From assembly GCF_015710575.1 (NCBI RefSeq), contig NZ_CP065373.1, positions 4,712,001-4,776,000 on the forward strand: 64,000 bases of DNA. The letters are read 5' to 3'. The stretch is from Mycolicibacterium mengxianglii. Lineage in GTDB: Bacteria; Actinomycetota; Actinomycetes; Mycobacteriales; Mycobacteriaceae. Positions 1-64,000 of the stretch are shown in pieces. The notes under the pieces were generated by a model. That model worked only from the letters and a program-made list of their open reading frames with translations. It did no database searches and was not told the DNA's origin. The position numbers and the translations under genes were made by a program. The stretch's first letter is position 1; each line of letters starts with the position of its first letter.

Positions 1-261
1 GGTGATCTTGGCCCGCGCCTGGTTCTCCGACAGAGTGATGAACTTCAGCTTCGTGCCGGGATTCTCCGCCTCGAACCGTGAGGACAGTTCCTGCGCGTCG
101 GTCATCTGCGCGTTGGACACCAGGGCGATCGTCACTTGGTTGTCCGAGGACCCCAGGCTGCCGGCGCCGGCGCACCCCGCAGTGAAGGTGAGTGCGGTAC
201 CCACCAAGAGCGCTCCCATACACGCTGCGAGCCGATGCAGAACTCTTCGTTGCGCTTTCAC
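1..261 (-). CDS. Sugar ABC transporter substrate-binding lipoprotein (partial, N-terminal 87 residues)
   Basis: Extracytoplasmic solute receptor of a sugar/polyol importer; the window edge removes the C-terminal part. The reading frame starts at a GTG at 261 with GAGG about 8 bases upstream, and stays open to base 1. Residues 1-29 form a lipoprotein signal: basic start (KAQRR), hydrophobic core, then the lipobox T-A-G-C with the lipidated Cys at residue 30. The mature start (DNQVTIALVSNAQMTDA, then FEAENPGTKLKF) resembles family 1 extracellular sugar-binding proteins. It lies 25 bases downstream of a SorC-type regulator on the same strand and opposite a polyol dehydrogenase/kinase pair, which suggests a mannitol, sorbitol or arabitol ligand. 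The ligand is inferred from context only. Confidence 0.8.
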   Translation of the reverse strand, partial: MKAQRRVLHRLAACMGALLVGTALTFTAGCAGAGSLGSSDNQVTIALVSNAQMTDAQELSSRFEAENPGTKLKFITLSENQARAKIT

Positions 262-286
262 CTGGAACCTCACTTACCTTGGGTCG

Positions 287-1312
287 TCACTGACTGAGTA
301 GCCAACGGGCACAATCGATATCGCAGACCAGAAAGCGAGCCAGGCCGCCGCGCAATGCTCCGAGTGTCGGCCGATGTTTGCTGGACCCACTCGAGAGCAG
401 GATCGTGGCGGGGCAGGCCTTGATGTCTTCGAGCGCCACCGACACCGTGCGGCGCTGTAATTCACCGGCGACCGGATTGCCGTCAGCATCGAAGAACCGT
501 CCGCCGATTTCCCCCACCGCGCCGAGGGCGACCAGTTCGTCGAGCACCCCGGTGTCGAGGAAGCTGCCCTCGAACAACGTGGTCGACGTCGACACCGCGC
601 CGATGCCGAACATCATCACCTCGGCGCTCCGGCCGGTTTCCAGGGTCCGTGACATTCCCGAGTCGCTACGGATGGAATCGACGGTGGCGGGGTCGGCGTA
701 CAGCGGCGCGGGCAGGCGGTAGGTGTCGGCGTGCAGCACCTCCGCGCAGCGGCTGAGGATGAACTCGGTGCCGGTCTGGTACGCAGTCGCCGAGAAGCCG
801 GACATCGAACCGTCGAGTTGCACCACGGCGCGACAGGTCGCCACTCCGTTGGGCAATGCCGTGGCGACGGCGACATTCTCCGGCCCCCAGGTGAACCCCA
901 AGGTGTCCGTCGGCGACAGTCGCCGCGACAGCAGCGCGGCTGCGGCCCGGCCGATGCCGGCGAAGGCCGCGGGCCGGCTGATCGAGTCATCGTCGACCCC
1001 GTGTCCGGCGATCACCGCCTCGGTGAGCCCGAACCGCTCCTCGAGTGCGCGTTCCTCCTCGGCGTGCAGGTCATCACGCAAATCGGCGGGAACGACGATT
1101 TCGATGCGGACCAGGCCGCGCGCCTTCGCCCTGGCCACCAACCGGCCGGCGGTGGGGCGGGAGACGCCCAGGCGTGCTGCGATCTCGGCCTGGGTGAGCC
1201 CGTCGAGGTAGTACATCGTGGCGGCGCGCAATGCCAGTCGGAGGTCCTCAGGCCTGGCGTCGGTGACGGCGGGAATCCGCGACCCCCGACTCGTGCCTTG
1301 AACCACCGTCAC
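287..1312 (-). CDS. SorC/DeoR-type sugar-responsive transcriptional regulator
   Basis: DNA-binding regulator of 341 residues. A helix-turn-helix lies at about residues 39-62 (LTQAEIAARLGVSRPTAGRL), followed by a sugar-phosphate-binding domain of the SorC/DeoR fold from about residue 75 to the end (TLGFTWGP and SGFSATAYQTGTE lie in the expected effector region). The start is a GTG at 1312 because AAGGAGG sits 7 bases upstream. It is divergent from the mannitol dehydrogenase/PfkB operon and is followed 25 bases later by the sugar-binding lipoprotein, so it probably controls both transcripts through the inverted repeats in the 140-base gap. The effector is unknown; a polyol or ketose phosphate is the reasonable guess. 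Confidence 0.88.
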   Translation of the reverse strand: MTVVQGTSRGSRIPAVTDARPEDLRLALRAATMYYLDGLTQAEIAARLGVSRPTAGRLVARAKARGLVRIEIVVPADLRDDLHAEEERALEERFGLTEAVIAGHGVDDDSISRPAAFAGIGRAAAALLSRRLSPTDTLGFTWGPENVAVATALPNGVATCRAVVQLDGSMSGFSATAYQTGTEFILSRCAEVLHADTYRLPAPLYADPATVDSIRSDSGMSRTLETGRSAEVMMFGIGAVSTSTTLFEGSFLDTGVLDELVALGAVGEIGGRFFDADGNPVAGELQRRTVSVALEDIKACPATILLSSGSSKHRPTLGALRGGLARFLVCDIDCARWLLSQ

Positions 1313-1334
1313 CAGCGCCTCCTTCCACTGCCCA

Positions 1335-1368
1335 TGAGCATTTGCTCAGGGGTGCGAGTAGATGCTCA
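1335..1368. promoter_or_regulatory. Putative operator of the SorC-type regulator
   Basis: A perfect 14-base inverted repeat, TGAGCA-TT-TGCTCA, lies at 1335-1348. A second TGCTCA half site follows exactly 20 bases later (1363-1368) with an imperfect partner (GCGAGTA, 1354-1360). The repeats sit between the divergent regulator and mannitol dehydrogenase starts, and their two-helical-turn spacing suits cooperative binding of an oligomeric SorC protein. Assignment to that regulator is inferred from position. Confidence 0.5.
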
Positions 1369-1452
1369 ACACGCTAACATGACAAATGTGACGTACACAA
1401 CACTTACCGGGACACTCGTCCCCAGCGGTAACGTCTACGAGGTGGTGTGGTC

Positions 1453-2868
1453 ATGAAGCTGAACAGTTCGACCCTGTCCCAACTCGCAGTCGCCAAGCCG
1501 AGTTATGACCGTGATGGGATCACCGTCGGCATCGTCCATTTCGGCGTCGGGGGATTCCACCGAGCTCATCAGGCCTACTACATCGACAAGCTGCTCGAAC
1601 AGGGCAAGGCGCAGGAGTGGGGCATCTGCGGAGTGGGCGTGCTACCCCAGGACCGCAAGATGAAGGCGGCACTGGACGCCCAGAACGGGCTGTACACGCT
1701 GATACTGGTGAACCCCGACGGCAGCCGGGACGTCCGCGTGATCGGTTCGATCGTCGACTACCACTACGCGCCGGATGACCCCGAGACGGTGATCGAACTG
1801 CTCGCGGCCCCCAGCACCCGCATCGTGACACTCACGATCACCGAGGGCGGCTACCAGATCGAGAACGCCGACGAGAACTCGGTGTTCGGCCTGGTCACCG
1901 CGGCACTGTCCCGTCGCCGCGACCGTGGCATCGCCTCGTTCACCATCGTCTCCTGCGACAACATCGAGGGCAACGGAGACGTCGCCCGCCGGGCGTTCAC
2001 CGACTTCGCCGACGAGCACCATCCCGGACTCTCGGCATGGATGGCCGAGCACACCACGTTCCCGAACTCGATGGTGGACCGCATCACCCCCGTCACCACA
2101 CCCGATGTCGTCACCACGCTCGCCGACACCGACGGCGTGGAGGATCTGTGGCCGGTGGTCGCGGAACCGTTCACGGCGTGGGTGCTCGAGGACGACTTCG
2201 TCGACGGGCGCCCACCGCTCGAGGATGTCGGCGTGCTCACCGTCGACGACGTGACACCGTACGAGCTGATGAAGCTACGGCTGCTCAACGCCAGCCACCA
2301 GGGTCTGTGTTACTTCGCCTATCTCGCCGGTTACCGGCTGGTGCACGACGCGGCCTCGGACCCGCTGTTCGCCGAATTCCTGTTGCGCTACATGGATTCC
2401 GAAGCCACCCCGACACTGAAGCCAGTGCCGGGCATCGATCTGCCGGACTACAAACGCACCCTGATCGAGCGCTTCTCCAATCCCGGGGTTCGCGACACCA
2501 TCGCCCGGCTGTGCGCCGATTCCTCCAACCGCATCCCCAAATGGCTGCTGCCGGTGATCCGCACCAACCTCGAAACCGGCGATCCCATCCGGTTGTCCGC
2601 GGCGATCGTCGCCAGTTGGGCCCGTTACGCCGAGGGTGTCGACGAGGACGGACAACCCATCGAAGTCGTTGACCAACTGGCCGACGAGCTGGTCCCCATC
2701 GCCAAGTCGCAACGCGACAATCCGTTGGCGTTCATCGAGAACACCGCAGTCTTCGGTGACCTGGCACAGCAGCCCCGCTTCGTCGAGGACTACCGGTGGG
2801 CGTTGAACTCCCTGCACCGCGACGGCGCACGGGTCACGCTGGAAACACTGCGCAAGGAGCAACGGTGA
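1453..2868 (+). CDS. Mannitol 2-dehydrogenase family polyol dehydrogenase
   Basis: NAD(P)-dependent oxidation of a polyol (mannitol to fructose, or arabitol/sorbitol to the matching ketose) in the cytoplasm. The 471-residue length matches the long-chain mannitol dehydrogenase family. The N-terminal Rossmann part begins at about residue 20 (VGIVHFGVGGFHRAHQAYY), and the C-terminal domain has the family signature K-x4-N-x2-H (KLRLLNASHQGLCY) with Lys274, Asn279 and His282 as presumed catalytic residues. The ATG at 1453 is preferred over the GTG at 1447 because GAGG at 1439-1442 is 10 bases away. The stop overlaps the kinase start by four bases (GTGA), so the two are translationally coupled. The exact polyol cannot be read from sequence. 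Confidence 0.92.
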   Translation: MKLNSSTLSQLAVAKPSYDRDGITVGIVHFGVGGFHRAHQAYYIDKLLEQGKAQEWGICGVGVLPQDRKMKAALDAQNGLYTLILVNPDGSRDVRVIGSIVDYHYAPDDPETVIELLAAPSTRIVTLTITEGGYQIENADENSVFGLVTAALSRRRDRGIASFTIVSCDNIEGNGDVARRAFTDFADEHHPGLSAWMAEHTTFPNSMVDRITPVTTPDVVTTLADTDGVEDLWPVVAEPFTAWVLEDDFVDGRPPLEDVGVLTVDDVTPYELMKLRLLNASHQGLCYFAYLAGYRLVHDAASDPLFAEFLLRYMDSEATPTLKPVPGIDLPDYKRTLIERFSNPGVRDTIARLCADSSNRIPKWLLPVIRTNLETGDPIRLSAAIVASWARYAEGVDEDGQPIEVVDQLADELVPIAKSQRDNPLAFIENTAVFGDLAQQPRFVEDYRWALNSLHRDGARVTLETLRKEQR

Positions 2869-3791
2869 GTCGCGCGCTGGTCATCGGAGAGGCACTCATC
2901 GATGTCGTCGAACGAGACGGTGCCGTCACCGGTGAGCATGTCGGCGGCAGCCCGCTGAATGTGGCCGTCGGGCTGGCGCGACTCGAGCGCGACGTCGACT
3001 TCCTCACCCACATCGGCGACGACGAGCGCGGTCACCGGATCGCGGAGTACGTCACCTCCGCCGGAGCGACACTGGTGCCCGGCAGCGTCAGCGCGAAGCG
3101 GACGCCCGTGGCGCGGGCGCTCCTCGACGCCGCGGGTGCAGCCACCTACACCTTTGATCTGACGTGGGAGCTGTCGGGGACTCCGGAGGTCGGGCCGCCC
3201 CTGGTGGTGCACACCGGATCCATTGCCGCGGTACTCGACCCCGGCTGCCGAGCCGTCGCCGCACTGCTGGACGCCTACCGGGTCTCGGCCACGGTCACCT
3301 TCGACCCCAATATCCGGACGACGCTGATCAGCGATGGCGATATGGCCCGCGAACGCATCGAACGACTCGTCGCGACAAGTGACGTGGTCAAAGCCAGCGA
3401 TGAGGACCTGCGCTGGCTCTTCCCCGGCACCGAACCCGAGGAGGTCGCCCGGCAGTGGCTGGCGGCAGGCCCCTCACTGGTCGCGGTGACCCGCGGCGGG
3501 GACGGGGCATTCGCGGTCACGCAGGCCGGCACAGTGTCGGTGCCCGCCCGCGCGGTGGAGGTCGTCGACACCGTGGGCGCCGGCGATTCATTCATGACCG
3601 GCCTGATCGACGCGCTGTGGTCCCTGGACCTGCTGGGGGCGGCCAACCGATCCGCACTGCGCGCCATCACCAGCGAACAACTCCGCACCGTGCTGGGCAC
3701 CGCCGTGCTGAATTCGGCGTTGACGGTCGCCAAGGCGGGGGCCGATCTGCCGGACCGGGCGACGCTGGATGCCGCCGGTTCCCGACCCTGA
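2865..3791 (+). CDS. PfkB-family carbohydrate kinase (probable fructokinase)
   Basis: ATP-dependent sugar kinase of 308 residues. The N-terminal substrate-binding motif GGSPLNVAVGLARL and the C-terminal PfkB signature DTVGAGDSFMTGL are both present; Asp241 in GAGD is the presumed catalytic base. The GTG at 2865 overlaps the dehydrogenase stop as GTGA and is preferred over an in-frame upstream codon at 2796 lying inside that gene. With the upstream enzyme giving a ketose such as fructose, phosphorylation here would feed glycolysis. The substrate is inferred from the gene pair; ribokinase-like or 2-keto-sugar kinase activity is possible. Confidence 0.9.
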   Translation: MSRALVIGEALIDVVERDGAVTGEHVGGSPLNVAVGLARLERDVDFLTHIGDDERGHRIAEYVTSAGATLVPGSVSAKRTPVARALLDAAGAATYTFDLTWELSGTPEVGPPLVVHTGSIAAVLDPGCRAVAALLDAYRVSATVTFDPNIRTTLISDGDMARERIERLVATSDVVKASDEDLRWLFPGTEPEEVARQWLAAGPSLVAVTRGGDGAFAVTQAGTVSVPARAVEVVDTVGAGDSFMTGLIDALWSLDLLGAANRSALRAITSEQLRTVLGTAVLNSALTVAKAGADLPDRATLDAAGSRP

Positions 3792-3796
3792 CCGCG

Positions 3797-3812
3797 CCGA
3801 AATCAGTTTCGG
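3797..3812 (+). terminator. Short hairpin after the polyol operon
   Basis: CCGAAA-TCAG-TTTCGG, a 6-bp stem with a 4-base loop, starts 6 bases after the kinase stop. There is no T tract, so this is only a possible weak terminator or 3'-end stabiliser. Confidence 0.25.
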
Positions 3813-3837
3813 GGCGTTTGAGCCGAAGTGAGTAGGC

Positions 3838-3849
3838 CATACTGGCGTA
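3838..3849 (+). promoter_or_regulatory. Leaderless -10 element of ku
   Basis: CATACT at 3838-3843 is followed by 6 bases and then the ATG of ku. There is no ribosome binding site, so transcription probably starts at the A of the ATG. Confidence 0.45.
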
Positions 3850-4833
3850 ATGCGGTCCATCTGGAAGGGTTCGATTGCGTTCGGCCTGGTGAATGTGCCC
3901 GTCAAGGTCTACAGCGCCACCGAGGACCACGACATCAAGTTCCATCAGGTGCATTCCAAGGACAACGGGCGTATCCGGTACAAGCGGGTCTGCGAAGTCT
4001 GCGGCGAGGTCGTCGAGTACCGGGACATCGCCAAGGCCTTCGAATCTGACGACGGCCAGAGCGTGGTGATCACCGACGAGGACATCGCGACGCTGCCTGA
4101 GGAGCGCAGCCGCGAGATCGAGGTGCTGGAGTTCGTGCCCGCGAACCAGGTCGACCCGATCATGTACGACAAAAGCTACTTCCTGGAACCTGATTCGAAA
4201 TCGTCGAAGTCCTACGTGCTGCTGGCGAAGACGCTGATGGAGACCGACCGGCTGGCGATCGTGCATTTCGCGCTGCGCAACAAGACCCGGCTGGCTGCGC
4301 TGCGGGTGATGGACATCAACAAGCGGGATGTGATGACGATCCACACCCTGCTGTGGCCCGACGAGATCCGCGACCCGGACTTCCCGGTACTCGACACCAA
4401 AGTCGACATCAAGCCCGCCGAGCTGAAAATGGCCGGGCAGGTGGTCGATTCGATGGCCGACGACTTCAACCCCGATCAGTTCCACGACGATTACCAGGAG
4501 CAGCTGCGCGAGCTCGTCGAAGCCAAACTCGAAGGCGGCGAGGCATTCACCGCCGACGAGAAGCCGACCGAGCTCGACGAAACCGAGGACGTCTCGGATC
4601 TGCTGGCCAAGCTGGAGGCCAGTGTGAAGAAACGTCGGGGCGGCGCGTCCGAGGACTCGGACGATTCCGGGGCTGACGACTCCGGGGCAGACGATTCCGA
4701 GGCTGACGATTCCGAGGACTCGAAAAAGGCCCCTGCCAAGAAGGCGGCGGCCAAAAAAGCTCCCGCGAAGAAGGCCACCAAACAAACAGCGGCCAAGAAG
4801 GCGCCTGCCAAGAAAGCCGCCGCCAAGAAGTAG
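3850..4833 (+). CDS. ku: Ku homodimer protein for non-homologous end joining
   Basis: Binds and bridges DNA double-strand ends and recruits the ligase LigD. The 327-residue protein begins with the canonical Ku start (MRSIWKGSIAFGLVNVPVKVY) and the core barrel runs to about residue 255. A long C-terminal tail follows: an acidic Ser/Asp stretch (about 268-290) and then a Lys/Ala/Pro stretch with repeated AKKAPAKK units (about 291-327). M. tuberculosis Ku lacks most of this tail, while fast-growing mycobacteria such as M. smegmatis carry a Lys-rich one that binds DNA. No ligD is in the window. The gene looks leaderless and monocistronic, and converges with the flavoprotein operon two bases after its stop. 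Confidence 0.97.
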   Translation: MRSIWKGSIAFGLVNVPVKVYSATEDHDIKFHQVHSKDNGRIRYKRVCEVCGEVVEYRDIAKAFESDDGQSVVITDEDIATLPEERSREIEVLEFVPANQVDPIMYDKSYFLEPDSKSSKSYVLLAKTLMETDRLAIVHFALRNKTRLAALRVMDINKRDVMTIHTLLWPDEIRDPDFPVLDTKVDIKPAELKMAGQVVDSMADDFNPDQFHDDYQEQLRELVEAKLEGGEAFTADEKPTELDETEDVSDLLAKLEASVKKRRGGASEDSDDSGADDSGADDSEADDSEDSKKAPAKKAAAKKAPAKKATKQTAAKKAPAKKAAAKK

Positions 4834-4835
4834 AG

Positions 4836-5852
4836 CTAACGCCCCAGCGTGTTGACGGCCAGACCGAAGGCCGCCGGTACGGCAGCGGCACTCGGCACGA
4901 TCGCCCGTTTCCCGAACGGGGTGGCGGTGCCCAACACCAGAGCGCGGGTCAGCAGCCGGTACCGGCGGGTGATGCGGTGCCAGTCCTTCTCGTAGCCGGC
5001 TGGGCGGTCGGTGGCGATCGCGGCGACGGCTGCCGCCGCCTGCTTGACGGCCAGACTCATCCCCTCGCCGGTCAGTGCGTCCTCGTAGCCGGCGGCGTCG
5101 CCCACCAGCAGGACCCGGCCGGCGACGCGACGCGAAACCACCTGCCGTAGTGGGCCACACCCGCGCTCGCGGCCGTGTGCAGCACCCTCCAGTCGCGCCT
5201 GCAGCCACGGGAAGCAACTCAGGTCGGCCCGCTCACTGCTCAGGATCGCCACCCCGACGAGGTTCGGCTCCACCGGTGTCACGTACGCCTCACCCCGCGG
5301 CGACCAGTGCACCTCGACAAAATCCGACCACACCGGAACGGTGTAATGGGTGCGCAGTCCCACCCGCCGCGGCCGACCAGCCACCGAGGTTATCCCCACC
5401 GAGCGGCGAACCGCCGAATGCAGTCCGTCGGCGCCCACCAGATACCGAGCGCGGATACCCGCGGCGCTCACCCCGTCGGCATCCTGGGCCACCGAGGTGA
5501 CTTTCGCCGAAACCCAGACCGTGCCAACTTCTTTGGCGCGATCAACCAACGCCGCGTGCAGTGTGGTGCGACGTACCCCGCGGCCCACGCCGTTGCGGAA
5601 ACATGCTTGCGCACGGCGGGTCCCGTCTGAGTAGGCGATCCCGCGAAACGGCATACCGGCCGGATCGACCCCGAGATCAGCCAGAGCCGCCAGACCGCCC
5701 GGCATCAGCCCTTCACCACACGCCTTGTCGATCGGGGACTCCCGAGGCTCGGCCACGATCACCGAAAGCCCCTGGGCGCGTGCATGTAACGCCACGCCCA
5801 GACCGCCGGGCCCACCCCCGACCACCAGCACGTCGGCGTCGAACCCGGTCAT
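4836..5852 (-). CDS. FAD-dependent oxidoreductase of a phenolic-lipid operon
   Basis: Flavoprotein monooxygenase/geranylgeranyl-reductase-like enzyme, 338 residues. The N-terminus holds the dinucleotide-binding motif (VLVVGGGPGGLGVALHA), followed by GEGLMPGG, the mid-domain DG motif (LVGADGLHSAVRR) and the FAD-ribityl motif LLVGDAAGYEDALTGEG. It is the last gene of an operon with a type III polyketide synthase and an isoprenylcysteine-type methyltransferase; its ATG overlaps the methyltransferase stop. The same trio occurs in Streptomyces (srsA-srsB-srsC), where the flavoprotein hydroxylates an alkylresorcinol on the way to a quinone, and related mycobacterial operons make polyketide quinones. 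That role is inferred here. Confidence 0.85.
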   Translation of the reverse strand: MTGFDADVLVVGGGPGGLGVALHARAQGLSVIVAEPRESPIDKACGEGLMPGGLAALADLGVDPAGMPFRGIAYSDGTRRAQACFRNGVGRGVRRTTLHAALVDRAKEVGTVWVSAKVTSVAQDADGVSAAGIRARYLVGADGLHSAVRRSVGITSVAGRPRRVGLRTHYTVPVWSDFVEVHWSPRGEAYVTPVEPNLVGVAILSSERADLSCFPWLQARLEGAAHGRERGCGPLRQVVSRRVAGRVLLVGDAAGYEDALTGEGMSLAVKQAAAAVAAIATDRPAGYEKDWHRITRRYRLLTRALVLGTATPFGKRAIVPSAAAVPAAFGLAVNTLGR

Positions 5853-6367
5853 GCGCGCGGCGCGCTATAGCCCAGGGCCTCGTTCTCGACCCGGATCCGG
5901 ACACGCAACAGCAGTGCGTTGGCCACCGTGAAGCACAGGGCGGTGATCCATGCGGTGTGCACCAACGGCAGTGCTATGCCCTCGATGACCACCACCAGAT
6001 AATTCGGGTGGTGCAGCCAGGAGTACCGGTAGGGACCCGTGGCCACCAGCGGCTGATCCGGCACCACGATCACCAAGGTGTTCCACCGCCTGCCCAGGGT
6101 GGTGATGCACCACCACCTCAGCACCTGGCTGGCCACGGCCAGCGCCAGCATGGGCCAGCCCAGCCAGGGCAGGAACGGCCGGTCCAGCGCCCACACTTCG
6201 ACGACGCAACCGATCAACAACCCGGCGTGGATGACCACCATCACCGGATAGTGACGGCGCCCGAATTCCCTGCCGCCGTGGGCAAAGGCCCACGCGGCAT
6301 TGCGTTTACTGACGATGAGCTCGACAAGCCGCTCCACAGCGACGGCGAGGATCAGCAGGTAGTACAC
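5849..6367 (-). CDS. Isoprenylcysteine carboxyl methyltransferase-family protein
   Basis: Integral membrane S-adenosylmethionine-dependent methyltransferase, 172 residues with about four to five hydrophobic segments. The C-terminal half carries the family signature: GPYRYSWLHHPNYLVVVIEG followed by an acidic/hydrophobic end (RIRVENEALGYSAP). It is encoded 4 bases after the type III polyketide synthase and overlaps the flavoprotein start, so the three are co-transcribed. In srsB-type clusters this enzyme O-methylates a resorcinol or quinol; protein prenylcysteine methylation is unlikely in a mycobacterium. The substrate is inferred from the operon. Confidence 0.87.
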   Translation of the reverse strand: MYYLLILAVAVERLVELIVSKRNAAWAFAHGGREFGRRHYPVMVVIHAGLLIGCVVEVWALDRPFLPWLGWPMLALAVASQVLRWWCITTLGRRWNTLVIVVPDQPLVATGPYRYSWLHHPNYLVVVIEGIALPLVHTAWITALCFTVANALLLRVRIRVENEALGYSAPRA

Positions 6368-6371
6368 AGCC

Positions 6372-7430
6372 CTACCAACGCAGCAGGACGAGTTCGGAGC
6401 AGAAGCCAGGGCCCATGGCGACCATCATGCCGTATGACCCCTCCTCAGGAGGGTCAGCCAGACAGGCCCGCAATACGTCCAGCACCGACACTGACGACAT
6501 ATTACCGTTGTCCCGCAACGATTTTCGAGTTCTATCGAGAGCGGCAACCGGCAGGTCCAGAACTTTTGCCACGGTGTCTATCACCCTGGGCCCGCCGGGG
6601 TGGCAGACCCAGGTGCCGATATCGGCGGCGCTCAGACCGAGTTCGGCCAGAAACAACCCCACGTCTTCCCCGAGGTACTTCTCCGCGACGTCGGGCACAT
6701 CTGCCGAGAGCACGATCCTGAAGCCCTGTGCGCCGATATCCCACCCCATGACGGCTTCGGTGTCCGGGTAGAGCCGGCTGCGGGTCGCCAGCACCTGGGG
6801 TTCTCGTCTGCCAGGACGGGGTGTCCGGGCCGCGCCGGTGGCCACCACCACCGCCGCCCCGTCGCCGAAGAGACTCGAGGCCACCAGGTTGGCCATGGAC
6901 GTGTCATCGCGCTGAATGGTCAGCGAGCACAGTTCAACCGCGAGCAGCACGGCGACCTGCTCCGGGAAGGCACGTAGATAGTCGTGCACGCGGGCCACCC
7001 CGGCCGCGCCGGCCACACACCCCAATCCGAACAGCGGCACCCGTTTGACGTCGGGCCGCAGGCCGACGCGGCCCGCCAGCCGCGCCTCCAGCGTCGGCAC
7101 CGCAAGGCCGGTCACGGTGGTGGAGAAGACGACGTCGACATCGCCGGGTTGCAGGCCCGATTCGGCCAGGGCCGAGATCAGTGCCCGCTCTCCGAGGTCG
7201 AGAGCCACCTCGAGGTAGGCCGCATTGGCTTCGGAGAAGCCGCTCAGTTCCGGATAGCGCGTCAGCGGAAGCGCCAGGTTGCGGTGGTCCACGCCGGCGG
7301 CGGCGGCGAACCGCTGAAACTGCGGTCCGGCGTAGCCCACCAATGCGGCCACCACCTCCTGCTGGGAGTGGCGGTGGGGCGGAAATTCCACTGCGGCAGC
7401 CGCAATCGCAGGTGCCCGGTCGACGGTCAT
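6372..7430 (-). CDS. Type III polyketide synthase (chalcone/stilbene synthase family)
   Basis: Condenses a (probably long-chain) acyl-CoA starter with malonyl-CoA units to give alkylresorcinol or pyrone products. The 352-residue protein has the full Cys-His-Asn triad: Cys138 in PLFGLGCVAGAAG, His277 in WVCHPGGP, and Asn310 in DNGNMSSVS. The ATG at 7430 gives the normal family length; in-frame codons continue upstream to 7544 but add a non-conserved basic segment. No strong ribosome binding site is seen at 7430. It is the first gene of the three-gene operon, suggesting synthesis, methylation and hydroxylation of a phenolic lipid, possibly a respiratory-type quinone. A KstR-like palindrome lies about 120 bases upstream. 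Confidence 0.93.
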   Translation of the reverse strand: MTVDRAPAIAAAAVEFPPHRHSQQEVVAALVGYAGPQFQRFAAAAGVDHRNLALPLTRYPELSGFSEANAAYLEVALDLGERALISALAESGLQPGDVDVVFSTTVTGLAVPTLEARLAGRVGLRPDVKRVPLFGLGCVAGAAGVARVHDYLRAFPEQVAVLLAVELCSLTIQRDDTSMANLVASSLFGDGAAVVVATGAARTPRPGRREPQVLATRSRLYPDTEAVMGWDIGAQGFRIVLSADVPDVAEKYLGEDVGLFLAELGLSAADIGTWVCHPGGPRVIDTVAKVLDLPVAALDRTRKSLRDNGNMSSVSVLDVLRACLADPPEEGSYGMMVAMGPGFCSELVLLRW

Positions 7431-7548
7431 CGGCTCAGGCCAAGAGTTGACGGTTTCACATAGGTGGCTACGTATTGGGCTCTCCTCCGGTTCAATCCAC
7501 CGGGTCGACGGCCCGCCACGGCTGCCCTCCCGGACGCACAACACCTAC

Positions 7549-7562
7549 TAGAACCTGTTCTA
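7549..7562. promoter_or_regulatory. KstR-like palindrome between the polyketide operon and the SDR gene
   Basis: TAGAAC-CT-GTTCTA is a perfect 14-base palindrome and fits the remembered KstR (cholesterol/lipid catabolism TetR repressor) consensus TnnAACnnGTTnnA at every fixed position. It lies 57 bases before the SDR start, and a TACGGT -10 element sits at 7605-7610. Which of the two divergent units it controls is not clear. Confidence 0.5.
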
Positions 7563-7618
7563 AAAACCTTGGGGCAATGCAGCACGCGGGGCGCACCGCC
7601 TTGTTACGGTGACCGGCG

Positions 7619-8410
7619 ATGATTCTCGACAGATTTCGACTTGATGACCAGGTAGCCATCGTCACCGGCGCGGGCCGCGGCCTCGGCGCGGCAATATCGG
7701 TGGCATTCGCGCAGGCGGGCGCCGATGTCGTCATCGCCGCCCGCACGGAATCCGAACTAGAGGCCGTAGCCGGACAGGTGCGCGCGGCCGGCCGGCGCGC
7801 GCACGTCGTCGTCGGCGACCTCGCCCACCCGGACACCGCGGCCAATCTGGCCCAGGTCGCGATCGACACGTTCGGCCGACTGGATGTTGTCGTCAACAAC
7901 GTCGGCGGGACGATGCCCGGCCCGCTGTTGGACACCCCGACGCAGGCGTTGAAAAACGCGTTCACCTTCAATGTGCTGACCGCACACGCGCTGACCGCGG
8001 CGGCGGTGCCCCTGATGCTCGAATCCAGCGGCGGTGGCAGCGTCATCAACATCACCTCGACCATGGGTCGACTGGCCGGCCGGGGATTTGCGGCCTACGG
8101 CACGGCCAAGGCTGCCCTGGCCCATTACACCCGGCTGGCAGCACTGGACTTGGCACCGCGGGTGCGGGTCAACGCGATCGCGCCGGGGTCGATCCTCACC
8201 TCCGCCCTCGATGTGGTCGCAGCCAACGAGGAACTGCGCACGCCGATGGAGAAGGCCACCCCGCTGCGTCGGCTCGGCGAGCCCCTCGACATCGCCGCCG
8301 CCGCGGTGTATCTCGCATCGCCGGCGGCAAGCTACCTCACCGGTAAGACCCTGGAGGTCGACGGCGGCCTCACCTTCCCCAACCTGGACCTGCCCATTCC
8401 TGATCTGTGA
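7619..8410 (+). CDS. Short-chain dehydrogenase/reductase (Rv0927c-like)
   Basis: Classical SDR of 263 residues using NAD(P)H. The cofactor motif is [11 protein letters not shown] near residue 18, NNVGG follows at about residue 93, and the active-site Tyr160 and Lys164 lie in YGTAKAAL, with Ser in NITSTM upstream. Start ATG 7619 has no clear ribosome binding site, but TACGGT at 7605-7610 could drive an almost leaderless mRNA. A Rv0926c-like dehydrogenase starts 30 bases downstream, and the same pair exists in M. tuberculosis. The substrate is unknown; a lipid or sterol alcohol/ketone is suggested only by the KstR-like site upstream. Confidence 0.9.
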
Positions 8411-8440
8411 TCGGTCCCCGACCTGTAGAGGACTGCCCGT

Positions 8441-9523
8441 ATGACCATTCGCGTCGCCCAGATCGGAACCGGGAACGTCGGCATCCACGCCCTCACCGCG
8501 CTCATCACCAACCCCGATTACGAGCTGACCGGGGTGTGGGTGTCGTCGGCCGCGAAAACCGGTAAGGACGCCGGAGAGCTTGCCGGGCTCGACGTCACCA
8601 CCGGCATCGTGGCCACCGATGACCTCGATGCCGTGTTGGCCACCAAGCCGGACTGCGCGGTCTACACCGCGATGGCCGACAACCGGCTCCCCGACGCGCT
8701 GGAGGACTACCGTCGCATCCTGGCCGCCGGCGTCAATGTCGTCGGCAGCGGACCGGTATTTCTCCAGTATCCGTACCAGGTCATTCCGGACGAGATGATC
8801 GCCCCGTTGGAACAGGCTGCGCGTGAAGGGAATTCGAGCCTGTTCGTCAACGGCATCGACCCCGGTTTCGCCAACGACCTGCTTCCGATGGCACTCGCGG
8901 GCACCTGCCAGCGCATCGAGCAGGTCCGCTGCATGGAGATCATCGACTACGCGACCTACGACAGTCCCACAGTGATGTTCGACGTGATGGGCTTCGGTAA
9001 ACCGCTCGACGAGACCCCGATGCTGCTGCAACCCGGGGTGCTGAGCCTGGCCTGGGGATCGGTGATCCGCCAGCTCGCCGCCGGGCTCGGGATCAACCTC
9101 GACGAGGTCACCGAAAGCTACACCCGCGTTCCGGCACCAGAGCCTTTCGACATCGCCTCGGGGCACATCCCGGAAGGCGGTGCGGCAGCACTGCGTTTCG
9201 AGGTGCGCGGCATGGTCGACGGGAACGCAGCCGTCGTCGTCGAGCACGTGACGCGGTTACGTGAGGACATGTGCCCGGACTGGCCCCAACCCGCCCAGTC
9301 GGGCGGGTCGTACCGCATCGAGATCACCGGCGAACCCAGCTACACAATCGATCTGTGTCTCAGCAGCCCCGGCGGCGACCACAACCGGGCGGGGCTGGTG
9401 GCCACCGCCATGCGGGTGGTCAATGCCGTTCCCGCGGTGGTGGCGGCCCCACCGGGGATCAGAAGCTCCCTGGACATACCACTTGTCACTGGCAAAGGGC
9501 TGTACGCTTCAAATAGCCAATGA
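8441..9523 (+). CDS. NAD(P)-binding dehydrogenase of the Rv0926c / diaminopentanoate-dehydrogenase-like family
   Basis: 360-residue protein with an N-terminal Rossmann fold (IRVAQIGTGNVGIHALTAL) of the dihydrodipicolinate-reductase type and a C-terminal alpha/beta domain like that of 2,4-diaminopentanoate dehydrogenases. GVNVVGSGPVF and the NGIDPGFANDLLPM block (about residue 140) are conserved in mycobacterial members. It follows the SDR by 30 bases and is probably co-transcribed. The true substrate is unknown; the amino-acid-dehydrogenase name is only structural. It is a close homologue of M. tuberculosis Rv0926c by memory of sequence and position. Confidence 0.85.
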   Translation: MTIRVAQIGTGNVGIHALTALITNPDYELTGVWVSSAAKTGKDAGELAGLDVTTGIVATDDLDAVLATKPDCAVYTAMADNRLPDALEDYRRILAAGVNVVGSGPVFLQYPYQVIPDEMIAPLEQAAREGNSSLFVNGIDPGFANDLLPMALAGTCQRIEQVRCMEIIDYATYDSPTVMFDVMGFGKPLDETPMLLQPGVLSLAWGSVIRQLAAGLGINLDEVTESYTRVPAPEPFDIASGHIPEGGAAALRFEVRGMVDGNAAVVVEHVTRLREDMCPDWPQPAQSGGSYRIEITGEPSYTIDLCLSSPGGDHNRAGLVATAMRVVNAVPAVVAAPPGIRSSLDIPLVTGKGLYASNSQ

Positions 9524-9534
9524 GAGGACCTCTG

Positions 9535-9783
9535 ATGAAGTCACATTTCACCGTCGCCGCGCTGGTAGCAGCCGCAGGTGCCGCCGGGGCCATCATGGCC
9601 GCGCCCATCGCGTCCGCTGAACCGCTTCAGCCCACCTGCCAGGACGCGGGCGGCAACATAGTCTCCGGATCGTCCACCGTGTGCACCAAGCCCGGCAACG
9701 CACAGATCACCAGTTCTCCGGGAATTCTCGGCGCCACACAGTGGGGCATGTGGCCGTGGTTCGGCGGTATGGGGGTCCTCTGA
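9535..9783 (+). CDS. Small secreted protein with paired cysteines, paralogue 1
   Basis: 82-residue exported protein of unknown function. Residues 1-28 form a Sec signal (hydrophobic AALVAAAGAAGAIMA, cleavage after ASA). The mature 54 residues hold two cysteines in the pattern CQD...STVC, then QITSSPG, and end in a Trp/Gly-rich WGMWPWFGG. The ATG at 9535 is chosen because GAGAGG sits 7 bases upstream; an ATG at 9520 overlaps the previous stop. It shares the CQD-TVC-G-QIT-SP pattern with the next gene, so the two arose by tandem duplication. The cysteines probably form a disulfide outside the cell. Confidence 0.75.
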   Translation: MKSHFTVAALVAAAGAAGAIMAAPIASAEPLQPTCQDAGGNIVSGSSTVCTKPGNAQITSSPGILGATQWGMWPWFGGMGVL

Positions 9784-9799
9784 GCCGCCCGATATCCCA

Positions 9800-10033
9800 G
9801 TGTTCACCGCACCGTCGCTGACCGTAGTTGTGTTGTCAGCGGCGGTGTTTTTTGCGCCCACCGCGGCGGCCCTGCCGCAATGTCAGGACGTATCACCGCG
9901 GACCACGGTCTGCGTCAGCTCCGGCGGAAGCCACCAGATCACCACGTCCCCGCCGCCGATGGACTTCGGGTTCTGGCCCGGCTGGACCTATGGCTATTGG
10001 GATGCCCCCGGCTTCGTCTTCGGCGTCGGCTAA
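9800..10033 (+). CDS. Small secreted protein with paired cysteines, paralogue 2
   Basis: 77-residue exported protein beginning at a GTG (9800), 16 bases after its paralogue. The signal peptide (TVVVLSAAVFFAPTAAA) is followed by CQDVSPRTTVC, GSHQITTSP and an aromatic tail (FGFWPGWTYGYW). The same order of motifs as the upstream gene, with different flanking residues, marks an old tandem duplication. Function is unknown. No strong ribosome binding site is visible, so translation may depend on the upstream gene. Confidence 0.65.
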   Translation: MFTAPSLTVVVLSAAVFFAPTAAALPQCQDVSPRTTVCVSSGGSHQITTSPPPMDFGFWPGWTYGYWDAPGFVFGVG

Positions 10034-10070
10034 GTGTCAGTGCGGCTAGGCCACCCTGTTTGCCCCCCTC

Positions 10071-10090
10071 ATGATTTCGGCTAACCTAAC
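10071..10090. promoter_or_regulatory. Half-conserved IdeR/MntR-type box upstream of mntH
   Basis: CTAACCTAAC at 10081-10090 matches the right half of the mycobacterial iron box (CTAACCTAA) completely; the left half (ATGATTTCGG) matches poorly. It lies about 35 bases before the mntH start, where metal repression by MntR or IdeR would make sense. Confidence 0.35.
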
Positions 10091-10125
10091 TTTCTGATTC
10101 GTTGACTCGGATAGAGGGTGGGGCG

Positions 10126-11352
10126 TTGAACCTGGCAATCAAGGCACCGGTGCGTCCGGGCTTCCTGTTGCTTGGACCCGCATTCGTCGCAGCCATCGCC
10201 TACGTCGACCCAGGGAACGTCGCGGCAAACGTCAGCGCGGGCGCGCAGTTCGGCTTCCTGCTGGTCTGGGTGATCGTCCTGGCCAACGTCATGGCCGGTC
10301 TGGTGCAGTTCCTGTCGGCGAAGCTCGGCCTGGTTACAGGCCGTTCCCTGCCGGAAGCAGTCGCCGACCACACTCGCAGGCCAACCCGCATCGCGTTCTG
10401 GCTCCAGGCCGAATTGGTTGCGATGGCAACCGATCTCGCCGAAGTCGTCGGCGGAGCCATCGCGCTGTACCTGTTGTTCGACCTGCCGCTGCTGATCGGC
10501 GGCGTCATCACGGGCGCGGTCTCACTGATGCTGCTGGTGGTGCAGGACCGGCGCGGTCAACGGATGTTCGAACGCGTGATCACCGGGCTGTTGGCCGTCA
10601 TCGCGATCGGCTTCATCACCAGCTTGGCCGTGTCAGCTCCGGCCCCGAGCCAGGTGGCATCGGGGCTGCTCCCCCGGTTCGACGGGGCCGAGAGCGTGCT
10701 GCTGGCCACGGCCATGCTGGGCGCGACGGTGATGCCCCACGCGGTGTACCTGCACTCCGGGCTCGCCCGCGACCGGCACGGGCACCCCGACGCGGGCGCC
10801 GCCCGGCAGCGGCTGTTGCGGATCACCAAATGGGACGTCGCGTTGGCCATGATGATCGCCGGTGCAGTGAACATGGCGATGCTGTTGGTGGCGGCGACCA
10901 ACCTGCAGGGCCGCGAGAACACCGACTCGATCGAAGGCGCGTACGCCGCCGTCCAAGACACCCTCGGGCCGACGATCGCGCTGTTCTTCGCTGTGGGTCT
11001 GTTGGCTTCGGGCCTGGCGTCCACGTCGGTCGGCGCCTACGCCGGGGCGATGATCATGCAGGGGCTGCTCAAGGTCTCCGTTCCCGTGATCGTCCGCCGT
11101 CTGGTCACCTTGATCCCGGCGCTGGTGATCCTCGGGGTGGGTTTCGACCCCAGTCGCGCACTGGTGTTGTCGCAGGTCGTGTTGTCGTTCGGCATACCGT
11201 TTGCGTTGATTCCGCTGATCCTGCTCACCAGCGACGCACAGCTGATGGGCGCCGACGTAAACCGGCGCCTGACCACGTTTTTCGGCTGGTCCCTCGCCGC
11301 TTTGATTAGTGTGCTGAATGTGGTGCTGATTTATCTGACGGTGACGGGCTGA
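10126..11352 (+). CDS. mntH: Nramp-family manganese/divalent metal transporter MntH
   Basis: Proton-coupled Mn2+/Fe2+ importer in the cytoplasmic membrane, 408 residues with about 11 helices. Both metal-site signatures are present: DPGN in helix 1 (IAYVDPGNVAAN) and MPH in helix 6 (GATVMPHAVYLHS). The TTG at 10126 is favoured because AGAGGG lies 7 bases before it; a TTG at 10102 has no binding site. It corresponds to M. tuberculosis Rv0924c in position and family. A metal-box half site upstream suggests repression by manganese or iron. The fusion protein gene starts directly at its stop and is probably co-transcribed. Confidence 0.93.
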   Translation: MNLAIKAPVRPGFLLLGPAFVAAIAYVDPGNVAANVSAGAQFGFLLVWVIVLANVMAGLVQFLSAKLGLVTGRSLPEAVADHTRRPTRIAFWLQAELVAMATDLAEVVGGAIALYLLFDLPLLIGGVITGAVSLMLLVVQDRRGQRMFERVITGLLAVIAIGFITSLAVSAPAPSQVASGLLPRFDGAESVLLATAMLGATVMPHAVYLHSGLARDRHGHPDAGAARQRLLRITKWDVALAMMIAGAVNMAMLLVAATNLQGRENTDSIEGAYAAVQDTLGPTIALFFAVGLLASGLASTSVGAYAGAMIMQGLLKVSVPVIVRRLVTLIPALVILGVGFDPSRALVLSQVVLSFGIPFALIPLILLTSDAQLMGADVNRRLTTFFGWSLAALISVLNVVLIYLTVTG

Positions 11353-12426
11353 GTGTCGGTCCGACACCTCTACTTCGCGTACGGGTCCAACCTGTGCGTG
11401 CAGCAGATGGCGCGCCGTTGTCCGGACGCGCTGGGCCCCGATGCGCTGGCACCGCGGCCGGCAACGCTGGCCGACCACGACTGGCTGATCAACGAACGCG
11501 GCGTCGCCACTGTCGAACCGTTCGCGGGATCCCGTGTCCACGGCGTCATCTGGGACGTCTCCGACCGCGACCTGGCCACCCTCGACTCCGCGGAAGGCGT
11601 GCCGGTGCGATACCGGCGCGACCGGATAACGGTGCACACCGCTGCCGGGCCGACACCGGCGTGGGTGTACGTCGACCGTCGGGTCGAGCCCGGCGCGCCC
11701 AGGCCCGGTTATCTGGAACGGATCATCGACGGCGCGGTGCACCACGGGCTGCCTGAGCGGTGGGTGGAGTTCCTGCGGCGGTGGGACCCGGTGCACTGGC
11801 CGCGCCAACTCGGCCCGGCCTCCCCCGATGCGCCCCGGACGCTGACAGACCTGCTGGCTGAGCCCGGGGTTCGGGAATCCAGCACCCTGCGATCCACGTT
11901 CGGCTTCATGGCCATTCACGGCGGCGGGTTGGAACGGATGACCGACGTGATCGCCGCGCGCGCCGCCGACGCGGCCGGGGCGTCGCTGTACGTGGTGGCC
12001 CACCCCGACCACTACCCGCACCACCTCGGCTCGGCGCTGTTCTCCCCCGCGCAGTCCGAACCATTGCGAGAGTTCCTCGACCATGTCGAGACGGTGGTGT
12101 CGGTGCACGGGTACGGGCGAATCGGGCGCAGCACCCACCTTCTCCTCGGCGGCGGAAACCGGGCGCTGGCCACGCACCTGGTGAACCGGGTGGACATTCC
12201 GGGTTACCAGCTGATCGCCGACCTCGACGCCATTCCCCCCGAACTGCGCGGACTGCATCCCGACAACCCGGTGAACCTGCCGCGACAAGGCGGGGTGCAG
12301 CTCGAACTGTCCCCCCGAGTGCGCGGTATCAGCCCGCGCAGCGCCATGTCGGGCGACGACGGACTGTGCCCCGCGACGTCCGCCCTGGTGCGCGGATTGG
12401 CCGAAGCCGCCCGCACCTGGGTCTGA
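11353..12426 (+). CDS. Fusion of gamma-glutamylcyclotransferase-like and poly-gamma-glutamate hydrolase domains
   Basis: 357 residues with two domains that both act on gamma-glutamyl bonds. Residues 1-145 are a gamma-glutamylcyclotransferase-like fold: the substrate loop YFAYGSNL near residue 8 and the presumed catalytic Glu in LDSAEGVPVRY. Residues about 170-357 match the poly-gamma-glutamate hydrolase (zinc peptidase) family: H189-G-G-G-L-E194, VSVHG with His252, LGGGNRALA, and the closing block NLPRQGGVQLELSPRVRG. No signal peptide is present, so it acts in the cytoplasm unless exported another way. The GTG start at 11353 touches the mntH stop. A role in turnover of gamma-glutamyl peptides is inferred. 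Confidence 0.8.
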   Translation: MSVRHLYFAYGSNLCVQQMARRCPDALGPDALAPRPATLADHDWLINERGVATVEPFAGSRVHGVIWDVSDRDLATLDSAEGVPVRYRRDRITVHTAAGPTPAWVYVDRRVEPGAPRPGYLERIIDGAVHHGLPERWVEFLRRWDPVHWPRQLGPASPDAPRTLTDLLAEPGVRESSTLRSTFGFMAIHGGGLERMTDVIAARAADAAGASLYVVAHPDHYPHHLGSALFSPAQSEPLREFLDHVETVVSVHGYGRIGRSTHLLLGGGNRALATHLVNRVDIPGYQLIADLDAIPPELRGLHPDNPVNLPRQGGVQLELSPRVRGISPRSAMSGDDGLCPATSALVRGLAEAARTWV

Positions 12427-12507
12427 CGCCCGACACCTGCTGTTCACGTTCCGTTCCACCCGCCCGGGCCTGTTGGCGGAAATCGATCAAAACTCTTGCC
12501 TTCCAAC

Positions 12508-12518
12508 TAGGCTGAGCG
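12508..12518 (+). promoter_or_regulatory. Leaderless -10 element of the ANTAR gene
   Basis: TAGGCT (12508-12513) fits the mycobacterial TANNNT -10 pattern and is followed by 5 bases and the GTG at 12519, favouring that start over the TTG at 12549. Confidence 0.4.
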
Positions 12519-12827
12519 GTGTCAGAGCTATTGGAAGGTGGTACCGCGTTGCCACGGAACTCTTACACCCCGTCCGTCGACAGTCGATCCCTGGACATCG
12601 CCAAAGGTGTCCTGGTTGCCCTCCGCGGTTGTACCTCTGACGAAGCTTTCGCCGAAATCACCGGCATTTCGAAACAGCGTCGCCTCGGCACACTGGCGCT
12701 CGCGCGCGCGTTGGTGCAGCTCGCCGAGGGGTCTGTCGCCCTGGCGGCCGGCCCGGCTGCCGAGGCAGCGATGCAGACCTGGGGGCACCTGCTCCGCGGG
12801 TCCCGCAGCAGCGCCAGCCTCGCCTGA
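12519..12827 (+). CDS. Small ANTAR-domain protein
   Basis: 102-residue protein consisting almost only of an ANTAR RNA-binding domain (about residues 25-80: SLDIAKGVLVALRGCTSDEAFAEI, then LGTLALARALVQLAEG). ANTAR domains bind paired hexanucleotide-loop hairpins in nascent RNA and cause antitermination. No sensor domain (GAF, PAS or receiver) is present, so control must be by another partner or by expression. The GTG at 12519 is supported by a -10 element; a TTG at 12549 with a strong GGAAGGTGG site is an alternative that would drop 10 residues. It stands alone, 60 bases before the SigK operon. Confidence 0.8.
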   Translation: MSELLEGGTALPRNSYTPSVDSRSLDIAKGVLVALRGCTSDEAFAEITGISKQRRLGTLALARALVQLAEGSVALAAGPAAEAAMQTWGHLLRGSRSSASLA

Positions 12828-12853
12828 CGGCTGCGCCGGGGGTAGGTACCCAC

Positions 12854-12880
12854 CCATCCGGTCAGCTGCCGGCTCCGAAT
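12854..12880 (+). promoter_or_regulatory. Predicted SigK promoter of the DUF1365-sigK-rskA operon
   Basis: CCATCC (12854-12859), a 15-base spacer, and CCGAAT (12875-12880) match the remembered M. tuberculosis SigK consensus (CCATCC and CCGAAT); the spacer is 1-2 bases shorter than usual. Seven bases later comes the GTG start of the DUF1365 gene, so the mRNA would be leaderless. It implies positive autoregulation of sigK. Confidence 0.65.
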
Positions 12881-12887
12881 AGCCAAT

Positions 12888-13715
12888 GTGCAGGCTAACG
12901 AGACGAGCAGGCGATCCGTCGCGGTCGACGACGGCCCCGTCAGCGCGGTCGTCCCCGCGCTGTACCGGACCCGCATCACCCATCTGCGCCGCGCACCGGT
13001 ACACCACTACTTCGAGCACAAGAGCTACAGCTGGTACATCGACATCGACAACCCACCGCGGTTGCCCCGTCCGCTGCGACCCTTCGCCAGGTTCGAGGCC
13101 GTCGATCACCTGGTGGCGCCGCCCGAAGGCCCGGACACGCTGCGCCGCCGGGTGGACGCGTTTCTGACCGAGCACGGGGTGGAGCTGCCCGGCGGCCGGG
13201 TCACCGCGCTGATGCAGGCGCGGGTACTGGGGTTTGTGTTCAACCCGCTCAGCGTGTTCTGGTGCCATGACGCCGACGGTGAGGTCCGTGCAGTGATCGC
13301 CGAGGTGCACAACACCCACGGTCAGCGGCACGCCTACCTGCTGCCGCCGGATCAGGGGCAGCCGGTGATGGTTTCCAAGACGTTCCACGCCTCGCCGTTC
13401 AATGACGTCGACGGGCACTACCTGGTGTGCGCGCCCCGTCCGGCCGCTGAGCTCGACATCACCGTCTCGCTGCACCGGGAGAACCACCCGGCGATGGTCG
13501 CGACCCTGCGGGGCAGCCGCCGCACAGCCAGCGCAGCACAGCTCGCCCTGCTGCAGTTGACGGCGCCCGTCGCTCCGTTGATGGGGGCGATGGGCCAACG
13601 GGTTCAAGGCATCACCTTGCGGTTGCGCGGCGTGCCCGTGGTGCCCCGGGAGCAGACCTGTCCCGTACCCGCGACCCGCCGCGCTCCCATTCCCGAACGA
13701 GTGGGCGGCGCGTAG
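12888..13715 (+). CDS. DUF1365 protein (Rv0448c-like), first gene of the sigK operon
   Basis: 275-residue cytoplasmic protein of the DUF1365 family. Recognisable blocks are ALYRTRITHLRRAPVHHYF at the start, MQARVLGFVFNPLSVFWCHD in the middle and VSKTFHASPFNDVDGHY. The biochemical role is not established; in M. tuberculosis Rv0448c lies between a dehydrogenase and ufaA1 just upstream of sigK. Here ufaA1 is absent and DUF1365 abuts sigK directly. The GTG at 12888 is exactly 7 bases after the CCGAAT of a SigK-type promoter, which fixes the start although there is no ribosome binding site. Confidence 0.88.
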   Translation: MQANETSRRSVAVDDGPVSAVVPALYRTRITHLRRAPVHHYFEHKSYSWYIDIDNPPRLPRPLRPFARFEAVDHLVAPPEGPDTLRRRVDAFLTEHGVELPGGRVTALMQARVLGFVFNPLSVFWCHDADGEVRAVIAEVHNTHGQRHAYLLPPDQGQPVMVSKTFHASPFNDVDGHYLVCAPRPAAELDITVSLHRENHPAMVATLRGSRRTASAAQLALLQLTAPVAPLMGAMGQRVQGITLRLRGVPVVPREQTCPVPATRRAPIPERVGGA

Positions 13716-13755
13716 TTTGACTGCTTTGCCTGGGTCGGCGGTTAGGCTCGTGCAC

Positions 13756-14298
13756 GTGACGGACCTCGACGCACTGTTACGCCGAGTGGCGCGACAAGAC
13801 GCCGACGCGTTCGCAGCGTTCTACGACCAGACCCGCGCGAGGGTCTACGGCCTGGTCACCCGGGTGCTGCGCGACCCTGGGTACAGCGAGGAAACGACGC
13901 AGGAAGTCTATTTGCAGGTGTGGCGTTCAGCCGAGAACTACGACCCCGCCGCTGGATCGGCACTGTCCTGGTTGATGACCTTGGCGCATCGCCGGGCCGT
14001 TGACCGGGTGCGCTCCGAGCAGGCCGCGACTGTCCGCGAGTCCCGGTACGGTGCGGCCAATGTCGAATTGGCCACCGACCACGTGAGTGACACGGTGGTG
14101 CTGCGCGACGAGCGCCAACAGGTTGTCCAATGTCTCGGCGGTCTCACCGATCTGCAGCGCCAGTGCATCGAGATGGCCTATTACGACGGCATGACCTATG
14201 TGCAGGTGTCCGAGCGGCTTTCGGCGAACTTGGCCACCGTCAAGTCCCGGATGCGCGACGCGCTGCGCGGGCTGCGTAGCTGCCTGGGGTTGTCATGA
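13756..14298 (+). CDS. sigK: ECF sigma factor SigK
   Basis: Extracytoplasmic-function sigma factor, 180 residues from the chosen GTG. Region 2 is at about residues 10-80 (DADAFAAFYDQTRARVYGLV, then EVYLQVWRSAENYDP and LSWLMTLAHRRAVDRVR), region 4 at about 120-175 (LTDLQRQCIEMAYYDGMTYVQVSERL). It is read as SigK because of sequence resemblance, the DUF1365 gene before it and the overlapping anti-sigma gene after it. In-frame codons extend to a TTG at 13717; GTG 13756 is preferred because TAGGCT (13743-13748) lies 7 bases before it, which may be a second, leaderless promoter. In M. tuberculosis SigK drives mpt70/mpt83; no such target is in this window. Confidence 0.93.
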   Translation: MTDLDALLRRVARQDADAFAAFYDQTRARVYGLVTRVLRDPGYSEETTQEVYLQVWRSAENYDPAAGSALSWLMTLAHRRAVDRVRSEQAATVRESRYGAANVELATDHVSDTVVLRDERQQVVQCLGGLTDLQRQCIEMAYYDGMTYVQVSERLSANLATVKSRMRDALRGLRSCLGLS

Positions 14299-15014
14299 CA
14301 AGCCCCGTCGAACCCGGTGATGACGTCCTGGATCTGGCCGTACCGTACGCCCTGCACGCGCTCAGCGATGACGAACGCGACGAGGTCGATCTTCAGGTGC
14401 AGCGGTCAGGGCAGGCCGCGCGGTTCTACGACGAAGTGCGCGCGGCCCGTGAGGCCATGGCGGCACTGTCGTCGGCGACGACGTTGGAGCCGCCCGCCGC
14501 GCTGCGGGACCGGGTGCTGTCCGGGTTGAGTGGGGACACCGATTCCACCGTGCGATCGTTGCCGCAGCGACGCGACTGGCGCCGGACGGTTCTGGCCGTC
14601 GCGGCCGCCGCGGTGATCGGACTCGGTGCTCTCGGTGTCGGTTTGGCATTGCGGCCGTCTGCTCAGCCGTCGACGGCTGAGCAGATCTTCGCCGCGCCTG
14701 ACGTGCGCACAGTTTCCGGCGAACTACCCACCGGCGGGCAGGCCACGCTGGTGTTCTCGCGCGATCGCGGCGCCGCCTACCTGGTGATGAACAACGTACC
14801 GCCGCCCACGGCGGGCACCGTCTACCAGATGTGGTTGCTGCATGACGGGCAGGCCACCTCGGCGGGCACCATGGATGCCGAAGCGGTGTCGCCGTCCACC
14901 ACGGCGGTGGTTCCCGATATCGGGGATTCGACCGAACTGGCGTTCACCGTCGAGCCGGGGTCGGGATCGCAGCAGCCGACCGGTGAACCATTCGCCACCC
15001 TGCCGCTGACCTGA
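14295..15014 (+). CDS. rskA: Anti-sigma-K factor RskA
   Basis: Single-pass membrane anti-sigma factor, 239 residues. The N-terminal cytoplasmic sigma-binding part (about 1-95) contains LAVPYALHALSDDERDEVDL; a transmembrane helix spans about 98-119 (TVLAVAAAAVIGLGALGVGL); the C-terminal extracytoplasmic part (120-239) has the RskA block AYLVMNNVPPPTAGTVYQMWLL-type core. The ATG overlaps the sigK stop (ATGA), giving 1:1 coupling. Release of SigK would follow regulated proteolysis, as known for the family. It converges with the carboxylate-amine ligase one base after its stop. Confidence 0.94.
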   Translation: MTSPVEPGDDVLDLAVPYALHALSDDERDEVDLQVQRSGQAARFYDEVRAAREAMAALSSATTLEPPAALRDRVLSGLSGDTDSTVRSLPQRRDWRRTVLAVAAAAVIGLGALGVGLALRPSAQPSTAEQIFAAPDVRTVSGELPTGGQATLVFSRDRGAAYLVMNNVPPPTAGTVYQMWLLHDGQATSAGTMDAEAVSPSTTAVVPDIGDSTELAFTVEPGSGSQQPTGEPFATLPLT

Positions 15015-15015
15015 G

Positions 15016-16092
15016 CTACCGGACGGTCGCGTCGGCGGCTTCTGCCAGGACGTCACCGATGTCGCCGCGGCGGCGCCAGGCCCGACGCTTACGCATGGCA
15101 CCGTTTCCGTCCTCGAGCACCCGCTGGAGTTCGGCAGCGGCGTACTCGTAGTCACCGGCCGCTTCCAGCGCGGGGCGCAACTCATCGACGAACGCGTTGA
15201 GCAGCGGCGGCATCCGACCCTCCAGGCCGTCGCGGGCACACCGCCAATATGCCGCGCGCAGAACATGTTCGGCCACAGGCGAGTCGAGTTCGGGGCGCTG
15301 CAGCGCCGTCATGACCGCGCCGCGGATCAAGGTCGCCAACAACACCGTCTCGGCGGCGGTGGCGGGTACATCGGCGACCCGGACCTCCACCGTCGGGAAC
15401 TTCGCCGACGGCCGGGCATCCCAATAGACCATGCCGTCGTCGAGAATGGCTCCGGCAGCCTGCAATTCGCCGACGGTCGCGTCGTACTCGGCGGCCGACC
15501 CCAGGTGCGGTGGCGGGCCGGCGCTGGGCCACCGCGCCCACAGGATGCTGCGCCAGCTGGCGTAGCCGGTGTCGGTGTTGCGGTAGATCGCCGAGTTCGC
15601 GCTCAAAGCCAACAGCAGCGGCAGCCACGGCCGCAGTCGGGTGCAGACCCGGACCGCGGCGTCGCGGTCCGGAACCTCGACGTGCACATGGCATCCGCTG
15701 ATGCCTTGTTCGTGGGCGATCATTCCGAACTCGTCGGCGATCCGGTTGTAGCGCGGTTTGTCGGTGATGGGGAATTCGTGCGGCACCGTCGGCGGCAGTG
15801 CCACGGCCAGCAGTCGGGCGCCGGCCTTCTCCGCGGCCGCGGCGGTGGTGCGGCGCAACCGCGTCACCTCGTCCAGCACTTCGTCGCGACTGTGCAGCAC
15901 CCCGGTGGCCGTCTCGACCTGGCAGCTGGTCAGCTCCATCTGCAGGTCGACGCCCTGCTCGGCGGCATGACGGGCGACGTCGGCGTTCTTGGCCACCGGC
16001 GCCCCGGTGTCGGGATCGGCGAGCAGGAACTCCTCCTCTACCCCGATGGTGGGCGGTTCTCCGAAATCATTTTGCACGCGGGCGGTGTTCAC
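15016..16092 (-). CDS. YbdK-type carboxylate-amine ligase (GCS2 family, Rv0433-like)
   Basis: ATP-dependent ligase related to glutamate-cysteine ligase family 2; members form weak gamma-glutamyl amides and the cellular product is uncertain. Family blocks are PTIGVEEEFLLADPDTG at the N-terminus, MELTSCQVETATG, GCHVHVEVPDRDAAVRV and the late VEVRVADVPATAAET. The start is uncertain: GTG 16092 and GTG 16077 give a normal N-terminus, while ATG 16128 or GTG 16131 would add a short non-conserved stretch and run into the -10 element of the divergent gene. None has a clear ribosome binding site. In M. tuberculosis the homologue Rv0433 is also near the sigK locus. Confidence 0.85.
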   Translation of the reverse strand: MNTARVQNDFGEPPTIGVEEEFLLADPDTGAPVAKNADVARHAAEQGVDLQMELTSCQVETATGVLHSRDEVLDEVTRLRRTTAAAAEKAGARLLAVALPPTVPHEFPITDKPRYNRIADEFGMIAHEQGISGCHVHVEVPDRDAAVRVCTRLRPWLPLLLALSANSAIYRNTDTGYASWRSILWARWPSAGPPPHLGSAAEYDATVGELQAAGAILDDGMVYWDARPSAKFPTVEVRVADVPATAAETVLLATLIRGAVMTALQRPELDSPVAEHVLRAAYWRCARDGLEGRMPPLLNAFVDELRPALEAAGDYEYAAAELQRVLEDGNGAMRKRRAWRRRGDIGDVLAEAADATVR

Positions 16093-16136
16093 CAATGCGG
16101 CTGCAGCCAAACGCTGGACGCGTAGCATCACACCCG

Positions 16137-16958
16137 ATGAGCGAGGCGTTTCGGTTCGGGGTCGGGGTCAACCAGGCCCGTTCACGGGCGACATTGACGG
16201 AGAACGCAAGGCGCTTCGAAGATCTGGGCTTCGACGTCCTCGTCGTACCCGACCACCTCGGCGCAATCGCTCCGTTCCCGGCGCTGACCGCCGCCGCAGC
16301 GGTGACGTCGACGATCCGGCTGGGCACCAACGTGCTCAATGCCGGGTTCTACAAACCCGCGCTTCTCGCCCGTGATGCCGCGGAGGTGGAACTGCTCAGC
16401 GACGGGCGCTTGGACCTCGGTCTGGGCGCCGGTTATGTCCGCGAAGAATTCGAAGCCGCCGAGCTGGAGTACCCGACCGCCGGGCAGCGCGTCGCTCATC
16501 TGGAGCACGTCACCACTTATCTTCGACGCCAGCATCCATCGATCCCGCTGCTGATCGCCGGCAACGGGGATCGAGTGCTGACCTTGGCCGCGCGACACGC
16601 GCAGATCGTCGGCCTCACGGGCTCGGATCTGGGCAAGGACGTCGCCGACCCCCTGGCTGAGCGGGTGGAGTTTGTCCGGGCCGCCGCCGGCGACCGGTTC
16701 GACCAGCTCGAGCTGAACCTGACGATCACCGCGTCGCCGACCGACACGTCAGGTAACCCGGATCTGTCACTGACGAGACGACACGCCCGCAACGCCACCG
16801 TCGAAGAGCTGATGAGACTGCCCGGGGTGTTGTCCGGGACACCAAGCGATATGGCCGACCAGATCCGCGGCCTTCGCGAGAGGTACGGCATCACCTATCT
16901 GACCGTGATGTACGCACACGCCGATTTTTTTGCGAAAGCGATCGCAGAATTACGCTGA
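16137..16958 (+). CDS. LLM-class F420-dependent oxidoreductase
   Basis: 273-residue flavin/F420 oxidoreductase of the luciferase-like TIM-barrel superfamily, close to the TIGR03621-type mycobacterial subgroup by pattern. It has FRFGVGVNQARSRA at the start, FDVLVVPDHLG near residue 35, the cofactor-region block RLDLGLGAGYVREEFEAAEL, and IPLLIAGNGDRVL. F420 use is inferred from the subgroup, not proven. TAGCAT at 16123-16128 lies 8 bases before the ATG and may give a nearly leaderless transcript. It is divergent from the carboxylate-amine ligase. Substrate unknown. Confidence 0.87.
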   Translation: MSEAFRFGVGVNQARSRATLTENARRFEDLGFDVLVVPDHLGAIAPFPALTAAAAVTSTIRLGTNVLNAGFYKPALLARDAAEVELLSDGRLDLGLGAGYVREEFEAAELEYPTAGQRVAHLEHVTTYLRRQHPSIPLLIAGNGDRVLTLAARHAQIVGLTGSDLGKDVADPLAERVEFVRAAAGDRFDQLELNLTITASPTDTSGNPDLSLTRRHARNATVEELMRLPGVLSGTPSDMADQIRGLRERYGITYLTVMYAHADFFAKAIAELR

Positions 16959-17082
16959 GATCGCGTTTATCCGCGCTTGTCCAGGGGTACAGCGCACCTC
17001 ATGGTTCAGAAGATGACAACCGCCATCGCGTGGATCAGGTCCGGATATCCGGCTGCGAAACCCACGCTGGGCTACGTGCCGC

Positions 17083-17283
17083 TCATCGCCCTGTGCGGTT
17101 CCGCCGAGTCCGGCCGCGCACGGCGTCCTTGAGCTTCTCGCCGGCGCTGCGCACGCCCGCGTTCATCTGGCCGGCGCGGCCTTCGACTTCCATGCGCCGA
17201 TTGCCTGTCGCCCTGCCCATCTTCTCTTTGGCCTGAGCGGTGAACTTGTCGACCTTGATCCATGCCTTGTCTGCGGTACCCAT
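17083..17283 (-). CDS. CsbD-family small stress protein
   Basis: 66-residue, highly charged, cytoplasmic protein. It contains the CsbD pattern of two short amphipathic helices with alternating Lys/Glu (FTAQAKEKMGRATGNRRME, then GRAGQMNAGVRSAGEKLKD) and a basic tail. CsbD proteins are induced by general stress in many bacteria; their molecular function is unknown. The ATG is at 17283, with no strong ribosome binding site. It reads away from the tRNA gene 66 bases to the right. Confidence 0.83.
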   Translation of the reverse strand: MGTADKAWIKVDKFTAQAKEKMGRATGNRRMEVEGRAGQMNAGVRSAGEKLKDAVRGRTRRNRTGR

Positions 17284-17349
17284 GGGTGCAGTGTTACCGA
17301 CCACGCGCTGACTGAAACCCCTCAGCGCGCCGAGTACACTCCCATCGTC

Positions 17350-17422
17350 GCCCCCGTAGCTCAGGGGATAGAGCACGGCTCTCCTAAAGCCGGTGTCGCA
17401 TGTTCGAATCATGCCGGGGGCA
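17350..17422 (+). tRNA. tRNA-Arg (anticodon CCU)
   Basis: A complete 73-base cloverleaf: acceptor arm GCCCCCG/CGGGGGC (17350-17356 with 17415-17421), D arm GCTC...GAGC, anticodon stem CGGCT/AGCCG (17376-17380 with 17388-17392), anticodon loop CTCCTAA with CCT at 17383-17385, and T loop TTCGAAT. The discriminator is A at 17422 and no CCA is encoded. It decodes the AGG arginine codon. No integrase or duplicated 3' end is seen nearby. Confidence 0.97.
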
Positions 17423-17452
17423 CACACTTGTTTTCGCAGCAGCGCGCAACGG

Positions 17453-18064
17453 TCAGCGGACGTCTCGCTGGGCCAGGATTGCGCCCCCGAGCCACCGTCT
17501 GATGAACCGCCGAAGGTCGTCTCGGCTGCGCACGGGATCGTTGGGCGCGACGAAGAAGGACAGCATCGTGCGGAGGGTGAACTCCACCAGTTCGCGCAGC
17601 GCCGCCTCGTCGTAGCCGTACTGGGCCCAGTCGACATCGAAGCGGGTGATCATCCGCATCCCGAAGGCCTGGGCCTCGTCGGAGGCCAGCGTCGGGGTGT
17701 GGGCGCTGCGGTGCGGTTCGGTGAGCAGGATGCCCAAATGGGGTGTGCGGGTGACTTCTTCGAGCGTGTACAGCACCCCTTCTGTCATCGCCTCGGCAGG
17801 ATCGGAGATACCGCGGACGGCTTCGGCGAGCCGGTCGAGAAACTCGTCGACAGAGGCGACTGCCGCTGCGTGCATGAGCGCGTCGGCAGTCGGAAAATAC
17901 CGATACACCGTTTGTCGGATGACCCCCAGCGACTCCGCAACCTCAGCGATGCTGACATCCGAACCGCTCTCGGCGATCAGCTTGACCGCGGTGGCGACGA
18001 TGCGCTGGGAGGCCTCTTCGTCGGTGACCGGCGGTTGACCGTCCCAGCCCCTTCTACGCGCCAC
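17453..18064 (-). CDS. TetR-family transcriptional regulator
   Basis: 203 residues with an N-terminal TetR helix-turn-helix (about 20-66: ASQRIVATAVKLIAESG, then SIAEVAESLGVIRQTVYRYFPTADAL) and an unrelated helical ligand domain. It is divergent from a ferritin-like metal-dependent hydrolase and a membrane protein, and the 162-base gap between them holds a 28-base inverted repeat overlapping a promoter, so it probably represses that pair and possibly itself. The start is a GTG at 18064. The ligand is unknown. Confidence 0.9.
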   Translation of the reverse strand: MARRRGWDGQPPVTDEEASQRIVATAVKLIAESGSDVSIAEVAESLGVIRQTVYRYFPTADALMHAAAVASVDEFLDRLAEAVRGISDPAEAMTEGVLYTLEEVTRTPHLGILLTEPHRSAHTPTLASDEAQAFGMRMITRFDVDWAQYGYDEAALRELVEFTLRTMLSFFVAPNDPVRSRDDLRRFIRRWLGGAILAQRDVR

Positions 18065-18145
18065 GCTGCAGATTTCTCATCGAAGACACTCCCGCAGAAT
18101 ATCGGCCCTGCGCGGGGCAAAGGAGCGCGATCGAGCACCGCACCG

Positions 18146-18199
18146 TTGACAAGCGGCGACCACTCCACTAATCATACAGTTGACGTTCGCTTTGTATGA
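18146..18199 (+). promoter_or_regulatory. Promoter with overlapping inverted repeat for the ferritin-like/membrane gene pair
   Basis: TTGACA at 18146-18151 is a good -35; AATCAT at 18170-18175 (18-base spacer) is a possible -10. The inverted repeat TCATACA (18172-18178) / TGTATGA (18193-18199), separated by 14 bases, overlaps the -10 and start region, as for a TetR repressor site. ATG follows at 18227 with GGTGGGAG upstream. Confidence 0.45.
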
Positions 18200-18226
18200 T
18201 GACTGGCGACAAGGTGGGAGCCTCCG

Positions 18227-19156
18227 ATGACAGACCTGATCGTGCGCAAGATGCGTTTCGCGTTCGCTGACCACCACGTCCCGTTCTTGTGGAACGAGCA
18301 GAACCCGGCCTTCTCCAGCATGGCCAACGCCGTCTCCTTCCTGGCCATCGCCTTCGAGAAGATGATCGGCCACATGATCACCGAGGCCATGCCCCTGATT
18401 ACCGACCCGGTCATCGCTGAGGAAGCGGAGGCGTTTGTGCGCCAGGAGGGCCAGCATTCGATGGCCCACCGCCAGCACGCCAAGGGACTGATCAAAAGCT
18501 ATCCGGCACTGAAGGAAACGCTCGACGACGTGACCAGGATGTTCGACGACTTGACCGCGAACACGCCGCTGAAATACCGACTCGCGTACACCGCCGACCT
18601 CGAGGCGACGTTCACGCCGGCCTTCAAACTGATGCTCGACCACGACAACACGCTGTTCGCCCCCGGCGATGACCGAGTCGCATCACTGTTCCTGTGGCAC
18701 TTCGTCGAAGAGGTCGAGCATCGCAGTTCGGCACTGATCATCTACAACTCCGTCGTCGACGACCCCTGGTACCGGATGCGGGTGGCGCCATCGATCTTCA
18801 AACACGTCTGGGCAGTGCTGCGAGTAGCCTGCGAAGGCTTCAACAAGCACGTACCGGTCGAGGAACGGCAAATCGACGCGCTGTCGATGTTCGCCGTACT
18901 GAGCCGGAAAAGGGCGCTGCAGCGGCGATTACCGTTCTTCAAGACCCCCTATGACGGCCCCGTCGCCAACGCGTTCAAACATCTTCCGGTGCGGGAACAG
19001 CTGGTCGCCTTGTCGGGCGTCGTGCGAAGTCAGATTCCGGGCCACAATCCCGCACACGAGGAGCTGCCCTCCCTGGCAGATGAGTGGTTCCGGCGCTACG
19101 AAGCCGGCTACGACGTGACGCAGTGGTACACCGCCACCGAAAAACTGAACGCGTAA
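18227..19156 (+). CDS. Predicted metal-dependent hydrolase of PF10118 (ferritin-like di-metal fold)
   Basis: 309-residue helical protein. Metal-ligand-like motifs are EEAEAFVRQEGQHSMAHRQHA (about residues 65-85) and LWHFVEEVEHRSSAL (about 165), i.e. two E-x2-H type pairs plus further acidic residues as in ferritin-like di-iron or di-manganese proteins. The family is annotated as metal-dependent hydrolases, but the reaction is unknown. It is the first gene of an operon with a polytopic membrane protein 9 bases downstream, under a TetR-type operator. A membrane-lipid or xenobiotic oxidation role would fit but is speculation. Confidence 0.78.
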   Translation: MTDLIVRKMRFAFADHHVPFLWNEQNPAFSSMANAVSFLAIAFEKMIGHMITEAMPLITDPVIAEEAEAFVRQEGQHSMAHRQHAKGLIKSYPALKETLDDVTRMFDDLTANTPLKYRLAYTADLEATFTPAFKLMLDHDNTLFAPGDDRVASLFLWHFVEEVEHRSSALIIYNSVVDDPWYRMRVAPSIFKHVWAVLRVACEGFNKHVPVEERQIDALSMFAVLSRKRALQRRLPFFKTPYDGPVANAFKHLPVREQLVALSGVVRSQIPGHNPAHEELPSLADEWFRRYEAGYDVTQWYTATEKLNA

Positions 19157-19165
19157 GGGGACGTC

Positions 19166-20317
19166 ATGTCTGATCTGTGTACACCGACGTTCGCCGATCT
19201 TGCCTCACGACTTGGCTTTTCATGTGAAACCGCCGGCGGTCTCGTCGAGTTCCGCAACCCGTTCGCGCTGGAGAACTGGACACTGCCGGTACTGGAAATC
19301 ACGGTGATCGCCGGGGCGGTGCTCACGCTCATCTACGCGATCGTGCGATTACGCCGTCACAACGACCCCACCAACATCGCCCTGTGGTTCGGGGCCATCG
19401 CCTACCTGCTGATCATCGAACCGCCACTGTACTTCCCGGGAGCTTTCGGGATCAGTGAGTATGTCGACACGATGTTCGCCCACAACGTGTTCACCGTGGA
19501 CTTCCTGTGGGGCCGGCTGCCGCTCTACATCGTGGCCATCTACCCCATGATGGCCACCGTCGCCTTCGAGATCGTCCGCATGCTCGGGGTTTTCCGACGC
19601 TACGGCGTCCTGGTCGGTGCCGTGTGTGTCGGCTTTGTCCACCATGCGTTCTACGAGATCTTCGATCACCTTGGGCCGCAACTGCGTTGGTGGGAATGGA
19701 CGCTGGACAATCCGATCAACCTCCCCTTCTTCGCTTCGGTGCCCCTGCCCAGTGTTGTGGTCTTCGCCGCGCTGTGGCCGATGTCGCTGGCATTCTGCGT
19801 CCAACTCTTCGTCGGCCGCCACGTCGACGAGGGCCGAACCTTCACCGGAACACAGTTGCTCTGGCGCACAATCGTTATCGGCGTTCTCGCCTCACTCGGC
19901 ACCGCGGTGCTGCCGATGCCCGCCACCATCGGCGGCGCACTGGCGGGCAGCACCACCGTGGCGGGCTTCATCTACGCCGCCGAACTGGCCGTCGTCACCG
20001 CAGTTGCGGTGTGGGCTCTGGTGAACCAATGGCTTCGGATACGCCGTGACGACGACGCGGCCCGCTACACGAATCCACTCATCCTCGGGTACGCCGCGGC
20101 GTACCTCGTGGTGATGACGGTGCTCTGGGCGACGTCGCTACCGGCATACCTCGGGGCAGTCGACGGCGTGACGGTCAACGGCGACCCCGTCGGCAGCCTC
20201 TGGTACACGATCGGCTGCCTCGTGATCGCCGGCCTCTGCATCGGTGCCGCACGAACCTCGGCACGGCCGCACCAGACCCCCGTACTCCCGACGCAGACCT
20301 CAACGGCGACCACCTGA
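19166..20317 (+). CDS. Polytopic membrane protein of unknown function
   Basis: 383 residues with about nine hydrophobic helices (for example VLEITVIAGAVLTLIYAIV, IALWFGAIAYLLI, VLVGAVCVGFVHHAF and LGYAAAYLVVMTVLWA). Polar residues inside the membrane part stand out: HHAFYEIFDHLGPQ and WWEW around residues 155-175, and EPPLYFPGAFG near residue 88, which could bind a metal or head group. The C-terminal tail is short and Thr-rich. It follows the ferritin-like protein by 9 bases with AAGGGG as ribosome binding site, so the two probably act together. I do not recognise the family. Confidence 0.75.
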   Translation: MSDLCTPTFADLASRLGFSCETAGGLVEFRNPFALENWTLPVLEITVIAGAVLTLIYAIVRLRRHNDPTNIALWFGAIAYLLIIEPPLYFPGAFGISEYVDTMFAHNVFTVDFLWGRLPLYIVAIYPMMATVAFEIVRMLGVFRRYGVLVGAVCVGFVHHAFYEIFDHLGPQLRWWEWTLDNPINLPFFASVPLPSVVVFAALWPMSLAFCVQLFVGRHVDEGRTFTGTQLLWRTIVIGVLASLGTAVLPMPATIGGALAGSTTVAGFIYAAELAVVTAVAVWALVNQWLRIRRDDDAARYTNPLILGYAAAYLVVMTVLWATSLPAYLGAVDGVTVNGDPVGSLWYTIGCLVIAGLCIGAARTSARPHQTPVLPTQTSTATT

Positions 20318-20351
20318 AAACGTAGGCCGGCCAGTCTCGTTCCGGGGTAGG

Positions 20352-20678
20352 TCAGCGGGTGTTGATCTGCCAGGGCGTGGTGGGGCGCAACCGCTCCGTC
20401 TGGAGTTGCCCTGTCCCGAGATCGACCCGGTAGCCGTCTTGGGCACTCAGCTCGAACGCCCCCTGGTGCAGGGTGCCCAGCGAGCCCCGGTCGGCCCAGG
20501 TGGGCGCGAGCGCAAGTGCGGTCTCAGCCATCTCTTCGTCGCTGCACCGGCCATCGGCAGTCGCCGGCACGTACCGGTGGATGTGAATCACCTCGCCGGT
20601 CTCCCGGTGGTAGACGAATGTCGTCTGTGTCGGTACCGAATTCACGTCGGTGTTGCCGGTATCGCTGTTGCCGGTCAT
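20352..20678 (-). CDS. Uncharacterised 108-residue protein, second gene of a two-gene operon
   Basis: Soluble protein without signal peptide or membrane helix. The N-terminus is Asn/Thr/Asp-rich and disordered-looking; the core starts with TTFVYHRETGEVIHIHRYVP, a strand-turn-strand pattern, and ends in TPWQINTR. The ATG at 20678 has a perfect AAGGAGAG 6 bases upstream. It lies 32 bases after another unknown gene on the same strand, also with a strong ribosome binding site, so the pair is probably one transcript and well translated. I cannot assign a family. Confidence 0.65.
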   Translation of the reverse strand: MTGNSDTGNTDVNSVPTQTTFVYHRETGEVIHIHRYVPATADGRCSDEEMAETALALAPTWADRGSLGTLHQGAFELSAQDGYRVDLGTGQLQTERLRPTTPWQINTR

Positions 20679-20710
20679 GGTTGCTCTCCTTGACGCCTGA
20701 GTGTCGTGAC

Positions 20711-21046
20711 TTAAGCCCAGTGGAAGATCATCCAGCGGGCGTGGCCTTTGGTCTGGTACACGCTGACTTTGAACGTCACACTCGTCACCCGCTGCCGGAA
20801 CACCGCCGTCACCAGGTCGCCGCCCGTCACATTCTCCTTGGGGAACTCCTCCACGCCGTTCGCGCTGACGATCTGCGTGATGAACGCGTCTGAAGCATGG
20901 TGTGATTCGCCCGCGATCCACGTACTGGTCAGGGCGATCTCACAGAACGCACCGACGCTGGGTAACTGCACGGTGGTGCTCACGCTGTGCGCGCCGCCGA
21001 AATGACGTGCCCACATCTCGTTACCTTGAATCGCTGTCACCGTCAT
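20711..21046 (-). CDS. Uncharacterised 111-residue beta-rich protein, first gene of a two-gene operon
   Basis: Soluble, strand-rich protein with no signal peptide. Notable parts are MWARHFGGAHSVSTTVQLP near the start, a central GESHHASDAFITQIV, and an aromatic C-terminus (GHARWMIFHWA). It starts at the ATG at 21046 with AGGAGG 6 bases upstream and precedes the 108-residue protein. A 37-base inverted repeat lies in its upstream region. I do not recognise the family and infer no function beyond co-expression with its neighbour. Confidence 0.65.
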   Translation of the reverse strand: MTVTAIQGNEMWARHFGGAHSVSTTVQLPSVGAFCEIALTSTWIAGESHHASDAFITQIVSANGVEEFPKENVTGGDLVTAVFRQRVTSVTFKVSVYQTKGHARWMIFHWA

Positions 21047-21090
21047 GGCGTCCTCCTGGCATCTGCTGGTGGTGCATGCACAGAATGTGC

Positions 21091-21127
21091 CGGGTAGCCG
21101 CGTTGTGGGCGCGTAGTGCGCTACCCG
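21091..21127. repeat. Inverted repeat upstream of the unknown two-gene operon
   Basis: CGGGTAG (21091-21097) and CTACCCG (21121-21127) are perfect 7-bp arms with a 23-base loop, in the 111-base gap between divergent genes. It could be an operator or a leader hairpin. Confidence 0.35.
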
Positions 21128-21157
21128 ATGTCTCCCGGGGCCGGGCAAGATAGGGCC

Positions 21158-21547
21158 GTGCCAGACACCGACACCTGCCCCTGCGGCAGCGGCCAGCCGT
21201 TCGCGGACTGCTGCCGGCCGATCCACACCGGCGAGCGCCGGGCCGAGACAGCCGAACAACTGATGCGTTCCCGCTTCAGCGCCTACGCCGTCGGCGATCT
21301 CGATTACGTTTGGCGGTCCTGGCATCCGCGGACCCGGCCGGCGGAGCTGACCCCAGATGCCGAGGTGCACTGGACTCGGCTGGAGATCCTGGACAGCGCG
21401 GCAGGCAATGCGGGCGAGCAGACCGGAGAAGTCGAGTTCCGGGCGCACTTCCGTCGGGGCGGGCGCCGCGGAACCCTGCACGAGCGGTCCCGGTTCGCTG
21501 TGAGGGCAGGTCGCTGGCTCTATCTGGATGGGGACCTCTACGGCTGA
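21158..21547 (+). CDS. YchJ-family protein with SEC-C zinc motif
   Basis: 129-residue protein. The N-terminal SEC-C metal-binding motif is [13 protein letters not shown] with a following HTGE, and the rest is an NTF2-like domain ([22 protein letters not shown], then [20 protein letters not shown] and WLYLDGDL). YchJ proteins are widespread and of unknown function. GTG 21158 is chosen because CAAGAT lies 6 bases before it, giving a leaderless start; two in-frame ATGs upstream would add a non-conserved segment. Its last 10 bases overlap the convergent helicase gene. Confidence 0.85.
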
Positions 21548-23898
21548 CGAGCCCCCACCCAGGCGAAGAACTCATCGGCGGAGAACACGGCCTTGCCGAG
21601 CTCGACGGCCTTGCGGGCCTTGCCGGACTGCGTCCCGGCCTCGGCGGTGACGAGCACCTCACACCGGGTCTTGGTCACCGATTTCACCGGCGCCAACCCC
21701 GCGGCCGTGGCCAGCTCCTCCATCCGCTCACGCGCCACCTCCCGCCCGGCCTCGTCAACGGCGGTGCCGGTGAAGCAAATCCGCGCGCCGGGCACCAGCA
21801 CCGCTGCGATATCGTCGCCGGCAGATTCCGCGGCCATCGCCGCATCGACCACCTCGACCCCCAGCAGTTTCTCGGCTTCCCGCAACCGGGTCAGCACATC
21901 AGCTGTCAACCGGACCCGGCCGGCGGCGCTGCGCAGCTCAAAGGCCACCGAGTGGCGCGCGCCGGCCAGCCACGCGGTGTCCGCGCCAACGGTGACGTCG
22001 GTAGAAGTCTTGTCCCCCAACAGCACCGCGCTCACTCCGCGGGTGACTTCGAGCAGTGCCGACAAGGCGGGCAGCGTCACCGAGGCCGGTGTCGGCATCT
22101 CGTGGTCCCGGGTCAACAGGTGGCCGGATACCGAGGATTCCGGCTCTCCGAACGGTGTGCAACCGGCTTCAGCTGTCCCGCTGAATGATTCGAGCACGCT
22201 GCGGGCCCGCTGCAGCGCGGTACCGGTGAGGCGGACCCGGCCCGCCTCGATTCCCAACGGCATGACGGTGACGTGGCCCAGTCGCTTGAGTTCGAAATCG
22301 AGAAGTCCGAGCATCTCATCGACGCCGACCCCGATCGGTGTGCAGCCGGCCATCATCGGGGCGATGACGCTCCACGCCTCGACCAGCGTCGGCGCCAGCA
22401 GTACATCTGCCACCGTGATCCCGAACGATCGGCGGGCGTCAGCGAGATCCCGCTGCGGATTGATCAGGGAGCTGATCGCTGTTCCGTCATCGAACGCGAC
22501 GGCGAGTTCGACGGGCCGGGGCCGTGACATCCGGCCCTCGTCGCCCACGGTCAACATGGCGATGGCGCAGAACCGTCGAGGTTTGTCATCCGCGACGGCG
22601 CTGTGCAGGAAACGGGCGATGCGCCGGTCAGTTTTGAGGTCTTTGGGTAGCACCGGGCGCTTGAGCACCAGCCCGCTGATCGAGGTGCAGCGACTCAGCG
22701 CGACGTAGAGCTGTCCCGTCGAGAACATGCCACCGGTGAGGTCGACGATCAGCCGGTCCAGGGTCTGGCCCTGACTCTTGTGAATCGTGATGGCCCATGC
22801 CAATGCGAACGGCAGCTGGGTGAACGAGCCCACCACCTCGCGGCGCAGCACCCCGCCGTCGGCCACCGGCCGGGTGGCCTCCCACGTGAAAGGCCGCACC
22901 TCGGCATCGGTGCCGTCGGTGAAATCGACGGTGACGGTGAGCTCACCGGTACCGGTGCGGCCCCAATCGATAGCGGTGATCCGGCCGAGGGTGCCATTGA
23001 CCCACCGACCGGACTGGTCGTTGTTGCGCATCATCACCTGTGCGCCCACCTTGAACCGCAGCAACTCCTCGGCGGGTGGGTCGAACAGGCTCAGATCGCC
23101 GTATTGTCGTGCCCGGCTAACGAATTCGTCACCAGTGAGGCGCTCGAGATGTTGCCGGTTGCGTGCCGACACCAGGCGGTTGGTCGGTGCGAGCGTCAGC
23201 CAGAACTCATCCTCTGGTGGCACGAAGTCGGGGTCGGTCCGGGCGTTGAGCTGCTGCTGGGCATGCCCGAGCAGCACGCCTTCGCGAATTTCGTTGAGAA
23301 TCGACGTCATTCGATCGTCACCGAGCTGGCGGAACACGGTCGTCAGCGCCACAGTGGGGAATTCCGCCCGGCGGAAGCTGTCGGCGGAAAAGAAGTACGG
23401 GGTGTCGTAGCGGGTGGTGAAGAACCCGGTCTCGGCCTTGGTCACCACCGGTGGCAGTTGGTAGAGGTCACCGACCAGCACGATCTGCACGCCGCCGAAC
23501 GGGGCCCCCGGCTCGGGACCGAAACGTTGCAGCGCGGCGGCCAGCATGTCGAACACGTCGGCGCGCACCATGGATGCTTCGTCGATGATCAGGGTGTCCA
23601 GCGCCGCAAGGGTTTTGGTGAAGCGGCCCGGGCGGTACGTGCCGGTGCGGATGTCCTCGACCGTGGTGGTGGCGGTGAACCCGAACAGTCGGTGGACCGT
23701 ATAGCCGTCGACGTTGAGTGCGGCGATGCCGGTAGGTGCCACGACCACGACGTTGCGGTCGGTTTCAGCCATGAACCGGCGGATCAGCGTCGACTTGCCG
23801 GTCCCGGCCTTGCCGGTCAGGAAGAGGTGCTGATGCCCGCCGAGTAGTTCCAGCGCTGCCCGGAACTCGTCGGTGAGGATGACCTCCCGCGGCGGCAC
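21538..23898 (-). CDS. Pif1/RecD-like SF1B helicase with exonuclease-like middle and C-terminal BRCT domain
   Basis: 786-residue DNA helicase. Residues 1-430 are a Pif1-type motor: Walker [10 protein letters not shown] (29-37), [11 protein letters not shown] and TVHRLFGF, Walker [23 protein letters not shown], and late motifs [20 protein letters not shown] and YVALSRC. Residues about 455-560 resemble a DnaQ-like 3'-5' exonuclease fold without clear catalytic acids. A third segment repeats the sequence theme VRLT and the C-terminus (about 700-780) is BRCT-like ([25 protein letters not shown], ending [11 protein letters not shown]). It is probably a DNA repair or replication-fork helicase. The ANTAR gene lies 3 bases upstream on the same strand. 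Confidence 0.85.
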
Positions 23899-23901
23899 CG
23901 G

Positions 23902-24585
23902 CTAATCCCGGGTGTCGATGACCTGCTCGGCGATCTCGACCAGCTTGACGTTGCTCGACTGGGACAACTGCCGCAGCATCTCGAACGCGCGCACCGCGTC
24001 GACCCGATAGCGCTCCATGATGATGCCCTTGGCCTGGCCGATCAGGTCGCGACTGGTCAGTGCCGATTGCAGCTGTTCACCTTGGCGGCTGGCCATGATC
24101 GCCGCGGCGGCGTGCGCGGCCAGCACCGTACCGATCGACTCCGATTCTCCGTCGAACGCGTGAGCCTTGCTGGAGAAAACGTTGAGCGCGCCGGCGGTGC
24201 GTGTTGCGGTGTAGAGCTTGAACGACATCGCGCTGCGCAGCCCCAGAGCCAGGACCCGCTGCGAGTACACCGGCCAGCGCTTTTCTTGTGCGAAGTCGGC
24301 GGTCCCCACGATCAGGTCGTCCATCGCGGCTTCCAGGCACGGGCCCTCTCCGGAATCGATCTGAATCTGGTCCAACTCGAACATCAGTGCTGACGTGGGC
24401 GCCAGCGTCTCGTGGCCGCCGCCTTTGCCCAGCAGCAGCACGCCGGAATGTTCCGCGGTGGGTATCAGTTCCACCACCGTCTTGGTGACCCCTTGCAGAA
24501 CGTCTTCCAACGGCACTGGCATGGCGACGCTGCGGGCCAGTTCGGCCATGCGCGTCGCCAGGTCGGGTTTTGACTCAGACGTCAT
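23902..24585 (-). CDS. GAF-ANTAR signalling regulator
   Basis: 227-residue sensor and RNA-binding antiterminator. Residues about 15-155 form a GAF domain (TAEHSGVLLLGKGG, then DSGEGPCLEAAMDD and LRSAMSFKLYTATRTAGALNVFS); about 165-225 is the ANTAR domain (ALTSRDLIGQAKGIIMERYRVDAVRAFEMLRQLSQSSNVKLVEIAE-type pattern). This architecture is common in mycobacteria and couples a small-molecule or redox signal to transcription antitermination. ATG 24585 is preferred over an in-frame TTG at 24603. It is followed 3 bases later by the helicase gene, so the two are co-transcribed. Confidence 0.9.
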   Translation of the reverse strand: MTSESKPDLATRMAELARSVAMPVPLEDVLQGVTKTVVELIPTAEHSGVLLLGKGGGHETLAPTSALMFELDQIQIDSGEGPCLEAAMDDLIVGTADFAQEKRWPVYSQRVLALGLRSAMSFKLYTATRTAGALNVFSSKAHAFDGESESIGTVLAAHAAAAIMASRQGEQLQSALTSRDLIGQAKGIIMERYRVDAVRAFEMLRQLSQSSNVKLVEIAEQVIDTRD

Positions 24586-25009
24586 GCCGACACTCTGGCA
24601 CAACGCGATGGTGGACGTTACGTTTGTCCTCGGTTACCGGGGGTACTAAGGGCCGAGGTGTGTACGGTGGTCGACCTCCGCGCTCACCGAGGTCTCGTCG
24701 GTTCAGACCCCGAGCCGACGGGGCCGCCCGGGGTTGAAGCGTTGGACCGTCGACGATTTCGACGATGAGCGGTACCACCCGTCAGAATGCTCTTCACATG
24801 GCCGTAGGTCGAGTCCTGCGACTGAAACGACTGACAATCACCCGCCGCGAAATAGCTCACACCGCTCGCTCCGCCACCCACCGCATCGCAAACTCCCCGA
24901 AAATTGGGCCTGGCACTCCCCCCGCCCAGAGTGCTAAAACGGTACTTGCACAGTGATTGGCTGCCCGCCAGGGTGGTGGGCTTCTGGAAGACCGAGGAGG
25001 TGGATTGCT
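24586..25009. other. 424-base intergenic region upstream of the ANTAR and Hsp20 genes
   Basis: No credible coding sequence was found here; short open frames are unlike mycobacterial proteins. It holds the promoters of two divergent transcripts and, near its right end, the CIRCE-like element. The 60 bases before the Hsp20 start contain short complementary stretches (GCCCGCC with GGTGGGC) that could form a weak leader hairpin. Nothing else was recognised. Confidence 0.5.
24910..24937. promoter_or_regulatory. CIRCE-like inverted repeat upstream of hsp20
   Basis: The right arm GAGTGCTAA (24929-24937) is identical to the HrcA-binding CIRCE half; the left arm CTGGCACTC (24910-24918) matches TTAGCACTC in 7 of 9 positions. 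The spacer is 10 bases rather than the canonical 9. It lies 72 bases before the Hsp20 start, suggesting heat-shock control by HrcA. Confidence 0.45.
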
Positions 25010-25459
25010 GTGCTTCGTTTTGATCCGTTCAGTGACCTTGACGCCGTGACCCGGGGCTTGCTGAGCAGCCAGTCCGGATCAAATCGCAGTCCGCGGTTTA
25101 TGCCAATGGACCTTTACAAGGTTGATGACCATTATGTCCTGACCGCCGATCTTCCTGGTGTGGACCCGGGTTCGGTCGACGTCAACGTCGACAACGGCAC
25201 CCTCACCCTCACCGCCCACCGGTCGGCCCGCTCCGAGGATTCCGTGCAGTGGTTGGCCAACGAACGCTTCTCCGGCACCTACCGGCGGCAGCTATCGCTG
25301 GGCGACGGCATCGACATCACGGGCATCTCCGCCACCTACGAAAACGGGGTGCTGACGGTGACCATCCCGCTGGCCGAACGTGCCAAACCGCGCCGGATCG
25401 AGGTCACCCGAACCGAGAACACCCGGTCCATAGAACCGACCACGGTAGACGCGGACTGA
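25010..25459 (+). CDS. Hsp20/alpha-crystallin small heat shock protein
   Basis: 149-residue ATP-independent chaperone that holds unfolding proteins. The alpha-crystallin domain spans about residues 35-130 (MDLYKVDDHYVLTADLPGVDPGSVDV, ending in YENGVLTVTIPLAERAKPRRIEV), and the short N-terminal arm begins LRFDPFSDLDAVTRGLL. The GTG at 25010 is preceded by GAGGAGG 9 bases upstream; longer in-frame starts would add non-conserved sequence. The C-terminal extension is acidic and Thr-rich and lacks an obvious I-x-I motif. A CIRCE-like repeat upstream suggests HrcA control. Confidence 0.93.
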   Translation: MLRFDPFSDLDAVTRGLLSSQSGSNRSPRFMPMDLYKVDDHYVLTADLPGVDPGSVDVNVDNGTLTLTAHRSARSEDSVQWLANERFSGTYRRQLSLGDGIDITGISATYENGVLTVTIPLAERAKPRRIEVTRTENTRSIEPTTVDAD

Positions 25460-25515
25460 TTCTCCGGAGGTCCTGTCACCGCCGCCGGGTGTACGGCCGT
25501 GCACCCGGCGGCACG

Positions 25516-26115
25516 TCAGTCGTAGCGCGACAAGCGAAATCGGAGGTGGGCCCGCACTGCGGGCCATTCGATATCCACGATCGAGTACACCACGGTGTCG
25601 CGGCGGGAGCCGTCGGGCAGCAGCTGGTGGCTGCGCAGAATCCCGTCCCGCTTGGCACCCAGCCGTTCGATCGCCGCCCTGCTGGTGGTGTTGAAATAGT
25701 GCGTGCGGAACTCGACTGCGACACAACCGAGCTCGTCGAACGCATGACTGAGCATCACCAGCTTTGTTTCGGTGTTGACACCGGTGCGCCGCGCCGACCC
25801 CGAGTACCACGTGCACCCGATCTCGAGCCGACGGTTGGGCGCATCGACGTGGAAGAAACTCGACGAGCCCACCAGGGCACCGTCAGTGAGCCGCCGGACG
25901 ACATAGGTGACGCCCTGATCGCCCGCCTGCATTTTCAGTTGCCGGTGCACCCACTCCCCTGCCGTCTCCGGCGAAGGCGCAGTAGTGAACCACAACGAGC
26001 CGGCATCGCCGTCCGCGGCGGCCACCGCGATCTCCGGAATGTGTTCCACCGTAAGGGGTTCCAGCAGAACCCAGCGCTGCCCGGCCAGTGTTCCGGGTGT
26101 CACGAACCGGCTCAC
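25516..26115 (-). CDS. GNAT-family N-acetyltransferase (RimJ-like)
   Basis: 199-residue acetyl-CoA-dependent acyltransferase of the RimJ/RimL branch. It shows ERRxxx-like opening (LAGQRWVLLEPLTVEHIPEIAVAAADGD), the core strand LEIGCTWYSGSARRTGVNTETKL with the acetyl-CoA-binding turn, AVEFRTHYFNTTSRAAIERLGAKRDGILR, and DTVVYSIVDIEW at the end. The GTG at 26115 overlaps the stop of the preceding membrane-protein gene (GTGA). The acceptor is unknown; it may be a protein N-terminus or small amine. Confidence 0.87.
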   Translation of the reverse strand: MSRFVTPGTLAGQRWVLLEPLTVEHIPEIAVAAADGDAGSLWFTTAPSPETAGEWVHRQLKMQAGDQGVTYVVRRLTDGALVGSSSFFHVDAPNRRLEIGCTWYSGSARRTGVNTETKLVMLSHAFDELGCVAVEFRTHYFNTTSRAAIERLGAKRDGILRSHQLLPDGSRRDTVVYSIVDIEWPAVRAHLRFRLSRYD

Positions 26116-26546
26116 CTGGGCGCACCTCGCGCCTTGATTGTGGCGTCCACCAGCGCCCACACCGAACACAGGACGGCGGCCGCAGCGGCACCCGCCCCGA
26201 GATAAAGGCCGTAGGCCGGCACCACCGGCGCCGCCACGTACAGGCGGTAATAGGCCACCATCAGCCCGGCGATCATCAGTGAAATAGCCAGCGCTGCACC
26301 GGCGGCGGCGCGCGGCGAAAACCCCCTCGCCGTCATCGCCCCCGCCACCAGCAGGGTGGAGGTCAACAGCACGATCAACTGACCGGCGCCGAATCCGACG
26401 CTGAGATGCACACTGCCCACGGTGCCGCCGACGGCGTTCGCACGTCCGCCGCCGTCAGCTGTGGTGCTGATCCACGGTAGCCAGACGCTGACGGCCAGCA
26501 CCGTCGCGCACAACGTCACCAACCAACCGGGACGTGGGCTTGCCAT
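26112..26546 (-). CDS. Small four-helix membrane protein
   Basis: 144 residues with four hydrophobic helices: WLVTLCATVLAVSVWLPWI, LIVLLTSTLLVAGAMTA, AAAGAALAISLMIAGLMVAYY and GLYLGAGAAAAAVLCSVWALV. It has a Trp-Leu-Pro-Trp motif after helix 1 and no catalytic signature. It overlaps the acetyltransferase start by four bases and lies 9 bases downstream of the ABC-F gene stop, so the three form one minus-strand transcript. Function unknown. Confidence 0.75.
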   Translation of the reverse strand: MASPRPGWLVTLCATVLAVSVWLPWISTTADGGGRANAVGGTVGSVHLSVGFGAGQLIVLLTSTLLVAGAMTARGFSPRAAAGAALAISLMIAGLMVAYYRLYVAAPVVPAYGLYLGAGAAAAAVLCSVWALVDATIKARGAPR

Positions 26547-26555
26547 GGGCAGACC

Positions 26556-28154
26556 CTATCTGGCTTCGGTGACGACCCCGGGAGCCGCCATCGTCAAGAT
26601 CCGGTCCAGCTCCAGGCGGCGCAGGAAATCGTCGTCGTGGCTCACCACGATCACGGCGCCACGGTAACTGCGTAGCGCATCAACGAGCTGGTCGACGCTG
26701 GTGATGTCCAGGTTGTTGGTCGGCTCGTCCAGAATGATCAGCTGCGGCGGGGGTTCGGCGAGCAGCACCCGCGCCAAAGCGACCCGGAACCGCTCCCCGC
26801 CGGAGAGGGTGCCCACCGGTCGGTGCACGCTGTCGCCGCGCAACAGGAACCGCGCCAGTTGCCCGCGGATTCGCTCGGCGCCGGCATCCGGAGCCACCGC
26901 ATGCACAGCGGCCAGAACCGTCGTCGCGTCGTCGAGCCCTGCAGCGGACGCGCCTAGCCGCTGCGGCAGGTAACCCACCCGGTCGGTCAGCAACCGGCCC
27001 GCGAGCGCCTCCTCGGAGCACAACAGGGCCTCCAGAAACGTGGTCTTACCGATGCCGTTGGGTCCGACGATCCCGATCCGTTCCGGGCCCTGCACCACCA
27101 GCACCCCACCGGGGCCGCGTAGCTCGGCAAGCCGTCGGCCGGCGGGCACAACCGGGTCGGGCAACTCGACGCGAATGTGCTCGTCCTCGCGGACCCGCGC
27201 GGCCGCGGCCTCGGCGGACTGCCGTGCCGCCTGCAGCCGGCCTTCGTGGTCGGACCGGAACTTACCCGCCGAGACCTGGGCCGCCATCGCCCGGCCATTG
27301 GCCACGATTTTCGGTACCCGCTTCTCGGCGTAGGCCTTCTTGCCGGCTCGGTTGCGCCGTGCCAGCTTCGTCTCGGCCTCCGCCCGTTGGCGTTGCTGCA
27401 CCCTGGCCGCCTGATCAGCGGCGCGGGCGGCCTGCGCGGCGGCCGCCTGCTCGGTCTCGAGGTGGGCACGCCACTGCGAATACGGACCGCCGAAAACCGT
27501 CAGTTCGCCGCCGTGCAGTTCTGCGGTGTGGTCCATGAGCTCCAGCAGCGCCACGTCGTGGCTGACGATCACCACCGCGCCCGGCCAGTCGGCGATGCTG
27601 CGGTGCAGCGCAGCGCGGGCGCCCCGGTCGAGGTTGTTGGTCGGCTCATCGAGCAGCGTCACCGCTGCCCGCCGCAGCCGGAGCCCGGTGACCGCGATGA
27701 GCATCGCCTCACCGCCGGACACGGTTGCCACCGGCCGGCCCAGATCGACGGCACCCAGCCCGATGTCGGCCAAAGCGGCCCGCGCCCGGGTGTTGATGTC
27801 CCAGTCGTCGCCGACGGTCTCGAAGTGCCGGTCGCCGATGTCGCCGGATTCGATGGCGTGCAGCGCGGCCAGCACCTCAGCGACGCCGAGCAATTCGGCC
27901 ACCGAGGGGTCGGCGGCCAGGGTCAGGGTCTGCGGGAGGTAGCCGACCTGGCCGCTGGCGGTGACGGCGCCGGTGGTCGGGGTCAACTCACCGGCGATGA
28001 GCCGCAACAAGGTGGACTTCCCGGATCCATTGGTACCGATGAGCCCGGTGCGGCCGGGGCCGAAAGCAGCCGTGACTCCGGCCAGGGCGATTGACCCGTC
28101 GGGCCAGGTAAAACCGAGATCGTTGAGGACAACGGAAGTCTGAGAGTGGGACAT
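26556..28154 (-). CDS. ABC-F family ATPase (ribosome-associated, probable antibiotic resistance type)
   Basis: 532-residue protein with two ATP-binding cassettes and no membrane part. Cassette 1 has Walker A GTNGSGKST, signature VSGGEAML and LLDEPTNNLD; cassette 2 has GPNGIGKTT, LSGGERFR and ILDEPTNNLD. They are joined by a long charged linker (about residues 235-320, rich in Arg/Lys/Gln) that in this family reaches into the ribosome. The ATG at 28154 follows GGAG, which is inside a hairpin stem. A 12-codon leader peptide and a WhiB7-like promoter precede it, the arrangement of translation-inhibitor-induced ABC-F genes. Ribosome protection is therefore the likely role; the drug class cannot be told from sequence. 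Confidence 0.9.
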   Translation of the reverse strand: MSHSQTSVVLNDLGFTWPDGSIALAGVTAAFGPGRTGLIGTNGSGKSTLLRLIAGELTPTTGAVTASGQVGYLPQTLTLAADPSVAELLGVAEVLAALHAIESGDIGDRHFETVGDDWDINTRARAALADIGLGAVDLGRPVATVSGGEAMLIAVTGLRLRRAAVTLLDEPTNNLDRGARAALHRSIADWPGAVVIVSHDVALLELMDHTAELHGGELTVFGGPYSQWRAHLETEQAAAAQAARAADQAARVQQRQRAEAETKLARRNRAGKKAYAEKRVPKIVANGRAMAAQVSAGKFRSDHEGRLQAARQSAEAAAARVREDEHIRVELPDPVVPAGRRLAELRGPGGVLVVQGPERIGIVGPNGIGKTTFLEALLCSEEALAGRLLTDRVGYLPQRLGASAAGLDDATTVLAAVHAVAPDAGAERIRGQLARFLLRGDSVHRPVGTLSGGERFRVALARVLLAEPPPQLIILDEPTNNLDITSVDQLVDALRSYRGAVIVVSHDDDFLRRLELDRILTMAAPGVVTEAR

Positions 28155-28156
28155 GA

Positions 28157-28197
28157 CGGCTCCGGTGGTGAGCGGGGAAGCGCTGAAACCGGAGCCG
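28157..28197 (-). promoter_or_regulatory. Hairpin sequestering the ABC-F ribosome binding site
   Basis: In the minus-strand transcript CGGCTCCGGT (28197-28188) pairs perfectly with ACCGGAGCCG (28166-28157), a 10-bp stem with a 21-base loop. The GGAG that serves the ABC-F ATG (28154) lies in the 3' arm, so translation should be blocked while the stem is closed. Just upstream, CACCTCCT copies the 16S anti-Shine-Dalgarno sequence. Confidence 0.65.
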
Positions 28198-28222
28198 AGG
28201 AGGTGCGGCGAGTCGACGGTTG

Positions 28223-28261
28223 TCAGCGCGCGGACGGCGCGAGACCGTTGATGCCTGTCAT
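28223..28261 (-). CDS. Leader peptide of the ABC-F gene (12 residues)
   Basis: ATG at 28261 opens a 13-codon frame ending in TGA at 28223 and encoding MTGINGLAPSAR. It has no ribosome binding site, but the -10 TACGGT lies exactly 6 bases before the ATG, so the peptide would be translated from the first base of the mRNA. Its stop is 25 bases before the stem that hides the ABC-F ribosome binding site. A ribosome stalled by an antibiotic on or just after this frame could open the hairpin, as known for erm- and ABC-F-type attenuation. The role is inferred from architecture. Confidence 0.6.
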   Translation of the reverse strand: MTGINGLAPSAR

Positions 28262-28267
28262 GCCCCC

Positions 28268-28305
28268 ACCGTAGTGACGGCGGCCCATCGGGGGCAACCG
28301 AATTG
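28268..28305 (-). promoter_or_regulatory. WhiB7-type promoter of the ABC-F transcript
   Basis: Minus strand: TTGCCC (28297-28292) as -35, an 18-base spacer, TACGGT (28273-28268) as -10, then 6 bases to the leader ATG. An AT-rich CAATT sits 3 bases upstream of the -35, which is the remembered hallmark of WhiB7-dependent mycobacterial promoters. Confidence 0.55.
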
Positions 28306-28324
28306 TCGCCGTGCCCGGTTTTCG

Positions 28325-28337
28325 TAGGCTGGTGGCT
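28325..28337 (+). promoter_or_regulatory. Leaderless -10 element of the cupin gene
   Basis: TAGGCT at 28325-28330 lies 7 bases before the ATG at 28338; no ribosome binding site is present. Confidence 0.4.
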
Positions 28338-28778
28338 ATGACCGACCTGCCCGAGTGGGCTGAGCAACTGGACCTGGCGCCGCACCCCGAGGGGGGCTGG
28401 TTCCGCGAGACCTGGCGCAGCGACCTGACCCTCGGGCCGTCGGCGTTACCGCCCGACTACATCGGGCCCCGCAACGCCGGTACGGCGATCCTGTTCCTGC
28501 TGATGCCCGGCCAACAGTCCGCCTGGCATACCGTCCGCAGCGCCGAGTTGTGGTTCTACCATCGCGGCGGACCACTGCTGCTCGAGATCGGCCGCGAACA
28601 AGCAAGTGCCACAACGCATCTGCTGGGCAGCGACATCGCCGCGGGCGAGCACCCGCAAACGATCGTCCCGCCGGGGCATTGGCAGCGTGCCCGCCCCCGC
28701 GGCGACGAGCCCTGTCTGGTCAGCTGTGTCGTGGTACCGGGATTCGACTTCGCCGACTTCGCGCTACACGCGCCTTAA
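28338..28778 (+). CDS. DUF985 cupin-fold protein
   Basis: 146-residue single-domain cupin of the DUF985 type. The pattern is LAPHPEGGWFRETWRSD near the start, GTAILFLLMPGQQSAWHTVRSAELWFYHRGGPLLLEIG in the core and TIVPPGHWQRARP, then CVVVPGFDFADFALH at the end. Several His/Glu residues could bind a metal, but no reaction is known for the family. It probably has a leaderless mRNA. Its stop overlaps the convergent BKACE-type gene by four bases. Confidence 0.85.
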   Translation: MTDLPEWAEQLDLAPHPEGGWFRETWRSDLTLGPSALPPDYIGPRNAGTAILFLLMPGQQSAWHTVRSAELWFYHRGGPLLLEIGREQASATTHLLGSDIAAGEHPQTIVPPGHWQRARPRGDEPCLVSCVVVPGFDFADFALHAP

Positions 28779-29497
28779 CCGAGCAGCCGCACCGCGGCCG
28801 CCACCAGTGCGGCATTGCCGTCGGTGACCGACCCGTCCGGCAGGGTGAGCGTGTCCTCCAGGCCGATGCGGGTCTGCACACCCCGCAGTCCGGCGTGCTC
28901 GATCATCGGCCAGCAGCTGGCGTTGAGACCGTGCAGCAGGATCGGTGCAGGCGAATTGGCTGCGCGCACCCGGTCGAGCAGGTCGTCGGCCAAGGCGATG
29001 TCCGCGTCGTCCTCCAGCTCGATCATCACCCGCAGACAGTGCTGGGCGATGTCGGATTCGGCCCACGACGCCGCGGCCTCGGCATGGAAGATGCCCACCT
29101 CGATGCCGAGCCCCCGCGACAGCAATACTTCGGCGAGCTCCGGCGAACCGGGCTCATGCCAGTTCAGCGAGGTGAAGTCGGGCAGCACCGGCCACGCCCG
29201 CACCGCCTCCAGCCGCTGCTGCGCGTCCGGCAACGCCCAATACCCCGTCGTGACACCCACCGGCAGACCCGGAACCGCGTGGCGCACCGCGGTGACCGCC
29301 GCCGCGACGGTGTCGGGCAGCAGCGAGTCTTTGCCGTCGGGGGTCTTGGGATGCATGTGCACCACGGCGGCCCCCGCCCGATGAGCAGCGAGGGACTCCG
29401 CCGCAAGTTGTTCCGGGGTCACCGGCAGGTTCGGATGCTGATCGGGGGTACGCGCGCCGTTGATGGCTGCCTCGATGAAGATGTTGGGACCACTCAT
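28775..29497 (-). CDS. BKACE-type (DUF849) beta-keto acid cleavage enzyme
   Basis: 240-residue TIM-barrel enzyme of the family that cleaves beta-keto acids with acetyl-CoA. The N-terminus IFIEAAINGARTPDQHPNLPVTPEQLA, the metal-binding His47-x-His49 in VVHMHPKTPDG, and the late GLRGVQTRIGLEDTL block are present. It is shorter than typical 270-300-residue members, and the substrate cannot be predicted. The ATG at 29497 is preceded by GAAGATAGGACCC, similar to the leaderless starts of prrA and the YchJ gene. It converges with the cupin gene. Confidence 0.82.
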   Translation of the reverse strand: MSGPNIFIEAAINGARTPDQHPNLPVTPEQLAAESLAAHRAGAAVVHMHPKTPDGKDSLLPDTVAAAVTAVRHAVPGLPVGVTTGYWALPDAQQRLEAVRAWPVLPDFTSLNWHEPGSPELAEVLLSRGLGIEVGIFHAEAAASWAESDIAQHCLRVMIELEDDADIALADDLLDRVRAANSPAPILLHGLNASCWPMIEHAGLRGVQTRIGLEDTLTLPDGSVTDGNAALVAAAVRLLG

Positions 29498-29515
29498 GGG
29501 TCCTATCTTCGCCGA

Positions 29516-30262
29516 CTACTGCACAGCTGCGAGATTGAACCCCGCTCCGGTGGGATCGGACACCGCGGCCAGCCGGCCGTACGGGGTGTCCTCGGCACCG
29601 CGAATGATCTTTCCGCCGCAGCCGGTGATGACTTCCAACGTCTTGTCGACGTCGCCGGTTCCGAGGAACACACTCCACTCGGACCGGTCGGCGACAGCCG
29701 CGCCGTCCATCACGCCGAGCAGGGGCTCGCCGTCGAAAATTGCGTTGGTGTACCGGAATTCAGGCGTGTCTGCTTCGGCACGGGTCTCCCAGCCGAATAC
29801 CGAGGTGTAGAAGTCGAGGGCGCCGCGATAGTCGGTGACCGTGAGTTGATGCCACACCGGCGAGCCCGCTTCCCCGACGATCTCGAAGCCGTTGTGCCCG
29901 TTCGGCTGCCAGAGTCCGGTCACTGCACCCGCAGGATCGGTGGCCACCGCCATCCTGCCCTTGGCGGGCACGTCCATCACCTGACCGCACGACGTGCCAC
30001 CGGCCGCGTGCCATGCCGCCAGGGTGGCGTCGACGTCGGCGGTGTGCAGATAGGTCGTCCAGCCGTCCGGTGCATTCCACTGCGGATCGTTGGCCATCAG
30101 ACCGGCGACCGGGCGGTCGTCCCGCAGGGCAGTGACGTAGCCGCCGTATTCGGGGCCCGCAGTCTCGAACGTCCAGCCGAACACTGCGCCGTAGAAGCTC
30201 ATGGCAGCGTCGAGATCAGAGGTGGTCAGATCAATCCAGATGGGTGCGCCCAGCGGGGTCAT
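29516..30262 (-). CDS. Two-domain glyoxalase/VOC family protein (Rv0911-like)
   Basis: 248 residues made of two vicinal-oxygen-chelate repeats: PIWIDLTTSDLDAAMSFYGAVFGWTFE (about 6-32) and PVWHQLTVTDYRGALDFYTSVFGWETR (about 135-161). Each ends with a WxxYLxTxDVDATLA/WSVFLGTGDVDKTLE motif and a TDPxGA segment. VOC proteins bind a metal between paired beta motifs, but the usual Glu/His ligands are incomplete here, so it may be a binding protein rather than an enzyme. ATG 30262 has AAGGAA upstream. The M. tuberculosis homologue Rv0911 sits next to Rv0910, as here. Confidence 0.86.
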   Translation of the reverse strand: MTPLGAPIWIDLTTSDLDAAMSFYGAVFGWTFETAGPEYGGYVTALRDDRPVAGLMANDPQWNAPDGWTTYLHTADVDATLAAWHAAGGTSCGQVMDVPAKGRMAVATDPAGAVTGLWQPNGHNGFEIVGEAGSPVWHQLTVTDYRGALDFYTSVFGWETRAEADTPEFRYTNAIFDGEPLLGVMDGAAVADRSEWSVFLGTGDVDKTLEVITGCGGKIIRGAEDTPYGRLAAVSDPTGAGFNLAAVQ

Positions 30263-30652
30263 GATGGTTCCTTGGGGGTCGATGTCGGTTGTCACCGATA
30301 CAGACCAGGGGTCGCGCGAAAACTCATCGCAGTCCCCCACCAGCACGTCATTGTGGCGGGCGGCGCCGGCGATCAGATCCTCGATCGACTTGGAATGGTG
30401 AAGACCACCGATGCCGCGTTGTCCCGACGGCACTGAAATCGACTGCGCAGCAATATATCTCGGTCGAGCGGTCGCGCTCTTCTGGTCCTTGCCGGCCTTG
30501 GCCACCACCACCGGCAGTACCAGCGTGGCCAATGCGTCACCAACCACACCAGAACCGTTGCCGTCGTCCAGGCGCCGAGGCCCCGGATCTGGAGTCCGCT
30601 GGCCTCGGGGTATCCGGCCACGTCACCCGCAGCGGCCTGGCCGGCGCTTCTG
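30263..30652. other. 390-base intergenic region between the glyoxalase and Rv0910-like genes
   Basis: No gene can be supported. The glyoxalase frame stays open upstream to about 30547 but without family similarity. In another minus-strand frame, codons around 30510-30590 read like one membrane helix (GAWTTATVLVWLVTHWPRWY) followed by basic residues, possibly the remnant of a small membrane protein; M. tuberculosis has such a gene (Rv0912) nearby. No clear terminator was seen. Confidence 0.4.
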
Positions 30653-31090
30653 TCAGGCCGGCGCGTACAACGTTTTGAACCGCTGCAATGACTCCTGGAT
30701 GTCACTCTTGAGTGCACCGGCGACCAACATGCCGATGGGCCCGAACAGCGCAGGCCCGCCCAGGTGCACGTCCAGAGCCACCGTCGAGCCGGTGTCGGCG
30801 GGCTTGACCTTTGCGATCAGCTTGACCTTCACCCCGCCCTTGCCGTCGCCGTTGAGGGTCATCCCCTCCGGCGGTTTGAAGTGCACGATGGTCCACTGCA
30901 CCCGGTTGAGCATCCCCTTGACCTCGACGATCGAGTCGAGGACGGCGCCCTTCTCCAGGGTCTTGGGCAGCGGGCTGCGCCACATCCGGTGGATCGACAG
31001 CCACTCTTTGAATCGCGAGAGGTCAGACGCGCACTCCCAAGCCTGCTCCGGCGGCAATGGGACGTCGACGGAAACGGAAAGCTTCGCCAT
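30653..31090 (-). CDS. SRPBCC-fold protein, Rv0910-like (toxin of a proposed toxin-antitoxin pair)
   Basis: 145-residue START/polyketide-cyclase-like protein: KLSVSVDVPLPPEQAWECASDLSRFKEWLSIH at the N-terminus and GPALFGPIGMLVAGALKSDIQESLQRFKTLY as the C-terminal helix that closes the hydrophobic cavity. M. tuberculosis Rv0910 has been described as the toxin of the Rv0909/Rv0910 pair, an unusual fold for a toxin; lipid binding is an alternative. It starts at 31090, 3 bases after the Rv0909-like gene, as last gene of the echA6-led operon. Confidence 0.85.
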   Translation of the reverse strand: MAKLSVSVDVPLPPEQAWECASDLSRFKEWLSIHRMWRSPLPKTLEKGAVLDSIVEVKGMLNRVQWTIVHFKPPEGMTLNGDGKGGVKVKLIAKVKPADTGSTVALDVHLGGPALFGPIGMLVAGALKSDIQESLQRFKTLYAPA

Positions 31091-31093
31091 GGC

Positions 31094-31414
31094 TCAATTC
31101 TGGGTCGGGGGCGCCGGGTTCGGAGGGGCCGGGGGTGGTGCCGGTGGGCTCGGAGGGGTGGCCGGGGGCGGTGTAGCTGTGTTCGAAGGGGTGGCCGGGT
31201 TCGGGTTCGGGTGCGGGTTTGGGCTCGCGTTCGGGGGTGTCACCCCACCGTTTTCCCTCAGCCTCTTCTTGGCCTGCTCCTGCACCTTGTCCACGACACC
31301 GGCATGCTTGCCCTGCGTCTTCTTGTCGACGAGGTCACCGGCCTTCTCGATGGCCTGATCCACCTTGTCCGCGTTCTTGTGGAGCAGGTCTTTTGCCTTG
31401 TCCAGGAATCCCAT
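31094..31414 (-). CDS. Rv0909-like antitoxin with an added Pro-rich tail
   Basis: 106 residues. The first 55 match the short Rv0909 type: MGFLDKAKDLLHKNADKVDQ, then AIEKAGDLVDKKTQGKHAGVVDK, a basic amphipathic helix pair. The remaining half is low-complexity Pro/Asn/Thr/Ala (PNPHPNPNPATP, then PPPATPPSPPAPPPAPP). M. tuberculosis Rv0909 is about 59 residues and lacks it by memory, so this looks like a lineage-specific extension. The gene lies between ctpE and the Rv0910-like gene (3-base gap) on one transcript. Whether it neutralises the partner here is untested. Confidence 0.82.
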   Translation of the reverse strand: MGFLDKAKDLLHKNADKVDQAIEKAGDLVDKKTQGKHAGVVDKVQEQAKKRLRENGGVTPPNASPNPHPNPNPATPSNTATPPPATPPSPPAPPPAPPNPAPPTQN

Positions 31415-31451
31415 GGTTCACCTTCCTGTGTTCGGTCCGACAGTCTTGCTT

Positions 31452-33869
31452 TCAACCTACCTGCTCAACAGCTTTCCAGAGCTGGCGTTTTTCACCCAGG
31501 ATGCGGCCGCCCAGCCACCACAGCGCCTCGATGACGAGCGCCGCGACCAGACCGATGCCCAGTGCCATCGTGGTCAGCTCGACATTGGACGGGTCGAGCA
31601 TGAACTTCTCCCTGGCCAGCGGCAGCGAGAAGATCACCACGTAGGCCAGCGCGGACGTGGCCACCAGCGCCACCCGCCACCACTCGTAGGGCCGAGCCAC
31701 ACACGCCAGCACCCACCACGCGCCCACGAGCAAGGTGATCAGCGCCGCCGTCGACGCCTGCGTCTGTTCCTGCGCCGGGGCGTGCTGACCCTGGTAGGCC
31801 AGCAGGTAGGACACGAACGTCGCGGTGCCGACCACCAGCCCCGTCGGCAGCGCTCCCAGCATCACGCGCCGCACGAAACCCGGATGCGCCCGCTCGGTGT
31901 TGGGTGCCAGGGACAAGATGAATGCGGGGATGCCGATGGTGAACCAGGCCGCGATGGTGATGTGGATCGGCTGGAACGGGAACAGCAACGGGTCCCAGCC
32001 CAGAGCACTGCCGAAGACCTTCGACCCGAGGCCGGCCAGGCCGACCAGCAGTGCCAGCAACACCGAGTACACGGTTTTGGTCAGGAACAGGTTCGAGACC
32101 CGTTCGATGTTTCCGATGACGCGGCGTCCCTCGGCGACCACATAGGGCAGCGTGGCGAACTTGTTGTCCAGCAATACGATCTGCGCCACCGCCCGCGACG
32201 CCGGGCTACCGGAACCCATGGCGACGCCGATATCGGCGTCCTTGAGTGCCAACACGTCATTGACGCCGTCCCCGGTCATCGCGACAGTGTGACCACGGGA
32301 CTGCAGAGCGTGCACCATCGCGCGCTTCTGATCCGGACGGACCCGGCCGAACGTGGTGCACTCCTCGACCGTCTCGGCCAAGGCTTCTGGTCCGTCCGGC
32401 AGGTTTCGGGCATCCATCGTCTCGCCCCGCAGCCCGAGCGAGCCCGCTACGGCACCGACGGACACGGCGTTGTCACCGGAGATCACCTTCACCGAGACAT
32501 GTTGTTGGGCAAAGTATTCGAGGGTTTCCCGAGCGTCGGCGCGTATCTTCTGCTCCAGGACCACCAGCGCGACCGGTGTCACCTCCCCCGGCGCCTCGGG
32601 GGCGTCCACCTGATACTGAGCCGAACCGAGCAGCAACACCCGCAGCCCCTTGGCGCCGATCCGCTCCGCCTCCCCGGCAACCTCCGAGGCGGAGTTCAGC
32701 AGAACATCGGGCGCTCCGATCACCCAATTTCCGTGTCCGGCAAAAGAAACGCCGCTCCACTTGGTGGCCGACTTGAACGGCGCGGACGCGGTGACCGACC
32801 AGTCCGGCGGGTGTGGATACGCCTCCGCGATCGCGAGCATGCTCGCGTTGGGCCGGGCGTCGGCTGCCGCCACCGATGCCAACACCTCGGCGACGTCGTC
32901 GGCACCCAGGGTTTTGACCTCGGCGAGCCGCATACCGTTCTCGGTCAGGGTGCCCGTCTTGTCGGCACATACGGTGTCCACCCGCGCCAGCCCTTCGATC
33001 GCGGGCAGCTCGTTGACCAGACACTGGCGCCGGCCCAGCCGGACCACACCGACAGCGAAGGCGATCGAGGTCATCAGCACCAGACCCTCGGGCACCATCG
33101 GAACAAGTGCGCCGACCATGCGCAGTACCGTCTCCCGCCAACCCAGGTCGGTGGTGAACAGCTGGGTGTAGACAGTGAGGATTCCGGCGGGCCACAGCAG
33201 ATAGGTGATCAACCGCAGGATGGTGTTGATACCGCTACGCAGTTCGGACTTCACCAGGGTGAACTTGCTGGCCTCCTCAGCCAGTTTGGCGGCGTAGGCC
33301 TCCCGGCCGACTTTGGTCGCACGGTAGGCACCGGACCCCGAGACGACAAAGCTCCCCGACATCACCGGTTCCCCGGCGTCCTTGGCGATGGGGTCCGCCT
33401 CGCCGGTCAGTAGTGACTCGTCGACTTCGAGGTTCGACTCCTCGATGATCTCGCCGTCGACGACGATCTGGTCGCCGGCGCCGAGTTCGATGATGTCGTC
33501 GAGCACCACCTCGTTGGGGGCTCTGGGTGCTGTTCCTGACTGCCTCCGGACCGTCGGCATCGCCTGGCCGACGATGGCCAGCTTGTCCAGGGTCTGCTTG
33601 GCCCGCAGTTCCTGAATGATGCCGATGGCACTGTTGGCAAAGATGATCAACCCGAACAACCCGTTGATCAGCGAACCGGTACTGAGCACGATGAGGAACA
33701 GCACACCGAGGATGGCGTTGATCCGGGTGAAGACGTTGCCCCGGATGATCTCGGAAACACTGCGCGCCGCCCTGGTCGGCACGTCATTGGTCTTGCCCTC
33801 GGCAACCCGTTGGGCCACCTCGGCATCGGTCAGACCCGCAACCAGACCTGCCGCTGGAGTCTCGGTCAT
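31452..33869 (-). CDS. ctpE: P-type cation ATPase CtpE
   Basis: 805-residue P-type ATPase; CtpE is linked to calcium uptake in mycobacteria. Phosphorylation site Asp303 in [13 protein letters not shown]; actuator loop [15 protein letters not shown]; hinge [33 protein letters not shown]. Helices flank these, with [15 protein letters not shown] in the ion-path helix M4. The gene overlaps the upstream serine hydrolase by four bases (ATGA), and the Rv0909-like gene follows after 37 bases. Gene order is as in M. tuberculosis Rv0905-Rv0910. Confidence 0.95.
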
Positions 33870-35503
33870 CGAGTGAAGGTCCCCATCTTGTCACTGTCGA
33901 AATACTCGAGGACCAGCCGGTTTCCGTCGAACGTGGCCTTGGAGATGGTGCCCGGAGGCGCGTTCTCGGACGTCAGTTCAAAGGTGAAAACGTTTCCGTC
34001 CCAATGAGTCAGCGGCCACATCTCGTTGCGTGGGCCGACCGACAGACCCAGGGTACCGCCGGACTCGGTGACCGTCGCCGGGCCCCAGTAGCTGTTCTGG
34101 TAGGTGCCCTCCAATTCGGTCAGCGGCGGGGCCGGTGCCGGGTTCGGCGGCGGCGTCTGTCCCACCAATGTGCCTTCGGGTTTGTCCATGTCTGCAAAGG
34201 CATTGCCATACAGGGCGCGCCAGTCCTCGCGGACCTCGCCGAACTGGACCAGGTCGGCGAACTCCGCGGTCAGTGTTTCCACCAGCCCGGTCGGGGTGGC
34301 GTTCGTCAGGGCGACAATCGCGACGTCGGCAGACGGGATGATCACGAAGTTGGTGGCCGCGCCGAGTTCGAAGGCCCCCGAGTGGCTGGCCTGAGTGCGG
34401 GCCGCCGCGGTGGTGCCCACATTGAACCCGTAGCCGTAGAAGCCCGACCGCATCGCCGGCTCGCTGGGCGGAGTGGAGACCACCTGGGGGCTCAGCGCGG
34501 GCAGCAGTGCCTCCGGCGAGGTGATGGTGGTGCCGTTGGCGGTCCCGTTTGCCAGGACCATCGTCAGCCACCGGGTCATGTCGTTCAGCGAGGAACTCAC
34601 CCCGCCCGCCGGCGTCTGGGCGTCGGCATTGCGCTGGTAGAGGGGCTGGTAGCCGCCGTCGACGGCGATGTGGCCGATCGCCTTGTCGGGTCGGGCCTCG
34701 TAGTCGGCGAACCGGGAACTGGTCGAGGTCATCCCCAGCGGCCGGTAGAGCACCCGTTCCGCGAGCTCTTCCCAGGTGGTTCCCGCACCGGCCGCCACGG
34801 CCTCGGCCGCCGCGGTCAGGCCGAAGTTCGTGTAGGCGTACGAGGTCCGGAACGGGTCGAGCGGCAGCTCACGCAGCTTCTCCAGCACGGCGCGGCGGTC
34901 GTAGCCGATGTCCTCGAGCCGATCGCCGGCGTGGTCCGGTAGCCCGGACCGGTGTGAGAACAGATCGCCCACCGTGACCATGCCCGTGACGGCCGGGTCG
35001 GCCAGCGCGAACCACGGCAGCTTCTCCGCGACCCGGGTGTCCCAGCTGATCGCGTTCTCGGTGACCTGGTGGGCCACCACCGTCGCGCTCAGCGATTTGG
35101 ACAGCGACGCCAGCTGGAACACCGTGTCGGGGTCCACCCGGTTGGCTGGATCATCCCCGGCCCGGTTGTCTTTGACTCCGAAACCCTTGGCATACACCGT
35201 TTTTCCGCCGTGCACCACGGCAACAGCCATCCCCGGAACACCGGAGGAGTCCATCAGCTCCTGCGCGATGCCGTCCAGTTTGGCCACCGCGTTGTCCACC
35301 GCGTTCTCCGGCAACGGCATGGCCGGCACCAGCGGAGGTGGCACGGAGGCTACCGGTGCCGCCGACCCCGAAGCCGGCTCCGAAGCCGACCCCGAAGGGG
35401 TGCTCGTCGGCGCGGAGTCGTCATCCCGGGAAGCCGGTCCGCACCCCGCAATCACGGTGAATACGGTCGCGAGGATCGCTGCACGGACCAGGGCTCTGTT
35501 CAC
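33866..35503 (-). CDS. Secreted lipoprotein serine hydrolase, class C beta-lactamase fold (Rv0907-like)
   Basis: 545-residue exported penicillin-binding-like hydrolase. The signal peptide ends in lipobox VIAGC (Cys21), followed by a Ser/Pro/Ala linker to about residue 65. The catalytic fold has Ser133-x-x-Lys136 (ASLSKSLSA) and Tyr224-x-Asn226 (YAYTNFG); HSGAFELGA near residue 375 may replace the KTG motif. A C-terminal lipocalin-like domain follows (about 460-545: [15 protein letters not shown]). It may act on cell-envelope esters or peptides; the substrate is unknown. It lies between the metallo-hydrolase gene and ctpE and overlaps ctpE. Confidence 0.92.
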
Positions 35504-35521
35504 AGCGAGAACCGTAACGGC

Positions 35522-36648
35522 TCAGAAGCGCCACCACGGGTCTAATTCAGGGTCCGGCGTGGCCGCCAGTTCCGCACCCACCCGCTCCCCGGGTCGCGGC
35601 ACCGCTGTGGTGACGTTTTCCGCACGCGCAGCGACCAGCAACCGCTCCACTGGCTCCGACCACGGGTGCGGCGCCAGCCGGAAGGTGCCCCAGTGGATCG
35701 GCACGAACAGGCCCTTGCCCGGATCGGTGACATCGCGGTGGGCGCGGACCGCCTCTTCGGGGTTCATGTGGATATCGGGCCAGCCCGGGTGGTAGGCCCC
35801 CACCGGCATCAAGGTCAGGTCGAACGGCCCGTGCTCGGCGCCGACACCGGCGAAGCTGGCGGTGTAGCCGGTATCGCCACCGAAGAACGCCCGGTGGCGT
35901 GGGCCCAGGATCGCCCAGGAGGACCACAGCGTGGTGTTGCGGGTCAGGAATCGTCCGGAGAAGTGCCGCGCCGGGGTGCAGACCAGCCGCAGCTCCCCCA
36001 GTGTCGCCACCTGCCCCCAGTCCAATTCGACGATGCGCTCCTCGGGAATGTGCCATTCACGCAGGTGAGCGCCTATGCCGAGCGGCACGAAGAACACTGC
36101 CCGCTGGCTGCGAGCCAGCGCTTTGATGGTGTCGACGTCGAGGTGGTCGTAGTGGTCGTGGCTGATGATCACCGCGTCGATCGCCGGCAGCGCCTCCAGG
36201 GGAGCGGGAACCGGGTGCAGGCGCTGCGGACCCACCGTGCGCGACGGCGAGCACCGGCGGCTCCACACGGGGTCGGCCAGCACCCGGAAACCGTCGACCT
36301 CGAGGACCACCGACGAATGGCCGTACCAGGTCGCCGCCAGACCGCCGGCCTTGGCAGCCGCAGTCGGTGTGACCAGTGGGATTTCCCCGCCAGGCTCCGC
36401 GGACGACCGGGACCACAACAGGTCCCGCGCCAACATCCGCTGCTCCTGAAGCGACAGCTTGATCGTCGACGACGGTTCGAGGTTGTGGAAGACCCCGTCG
36501 TGGAAGTGCGGTGAGCCCTTGGCGACCGCGGCGATGGCGGCAGGTCCGGCACCCAATGCCGACGGCGCACCGTGGAGTGCCCGCAACGCCCAGCCCCCGT
36601 CACCAGGGTGGCGGTTCCGCCGACGAATCTGACCGCGCTGCGCAACAT
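35522..36648 (-). CDS. Metallo-beta-lactamase-fold hydrolase (Rv0906-like) with an apparent N-terminal frameshift
   Basis: Zinc-dependent hydrolase related to NAPE-PLD/UlaG-type enzymes: AATWYGHSSVVLEVDGFRVL, metal motif HDHYDHLD, ARHFSGRF, FFGGDTGYTASF and a C-terminal PIHWGTFRLAPHPW. The start is fixed by the ATG at 36648, which touches the echA6 stop (TAGATG) and has AAGG upstream, reading MLRSAVRFVGGTATLVTG. That frame then leaves the hydrolase frame at a run of five G (plus-strand C 36594-36598); a sixth G would restore a 375-residue protein continuing GWALRALHGAPSALG. So the gene is either frameshifted or the run is miscalled; a TTG start inside the run-on frame is less likely. Confidence 0.8.
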
Positions 36649-37383
36649 CTAAGCGCCTTGGAAGTTGGGCGGCCGCTTCTCGACCCGGGCGACCTGCGCC
36701 TCGAGGACGTCCTGACTGCCCCAGGCCTGGTCGAACAACTCTTTGTGGTGTGGCGGCCACTCAGCGGCGTAGGCACCGTCGTCGTTGAGCACACGTTTGG
36801 AGTGCTGCAGCGACAGTGGCGCCAACTCGGCGATTTCGGCGGCCCACTGCTGGGCGTCGGCCAGGGTGCCGAGCCGGTTGGCCATGCCCGTCTGCAGCGC
36901 GACCTCGGCCGACAGCCGCTCCGCACCCAGCAGCATGCCCCTGGCACGCCCGTAGCCCACCAGCGACGACAGCCGTCGCACGCTCCAGTTGTCCAGGGCC
37001 AGGCCGTACTTCGCGATCGGGAACTGGAAGAACGCTTCGGGGGCGACGACCCGCAGATCGCAGATCATCGCCAGCTGCAGGCCGGCGCCGATGGCCGGTC
37101 CGTTGACGGCGCCGATGACCGGCACCGGCACCCGGTCGATCGCCAGGTTCAGCGCCACCGCCTTGTCCGGGAAGTCGGCGGCGTACACATCGCCGGAGAG
37201 GTCGGCGCCGGCGCAGAAGACCGTACCTGCGCCGGTGAGCACGATTGCCCGGACATCGTCGGTGGAGGCGGCCTCGATGGTCTCGCGCAGGCCGTCGACC
37301 AGCTCGCTGTTGAGTGCGTTGCGCCGCTCCGGACGCTGCAACTCGATGGTCGTGACGTTGCCGACCCTGGTGACACCGATCAT
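36649..37383 (-). CDS. echA6: Enoyl-CoA hydratase-family protein EchA6
   Basis: 244-residue crotonase-fold protein. Substrate-binding blocks are [29 protein letters not shown] and [14 protein letters not shown]. Both catalytic acids of true hydratases are missing: the first is Gln in GAGLQLAM (normally Glu), and the second is absent in [14 protein letters not shown]. This fits M. tuberculosis EchA6 (Rv0905), which is non-catalytic and carries acyl-CoA to fatty acid synthase II for mycolate synthesis. TAGTGT lies 6 bases before the ATG, so the operon mRNA is probably leaderless. It heads the six-gene operon down to the Rv0910-like gene. Confidence 0.93.
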
Positions 37384-37389
37384 GAGGCC

Positions 37390-37421
37390 ACACTACTTAT
37401 TGGCTCAACTAGCCTCATCCC
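37390..37421. promoter_or_regulatory. Back-to-back leaderless promoters of echA6 and accD3
   Basis: Minus strand: TAGTGT (37395-37390) then 6 bases to the echA6 ATG at 37383. Plus strand: TAGCCT (37410-37415) then 6 bases to the accD3 GTG at 37422. Neither gene has a ribosome binding site. The start codons are only 38 bases apart. Confidence 0.55.
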
Positions 37422-38894
37422 GTGAGCCGAATCAGTGCGGTCGCGCTGCGTGACACGGTCCTCGACGAGGGGTCCTTCCAGAGCTGGGACACCGCGCCCG
37501 TCGTCGTGGCCACCGACGCGGCCTATGCCGCCGAGCTGGCCGCCGCCCGCGAGGCCACCGGCCATGACGAGTCGGTGCTCACCGGTGAAGGCACGGTGTT
37601 CGGGCGGCGGGTCGCGGTGGTGGCCTGTGAGTTCGACTTCCTGGCCGGCTCCATCGGCGTGGCCGCCGCCGAACGGATCACCACGGCCATCGAGCGGGCC
37701 ACCGAACTGCGGTTGCCGCTGCTGGCCTCACCCAGTTCCGGCGGCACTCGCATGCAGGAGGGCACCGTCGCGTTCCTGCAGATGGTCAAGATCGCCGCCG
37801 CCGTCACCGCCCACAAGCGCGCGCAGCTGCCGTATCTGGTGTATCTGCGCCACCCGACCACAGGCGGGGTGTTCGCGTCCTGGGGGTCGCTGGGGCATAT
37901 CACCGTCGCCGAGCCCGGCGCGCTGATCGGCTTCCTGGGGCCGCGAGTTTACGAACACCTCTACGGGGAGCCGTTCCCGTCCGGCGTGCAGACCGCGGAG
38001 AACCTGCAGCGGCACGGGGTGATCGACGGTGTGGTGCCCCTGACGTCACTGCGGGGCACCCTTGATCGGGTCTTGAAGGTGGTCACCGATCCCCCGGAAC
38101 CGGCACCGGAACCGGACCCGCCCGGTGAACTCCCCGACGTGCCCGCCTGGGAGTCGATCCAGGCGTCCCGGCGGCCGGACCGGCCCGGTGTCTCGCATCT
38201 GTTGCGGTATGGCTGCACCGAACGGGTGCTGCTGTCCGGGACCGGCCAGGGCGAGGCGGCGGCGACCATGCTGCTGGCGCTGGCCCGGTTCTACGGCCAA
38301 CCGGCCGTGGTGCTGGGCCAGCAGCGCGTTGTGGGTGGCCTGGTCGGACCGGCGTCGCTGCGCGAAGCCCGCCGCGGCATGGCGCTGGCCGCCGGGCTGA
38401 GATTGCCGCTGGTCCTGGTCATCGATACTGCCGGACCCGCATTGTCGGCCGAGGCCGAGCAGGGCGGGCTGGCCGGTGAGATCGCGCGTTGCCTGTCGGA
38501 TCTGGTGAGCCTCGAGGTGCCGACCGTGTCGGTGCTCTTGGGACAGGGTAGCGGCGGGCCGGCGCTGGCGATGGTGCCCGCCGATCGGGTGCTGGCGGCT
38601 CTGCACGGCTGGCTGGCGCCGCTGCCGCCCGAAGGAGCCAGTGCGATCGTCTTCCGCGACACCGAGCACGCCCCGGAACTGGCTGCGGCCCAAGGCGTTC
38701 GATCAGCCGACCTGAAGGCCGCCGGCATCGTCGATGTGGTGGTCGGCGAGTATCCCGACGCTGCCGACGAGCCGGTGCAGTTCTCTCAGCGGATGTCGCG
38801 GGCCATCGCTGTCGAACTTGCGGCCCTGGGCGGCCAGCCACCTGAGCTGCGCATCACCGCGCGCCTGGACCGTTACCGCAGATTGGGCCTGTGA
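37422..38894 (+). CDS. accD3: Acyl-CoA carboxylase carboxyltransferase subunit AccD3
   Basis: 490-residue carboxyltransferase beta/alpha-like protein. It shows crotonase-like CT blocks: ELAAAREATGHDESVLTGEG, FLAGSIGVAAAERI, LASPSSGGTRMQEGTVAFLQMV and VYLRHPTTGGVFASWGSLGHI in the first half, and QRVVGGLVGPASLREARRG, LVIDTAGPALSAEAEQGG and LGQGSGGPALAMVPADRVL in the second. It would transfer CO2 from biotin to an acyl-CoA, working with an AccA subunit encoded elsewhere. It is the homologue of Rv0904c and is divergent from echA6 with a leaderless GTG start. Confidence 0.93.
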   Translation: MSRISAVALRDTVLDEGSFQSWDTAPVVVATDAAYAAELAAAREATGHDESVLTGEGTVFGRRVAVVACEFDFLAGSIGVAAAERITTAIERATELRLPLLASPSSGGTRMQEGTVAFLQMVKIAAAVTAHKRAQLPYLVYLRHPTTGGVFASWGSLGHITVAEPGALIGFLGPRVYEHLYGEPFPSGVQTAENLQRHGVIDGVVPLTSLRGTLDRVLKVVTDPPEPAPEPDPPGELPDVPAWESIQASRRPDRPGVSHLLRYGCTERVLLSGTGQGEAAATMLLALARFYGQPAVVLGQQRVVGGLVGPASLREARRGMALAAGLRLPLVLVIDTAGPALSAEAEQGGLAGEIARCLSDLVSLEVPTVSVLLGQGSGGPALAMVPADRVLAALHGWLAPLPPEGASAIVFRDTEHAPELAAAQGVRSADLKAAGIVDVVVGEYPDAADEPVQFSQRMSRAIAVELAALGGQPPELRITARLDRYRRLGL

Positions 38895-38943
38895 CCACTC
38901 CCCAACCGGGGCGCCGCAACGGACCGCTGCTGAGCCGGCGCCG

Positions 38944-40554
38944 TCAGAAGGGCGGCGAATCCTGCTCGGCGACGCGGGCGTCGTTGAGTGCACGCTCCGC
39001 TTTGATTCGATAAGCGCGCTCTTTGGCTCGGCTGCGTTTTCGCTTCGGCATCTTCAAAGCCTTGCCTGGGCTGTTCGGAGCCGGTGTGCCGGTGACAATC
39101 GGCGCCGAGGTGGTGTTGACGGTCGGGAAGAACAGACTGCTGCCCGGTTTCGTGGTGAAAGTCTGCCCGGTGGGGGTGGTCCACACGATGGTGCCGTCCG
39201 GATGCTGAACATCAGACCAGCCGGAATGAAATGTCTTCAGCAGGTGATGTTTTCGGCACAATAATTTGCCGCCCGAGGCGTGGGTGAGCCCAGCCGGCCA
39301 GGGCACGGTGTGGTCCCAGTCGCAGAATTCTGCGGGGCGGTCACAATGGGGGAACCTGCACGTCAGATCACGGGCGCGGACCCACTCGTCCAACGCGATC
39401 GACGGTCGGTATCGAGCTTCAGGCTCAGTTCTCGGTGGTGCCAGATGCCGAGTCTTGGCACCGGCAGCGACGAGCGCCGCCAGCAGCGGGGCAGGCACGG
39501 CACCGAAGCCGAGAATCACCCCCGCCGGTGGCTGCTGCGGTGCCGGCAGCTGCTGCGGTGCCGGTGGCCGCTGGGCTGGATCGGCAATGCTGCCGTCCGA
39601 CAGGTCTTCCGCTACCACCCCATCCTCGGCGGATTCCGGCTCGGCGGCAGCCACAGCCTCCGCCGATTTTGCCTCGCTCGAAACCTCATCCGCTGCGGGC
39701 AGCGGGCTGTCGCCGTCCATATAGGGGTCGGGAGAGGCGGCCAACGCGGCTTCTTCGCCGTAGATGTACACCACGACGCTGGAGGCTCGGCCGTCATCGA
39801 CGGCGGCCTCGCAGCTGGGATTGCCGCATTCACAAGCCAAGTGGAAGAACCCGGCCCCCAGCGCCCCCGAGGCATCAGCGCACCGCTGTTTGAAAGTGCG
39901 GGGATCGTCCTTGCAGACCCCGTTGGCCATCACCGTGACCCGGCGGTAGAACAGGGCGGCGTCAGCGCCTTTGAGGCGCATGAGAATGTCGGTGATGCCG
40001 TCCTTGCTTTCGAGGACATCGATGCCGCGGTCACGGACCCGGATCCTGGTCTGTTTGAGCGCACCCGGGTCATACCGGTTTACCCAGACGTCGATGGCAG
40101 TGTCGAGTTTCTTCTTCGACAGCCCGCCCCAGTTGATCGCCCGATCGGCGATAGCGGCTTCGACCTGGGCCAGCAACTTCCGATCTTGGATCAGTTCAGT
40201 GCGTTTGGCAATGCGCCGGGCCAGGTATTCGGAGATCTTCCCCGCCAGTAGCAGGTCAGCGATCTTGGGCAGCTTGGCGCCCAGGGCCGTGCCGACCTCC
40301 ATGTCGACGGAGGCGCGGCCGTGGGAGATTCCCGAGGCGGCAGCGACCTCGTCTGCCGTGGAATCCCAGTTGTCCCTGCCTTCTTCGGCGATTTCCCAGT
40401 CTTCGTCGTATTTACGGCTGGTCAATTCGCCGATGAAGAGCAACCTGTGAGCAGCCGCCGAGGCTACCGCGCGAGTCCACGCCGAGACGGCGTCGGCCAC
40501 CTCGGTGTCACTCATCTCGGCCCGCAACGCGGAATCCGGCAACTCATCGAACAT
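38944..40554 (-). CDS. DUF222 / HNH endonuclease protein (13E12-repeat type)
   Basis: About 536 residues. The N-terminal DUF222 domain includes WDSTADEVAAASGISHGRASVDME and WGGLSKKKLDTAIDVWVNRYDPGA; a Pro/Gln-rich linker follows (repeated LPAPQQ units around residue 345); the HNH nuclease is near the end (RARDLTCRFPHCDRPAEFCD, WDHTVPWPAGLTHASGGKLLC and RKHHLLKTFHSG). The C-terminus is Lys/Arg-rich. Mycobacterial genomes carry many such genes, some inside the REP13E12 repeats; biological role is unclear. The ATG at 40554 is preferred; TTG 40584 and GTG 40578 are in-frame alternatives. No repeat ends or att-like sequences were found around it. Confidence 0.9.
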   Translation of the reverse strand: MFDELPDSALRAEMSDTEVADAVSAWTRAVASAAAHRLLFIGELTSRKYDEDWEIAEEGRDNWDSTADEVAAASGISHGRASVDMEVGTALGAKLPKIADLLLAGKISEYLARRIAKRTELIQDRKLLAQVEAAIADRAINWGGLSKKKLDTAIDVWVNRYDPGALKQTRIRVRDRGIDVLESKDGITDILMRLKGADAALFYRRVTVMANGVCKDDPRTFKQRCADASGALGAGFFHLACECGNPSCEAAVDDGRASSVVVYIYGEEAALAASPDPYMDGDSPLPAADEVSSEAKSAEAVAAAEPESAEDGVVAEDLSDGSIADPAQRPPAPQQLPAPQQPPAGVILGFGAVPAPLLAALVAAGAKTRHLAPPRTEPEARYRPSIALDEWVRARDLTCRFPHCDRPAEFCDWDHTVPWPAGLTHASGGKLLCRKHHLLKTFHSGWSDVQHPDGTIVWTTPTGQTFTTKPGSSLFFPTVNTTSAPIVTGTPAPNSPGKALKMPKRKRSRAKERAYRIKAERALNDARVAEQDSPPF

Positions 40555-40638
40555 ATCAGCGAGTCTACGGACACCCACTGACAAAAATGCGTCACGTCAG
40601 CAGTCAAAACAGAAGTGACAGAAGAGGTTTGAACTCGC

Positions 40639-41079
40639 TCAGTTGTCGCTCAGTTGTCGCTCGAAGCGGGGCACACCGGCACCCAGCCGCTCGGCACGAC
40701 CCCGGGTGCGGTAGAACAGCACCGCCACGGCGGCGGCGACCTCGACCGTCGCGATGGTGGTGGCGACGGCCATCAGCGTTGACGGCGATGTGGCGGCACT
40801 GAGCTGCAGCGGCGCCCCGTGGTGATGCCCACCGCCGCCGGAGTGCACCGCGATCATGCCCAGGTTCATCAGCGCCACCAGCGCCCACGCCCGCAGACAG
40901 CCGTCGCGCCACAGCTCCCACGCGCAGAACAGGCACACCCCCGACATCACGATCAGCAGCGCCGCGACCGCCGGCGAGCCCGCCTGCCCGAGCATCACCG
41001 CGTGTAACACTGCCGAGCACACCGCGAGCAGCGCACAGGCGCGTCGCCCAACGGCGGCGGACACCCGGCTGACGGACAT
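40639..41079 (-). CDS. Small membrane protein with a His/Gly-rich loop
   Basis: 146 residues, about four helices (ACALLAVCSAVLHAVML, AVAALLIVMSGVCLFCAW, LRAWALVALMNLGMIAV and TLMAVATTIATVEVAAAVAVLFY). Between helices 3 and 4 lies HSGGGGHHHGAP, which could bind a metal such as copper, zinc or nickel. Cys residues in helices 1 and 2 add possible ligands. No family was recognised. The upstream region contains two adjoining 13-base direct repeats. Confidence 0.75.
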   Translation of the reverse strand: MSVSRVSAAVGRRACALLAVCSAVLHAVMLGQAGSPAVAALLIVMSGVCLFCAWELWRDGCLRAWALVALMNLGMIAVHSGGGGHHHGAPLQLSAATSPSTLMAVATTIATVEVAAAVAVLFYRTRGRAERLGAGVPRFERQLSDN

Positions 41080-41118
41080 GACTCAACTCTGGCACCAGCC
41101 GGCGAAACCTGCAGGCTG

Positions 41119-41144
41119 AACGGCCCCACGTAACGGCCCCATGT
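41119..41144. repeat. Tandem 13-base direct repeat
   Basis: AACGGCCCCACGT (41119-41131) is followed at once by AACGGCCCCATGT (41132-41144), 12 of 13 identical. It lies between the acyl-CoA synthetase stop and the membrane-protein start, in the likely promoter region of the latter. Confidence 0.5.
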
Positions 41145-42766
41145 CACGGACCCAGCAGCTGCGCGGTCTCCTCCCGCATCTGTACTTTGCGGATCTTTCC
41201 GGTGACGGTCATCGGGAACTCGTCGACGATGTGCACGTAACGGGGAATCTTGTAGCGCGCCAGCTTGTCGGCGGCGAATTCGCGTAACGCGGCGACGGTC
41301 AACGGCGCACGGCCGGCACGCATCCGGACCCATACACAGATCTCCTCGCCGTACTTGGCGTCGGGCACACCGATCACCTGAGCGTCCTCGATATCGGGGT
41401 GGGTGTAGAGGAACTCCTCGATCTCGCGGGGATAGACGTTCTCCCCACCCCGGATGATCATGTCCTTGATCCGGCCCACGACATTGCAGTAGCCGTCGTC
41501 TCGCATCACCGCCAGATCTCCGGTGTGCATCCACCCGTCTGAATCGATTGCCTCAGAAGTCTTTTCGTCATCATCCCAGTATCCGAGCATCACCGAGTAG
41601 CCGCGGGTGCAGAACTCGCCGATGGCCCCGCGCGGCAGTACCACGCCGGTGTCGGGATCGATGATCTTGATCTCGACGTGCGGGTGCGCACGTCCGATCG
41701 TCGCCGTGCGCCGCTCCAGGTCGTCGTCGATCCGGGTCTGGCATGACACCGGCGACGTCTCGGTCATCCCGTAGGCGATGGCGACCTCGGCCATGTGCAT
41801 ATCGGCGAGACAACGTTTCATCACCTCGACCGGGCACACCGCACCGGCCATGATGCCGGTACGCAGCGACGACAGGTCCCGCTCGCCGAACGACGGGTCG
41901 CCCAGCATGGCGATGAACATCGTCGGTACCCCGTACACCCCGGTACAGCGCTCCTGCTCGATGGCGGTCAAGGTGGCACCCGGATCGAAACCAGGAGCCG
42001 GGATGACGATGGTGGCGCCGTGACTGGTACATCCCAGGTTGCCCATCACCATGCCGAAGCAGTGGTAGAACGGCACCGGCAGGCACAGCCGCTCCCCCGG
42101 CGCCAGGTTGATCAGCTCGGTGACAAAGTAACCGTTGTTGAGGATGTTACGGTGCGACAGCGTGGCTCCCTTCGGGAAACCCGTTGTGCCCGAGGTGTAT
42201 TGGATATTGATTGGATCGGTGTGACGCAACCCCGCCATCCGGTTCCGCAACTCGCGCTCGCTGACACGAGAGGCTCCGTCGCGCAACCGGTCCCAGTCCG
42301 CGGTGCCGAAGAAGATCACCTCTGACACGACGACGGTCTGCTGCACCTCGGCCACCATCGCCACATAATCCGAGGTCTTGAACTCGGTGGCGGCAAGCAG
42401 CGTCTGCACCCCCGACTGCTGCAGCACATACGCCAGCTCGTGGGTGCGATAGGCAGGGTTGATGGTCACCAGGATGGCGCCGACCTTGGCGGTCGCGTAC
42501 TGCACGATCACCCATTCGGCACAATTGGGCGCCCAGACGCCGACCCGGTCACCGTCGCGCACCCCCAGGGCCATCAACCCGCGCGCCACCACATCGACCT
42601 CGGCGTCGAGTTCGCGGTAGGTCCAGCGCCGCCTGCCCGTCATATCAACCAATGCCTCGACGTCGGGGTGGGCGGCCACCGTGGCCTCGAAATTCGCGCC
42701 GATGGTGCTGTCGAGGATCGCGGTGTCCGTCGGCCCGGCCGCATAACTCTCTGCGTTGGCGCCCAT
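41144..42766 (-). CDS. Acyl-CoA synthetase (AMP-binding, FadD-type)
   Basis: 540-residue adenylate-forming enzyme that activates a fatty or aromatic acid as acyl-CoA. P-loop [18 protein letters not shown]; acyl-binding region [54 protein letters not shown] hinge with [20 protein letters not shown]; catalytic Lys near the end in [14 protein letters not shown]. The ATG at 42766 overlaps the stop of the upstream synthetase by one base (TGATG), so the pair is translationally coupled. The chain length preference is not readable. Confidence 0.92.
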
Positions 42767-44460
42767 CACTCCACCAGGTCCTCGTACCGGTACTCCGTGG
42801 CGATCGGCATTCCGGCGGCATGCGCGTCATCCTCACGCCGGCGCAGCTCGACGCGGCGGATCTTTCCTGAAATCGTCTTCGGCAGCTCGGCGAACTCGAC
42901 CCGTCGCACCTTGAGGTACGGCGCCAGGTTGTCACGCGCGTGTTCGAAAATCGCTTTCGCGGTGTCCTCGCACGCCTCCCAGCCCGCCGCCAGTGCGACG
43001 TACGCCTTGGGCACGGCCAACCGGGTGGCGTCAGGCTGCGGGACGACGGCCGCCTCGACCACGGCCGGGTGCTCGATCAGCACGCTCTCCAGCTCGAACG
43101 GTGAGACCTTGTAGTCGGAGCTCTTGAACACGTCGTCGGTGCGTCCGATGTAGGTGATGTAGCCGTCCTCGTCACGCCTGGCGACATCACCGGTGTGGTA
43201 GTAACCGCCGGCCATGACCGTCGCGTTCCGTTGCTCATCGCCCAGATAGCCCGTCATCAGGTTCAGCGGCGACCGACTCAGATCCAGGCAGATCTCGCCT
43301 TCGTCGGCGGGCTCCCCGCTGACGGGGTCGACCAGCACCACCGGGACCCCGGGCATCGGGCGGCCCATAGATCCGGCCTTGACCGGCGCGCCGGGGGTGT
43401 TGCCGACTTGCAGCGTGGTCTCGGTCTGCCCGAAGCCGTCCCGGATGGTCAGCCCCCACGCCCGCTCCACCTGCGCGATCACGTCGGGGTTGAGCGGTTC
43501 ACCCGCGCCGAGGATCTCGCGCAGGGCGGCCGGTTTCTCGCCGAGATCGGCTTGGATCAACATCCGCCACACCGTGGGTGGCGCGCAGAAAGTGTTCACA
43601 CCGGCCCGGCGCAACTGGTCCAGCAGGGCAGCGGCGTCGAAGCGGGGATAGTTGTAGACGAAGATCGTCGACTCGGCGATCCACGGGGCGAAAAAGCAGC
43701 TCCACGCGTGCTTGGCCCAGCCGGGGGAGCTGATCGCCAGGTGCACGTCCCCGGGCCGCAGCCCGATCCACGCCATCGTGGACAGGTGACCCACCGCGTA
43801 GCTGATCTGCGAATGTTCGACCAACTTCGGCTTGCTGGTGGTGCCGGAGGTGAAGTAGATCAGCATCGGATCGTCGACCATGGTGACGGTCTCGAATGTC
43901 TGCGGTTCGTTTCGGTAAGCATCGGTGTAGGTGTGCCAGCCCTGCACTGGCTCCCCCACCACCACCGGGATGTAATCGCCGTCGACCTCGGCGAACTTGG
44001 CCGTGTCGACGGTATTGGCGATGACGAACCGGGCTCCGCCGCGGCTGATCCTGTCAGCAAGATCCGCCGGACCCAGAGCGCCGGTGGTCGGCATGATGAT
44101 GGCCCCGAGCTTGGCGATCGCCAGCATCGCCTCCCACAGCTCGACCTGGTTGCCCAGCATGAGGATCACCCGGTCGCCTTTGCCGACGCCCAGGCTGTGG
44201 AGCCAGCCCGCCACCCGGTCGGAGCGCTGAGCCATCTCGGCGAAGGTGACCTGCCGCTCGGTGCCGTCGGCCTCGACGACCCACAGGGCAAGCCGGTCGG
44301 CGGTGCCCGGGTCAGCGGCGATGACGTCGAACCAGTCGGTGGCCCAGTTGAACGGGCCGGTCAACGTGGGCCACCGGAAGGTCTCGACCGCCTTGTCGTA
44401 ATCGCTGATGACTTCGACGAGGTGGTCGCGCGCGCCGCGATACAGATCGGTGTTGCTCAT
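42766..44460 (-). CDS. Medium-chain-type acyl-CoA synthetase (ACSM-like)
   Basis: 564-residue adenylate-forming ligase resembling the acetyl/medium-chain acyl-CoA synthetase branch: [16 protein letters not shown] at the N-terminus, P-loop [77 protein letters not shown] core and Lys in [15 protein letters not shown]. The N-terminal segment [16 protein letters not shown] is typical of the branch. Start ATG at 44460. It forms an operon with the second synthetase and is divergent from a GAF-LuxR regulator that may control both. Confidence 0.92.
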
Positions 44461-44477
44461 CCAACTAGGATCTAGGT

Positions 44478-44490
44478 CACAGTTTCTGTG
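44478..44490. promoter_or_regulatory. Small palindrome between the acyl-CoA synthetase and LuxR-type genes
   Basis: CACAG-TTT-CTGTG, perfect 5-bp arms, lies in the 58-base divergent gap and may be an operator for the LuxR-type regulator. Short enough to be chance. Confidence 0.3.
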
Positions 44491-44518
44491 CACTACCCCC
44501 GAAAGAGGGTGAACACCG

Positions 44519-45349
44519 GTGAGCCTGCTGCGGCCGCGCGACAGCGACGCACTGCGCGCCGAGCTCCGCGGCGTCGCGGCCGAGTCCGGAGTGCCCGTGC
44601 TGTTCGCCGGTGAGGTGCACGGCGACACCCTGCTGCTGAGCGAATTCGTGGGGACCCGCACCAGCGGCCTGCGCGGCTTGGCGGTGCGATCCAGCTCCGG
44701 GCTCGGCGGCGCGACCATGGTGGCGGGGCGCCCCCTGTCGGTGGCCGATTACCGCAACGCCGCCTCTATCACCCATGACTACGACGGGCCGGTTCTCGGT
44801 GAGGGCATCCGCAGCGTGTTGGCGGTACCGGTGGTGGTCGACGGGCGTGCCCGGGCGGTGCTCTACGGCGCGCACCGGGCCAGCGCGCCGATCGGTGGGC
44901 GCACCGCCGAGTTGATGCTGGCCTCGGCGCGGCGGCTGAGCAGGGAGCTGCAGGTGCGCGACGAGGTGGATCGGCGGGTGCGGTTACGGACAGCCCACCC
45001 GGGCAATACCGCCGGGGCCGGCAATGAGGAGGTCCGTGCCGTGCATGCCGAACTGCGACGCCTGGCCGCTTCCTCGGAGGCGCCCTCCAAGGAAGCGTTG
45101 CGACGCCTTGCCGATCAGCTGGCCGGAGCCCTGTCCGATACCGCCCCCGCCTGCGCGGCGCTGACGGCCCGGGAGCTCGACGTGCTGGCCCAGGTGGCGC
45201 TGGGCTGCACCAATGCCGAAGCGGCGCTACGGCTTTCGCTCAAACCGGAGACGGTGAAAAGTTATCTGCGCAATGCCACCGCCAAGCTCGGTACGCGGAC
45301 CCGGTACGAAGCCGTGTCCAAGGCCCGGCTGTCGGGGCTGCTCCCCTAG
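44519..45349 (+). CDS. GAF-like sensor with LuxR-type DNA-binding domain
   Basis: 276-residue transcription regulator. Residues about 10-145 look like a GAF ligand domain (GVPVLFAGEVHGDTLLLSEFVGTRT and GIRSVLAVPVVVDGRARAVLYGAHR); the C-terminal 60 residues are a LuxR/FixJ helix-turn-helix (LTARELDVLAQVALGCTNAEAALRLSLKPETVKSYL). The start GTG at 44519 has AGAGGG 8 bases upstream. Such regulators next to acyl-CoA synthetases often sense an aromatic or fatty acid or its CoA ester; that is inferred from its divergent position only. Confidence 0.88.
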   Translation: MSLLRPRDSDALRAELRGVAAESGVPVLFAGEVHGDTLLLSEFVGTRTSGLRGLAVRSSSGLGGATMVAGRPLSVADYRNAASITHDYDGPVLGEGIRSVLAVPVVVDGRARAVLYGAHRASAPIGGRTAELMLASARRLSRELQVRDEVDRRVRLRTAHPGNTAGAGNEEVRAVHAELRRLAASSEAPSKEALRRLADQLAGALSDTAPACAALTARELDVLAQVALGCTNAEAALRLSLKPETVKSYLRNATAKLGTRTRYEAVSKARLSGLLP

Positions 45350-45361
45350 TTGTCAATGCAC

Positions 45362-45739
45362 CTAGCTGGCGGGCTGGGGACCCTCGCGGGAAGAAGCGCG
45401 CTGGTCTTCGAGGCTGCGCCGCAATTCGGCGTTGATGGCCTGGGCCTTGGCTAGTTGATCCTCGAGAATGATGATGCGACAGGCGGCATCCAGAGCGGTG
45501 CCGCGGTCCACCAGCTCACGGGCCCTCGCGGCGATCCGGAGCTGATATCGGGAGTACCGCCGGTGCCCACCCTCGGAGCGTTGCGGAGTCAGTAGTTTCG
45601 CCTCGTCGAGGCTACGCAGGAATGCTGGAGTGGTTCCAAGAATCTGAGCGGCGCTACCCATGCTGTAGGCGGGGTAGTCCTCATCGCCGAACTTATCGTC
45701 CGGCTTACCACCGGCAGAGCTGTCGCTGTCTTCTACCAA
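45362..45739 (-). CDS. MerR-family transcriptional regulator with an attenuator-like leader
   Basis: 125 residues. The MerR helix-turn-helix is at about 24-70 (AYSMGSAAQILGTTPAFLRSLDEAKLLTPQRSEGGHRRYSRYQL), followed by a short dimer coiled coil (ALDAACRIIILEDQLAKAQAINAELRRSL). No effector domain or metal-binding cysteines are present. The start is a weak TTG at 45739 (an ATG at 45661 would remove part of the DNA-binding domain). GTAGAAGAC occurs twice, 4 bases apart, around the start codon. The leader upstream holds a small ORF and a large hairpin. Targets are unknown. Confidence 0.85.
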   Translation of the reverse strand: MVEDSDSSAGGKPDDKFGDEDYPAYSMGSAAQILGTTPAFLRSLDEAKLLTPQRSEGGHRRYSRYQLRIAARARELVDRGTALDAACRIIILEDQLAKAQAINAELRRSLEDQRASSREGPQPAS

Positions 45740-45784
45740 CGTCTTCTACCACAACATCTTTCGCAAACAAGCTGCACATGTAGA

Positions 45785-45830
45785 AGGGCCGGCGCCCCGG
45801 AGCGACAATCACACCGGGGCGGCCGGCCCT
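45785..45830 (-). promoter_or_regulatory. Large GC hairpin in the MerR leader
   Basis: Plus-strand AGGGCCGGCGCCCCGG (45785-45800) pairs with CCGGGGCGGCCGGCCCT (45814-45830), about 16 bp with one bulged base and a 13-base loop. It ends 45 bases before the MerR start. No T run follows, so it is better read as an attenuator or leader structure than a classical terminator. Confidence 0.55.
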
Positions 45831-45892
45831 GAGGAGATCACTACCATCTGACACTGCTTGAAAACTGCGGCATCGGCCCGTACGAACATCAC
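45809..45892 (-). CDS. Small upstream ORF in the MerR leader (27 residues)
   Basis: GTG at 45892 (or the adjoining ATG at 45889) opens 28 codons to a TGA at 45809. The peptide begins MFVRADAAVFKQ after the start and ends MVVISSGPAAPV. Its last six to seven codons (S-G-P-A-A-P-V) form the 5' arm of the large hairpin, so a translating ribosome would prevent the hairpin from closing. An AAGGAAGGAG stretch lies too far upstream to serve this start; TACCGT 10 bases before the GTG could be a -10 element. Coding is inferred from layout only. Confidence 0.4.
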   Translation of the reverse strand: MMFVRADAAVFKQCQMVVISSGPAAPV

Positions 45893-46054
45893 GGGCGATC
45901 CGACGGTAACTCGCTCCTTCCTTCTCTCGTTACGGGGTGTTGCAGCTACCGGGTTGGTCCTCACCGGTAGGTCTTACTCACTTCTCACGGGTAGTTCGCC
46001 TCCCGCGCCCTCATCCTCTGCGTCGTCAACGAGATACTCTAACCACGGCCACGG

Positions 46055-46086
46055 AGAATATCTACAGTCACCGCTACAGATTTTCT
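46055..46086. repeat. AT-rich inverted repeat after the ABC exporter stop
   Basis: AGAATATCT (46055-46063) and AGATTTTCT (46078-46086) are inverted with one mismatch, starting 19 bases after the exporter stop. It may be a terminator-like hairpin of the exporter operon or an operator. Confidence 0.35.
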
Positions 46087-46104
46087 GGAGCGATCGCAGG
46101 GGCC

Positions 46105-47928
46105 CTACGCCAGCGAGTGCACCCAGGCCTGGTGCAGCGCGGCATAGTGGCCGCTGTCTTCGCGGATCAGCTCTGCCGGTGAGCCGTCCTCGATGATCCG
46201 GCCATGCTCGAGCACCAGCACGCGATCGGCCACCTCGACGGTGGACAACCGGTGCGCGATCACCAACGCAGTGCGGTCCGCCAAGACCGTTTCCAGTGCC
46301 TGCTGCACCATCCGCTCACTCGGGATGTCCAGCGAGGAGGTGGCCTCGTCGAGGATCAGCACCGCCGGGTCGGCCAGGAACGCGCGGGCGAACGCGACGA
46401 GTTGGCGCTGCCCCGCTGAAAGCCGGCCACCGCGTTTGGCGACATCGGTGTCGTAGCCCTCCGGCAGTGCGGTGATGAACCGGTCCGCGCCCACAGCCTC
46501 GGCGGCGGCCCGCACTTCGGCGTCGGTGGCCTCCGGGCGGCCGAACCGGATGTTGTCGGCGATGGAACCGTCGAACATGAAGTTCTCCTGCGTCACCATC
46601 ACCACGTGGCGGCGCAGCTCGCTCTGCCGCAGGTCACGCAGATCCGTGCCGTCGAGGGTCACCGCGCCGGAGGTGGGGTCGTAAAAGCGGGCGATCAGCT
46701 TGGCGATGGTGGTCTTGCCCGCTCCGGTGGTGCCCACCAGTGCGACCGTCTGGCCGGCCGGCACCGTCAGCGACAACTTCGGCAGAACCGGGCGCCCCGG
46801 CACGTAGGAGAACTCGACGTCGTGGAATGCGACCTCCCCGCGCACCTGGTCGAGCCGTGTCGGCGAAACCGGATCAACGATGGCCGGCTGCGTTCCCAGC
46901 ACCCCGGCCAGCTTCTCCAACGCCGACGCCGCCGACTGGAAGGTGTTGAAGAACTGGGTGATCTCCTGCATCGGCTCGAAGAACATCCGCAGATACAGCA
47001 GGAACGCGGCCAGGGTGCCGATCGTCATCTCCCCGTGCAGCACGCGGTAACCGCCGTAGAGCAGCACGGCCCCGGTGGTGAGATTGCCGACCAGCTTGAC
47101 CCCCGGCATGAAGACGGCCAGCAGTTTGAAGGTCTTCTCGTTGACCTCCTTGTAGCGGTCGGCGACGTCTTCGAAGATCTCCTGGTTGCGCCGCTCGCGC
47201 CGGTAGGCCTGCACCGCCTTGATCCCGGTCATGGTCTCGACGAACTGCACGATGACCAGGGCCGCGCTCTCGCGGACCTCGCGGTAGGTCTTCGCGGACT
47301 CGGCGCGGAACCAGGCGGCCAACGCCACCAGGATCGGGAAGGCGACCAGGCAGATCAACCCCAGCCGCCAGTCGAGCACGATCAGCAGCGCGGCGGTACC
47401 GAACATGGTGAGGACCGCTGTGATCAGACTGTCGAAGCCGTTCTGCAGCATCTCCTGGATGGCTTCGATGTCGTTGGTGGAACGGCTCACCACCCGGCCG
47501 GAGGTGTAGCGGTCATGGAAGGCGACGTCGAGCCGGCCGAAGTGGCGGAACAGCCGTCGCCGCAACTCCAGCAGCACCGTCTGACCGATCCGCCCGGACC
47601 GGCGCAGGAAGAACATCCGGCTGATCGCCTGCACCAGCACCACGGCGCACAGCGCACCCACGACGAGCAGCAGTTCGCGCGCCGAGCCACTGTCGACGAT
47701 CGGCGGGATGCCGTGGTCGATACCGCGCTGGATCAGCAGTGGAACCGTCAGCCGGGCGGCGTTCTCCACGACCACCACCACAGCCAGGACCATCACCGCA
47801 GCCCGGAACGGGCGCAGCAGGTCCAGCAGCAGCGCCGTGGCTTCCCGGCGCCGGGGCTGCTTCTCGTCGATGGGCGAGTCGTCGTCTTGCTGGTCGTCGA
47901 AGCGGCCACGCCATTCGGTCACACTCAT
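46105..47928 (-). CDS. ABC exporter subunit with consensus nucleotide-binding site (heterodimer partner B)
   Basis: 607-residue half-transporter: six-helix membrane domain (about 30-330, starting LLRPFRAAVMVLAVVVVVENAARL) followed by an ATPase domain (about 350-607). Walker A GTTGAGKTT, signature LSAGQRQLV (Gly replaced by Ala, a non-consensus form), Walker B VLILDEATSSLD with catalytic Glu, and switch His in IAHRLSTV. The start overlaps the upstream subunit stop by four bases (ATGA). With partner A it forms a heterodimer having one degenerate ATP site. It probably exports a lipid, peptide or drug; the substrate is unknown. Confidence 0.92.
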   Translation of the reverse strand: MSVTEWRGRFDDQQDDDSPIDEKQPRRREATALLLDLLRPFRAAVMVLAVVVVVENAARLTVPLLIQRGIDHGIPPIVDSGSARELLLVVGALCAVVLVQAISRMFFLRRSGRIGQTVLLELRRRLFRHFGRLDVAFHDRYTSGRVVSRSTNDIEAIQEMLQNGFDSLITAVLTMFGTAALLIVLDWRLGLICLVAFPILVALAAWFRAESAKTYREVRESAALVIVQFVETMTGIKAVQAYRRERRNQEIFEDVADRYKEVNEKTFKLLAVFMPGVKLVGNLTTGAVLLYGGYRVLHGEMTIGTLAAFLLYLRMFFEPMQEITQFFNTFQSAASALEKLAGVLGTQPAIVDPVSPTRLDQVRGEVAFHDVEFSYVPGRPVLPKLSLTVPAGQTVALVGTTGAGKTTIAKLIARFYDPTSGAVTLDGTDLRDLRQSELRRHVVMVTQENFMFDGSIADNIRFGRPEATDAEVRAAAEAVGADRFITALPEGYDTDVAKRGGRLSAGQRQLVAFARAFLADPAVLILDEATSSLDIPSERMVQQALETVLADRTALVIAHRLSTVEVADRVLVLEHGRIIEDGSPAELIREDSGHYAALHQAWVHSLA

Positions 47929-49844
47929 CCGCGCTCCCGGTCCAGCCCGGCGAACTCACGTGCCGCGCAGGCGTCGTCGGTGGCGTGCTGTTCGCAGTAC
48001 TCGTGCTCGAGTTCAGCGCGGTCCAGATCCTCCGCCCAGGGCGGTTCCTGTTCGGCGCCGTCGTCGAATGCGTCGTCGGCGGCCAGGAGATAGCGGTAAG
48101 CCGGCACCGCCTCGAGCAACTCCGAGTGGGTGCCGACGGCGGTGACGGTGCCGTCCTGCAGCAACGCCACCTGATCGGCGAGCAGCACCGTCGAAGCGCG
48201 GTGCGCGATGATCAGGCCGGTCACCGACACCAGCACCCGACGCAGCGCCTCGGTGACCGCGGCCTCGGTGTGCACGTCGAGGGCAGACAGGGTGTCGTCG
48301 AGCACCAGGATCCGCGGGCCGGCCAGGATGGCCCGGGCCAGCGAAAGACGTTGCCGCTGACCGCCGGACAGGCTCATGCCCTGCTCGCCGATGCGGGTGT
48401 CCAGGCTGTAGGGCAGGTCGTAGACGAAGCCGGCCGCGGCGACGTCGATGGCCTCGGAGAGGTCGTCGTCGGACGCATCCGGGCGCCCCAGCCGGAGGTT
48501 CTCTGCCACCGACATGGAGAACAGGGTCGGATCTTCGAAGGCGGTGGCGACCGCGGCGCGCAACGCCGGCAGGCTCATCTCACGGATATCGCGGCCGTCG
48601 ACCCGGATGGCGCCCTCGGTGACGTCGTACAACCGCGAGAGCAGCGCCACCAACACCGACTTGCCCGAGCCCGTCGCCCCCACCAGCGCCATCGTCTGGC
48701 CGGGTTCGACCGTGAGATTGACATGCCGCAGCACCCATTTGTCATCGGCGGCGTCCGGGAACCGGAACCCGACGTCGACCAGCTCCAGGCGGCCCCCGCG
48801 CGGCGGGGTGTTTTCCGGCCCGTCGGTGATCTCCCGCGGGGCATCGAAGATCTCGGCGATGCGGTTGGACGCGGTGAACGACTCCTGCATCATCGACAGC
48901 AGGAAACCCAGCGAGGCGATCGGCCACACCAGCGACAGCATCATCGTGATGAAGGCGACGAGCGTGCCCATGGTCACCGCGCCGGTGCCTGCGGCATAGG
49001 CGCCGAATCCCAGCACGATGATCAACGTCAGGTTGGGGATCACTTCCAGCAGCGTCCAGAACTTCGCCGAGACGCCGACCTTGGCGATCTGGGTCTCGTA
49101 GAGCTTGGTGGCCTGCTCGTCGAACCGGTCGTAGACATACTCTTCCCGGCCGAACGACTTGACCACACGCATACCGAGCGCGGCCTCCTCGACATGAGTG
49201 GCGACGTGACCGGCCTGGTCCTGCGCCAGCCGCGACAGCCGGGTGAACTCGCGCTCGAAGTACAGGACCACACACGTGATCGGCACGATCGAGACCACCA
49301 CCACGACGCCCAGCGGCCAGTACATCGCCAGCAGGATGCCGGTGACGACGACGATCTGGATGACGTTGAGCATCAGGAACACCAGCCCGAACGACAGGAA
49401 CCGGCGGATGGACGACAGATCGTTCATCACCCGGGACAGCAGCTGACCGGACTGCCAACGGGTGTGGAAGGACATCGGCAGCACCTGCAACCGCGCGTAG
49501 AGGTCCTTGCGGATGTCGGCCTCGACCCCCATGGTGGCCCGGGCTACCAGCCAGCGCCGGATGAACCACAGGATTGCCTCGGTGAGGCCCACACCCAGCG
49601 CTGCCGAGCCCAGGATCCACAGCCCCTGCTGGTCCTGGTGGCGCACCGGCCCGTCGATCACCGCCTTGGTCATCAGCGGGATCGTGATGGTGGCGGCCAG
49701 GCTGGCCAGGGCGACGACGATCATGGCGATCCAGCGCCCGCGGTAGGGCATCAGGTACGGCAGCAGCCGCACCAGGTCCGAACCGGCACGGCGCCGCGCG
49801 GGTTTGGCCGCAATGGCCGGCACCGAGCGCAGCCCCTCATCCAT
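47925..49844 (-). CDS. ABC exporter subunit with degenerate Walker B (heterodimer partner A)
   Basis: 639-residue half-transporter: membrane domain about 25-325 (LLPYLMPYRGRWIAMIVVALASL), ATPase about 350-590 with Walker A GATGSGKSV, consensus signature LSGGQRQRL, and Walker B ILVLDDTLSALD where the catalytic Glu is Asp. The C-terminal 50 residues are acidic with several Glu/Asp and two Cys (HEYCEQHATDDACAA), an unusual tail. ATG 49844 is preferred because GGTGA lies just upstream; GTG 49859 is in frame. The Asp substitution here and LSAGQ in the partner lie at the same composite site, as in asymmetric heterodimeric exporters. Confidence 0.92.
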   Translation of the reverse strand: MDEGLRSVPAIAAKPARRRAGSDLVRLLPYLMPYRGRWIAMIVVALASLAATITIPLMTKAVIDGPVRHQDQQGLWILGSAALGVGLTEAILWFIRRWLVARATMGVEADIRKDLYARLQVLPMSFHTRWQSGQLLSRVMNDLSSIRRFLSFGLVFLMLNVIQIVVVTGILLAMYWPLGVVVVVSIVPITCVVLYFEREFTRLSRLAQDQAGHVATHVEEAALGMRVVKSFGREEYVYDRFDEQATKLYETQIAKVGVSAKFWTLLEVIPNLTLIIVLGFGAYAAGTGAVTMGTLVAFITMMLSLVWPIASLGFLLSMMQESFTASNRIAEIFDAPREITDGPENTPPRGGRLELVDVGFRFPDAADDKWVLRHVNLTVEPGQTMALVGATGSGKSVLVALLSRLYDVTEGAIRVDGRDIREMSLPALRAAVATAFEDPTLFSMSVAENLRLGRPDASDDDLSEAIDVAAAGFVYDLPYSLDTRIGEQGMSLSGGQRQRLSLARAILAGPRILVLDDTLSALDVHTEAAVTEALRRVLVSVTGLIIAHRASTVLLADQVALLQDGTVTAVGTHSELLEAVPAYRYLLAADDAFDDGAEQEPPWAEDLDRAELEHEYCEQHATDDACAAREFAGLDRERG

Positions 49845-49968
49845 TGATTCACCATTCACGAAGTGTTTGTCGCCCCATCTAGTTCATAGCCCCCGCCGCC
49901 GACAACAACGGCACGCCGCGACCCGTCATTCCGATGTTCCCACCATCGGCAAACCAATAACCCTGAGC

Positions 49969-51852
49969 TCACGCGGCCTGCTGACCGAACTGGGTTTCGT
50001 ACAGCTCGGCGTACCGCCCGCCACGGGCCAACAGTGCGGCGTGTGTTCCGCGTTCGACGATGCGGCCGTCCTCGACCACCAGAATCAGGTCCGCGGCCCG
50101 CACCGTGGACAGCCGGTGTGCGATGACCAGCGACGTGCGCCCGGCCAGCGCCTCGGAAAGTGCTTGCTGCACAGCAGCTTCCGACGACGAATCCAGCGCG
50201 GCCGTCGCCTCGTCGAGAACCACCACCCGGGAACGTCCCAGCAGCAACCGAGCGATGGTCAACCGCTGCCGCTGCCCGCCGGAGAGGCGATAGCCCCGTT
50301 CGCCGACCACCGTGTCGAGCCCGTCGGGCATCTGCGCCACCACGTCCTCGAGCCGGGCCCGGCGCAACGCCTCCCACAGCTCGTCGTCATCGGCAGCCGG
50401 ATTCGCCAGCCGTAGGTTGGCCCCGATCGAGTCATGGAACAGGTGCCCGTCCTGGGTGACCAGTCCCACCGTCTCGCGCAGGGATGCCGCAGTCAGGTCG
50501 CGCACATCCACCCCGGCCAGACGCACCGCCCCCGAGTCAACGTCGTAGAGCCGCGACAGCAGCGACGCGATGGTCGATTTCCCCGCACCCGACGATCCCA
50601 CCAACGCGACCATCTGCCCGGGTTCGGCGCGGAACGAGATACCGTGCAGGACCTCGGCCCCACCGCGGACTTCGTTCTTGGGCAGCACTGCCACCTCTTC
50701 CAGAGACGCCAGTGACACCTTGTCCGCCGACGGATAGCTGAAGCGGACGTCGTCGAATTCGACCGTGACGTCACCGTCGGGGACCGCGCGCGCGTCCGGC
50801 TTCTCCTGGATCAGCGGCACCAGGTCCAGCACCTCGAAGACCCGCTCGAAGCTGACCAGCGCCGAAGCGATCTCGATGTGCGCGTTGGCCAGCGCGGTCA
50901 GCGGCGCGTAGAGCCGGGTCAGCAACAGCGCCAACGAGACGATCGCCCCGGCCTGCAACGTCCCGCCGATGGCCAGCACACCGCCGAGCCCGTAGACCAG
51001 CGCCAAGGCCAGCGCCGACATCAGTGTCAGCGAGTTCATGAACGTCGCCTGCAACATCGAGGTCTTGACACCGATATCGCGCACCCGCCCAGCCCGCTGC
51101 GCGAACTCCGCCGATTCACTGGCAGGGTTGCCGAACAGTTTGATCAACGTCGCGCCGGGGGCGGAGAACCGTTCCGTCATCTGCGAGTTCATGGTGGCGT
51201 TGTAGATCGACTTCTCCCGGCTCAGCGTGGCCATGGTGCGCCCGATGCGCCGGGCGGGCAGCAGGAACAGCGGCATCAGCACCAGCGACAGCAGCGTGAT
51301 CTGCCAGGAGATGCCGAGCATCACCACCAGCGTCAAACTCAGGGTCACCAGGTTGGTCACCACACCGGACAAGGTGTCGGAGAAGGCCCGCTGCGCGCCG
51401 ATGACGTCATTGCCCAGCCGCGACACCAGGGCACCGGTGCGGGTGCGGGTGAAAAACGCCACCGGCATTCGCTGCACGTGGTCGAAGACCGCGGTGCGCA
51501 GGTCCAGGATCAAACCCTCACCGATGGTGGACGACAGCCAGCGGGTTCCCATGGCCACCGCGGCTTCCGCGATGGCCACCGCCGCGATGACCGACGCCAG
51601 CAGCACCACGGTCCGGGCGGCGCCGCCACGCACGATCTCGTCGACCACCCGCCCGGCCAGCAGCGGAGTGGCCACCGTGAGCAGCGCGCTGAGCACGCTG
51701 ACTCCGACGAAAACCCCGAGTCTGCGGTGGTGTCGCGCGGAGAAAGCCCAGATCCGACGAAGGAGCGACGTATCGGCCAGTGCGCGCAGTTCCGTGCCGT
51801 CCGACTTCATCTGCCGGTAGAGGGCGTGTCGGGCCACCGTCTCCATGCTCAT
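49969..51852 (-). CDS. Homodimer-type ABC exporter under a MerR-type promoter
   Basis: 627-residue half-transporter with membrane domain about 45-340 (RRLGVFVGVSVLSALLTVATPLLAG-like first helix, PVAFFTRTRTGALVSRLGNDV) and ATPase about 375-620: Walker A GSSGAGKST, signature LSGGQRQRL, Walker B VVVLDEATAALD, switch IAHRLSTV. All sites are consensus, so it can work as a homodimer. Start ATG 51852 is set by a -10 element 6 bases upstream (leaderless). It ends 124 bases before the heterodimeric exporter pair on the same strand. Drug or toxic-metabolite efflux is suggested by the MerR-type operator; the substrate is unknown. Confidence 0.92.
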   Translation of the reverse strand: MSMETVARHALYRQMKSDGTELRALADTSLLRRIWAFSARHHRRLGVFVGVSVLSALLTVATPLLAGRVVDEIVRGGAARTVVLLASVIAAVAIAEAAVAMGTRWLSSTIGEGLILDLRTAVFDHVQRMPVAFFTRTRTGALVSRLGNDVIGAQRAFSDTLSGVVTNLVTLSLTLVVMLGISWQITLLSLVLMPLFLLPARRIGRTMATLSREKSIYNATMNSQMTERFSAPGATLIKLFGNPASESAEFAQRAGRVRDIGVKTSMLQATFMNSLTLMSALALALVYGLGGVLAIGGTLQAGAIVSLALLLTRLYAPLTALANAHIEIASALVSFERVFEVLDLVPLIQEKPDARAVPDGDVTVEFDDVRFSYPSADKVSLASLEEVAVLPKNEVRGGAEVLHGISFRAEPGQMVALVGSSGAGKSTIASLLSRLYDVDSGAVRLAGVDVRDLTAASLRETVGLVTQDGHLFHDSIGANLRLANPAADDDELWEALRRARLEDVVAQMPDGLDTVVGERGYRLSGGQRQRLTIARLLLGRSRVVVLDEATAALDSSSEAAVQQALSEALAGRTSLVIAHRLSTVRAADLILVVEDGRIVERGTHAALLARGGRYAELYETQFGQQAA

Positions 51853-51858
51853 GTATTC

Positions 51859-51889
51859 ACCGTAGGACCTCAACAATAATTGAGGTCAA
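51859..51889 (-). promoter_or_regulatory. MerR-family promoter with SoxR-like palindrome, 19-bp spacer
   Basis: Minus strand: TTGACC (51889-51884), exactly 19 bases, TACGGT (51864-51859), 6 bases, then the ABC exporter ATG. Inside the spacer is the perfect 22-base palindrome GACCTCAA-CAATAA-TTGAGGTC (plus strand 51866-51887), whose CCTCAA-N6-TTGAGG core equals the arms of the SoxR box. The long 19-bp spacer with central operator is the hallmark of MerR-activated promoters. Confidence 0.75.
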
Positions 51890-51934
51890 CGGCTTCCTTG
51901 TTCGCGCCTAACCGACACACAGTGTTCAGTCAGG

Positions 51935-51946
51935 CAAGATAGCGGC
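51935..51946 (+). promoter_or_regulatory. Leaderless -10 element of prrA
   Basis: CAAGAT (51935-51940) then 6 bases to the ATG at 51947; no ribosome binding site. The same GGCAAGATAG context precedes the YchJ gene start. Confidence 0.4.
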
Positions 51947-52648
51947 ATGGACAGTGGCACCGCCTCACCCCGGGTCTTGGTGGTCGACGACGATGCGGAC
52001 GTGCTCGCCTCGCTGGAACGCGGGCTGCGGCTGTCGGGATTCGAAGTGTCCACCGCGGTCGACGGCGCCGAAGCCTTGCGCAGCGCCACCGAGACCAGGC
52101 CCGACGCGATTGTGCTCGACATCAACATGCCCGTCCTCGACGGCGTGAGCGTGGTGACCGCGCTGCGCGCGATGGACAACGACGTGCCGGTCTGTGTGCT
52201 GTCCGCCCGCAGTTCGGTCGACGACCGGGTGGCCGGACTCGAGGCCGGCGCCGACGACTACCTGGTCAAACCGTTTGTGCTCGCCGAGCTGGTGGCGCGG
52301 GTCAAGGCGCTGTTGCGGCGACGCGGCGCCACCGCGACGTTCTCGTCCGAGACCATTTCGGTGGGCCCCCTGGAAGTGGACATCCCCGGGCGCCGGGCTC
52401 GGGTCAACGGAGTCGACGTGGATCTGACCAAACGCGAGTTCGACCTGCTGGCGGTGCTGGCCGAACACAAAACCGCGGTGCTGTCACGGGCCCAGCTCCT
52501 CGAGCTGGTGTGGGGGTACGACTTCGCCGCCGACACGAACGTCGTCGACGTCTTCATCGGCTACCTGCGTCGCAAACTCGAAGCCGGTGGCGCACCGCGC
52601 CTGCTGCACACCGTCCGCGGCGTGGGATTCGTGCTGAGGACCCAGTAG
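51947..52648 (+). CDS. prrA: Two-component response regulator PrrA
   Basis: 233-residue OmpR-class regulator. The receiver (about 10-125) has the acidic pocket VVDDDADVL, phospho-acceptor Asp58 in VLDINMP, Ser/Thr in LSARSS and Lys in YLVKPF. The winged-helix DNA-binding domain (about 140-230) contains [31 protein letters not shown] and the closing VRGVGFVLR. Sequence and order (prrA-prrB next to accD3/gltA2 genes) identify the mycobacterial PrrA, an essential regulator linked to nitrogen, respiration and intracellular growth. prrB starts 11 bases downstream. Confidence 0.96.
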
Positions 52649-52659
52649 CGCAGCCGGCC

Positions 52660-54015
52660 ATGGACTACCTGTCGCGATTCTTCACCCGGACGCCTTCGCT
52701 GCGGACCAGAGTGGCGTTCGCGACAGCCATCGGCGCGGCCATCGTCGTCACCATCGTCGGCACCATCGTCTGGGTCGGCATCACCAACGACCGCAAGGAA
52801 CGGCTGGATCGCAGGCTCGACGAGGCCGCAGGTTTCGCCATACCCTTCCTGCCGCGCGGTCTCGACGAGATCCCCCGCTCCCCCAATGACGCCGACGCGG
52901 TGATCACCGTGCGCCGCGGCGGCGAGGTGAAGTCGAACACCAATGTGATCCTGCCGCAGCTCGACACCGACTATGCCGACACCGAGATCGCCGGCGTCCG
53001 CTACCGGGTGCGCACCGTCGAGATCAGCGGGCCCTCCGGCCCCATGTCGGTAGCCGTCGGCGACACCTACGACGACACCATCGCCGACACCAATGCGCTG
53101 CACCGGCGGGTCCTGATGATCTGCGTGCTGGCGGTGGGTGCGGCCGCGCTGCTGGGATGGCTGCTGGCCGCATTCGCGGTGCGCCCGCTCAGGCGGCTGG
53201 CCCAGCAGACCCGCACTGTGGACGCCGGCGACGAAGCCCCCGAGATCGAAGTCCGCGGCGCCACCGAAGCCGTCGAGATCGCCGAGGCCATGAAAGGCAT
53301 GCTCCAGCGGCTGTGGAAAGAGCAGGACCGCACCAAAGAGGCGTTGGCGTCGGCCCGCGACTTCGCCGCGGTGTCCTCCCATGAGCTGCGCACTCCACTG
53401 ACCGCGATGCGCACCAATCTTGAAGTGCTGACCACCCTGGACCTGCCCGAGGAGCAACGCAAAGAGGTGCTCCACGACGTGGTTCGCACCCAGTCGCGCA
53501 TCGAGGCCACCCTCGGCGCTCTCGAACGCCTGGCCCAGGGCGAGCTGTCCACCTCCGATGACCACGTGACCGTCGACATCACCGAACTGCTGGACCGCGC
53601 CGCCCACGACGCCATGCGGGTCTTCCCCGATCTCGACGTCTCCCTGGCCCCGGCGCCGACGGTGATCATCGTCGGCTTGCCCGCGGGACTGCGACTGGCA
53701 GTGGACAACGCCATCGCCAATGCGGTCAAGCACGGCAACGCCACGCGGGTGCAGTTGTCGGCCGTCAGTTCGCGGGCCGGGGTGGAGATCGCCGTCGACG
53801 ACGACGGCTGCGGAGTTCCGGAGTCCGAACGTGAATTGGTGTTCGACCGGTTCTCCCGCGGTTCCACGGCCTCACATTCGGGGTCGGGTCTGGGATTGGC
53901 GCTGGTTGCCCAACAGGCCCAATTGCACGGAGGCACTGCAACTTTGGAGTACAGCCCGCTCGGCGGCGCGCGCCTGATGCTACGGTTGCCCGGCCCGCGC
54001 CCGGCCACACCGTAG
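52660..54015 (+). CDS. prrB: Sensor histidine kinase PrrB
   Basis: 451-residue membrane kinase. First helix about 17-40 (VAFATAIGAAIVVTIVGTIVWV), an extracytoplasmic sensor of about 105 residues, second helix about 147-170 (VLMICVLAVGAAALLGWLLAAFAV), HAMP, then the phospho-acceptor His241 in VSSHELRTPLTAMRTN. The ATPase has the N box NAIANAVKHGNA, G1 DDDGCGVPE and G2 GSGLGLALV. It phosphorylates PrrA. ATG 52660 follows the prrA stop by 11 bases, with only a weak GCCGG upstream. Confidence 0.95.
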   Translation: MDYLSRFFTRTPSLRTRVAFATAIGAAIVVTIVGTIVWVGITNDRKERLDRRLDEAAGFAIPFLPRGLDEIPRSPNDADAVITVRRGGEVKSNTNVILPQLDTDYADTEIAGVRYRVRTVEISGPSGPMSVAVGDTYDDTIADTNALHRRVLMICVLAVGAAALLGWLLAAFAVRPLRRLAQQTRTVDAGDEAPEIEVRGATEAVEIAEAMKGMLQRLWKEQDRTKEALASARDFAAVSSHELRTPLTAMRTNLEVLTTLDLPEEQRKEVLHDVVRTQSRIEATLGALERLAQGELSTSDDHVTVDITELLDRAAHDAMRVFPDLDVSLAPAPTVIIVGLPAGLRLAVDNAIANAVKHGNATRVQLSAVSSRAGVEIAVDDDGCGVPESERELVFDRFSRGSTASHSGSGLGLALVAQQAQLHGGTATLEYSPLGGARLMLRLPGPRPATP

Positions 54016-54018
54016 GCT
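54013..54018 (+). promoter_or_regulatory. Likely -10 element of the EAL-DICT gene
   Basis: TAGGCT directly overlaps the prrB stop codon region and would give a leader of about 30 bases containing GGAGG before the GTG at 54054. Confidence 0.3.
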
Positions 54019-54053
54019 GCGGGAGACCGACATCGACTGGAGGCGGGACTGTC

Positions 54054-55277
54054 GTGGTGATGGAAGCCGCCGTCCGGGGTGTGGGACTGCTGCCGGCGTT
54101 CCAGCCCATCGTGACGCTGAAGGACCACAGCGTCATCGGCTTCGAGGCGCTCGCGCGGTGGCCGAGCCTGGGCACGGTCGCCCCCCAGGATGTCTTCGCG
54201 CACGCCCGCGCCAACGGCGACGCCGAACGTCTCGACCAGTTGTGCATCGACGCCGCGATCGAGCGGGCACTGAGCACACCGCTGCCCAGCGATGCGGTGC
54301 TGTCTCTCAATTGCGAGCCGGCCACGGTGCACCGCGCAGGGGTCACGCCCGGGGCGCTCTCCCGTGCCAAGGAACGCTTCCAGGTGATGTTCGAGATCAC
54401 CGAGCGCAGCCTGCTGGCCCGGCCACGGTTGTTGTTGCAGCAGGTCGCCGCCTTGCGCGCCGACGGCTTCCTGATCGCTCTGGACGACGTGGGCGCCCAC
54501 CCGGAGTCTTCGGCACTGTTGGACGTCATCTCTCCCGATGTCATCAAACTCGACCTCGCCCTGGTGCAGTCGCAGCCGGATTACAGCCAGGCCCAGACGT
54601 TATCGGCGGTGCTGGCCCACCACGAGCGGACCGGGGCGGCCATCCTGGCCGAGGGCATCGAGAACGAGGCCCACCTCGAGCAGGCACTGGCACTCGGCGC
54701 TGAACTCGGACAAGGGTTCTGGTTCGGCGCACCTGGGGACGCCGACGCTGCGGCCACGGGTGGTCACTGGTCGCCGCAACAGCCGGCGCAGCCACGCTCG
54801 TTGTCGCCGTCGGCCTCGCCGTTCGGCCTGATCGCGGGCCACCACCGGCTCCGGACCGCACGCAAGGCGACCGTCGTCGCGTTCTCCAAACACATCGAAG
54901 CGCAAGCCCACCATGCCGCCGACCCACCGATGGTGCTCGCCGCGCTGCAACGGGCGGAACACCTCACCGCGCGCACCCTGGGACGTTATCGGGACCTGGC
55001 CGTCCGGTCACCGTTGGTGGCCGTCTTCGCTCAGCAGATGCCGGCCGAGGTCGGTGGCAATATCCGCGGTGTCGCCCTCCAGTCCACAGACCCGCTCTGC
55101 ACCGAATGGACGGTGGTGACGTTGGGACCGCACACCGCGGCCGCGCTGATCGCCCGCGAGCATCCGGACAACCCACCCGACACCGCCGACGTCGGCCGGC
55201 GGTTCGAGTTCGTCATCACCTACGACCGCGGATTGGTCACCGCGGCCGCGCACAGCCTGCTCAATCGGATGGTGTGA
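54054..55277 (+). CDS. EAL-domain cyclic-di-GMP phosphodiesterase-like protein with C-terminal DICT domain
   Basis: 407 residues. EAL domain about 12-235: FEALARWPS (signature Glu), LSLNCEP, FEITERS, IALDDVGAHPE (normally DDFGTG), VIKLDLAL with Lys, AEGIEN and QGFWFGAP. The main metal and catalytic residues are present, so it could hydrolyse c-di-GMP, though the altered loop 6 leaves doubt. A Pro/Ser linker leads to a DICT sensory domain (about 265-405: TVVAFSKHIEAQAHH, ALQRAEHLTARTLGRYRDL, then FEFVITYDRGLV). GTG 54054 has GGAGG 10 bases upstream. It directly follows prrAB and could be in the same stress circuit. Confidence 0.87.
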   Translation: MVMEAAVRGVGLLPAFQPIVTLKDHSVIGFEALARWPSLGTVAPQDVFAHARANGDAERLDQLCIDAAIERALSTPLPSDAVLSLNCEPATVHRAGVTPGALSRAKERFQVMFEITERSLLARPRLLLQQVAALRADGFLIALDDVGAHPESSALLDVISPDVIKLDLALVQSQPDYSQAQTLSAVLAHHERTGAAILAEGIENEAHLEQALALGAELGQGFWFGAPGDADAAATGGHWSPQQPAQPRSLSPSASPFGLIAGHHRLRTARKATVVAFSKHIEAQAHHAADPPMVLAALQRAEHLTARTLGRYRDLAVRSPLVAVFAQQMPAEVGGNIRGVALQSTDPLCTEWTVVTLGPHTAAALIAREHPDNPPDTADVGRRFEFVITYDRGLVTAAAHSLLNRMV

Positions 55278-55283
55278 CGCGCC

Positions 55284-55646
55284 TCAGCGAGTGGCGAGCA
55301 GGTCGATGACGAAGATCAGGGTCTTGCCGGAAAGCCGGTGCCCGCCACCTGCGGGGCCGTACGCCTGCTCCGGCGGAATCGTCAGCTTGCGGCGGCCGCC
55401 GACTTTCATACCAGGGATGCCGTCCTGCCAGCCCTGGATGAGACCGCGCAACGGGAATTCGATTGACTCGCCACGATTCCACGAGCTGTCGAACTCTTCT
55501 CCGGTGTCGTACTCCACCCCCAGGTAGTGCACCTCGACGTTGGCACCGGGCACCGCCTCAGGGCCGTCTCCGACCACGATGTCCTCGATCACGAGCTCGG
55601 TCGGGGCGGGGCCGTCGGGGAATTCGATCTCCGGTTTTGTGCTCAT
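55284..55646 (-). CDS. FKBP-type peptidyl-prolyl cis-trans isomerase
   Basis: 120-residue single-domain FKBP, cytoplasmic (no signal peptide). The pattern matches the family: LVIEDIVVGDGPEAVPGANVEVHYLGVEYDTGEEFDSSW-type opening, EFPLRGLIQGWQDGIPGMKVGGRRKLTIPPEQAYG-type core and closing LIFVIDLLAT. Active-site aromatic and Asp residues (Y, F-D, W, Y) are kept. The ATG at 55646 is preferred over a GTG at 55655. It follows the SDR gene on the same strand with about a 10-base gap and is probably translated from that mRNA. Confidence 0.94.
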   Translation of the reverse strand: MSTKPEIEFPDGPAPTELVIEDIVVGDGPEAVPGANVEVHYLGVEYDTGEEFDSSWNRGESIEFPLRGLIQGWQDGIPGMKVGGRRKLTIPPEQAYGPAGGGHRLSGKTLIFVIDLLATR

Positions 55647-55656
55647 CGTCCTCACC

Positions 55657-56400
55657 CTACTGCGGTGTCTGTAGCCATTCCGTGGGCCGTAGCAATACCA
55701 CCTCGGGAACGATGCATGCCGACGAAAGCCGGGTGGTCATCCGCACCACTTCGGCGATATCGCTGGGCGCGATCATCGTGGCAGCGGGGATGTCCTCGCG
55801 ATACGGGTCGGCCATCGGGGTGTCGACCACGCCCGGGCAGATGGCGGTGGCCCGGATTCCCGACGTCGACAGCTCGTCATGCAGCGCCTCGGTGAAACCG
55901 ACGACTCCGAACTTCGACGCCGAGTAGCTGGCCAGGGTGGCTTCCCCGCGTTTTCCGGCGTTCGAGGCGGTGTTGACCACCTGAGCTGAATTACGTGCTG
56001 CGACAGCATTTTTGAGCAGAGGCATGCATTTGGCAGTGAGCAGGATGACGGCCCGAAGGTTGACGGCCAGCTGTTGGTCGAGGAAATCGGCGGTGATGTC
56101 GGAGACGGCCCGGTGACCCGCCACCCCGGCGTTGTTGACCAAGATGTCCAGCGCGCCGAATGCCGCGGCGTGCTGCTCGACGATCTGCTCCAGGAACGTC
56201 TCCTCGGCCAGCGAGCCTGCCGCGGTGTGGACCGCCGGCCCCGGCGTCGCCGTCAGCTGCGCCGCGGCCCGCTCCAGCTTGGCCGGGTCCCGCGCGACCA
56301 GCGTCAGCGCGAAACCCTCCTGCCGCAATGCCTCCGCCACCGCCAAGCCGATTCCGCTGGAGGCGCCGGTGACAATGCCGCTACGAGAAGTTGTATCCAT
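55657..56400 (-). CDS. Short-chain dehydrogenase/reductase
   Basis: 247-residue classical SDR: cofactor motif GIVTGASSGIGLAVAEAL (about 8-25), NNAGVAG near residue 90, catalytic Ser in NTASNAG, and Tyr/Lys in YSASKFG. NADP use is hinted by ARDPAKLERA after the second strand. The ATG is at 56400; the DUF2630 gene starts 40 bases away on the other strand. It precedes the FKBP gene. Substrate unknown. Confidence 0.92.
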   Translation of the reverse strand: MDTTSRSGIVTGASSGIGLAVAEALRQEGFALTLVARDPAKLERAAAQLTATPGPAVHTAAGSLAEETFLEQIVEQHAAAFGALDILVNNAGVAGHRAVSDITADFLDQQLAVNLRAVILLTAKCMPLLKNAVAARNSAQVVNTASNAGKRGEATLASYSASKFGVVGFTEALHDELSTSGIRATAICPGVVDTPMADPYREDIPAATMIAPSDIAEVVRMTTRLSSACIVPEVVLLRPTEWLQTPQ

Positions 56401-56440
56401 CAGGGGATTATGGCGGGCCGGTGTCGGGCACACTGGTTTG

Positions 56441-56689
56441 GTGGCCAAAGACGAAGAGATCCTCGCCGAAGTGCACAAGCTCGTCGCCGAGGAAAAAGAG
56501 CTGCGCGAAAAGCTGCAGCACAAGGAAATCGACACCTCCGAAGAGCACCAGCGGTTGCGCGCCGTCGAAGTCCAGCTGGATCAGTGCTGGGATCTGCTGC
56601 GGCAACGGCGCGCCCTGCGCGACAGCGGTGCCGACCCGGGCGCGGCGCAGGTGCGTCCGGCCGAGGAGGTCGAGGGCTACCTGAACTGA
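56441..56689 (+). CDS. DUF2630 protein (Rv0898c-like)
   Basis: 82-residue charged coiled-coil protein: KDEEILAEVHKLVAEEKELRE, then EEHQRLRAVEVQLDQCWDLLRQRRALRD and a short tail ending EEVEGYLN. Function is unknown; the family is a small conserved actinobacterial protein present as Rv0898c in M. tuberculosis in the same context. CACACT lies 6 bases before the GTG at 56441, so the mRNA may be leaderless. The oxidoreductase gene follows 30 bases later. Confidence 0.9.
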   Translation: MAKDEEILAEVHKLVAEEKELREKLQHKEIDTSEEHQRLRAVEVQLDQCWDLLRQRRALRDSGADPGAAQVRPAEEVEGYLN

Positions 56690-56719
56690 GCCCTGCCCGG
56701 CACGCGGCACACTGATCCC

Positions 56720-58267
56720 ATGGCAGAGCGGGCTCACGATGTCGTCATCGTCGGCGGCGGGCACAACGGGTTGACCGCCGCCGCATACCTGGCCCGTGCG
56801 GGGCTGCGGGTGACGGTCCTCGAACGCCAGGATCACGTGGGTGGGGCCGCGGTCTCGGCTCGGGCCTTCGCCGGCGTGGACGCCCGGTTGTCGCGGTACT
56901 CGTATCTGGTCAGTCTGCTGCCCACCCGCATCGTCGAGGACCTGGGTGCGGACGTCCGGTTGGCACGCCGAAAGTTCTCGTCGTACACCCCGGACCCGGC
57001 AACCGGCGGACGACGCGGGCTGCTGATCGGTCCGCCGAGCACATTCGCCGCGGTCGGGGCCGCCGCAGACGAGGCCGGGTTCGACTTGTTTTATCAGCGG
57101 ACCCGGTTGGTGACCGAGCGGCTGTGGCCGACGCTGCTGCAACCCTTGCCGACCCGGGCCGCCGCACGCCGACTGGTGGCCGAAGACCCCGACTCCGCAG
57201 CGGCCTGGCACGCGCTGATCGAGGAGCCGATCGGAACCGCGATCACGGCCGCGGTGCGCAACGACCTGGTGCGTGGCGTGATGGCCACCGACGCACTGAT
57301 CGGCACGTTCGCCCGACTCGACGAGCAGTCCCTGACTCAGAACATCTGCCTGCTGTATCACCTGATCGGCGGCGACTGGGACGTGCCGATCGGCGGCATG
57401 GGCGCGGTGACGGGTGCCCTGGCGGCGGCCGCCACGGACCACGGCGCCGAGATCGTCACCGGTGCCGATGTCTACCGGGTACACCCGGACGGCTCGGTGC
57501 ACTATCGGGTTGACGGTCAAAGTCGCAGTGCGCATGCACGTTTCGTACTGGTGAACGTCACCCCGACAGTGCTGGCGGGCCTGCTCGGAGAGCCGGCACC
57601 GGTGTCGGCTCCGGGGGCGCAGCTCAAGGTCAACCTGCTGCTGAAACGGCTCCCCCGGCTGCATGATCAGACCGTGGCACCGGAACAGGCCTTCGGCGGC
57701 ACCTTTCACATCAACGAGACGTGGAGCCAACTCGACACTGCGTACACGCGCGCCGCCGACGGCGCCATCCCCGACCCACTGCCGTGCGAGATCTACTGCC
57801 ACTCATTGTCGGATCCGTCCATCCTGTCACCGCAGTTGCGCGCCGCCGGGGCGCAGACGTTGACGGTGTTCGGGTTGCACACCCCGCACGCGCTGGTCTC
57901 CGGCCGGGACCCCGACCAGATCCGGGAACAGCTCACCGAGGCTGCCTTGGCGTCGCTGAATTCGGTTCTGGCCGAACCAATTCAAGAGCTGCTGCTGACC
58001 GACCGCGACGGCAGACCCTGCGTCGAGACGAAGACCACTGCCGACCTCGAAGGCACGCTCGCGATGACAGCGGGCAACATCTTCCACGGCGGGCTGAGTT
58101 GGCCGTTCGCCGATGACGACGATCCACTGGACACCCCGGCGAGGCAATGGGGTGTAGCGACCGACCATGAACGGATCCTGTTGTGCGGCTCAGGTTCTCG
58201 GCGCGGCGGGGCGGTGTCCGGTATCGGCGGCCACAACGCGGCGATGGCGGTGCTGGCCGGCCGCTGA
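56720..58267 (+). CDS. Phytoene-dehydrogenase-like FAD/NAD(P) oxidoreductase (Rv0897c-like)
   Basis: 515-residue flavoprotein of the phytoene desaturase/CrtI superfamily. The N-terminal dinucleotide motif is VVIVGGGHNGLTAAAYLARAG followed by the acidic strand end VLERQDHVGG; the C-terminal FAD motif is LLCGSGSRRGGAVSGIGGHNAAM. No carotenoid genes lie nearby, so the substrate is unknown. The homologue Rv0897c occupies the same place beside the DUF2630 gene in M. tuberculosis. Its stop is one base from the convergent MarR gene. Confidence 0.92.
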   Translation: MAERAHDVVIVGGGHNGLTAAAYLARAGLRVTVLERQDHVGGAAVSARAFAGVDARLSRYSYLVSLLPTRIVEDLGADVRLARRKFSSYTPDPATGGRRGLLIGPPSTFAAVGAAADEAGFDLFYQRTRLVTERLWPTLLQPLPTRAAARRLVAEDPDSAAAWHALIEEPIGTAITAAVRNDLVRGVMATDALIGTFARLDEQSLTQNICLLYHLIGGDWDVPIGGMGAVTGALAAAATDHGAEIVTGADVYRVHPDGSVHYRVDGQSRSAHARFVLVNVTPTVLAGLLGEPAPVSAPGAQLKVNLLLKRLPRLHDQTVAPEQAFGGTFHINETWSQLDTAYTRAADGAIPDPLPCEIYCHSLSDPSILSPQLRAAGAQTLTVFGLHTPHALVSGRDPDQIREQLTEAALASLNSVLAEPIQELLLTDRDGRPCVETKTTADLEGTLAMTAGNIFHGGLSWPFADDDDPLDTPARQWGVATDHERILLCGSGSRRGGAVSGIGGHNAAMAVLAGR

Positions 58268-58268
58268 C

Positions 58269-58682
58269 TCAGGACAACTTGTCCAGGATCCGTCGCAGCG
58301 CCGTGAGGTCATCGTCACCGAGTGCCGCCAATCCGTCTGGTGCCGGGTCGGCTATTGCGTCCAGGGCGGCGACAACGGCCCGGCCCTGCTCGGTCAGCGA
58401 CACCAGTTTCGAGCGCCGGTTCGTCGGGTCGACCTCTCGGGTGACCAACCCACGTGATTCCAGGTCGTTGACGGCCACGGTGGCCGCGGGGGCATCCACG
58501 GTGGCGTGTTCGGCGACCTGTTTCACTGTCAGCGGAGTGCGGGCCAGCCGCCGCAGGATCCGGATCCGGGAGAACGGCAGCCCGGACTGCTCGACCACGG
58601 CTCGGCGCCAGGTGTCGCGGTTGTCGAAGACGAAGCGGGCCAGGTCCCGCCATACCGCGTCAGCTGTGTTGTTGTCCGGCAT
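58269..58682 (-). CDS. MarR-family transcriptional regulator
   Basis: 137-residue winged-helix regulator: FSRIRILRRLARTPLTVKQVAEHATVDAPAATVAVNDLESRGLV forms the DNA-binding part, with the wing TREVDPTNRRSKLVSLTEQG. The start lies inside the end of the MFS efflux gene (23-base overlap), so pump and regulator share one mRNA. It probably represses the operon at the tandem sites around the MFS start. The inducer is unknown. Confidence 0.92.
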   Translation of the reverse strand: MPDNNTADAVWRDLARFVFDNRDTWRRAVVEQSGLPFSRIRILRRLARTPLTVKQVAEHATVDAPAATVAVNDLESRGLVTREVDPTNRRSKLVSLTEQGRAVVAALDAIADPAPDGLAALGDDDLTALRRILDKLS

Positions 58683-60129
58683 GCGCTCTCCCGTCTTCTG
58701 AGGGTGAACCCGCGATCAGCGGTGCCAACTTCTCGGCGGAGCGCTGCGCACGCTTGGTGGTGGAGAACATCCCGAGCGCGAAGATCAGCACACCGAGCGC
58801 GGCGAGAACGAGCCACAGCGGCCGGGCCGCGGCGCCGAAGTCGCCATGGGTCGAGTCCAGGGCTGAGCCGGCAAGCAAACCGCACAGTGCCACACCGACA
58901 CTCACCCCGATCTGCCGACTGGTGGACGCGATCGCCGAAGCAGCGCCGGCACGGTCCAGGGGCATACCGCTGACCGCGGTGTTGGTCACCGGGGCGTTGA
59001 CCACCGAGAAACCGACACCGAAGACGGCGAAGATCACCAACAGTTCCCAGATGGGTGTGTTCGGTCCGAGCAACGTGAGCAGTACCGATGCCACCGTCAG
59101 CAGGAGGCCTGAGGCCAGCAGCGACGGCCGGGGACCGAAACGTCCGACCAGTCGTCCCGACAGCGGCGAGAAGATCAGTGCGCCCAGGGCGATGGGCAGG
59201 TACAGCAGGCCGGTGTGCAGTGCACTGAACCCACGGAAGCCCTGCAGGTACAGCGCCATCATGAACAGGAACGCGCCCCAGGCAGCAAACGCGGACACCG
59301 CGATGGCGGTAGCCGACGCGAAGGGCACGCTACGGAAGAAGCGCAGGTCGATGAACGGGTCGTGGCGCCGCGATTCATAACGCAGGAACGCGGCCAGCGC
59401 CACCACGGCGGCCGCCACCACGGCCAGCGTTGCCGGGTGGACCCAGCCCAGACCGGGGCCTTCGATCAGTACGAAGATGACGCTGAACAGAAAGGCCATC
59501 CCCAGCAGCTGGCCCACCGGATCGATATCGCGCATGGTGGCCGATTTGCTCTGCGGCACGAAGATCGCCGTCAGCGCCAAGGCCAGCGCGCACACCGGCA
59601 GGTTGAGCCAGAACACCGCACGCCAGTCCACGTACTCGATGAGCGCCCCGCCCACGGTGGGGCCCAGCGCCATCGAGATGCCCACGACGCCGCCCCACAT
59701 GCCGATCGCCCGGGCGCGCTCGACCCTGCCGGTGAACACATTGGTGATGATCGACATCGCCACGGGGTTGAGCATGGAGCCGCCGACGGCCTGCAGGAAG
59801 CGGGCCGCGATCAGCATCTCGATGCTCGGAGCGAGGCTGCACAACAGTGATCCGAGTGCGAAGACCAGCAGCCCGATCTGGAAAACGGTGCGGCGACCGA
59901 AGCGGTCGGCGGTGGCGCCGGCCAGCAACAGCAACGAGGCCAGTACCAGTGTGTAGATGTCGAGGACCCACTGCAGTTGCGACGCTGAGGCGGAGAGGTC
60001 CGTGCGGATCGTCGGTAGAGCGACGTTGACGATCGTCGCGTCCATCGACACGATCAGCAGGCTGAGGCAGCACGAAAAGAGAATGATCGCCTTGCGGCGC
60101 CCACTCAGCCCCTCAACGGTTTTATTCAT
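58660..60129 (-). CDS. MFS drug efflux transporter, DHA2 (EmrB/QacA) type
   Basis: 489 residues with 14 predicted helices. Signature of the DHA2 group: helix 1 motif LLIVSMDATIVNVALPTI, motif A GATADRFGRRTVFQIG, and motif C-like MWGGVVGISMALGPTVGGAL. It would export cationic or hydrophobic drugs by proton antiport. The ATG at 60129 has no ribosome binding site, and AACAAT at about -12 to -7 may be the -10 of a leaderless mRNA. MarR-type repeats overlap this promoter. Co-transcribed with the MarR gene. Confidence 0.92.
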   Translation of the reverse strand: MNKTVEGLSGRRKAIILFSCCLSLLIVSMDATIVNVALPTIRTDLSASASQLQWVLDIYTLVLASLLLLAGATADRFGRRTVFQIGLLVFALGSLLCSLAPSIEMLIAARFLQAVGGSMLNPVAMSIITNVFTGRVERARAIGMWGGVVGISMALGPTVGGALIEYVDWRAVFWLNLPVCALALALTAIFVPQSKSATMRDIDPVGQLLGMAFLFSVIFVLIEGPGLGWVHPATLAVVAAAVVALAAFLRYESRRHDPFIDLRFFRSVPFASATAIAVSAFAAWGAFLFMMALYLQGFRGFSALHTGLLYLPIALGALIFSPLSGRLVGRFGPRPSLLASGLLLTVASVLLTLLGPNTPIWELLVIFAVFGVGFSVVNAPVTNTAVSGMPLDRAGAASAIASTSRQIGVSVGVALCGLLAGSALDSTHGDFGAAARPLWLVLAALGVLIFALGMFSTTKRAQRSAEKLAPLIAGSPSEDGRAHAGQQHS

Positions 60130-60157
60130 ACAACAATTGTTAATCTACAACTATTGT
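60129..60157. promoter_or_regulatory. Tandem MarR-type operator over the MFS start codon
   Basis: TACAACAATTGT (60129-60140) and TACAACTATTGT (60146-60157) are 12-base copies with one mismatch, 17 bases apart; the first contains the palindrome AACAATTGTT (extended to 60142). The first copy includes the last base of the start codon complement, so bound repressor would block both promoter and start. Confidence 0.55.
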
Positions 60158-60247
60158 GTTGGCAACCCACCCCGTCGCCCAGATCGACGAAATGGCGCGA
60201 TCCTCTCGCACTTTCGCGCCCAAACGGGAGTTTCGGCGGACAGGGGG

Positions 60248-61558
<1,311 letters not shown>

Positions 61559-61580
61559 ATGAACCCCTTCTGCGCTCGTC

Positions 61581-61598
61581 GGCAGCGACTACGCTGCC
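61581..61598 (-). promoter_or_regulatory. Leader hairpin of gltA2
   Basis: GGCAGCG-ACTA-CGCTGCC is a perfect 7-bp stem with a 4-base loop, 22 bases before the gltA2 start and 20 bases after the upstream TetR stop. It may stabilise the gltA2 leader or end the TetR transcript. Confidence 0.4.
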
Positions 61599-61617
61599 TG
61601 CTCTTAAAAGGTAGCCG

Positions 61618-62316
61618 TTAGGACTTCGGTGCGCCTGCGGGGGGTTGCCCCTCGGCCGTCGCTCCCGGATCCCAGGGCGACTGCAGTCGACAGAACGTCT
61701 CATACGTCGCGGTGATCCGGTCGCACATGGTGTCCGGGTCCAGTGGCTCATGACCCGGCAGACCCAGACCCAGACACGCGGTGTTCATGATCACCTGCCA
61801 GGTGTCGATGACCAGGTGAACGGCGTCATGCTCGACTGGCAGCCCCATCCGGCGAGCGATCTCACCGACGCCGGGTAGCCGCTGACTGTCCCGGCGGAAC
61901 GAGAAATTCGTCACTGTCAGTTGCGCTGAGGAGTTCACGATCTGGAGCAGCACCGCGAGTCGGCTGAACGTGGGCGACGGCTCGACGGACCGCTCCCCCG
62001 TGGGCCGGATGACCCCCAGATGCGCGCGGAACAACGCCTCGAACTCGGTGATGTCTGCCGGTTGCGCCGCCAGTTCTTTGGCGACCATCTCGGTGACGTC
62101 TTCGATGATGGCGGCGATCACCGCATCTTTGGTCGGGAAATAGCGACTGAACGTGCGCGGTGACACCTCGGCGGCAGCGGCGATCTGATCGACAGTGGTG
62201 TTGTCATACCCCTGGCGCAGGCTCAACTCGGTCGCCACGTCGATGAGTGTCGATCTGGTGCGGAGTTTCTTGCGTTCCCGCAAGCCAGGTGTCCGGCTCG
62301 CGGTGCCATCAGCCAC
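61618..62316 (-). CDS. TetR-family regulator, tandem copy 1
   Basis: 232 residues: helix-turn-helix at about 25-65 (DVATELSLRQGYDNTTVDQIAAAAEVSPRTFSRYFPTKDAV) and a TetR C-terminal helical domain. It is about half identical to the next gene over the DNA-binding part (shared RERKK, TLID, TTV-QIAAAA-VSPRTFSRYF-TKDAV), so the two are tandem duplicates. The start GTG at 62316 has TAGCAT 7 bases upstream, a leaderless arrangement. Its target is not evident; gltA2 follows 60 bases downstream. Confidence 0.92.
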   Translation of the reverse strand: MADGTASRTPGLRERKKLRTRSTLIDVATELSLRQGYDNTTVDQIAAAAEVSPRTFSRYFPTKDAVIAAIIEDVTEMVAKELAAQPADITEFEALFRAHLGVIRPTGERSVEPSPTFSRLAVLLQIVNSSAQLTVTNFSFRRDSQRLPGVGEIARRMGLPVEHDAVHLVIDTWQVIMNTACLGLGLPGHEPLDPDTMCDRITATYETFCRLQSPWDPGATAEGQPPAGAPKS

Positions 62317-62321
62317 ACCAC

Positions 62322-62331
62322 GAATGCTAGT
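62322..62331 (-). promoter_or_regulatory. Shared promoter/operator motif of the TetR pair (copy 1)
   Basis: ACTAGCATTC on the minus strand includes the -10 element TAGCAT of copy 1. The identical 10-mer precedes copy 2 at 63006-62997. It is either a duplicated promoter or a common binding site. Confidence 0.4.
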
Positions 62332-62348
62332 CGTGCGCTGCGGTGCGG

Positions 62349-62990
62349 TCAGCGGGTCAGCTCGCCGGTCAACTCCAGGAAATCGTCGAACATCGCGTCG
62401 ATCCGCGACACCATCAAAGTCGAACCCAACTCGATTCCGGGACCGTCGACCACCAGGTCACCGCACGCGGAGACGATGATCGACGACCACAACGACATCA
62501 CCAACCACACTCTGCGGTCGGCCACGTCGGAACCCATTCGCTCGGCGAGCGCGTGCACGGTGGTCATCGGCCGGAACTCGGTGGCGGCCACCCTCAGCGC
62601 CGGGGTCGAGGTGATCAGCCGCAACATCAGCACGATCCGCTCGTTCGACAAACCGGGCACCGTGCCCGCCGACACCGCCCGCAGCACGTTGACGTGGGCG
62701 CTGCGCAACGCCTCGAGCACGGGCACCGAAAACGGGATCCCCGCCAATTCGTCGGCGACCTCGGCCACCAGGTCTTCCAGCAACGTCAGCACCACGGCGT
62801 CCTTGGTGGCAAAGTACCGGCTGAAGGTCCGCGGCGAGACATCGGCCGCCGCGGCGATCTGTTCGACGGTGGTGCGCTCGTAACCCTGAGCCAGGCAAAG
62901 GCTTACAGCAGCATCGATCAATGTCGCCTTCGTGCGCTGCTTCTTGCGTTCCCGCAACCCCAGCCCGCGCACCCCACCCAATTCCACCAC
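62349..62990 (-). CDS. TetR-family regulator, tandem copy 2
   Basis: 213 residues: LIDAAVSLCLAQGYERTTVEQIAAAADVSPRTFSRYFATKDAV is the DNA-binding part, followed by an acyl-type TetR C-terminal domain (VPGLSNERIVLMLRLITSTP, then VWLVMSLWSSIIVSACGDLV). It shares its upstream 10-mer and TAGCAT element with copy 1, which lies 32 bases downstream. The GTG at 62990 or the adjoining GTG at 62987 is the start. Ligand and targets are unknown. Confidence 0.92.
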   Translation of the reverse strand: MVELGGVRGLGLRERKKQRTKATLIDAAVSLCLAQGYERTTVEQIAAAADVSPRTFSRYFATKDAVVLTLLEDLVAEVADELAGIPFSVPVLEALRSAHVNVLRAVSAGTVPGLSNERIVLMLRLITSTPALRVAATEFRPMTTVHALAERMGSDVADRRVWLVMSLWSSIIVSACGDLVVDGPGIELGSTLMVSRIDAMFDDFLELTGELTR

Positions 62991-62996
62991 GATCTT

Positions 62997-63006
62997 GAAT
63001 GCTAGT
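62997..63006 (-). promoter_or_regulatory. Shared promoter/operator motif of the TetR pair (copy 2)
   Basis: ACTAGCATTC on the minus strand, with TAGCAT 8 bases before the GTG at 62990; identical to the motif in front of copy 1. Confidence 0.4.
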
Positions 63007-63057
63007 CCGGCATCGGATCAGTGCGTGGCTAACTGCGATATCCGCACTTCACCGCCG

Positions 63058-64000
63058 TCACACTTTGTCCGCTGCGCTTTCTTCCGTCTCCAGCCGGATG
63101 CCCACGCGGTAGCGCACGAAGGCCGGAACCACCAGTGCGGCAATCACTACGCCCACCACCACCAGCACGCCGCCGCCGGCAGCCGCAACCGCGGTGCCTG
63201 CCGACGCCGCGGCTGCACCGTGGAGCGCGTCAGCGATCCGCGGACCGCCGGCAACGACCACCAGGAAGACTCCCTGCAACCGGCCGCGCAGCTCGTCGGA
63301 AGCCGCCTGCAACAGAATCGTGTTGCGGAACGCCGACGACACCATGTCAGCGGCCCCACCGACCGCCAGACAGGCCACCGCCACCCACAGCAGTGCGCCG
63401 GCGCGGCCCGCGGCGAACCCGGCCGCGACACCGAACCCCGTGACTGCCAGCCCCCAGACGACGATGGCGGACACGACCGCCAACCCCTGCCTGCGGATCC
63501 GGGGCAGCCACCCGGAGAAGACTCCGCCGGCCACCGCACCCACCGACATCGCCGCGGCCAGCAGTGCCATCGTGGTACCGCCGTCGACCGGGCCGCCGAA
63601 GCTCTCATGCGCCATCTGCGGGAACAGTGCCCGGGGCATGCCGAAGATCATCGCGATCAGGTCCACCACGAACGACATCAACACCACGGTGTTTCCGGCC
63701 AGGTACCGGAACCCGTCCAGCACCGCGGCAAAACCCCACCGCGACGACCCCTGGACACCGGGACTCTCCGTCGCAGGCATCGCCGCCAGCCGGAAGGTGG
63801 CCCAGATCGGTAACAGGCATGTCAGCGCATCGAGCAGATAAAGCGTCGACAGATCCACCCAGGCGAGCATCAGCCCGGCCAGCAGCGGGCCCACGATCGC
63901 ACCGGCCTGGGCCACGGTCATGTTCAGCGAATTGGCTGCGGCGATCTGGTGAGCGGGCAGCATCCGCGGAATGGCGGCCGACCGGGTCGGCGAATTGACT
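63058..64000 (-). CDS. MFS transporter (partial, C-terminal part)
   Basis: The frame is open to the window edge, so the N-terminus is missing; about 314 residues are visible. At least eight hydrophobic helices occur, with PAHQIAAANSLNMTVAQAGAIVGPLLAGLMLAWV at the visible start typical of the PF05977 (EntS/MFS_3) branch of exporters, and IRRQGLAVVSAIVVWGLAVTG and LRGRLQGVFLVVVAGGPRIADAL later. The substrate is unknown. It reads toward the TetR pair on the same strand with a 67-base gap. Confidence 0.85.
   Translation of the reverse strand, partial: VNSPTRSAAIPRMLPAHQIAAANSLNMTVAQAGAIVGPLLAGLMLAWVDLSTLYLLDALTCLLPIWATFRLAAMPATESPGVQGSSRWGFAAVLDGFRYLAGNTVVLMSFVVDLIAMIFGMPRALFPQMAHESFGGPVDGGTTMALLAAAMSVGAVAGGVFSGWLPRIRRQGLAVVSAIVVWGLAVTGFGVAAGFAAGRAGALLWVAVACLAVGGAADMVSSAFRNTILLQAASDELRGRLQGVFLVVVAGGPRIADALHGAAAASAGTAVAAAGGGVLVVVGVVIAALVVPAFVRYRVGIRLETEESAADKV

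Follow-up and report, generated by a model that had tools for sequence, protein, structure and literature searches.

A predicted drug-inducible leader under a WhiB7-type promoter upstream of an ABC-F gene in Mycolicibacterium mengxianglii

How is an ABC-F gene controlled whose WhiB7-type promoter is followed by a very short reading frame and by a stem that covers its own ribosome binding site? The question arises in a window of 64,000 nucleotides, the whole stretch of DNA analyzed here, from Mycolicibacterium mengxianglii (GCF_015710575.1, contig NZ_CP065373.1, forward strand, 4,712,001-4,776,000). A sequence-only reading had described the promoter, a 12-codon frame, and a perfect 10-bp stem hiding a GGAG, and we recovered all three on the minus strand at 28305-28155 (Table 1). 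The GGAG (28163-28160) is the sole one ahead of the ABC-F start and lies 5 bases from the ATG at 28154. We consider it probable that this arrangement is a drug-inducible leader, in which a WhiB7-type promoter is combined with ribosome-mediated attenuation of translation to control an ABC-F ribosome-protection gene.

TABLE 1 Features of the ABC-F gene and its leader (window positions)
Feature	Positions	Strand	Basis
ABC-F ATPase gene, 532 aa, ATG at 28154	26559..28154	-	Domain matches, orthologs
AT-rich CAATT, putative WhiB7 AT-hook contact	28301..28305	-	Sequence; W3-N3-TTG layout in 38/45 orthologs
-35 element TTGCCC, 3 bases past CAATT	28292..28297	-	Sequence; ortholog pattern
-10 element TACGGT, spacer 18 bases	28268..28273	-	Sequence; ortholog pattern
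Upstream 12-codon frame MTGINGLAPSAR with TGA ending at 28223; predicted leaderless	28223..28261	-	Ortholog comparison
Segment 1, GCGCTGACAACCG, frame end and next bases; complement of segment 2	28217..28229	-	Folding, comparison
Segment 2, CGGTTTCAGCGC, 5' side of the hiding hairpin; complement of segment 1	28180..28191	-	Folding, comparison
5' arm CGGCTCCGGT of the perfect 10-bp stem	28188..28197	-	Sequence, folding
3' arm ACCGGAGCCG of the 10-bp stem, includes GGAG	28157..28166	-	Sequence, folding, opening cost
CACCTCCT, anti-Shine-Dalgarno look-alike, judged incidental	28198..28205	-	Present in 1/45 orthologous leaders

Judged by its domains, the gene product is an ABC-F ATPase of the antibiotic-resistance type and likely a ribosome-protecting protein. 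It contains two ABC_tran stretches, corresponding to two ABC ATPase domains, with P-loop NTPase models as the remaining Pfam matches, and its best PDB matches are ABC-F proteins. The top NCBIfam match is NF000355 (ribo_prot_ABC_F), whose 289 bits lie under the model cut-off of 380. Among 396 genomes sampled from the genus, 45, including its own, carry a close ortholog (E value of 1e-160 or better). In a quick tree of 113 proteins, which left out 15 loci taken as 601-base stretches, loci of 40% identity or less, and L089, the protein groups with Mycobacterium, Microbacterium, propionibacterial, and other relatives. This group is split, with a support of 94, from the rows holding two published Streptomyces leader types, namely, TTG CTC GTC (or TTC) TGA, similar to are5scL1 (MLV), in 10 rows, and a GDDISG-like type, resembling tiaAL (MVGDDDISG), in 21 rows, both counts coming from an incomplete word search. 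Because of this incompleteness, and because the tree holds no named ARE5 protein, we infer an "ARE5-like" affiliation only tentatively.

In Mycobacterium abscessus, WhiB7 sites are reported to consist of an AT-rich motif 3 bp before the -35 element and a TANNNT -10 element 13-14 or 23-24 nt after the -35 element (PMC10727445), and the WhiB7/WblC regulon of this species includes ABC-F genes (PMC10727445, PMC3905903, PMC7157823). The window promoter shares the AT-rich motif at 3 bp and fits the 23-24 nt form. By this layout, it appears to be of the WhiB7 regulon type, and regulon membership is predicted. The strict promoter pattern occurs in 38 of the 45 orthologs, with 0.01 expected in all of them according to shuffles, which together with the window sequence bears out the promoter assignment made initially. 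Among the seven orthologs missing the strict pattern, L120, L121, L123, and L149 have a near-form, and L153, L155, and L156 carry a G or C at an AT position. A pattern derived from the window, AWWNNGGTTG...TANNGTGG, has its single occurrence in the 5.96-Mb genome at this locus. The genome encodes seven WhiB matches; one of them, L006, carries the WhiB7 marks EPWGVWGG and RGRPRK, the inspection for these marks covering six of the seven loci. On the other side of the promoter, a divergent Cupin_5 (DUF985) gene (window 28341-28778, plus strand) starts 44 bases past the first base of the -35 element. By eye, relatives of class I and many of class III, but not those of class II, seem to have this neighbor at the corresponding upstream place, the classes being defined below.

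We sorted the leaders of the 45 orthologs into three classes. In class I, the near-leaderless layout (n = 10, including the window), the upstream start codon follows the -10 element after 6 to 7 bases; in the window, these are the 6 bases GGGGGC in minus strand reading, ending before the ATG at 28261. Such a distance would suit a leaderless start, and the window's transcript is predicted to be of this kind, with its 5' end no more than about 3 bases from the frame's ATG. Class II (n = 14) and class III (n = 21) have Shine-Dalgarno-led frames, which read MTGI.GL.P.SAR or near it in class II and open with GTG GAT in all 21 class III leaders. The leader peptide postulated at the outset was thus recovered in part: a frame recurs in all three layouts, but a specific arrest peptide is disfavored, as the class I peptides differ (MTGINGSAPSAR, MTGNHGSVPHFAR, MLAHLGMSAR, VDDSKAPTAR, and MIDSRVAFAR) while the frame persists. 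A persisting frame with a varying peptide suggests that the relevant drugs arrest ribosomes on the start codon or immediately behind it. The anti-Shine-Dalgarno copy CACCTCCT, which the sequence-only reading had counted as part of the attenuation layout, is present in the window's leader alone (1 of 45), and we rejected it as a functional element. In front of further orthologs, we noticed other frame types. MEIEVDR followed by one residue and TAG is found in several non-mycobacterial genomes, at L044, L164, L165, L167, and L168 (the L165 version being VLIEEVDRI), and the two-codon frame TTG ATC TGA at L169, L170, L171, and L173, where the surrounding sequence looks complementary to a downstream segment adjoining the word GCGCTGA.

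The ABC-F start is harder to open than shuffled sequences would lead one to expect. Set against dinucleotide shuffles, the stretch 28261-28125 has the better fold (z = -2.86; 3 of 200 equally good), and the cost of opening the region around the ABC-F start is 15.9 kcal/mol, compared with 8.7 +- 2.2 kcal/mol in 60 shuffles, none of which reached this value. Folding and comparison support the stem proposed to hide the ribosome binding site.

Comparison of the leaders revealed a second pairing, which had not been mentioned before, between the frame end and the 5' side of the hairpin. Frames with a terminal -AR-stop are found in 19 of the 24 class I and II leaders, which are those with segment 1. 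The last seven bases of the frame, GCGCTGA, face TCAGCGC on the hairpin 5' side in 17 leaders, TCAGCGT in L144, and a shifted complement in L135. The scan covered 22 of the 24 leaders (L118 and L119 were left out) and detected no 1:2 pairing in L009, L122, and L125. GCGCTGA and complementary words also occur in other genera, at L039, L043, and L087 and, by eye, at L172, L174, and L177. In L163, L169, L170, and L173, the word falls, again by eye, well downstream of the short frame's stop; hence, it seems to be the RNA rather than the peptide that is kept. Since segment 2 can pair either with segment 1 or with segment 3, the 1:2 and 2:3 states would be mutually exclusive. A search of 28000-28400 against Rfam yielded a sole match, on the opposite strand with an E value of 0.85, far under the gathering score.

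Covariation is no proof of the 1:2 pairing. The segment 1:2 pairs hold in 94% of the alignment cells, compared with 27 to 49% when the segments are slid, but the share of paired cells does not stand out from that obtained after shuffling the partners (162 of 500), and there is one two-sided change. In the 2:3 stem, 85.9% of the cells are paired, above all 500 shuffles; its two-sided changes are unexceptional (86 of 500 shuffles) and are equalled in some slid versions. Segment 1 hardly varies, which leaves these tests with little information for the most part. The MAFFT alignment used (A1) misplaced L123 and L135, which were kept and lower the counts. The RNAalifold consensus contains a further contact, between TCCG in the frame and CGGA in the ABC-F Shine-Dalgarno region (A1 columns 31-34 and 116-119), which most of the 19 leaders can form. 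This contact may represent a third state, which does not fit simply into the switch model.

If the leader senses ribosomes, the accessibility of the ABC-F start should depend on where a ribosome resides on the upstream frame. A ribosome was simulated by blocking a footprint that reaches from 14 bases upstream to 15 bases downstream of the P-site codon's first base, and the cost of opening the ABC-F Shine-Dalgarno-to-ATG region was read out. In all 19 leaders with segment 1, this cost was lower with the ribosome at codons 1 to 5 than at the last four codons (mean late-minus-early difference, 3.8 kcal/mol, versus 1.0 kcal/mol in shuffles); with the ribosome at the last codons, the site stayed closed (mean, 15.7 kcal/mol). 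Per leader, this difference is modest: it was above all 40 shuffles in 4 of the 19 and matched by at most 2 of 40 in 8, it resembled that of their own shuffles in L124 and L154, and the window's value was reached by 3 of 40 shuffles.

A ribosome at codons 1 to 3, compared with none, lowered the opening cost by 4.3 kcal/mol in class I (shuffles, 0.8) and by 4.2 kcal/mol in class II (shuffles, 0.3). In class III, the cost dropped by 8.5 kcal/mol, from 13.9 to 5.4 (shuffles, by 1.3, from 7.6 to 6.3), and was back at 13.1 kcal/mol by codon 7 (shuffles, 7.0), although in L131 and L137 this renewed rise was no greater than in shuffles. The early-ribosome drop exceeded the shuffle mean in 44 of the 45 leaders, the exception being L140 with no drop; in L012, L139, and L146, there was almost none. 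In 31 of the 45 leaders, no more than 3 of 60 shuffles reached it (4 of 10 in class I, 8 of 14 in class II, and 19 of 21 in class III). The window, with a drop of 4.5 kcal/mol that 6 of 60 shuffles equalled, is outside these 31. Since the loci are related, counts over them are not independent, and we regard it as the stronger point that, in these folding models, three unlike layouts lean the same way.

With the ribosome at the start codon and the RNA extending up to segment 2, the probability of the 1:2 pairing was 0.87 to 0.99 in all 19 leaders (0.98 in the window). When the whole leader was folded, 1:2 belonged to the minimum-energy fold in 13 of the 19, which do not include the window. At equilibrium, the hiding stem of the window wins at every ribosome position, with a 1:2 probability of at most 0.01, and its GGAG had a probability of 0.00 of being unpaired, whichever of the five ribosome positions was tried. 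For the 18 remaining leaders, the probability of an unpaired Shine-Dalgarno sequence was at most 0.48 at these positions, so that none had an open site. The near-zero 1:2 values of L135 across ribosome positions at equilibrium are unreliable, as the pair definition used for them differs from that of the run with a start-codon ribosome. With the site mostly paired throughout, the gain lies in the opening cost and not in an open state. RNA folding, suggested earlier as a check, thus supports the stem and, in most relatives, a ribosome-dependent opening cost, but not an equilibrium switch in the window. As 1:2 is favored there only for RNA up to segment 2, the model needs folding during transcription.

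Combining these results, we propose two layers of control. The WhiB7-type sigma-A promoter would make the mRNA once WhiB7 is induced, and the 5' end of this mRNA would coincide with the ATG of the 12-codon frame or lie about 3 bases from it at most. With no ribosome on the frame, or with one at its end, the hairpin at 28197-28157 would hide the GGAG and the ATG of the ABC-F gene. A ribosome held by a drug on the first few codons would leave segment 1 free to pair with segment 2, first during RNA synthesis, rendering the ABC-F binding site easier to open. In a bolder version, which we put forward tentatively and rate at somewhat below even chances, the leaderless upstream start codon itself senses the drug: the switch would consist of a ribosome arrested right where the mRNA begins, WhiB7-dependent transcription and start-codon stalling would form an AND gate, the three mycobacterial layouts would reach the same logic of opening upon early stalling, and the -AR-stop codons would be kept for RNA pairing and not for the peptide.

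The same 1:2/2:3 logic would equally serve transcription attenuation, in which the hairpin would end transcription, intrinsically or aided by Rho, unless a stalled ribosome allows the 1:2 pairing, and Streptomyces are5sc is reported to be regulated transcriptionally (PMC12421871). We consider this unlikely for the window, where no terminator-like site was found at 28100-28400 and where the Shine-Dalgarno sequence is part of the 3' arm of the stem, with just 2 bases between this arm and the start codon. Translational coupling or reinitiation would dispense with drug sensing altogether, ribosomes that finish the frame or overlap the ABC-F start melting the stem. In L118, L119, and at least 12 of the 21 class III loci, the frame does run past the ABC-F start; in the window, however, the frame stops 68 bases short of that start, and the site remains closed when a ribosome occupies the last codons, which makes this mode of control quite improbable.

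The promoter could also be all that matters, with the short frame and the stem as by-products of a GC-rich leader. The moderate z score of the leader fold, the variable peptide, and a ribosome-dependent drop that in the window is not rare among shuffles are in line with this explanation. Yet three layouts, examined against shuffle controls, share the frame, both pairing segments, and a Shine-Dalgarno sequence that is costly to open, and we thus give it a very low probability. Ribosome-mediated translational attenuation, if it operates here, would join two resistance controls, WhiB7-dependent transcription and attenuation by ribosomes, on one mRNA. Intrinsic drug tolerance of these mycobacteria would then hinge not on WhiB7 alone but also on the ability of the particular drug to arrest ribosomes at start codons, and the 45 orthologs with their three layouts provide a natural set for the rule that early stalls open and late stalls close the site.

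Which drugs might act as inducers? ARE5 members are listed as conferring protection from pleuromutilins, lincosamides, and drugs of the streptogramin A class (PMC10201436), and at Streptomyces upstream open reading frames (uORFs), start-codon stalling is reported for lincosamides, tiamulin, and pristinamycin IIA, but not for erythromycin (PMC12421871). By analogy, drugs of the lincosamide, pleuromutilin, and streptogramin A type are the most likely inducers, and the variable peptide together with the early-stall rule favors this group over a macrolide-dependent arrest peptide.

The class of mechanism is already known; what appears new is a sensor that is predicted to be leaderless and to stand behind a WhiB7-type promoter, together with the exchange among three layouts. 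In erm-type attenuation, a three-segment switch hides the Shine-Dalgarno sequence and is opened by a ribosome stalled early in the leader frame. The window's leader would share this logic but has no conserved arrest peptide, and its frame is predicted to be leaderless. In the Firmicutes, induction of the ABC-F genes cplR and vmlR by ribosome inhibitors is reported to be uORF dependent (PMC10201436), as predicted for the window. Unlike its 12-codon frame, the uORFs described there have three codons (MR[I/M] and MIN), and the cplR leader contains an intrinsic terminator (PMC10201436). The Streptomyces ARE5 ABC-F genes tiaA and are5sc have a short uORF before the gene and alternative RNA pairings, as predicted for the window, and tiaA is apparently regulated at translation (PMC12421871). 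Their uORFs encode MVGDDDISG and MLV, whereas that of the window is the predicted leaderless MTGINGLAPSAR; their promoters are described as constitutively active without drug (PMC12421871), in contrast to the WhiB7-type promoter here, and in the quick tree, the window protein belongs to a clade separate from the rows with such leaders. Among the open-access papers searched, we found no description of the mycobacterial leader. Mycobacteria also possess ABC-F relatives of another clade with about 45% identity (L016, L022, L027, L028, L031, L084, and others). Their upstream frame is of the MLGDDISG type (variants, MLGIDDISG and MWGDDISG), matching the Streptomyces tiaA leader MVGDDDISG, and at some of these loci, e.g., L028, L031, and L084, it is accompanied by a WhiB7-like promoter.
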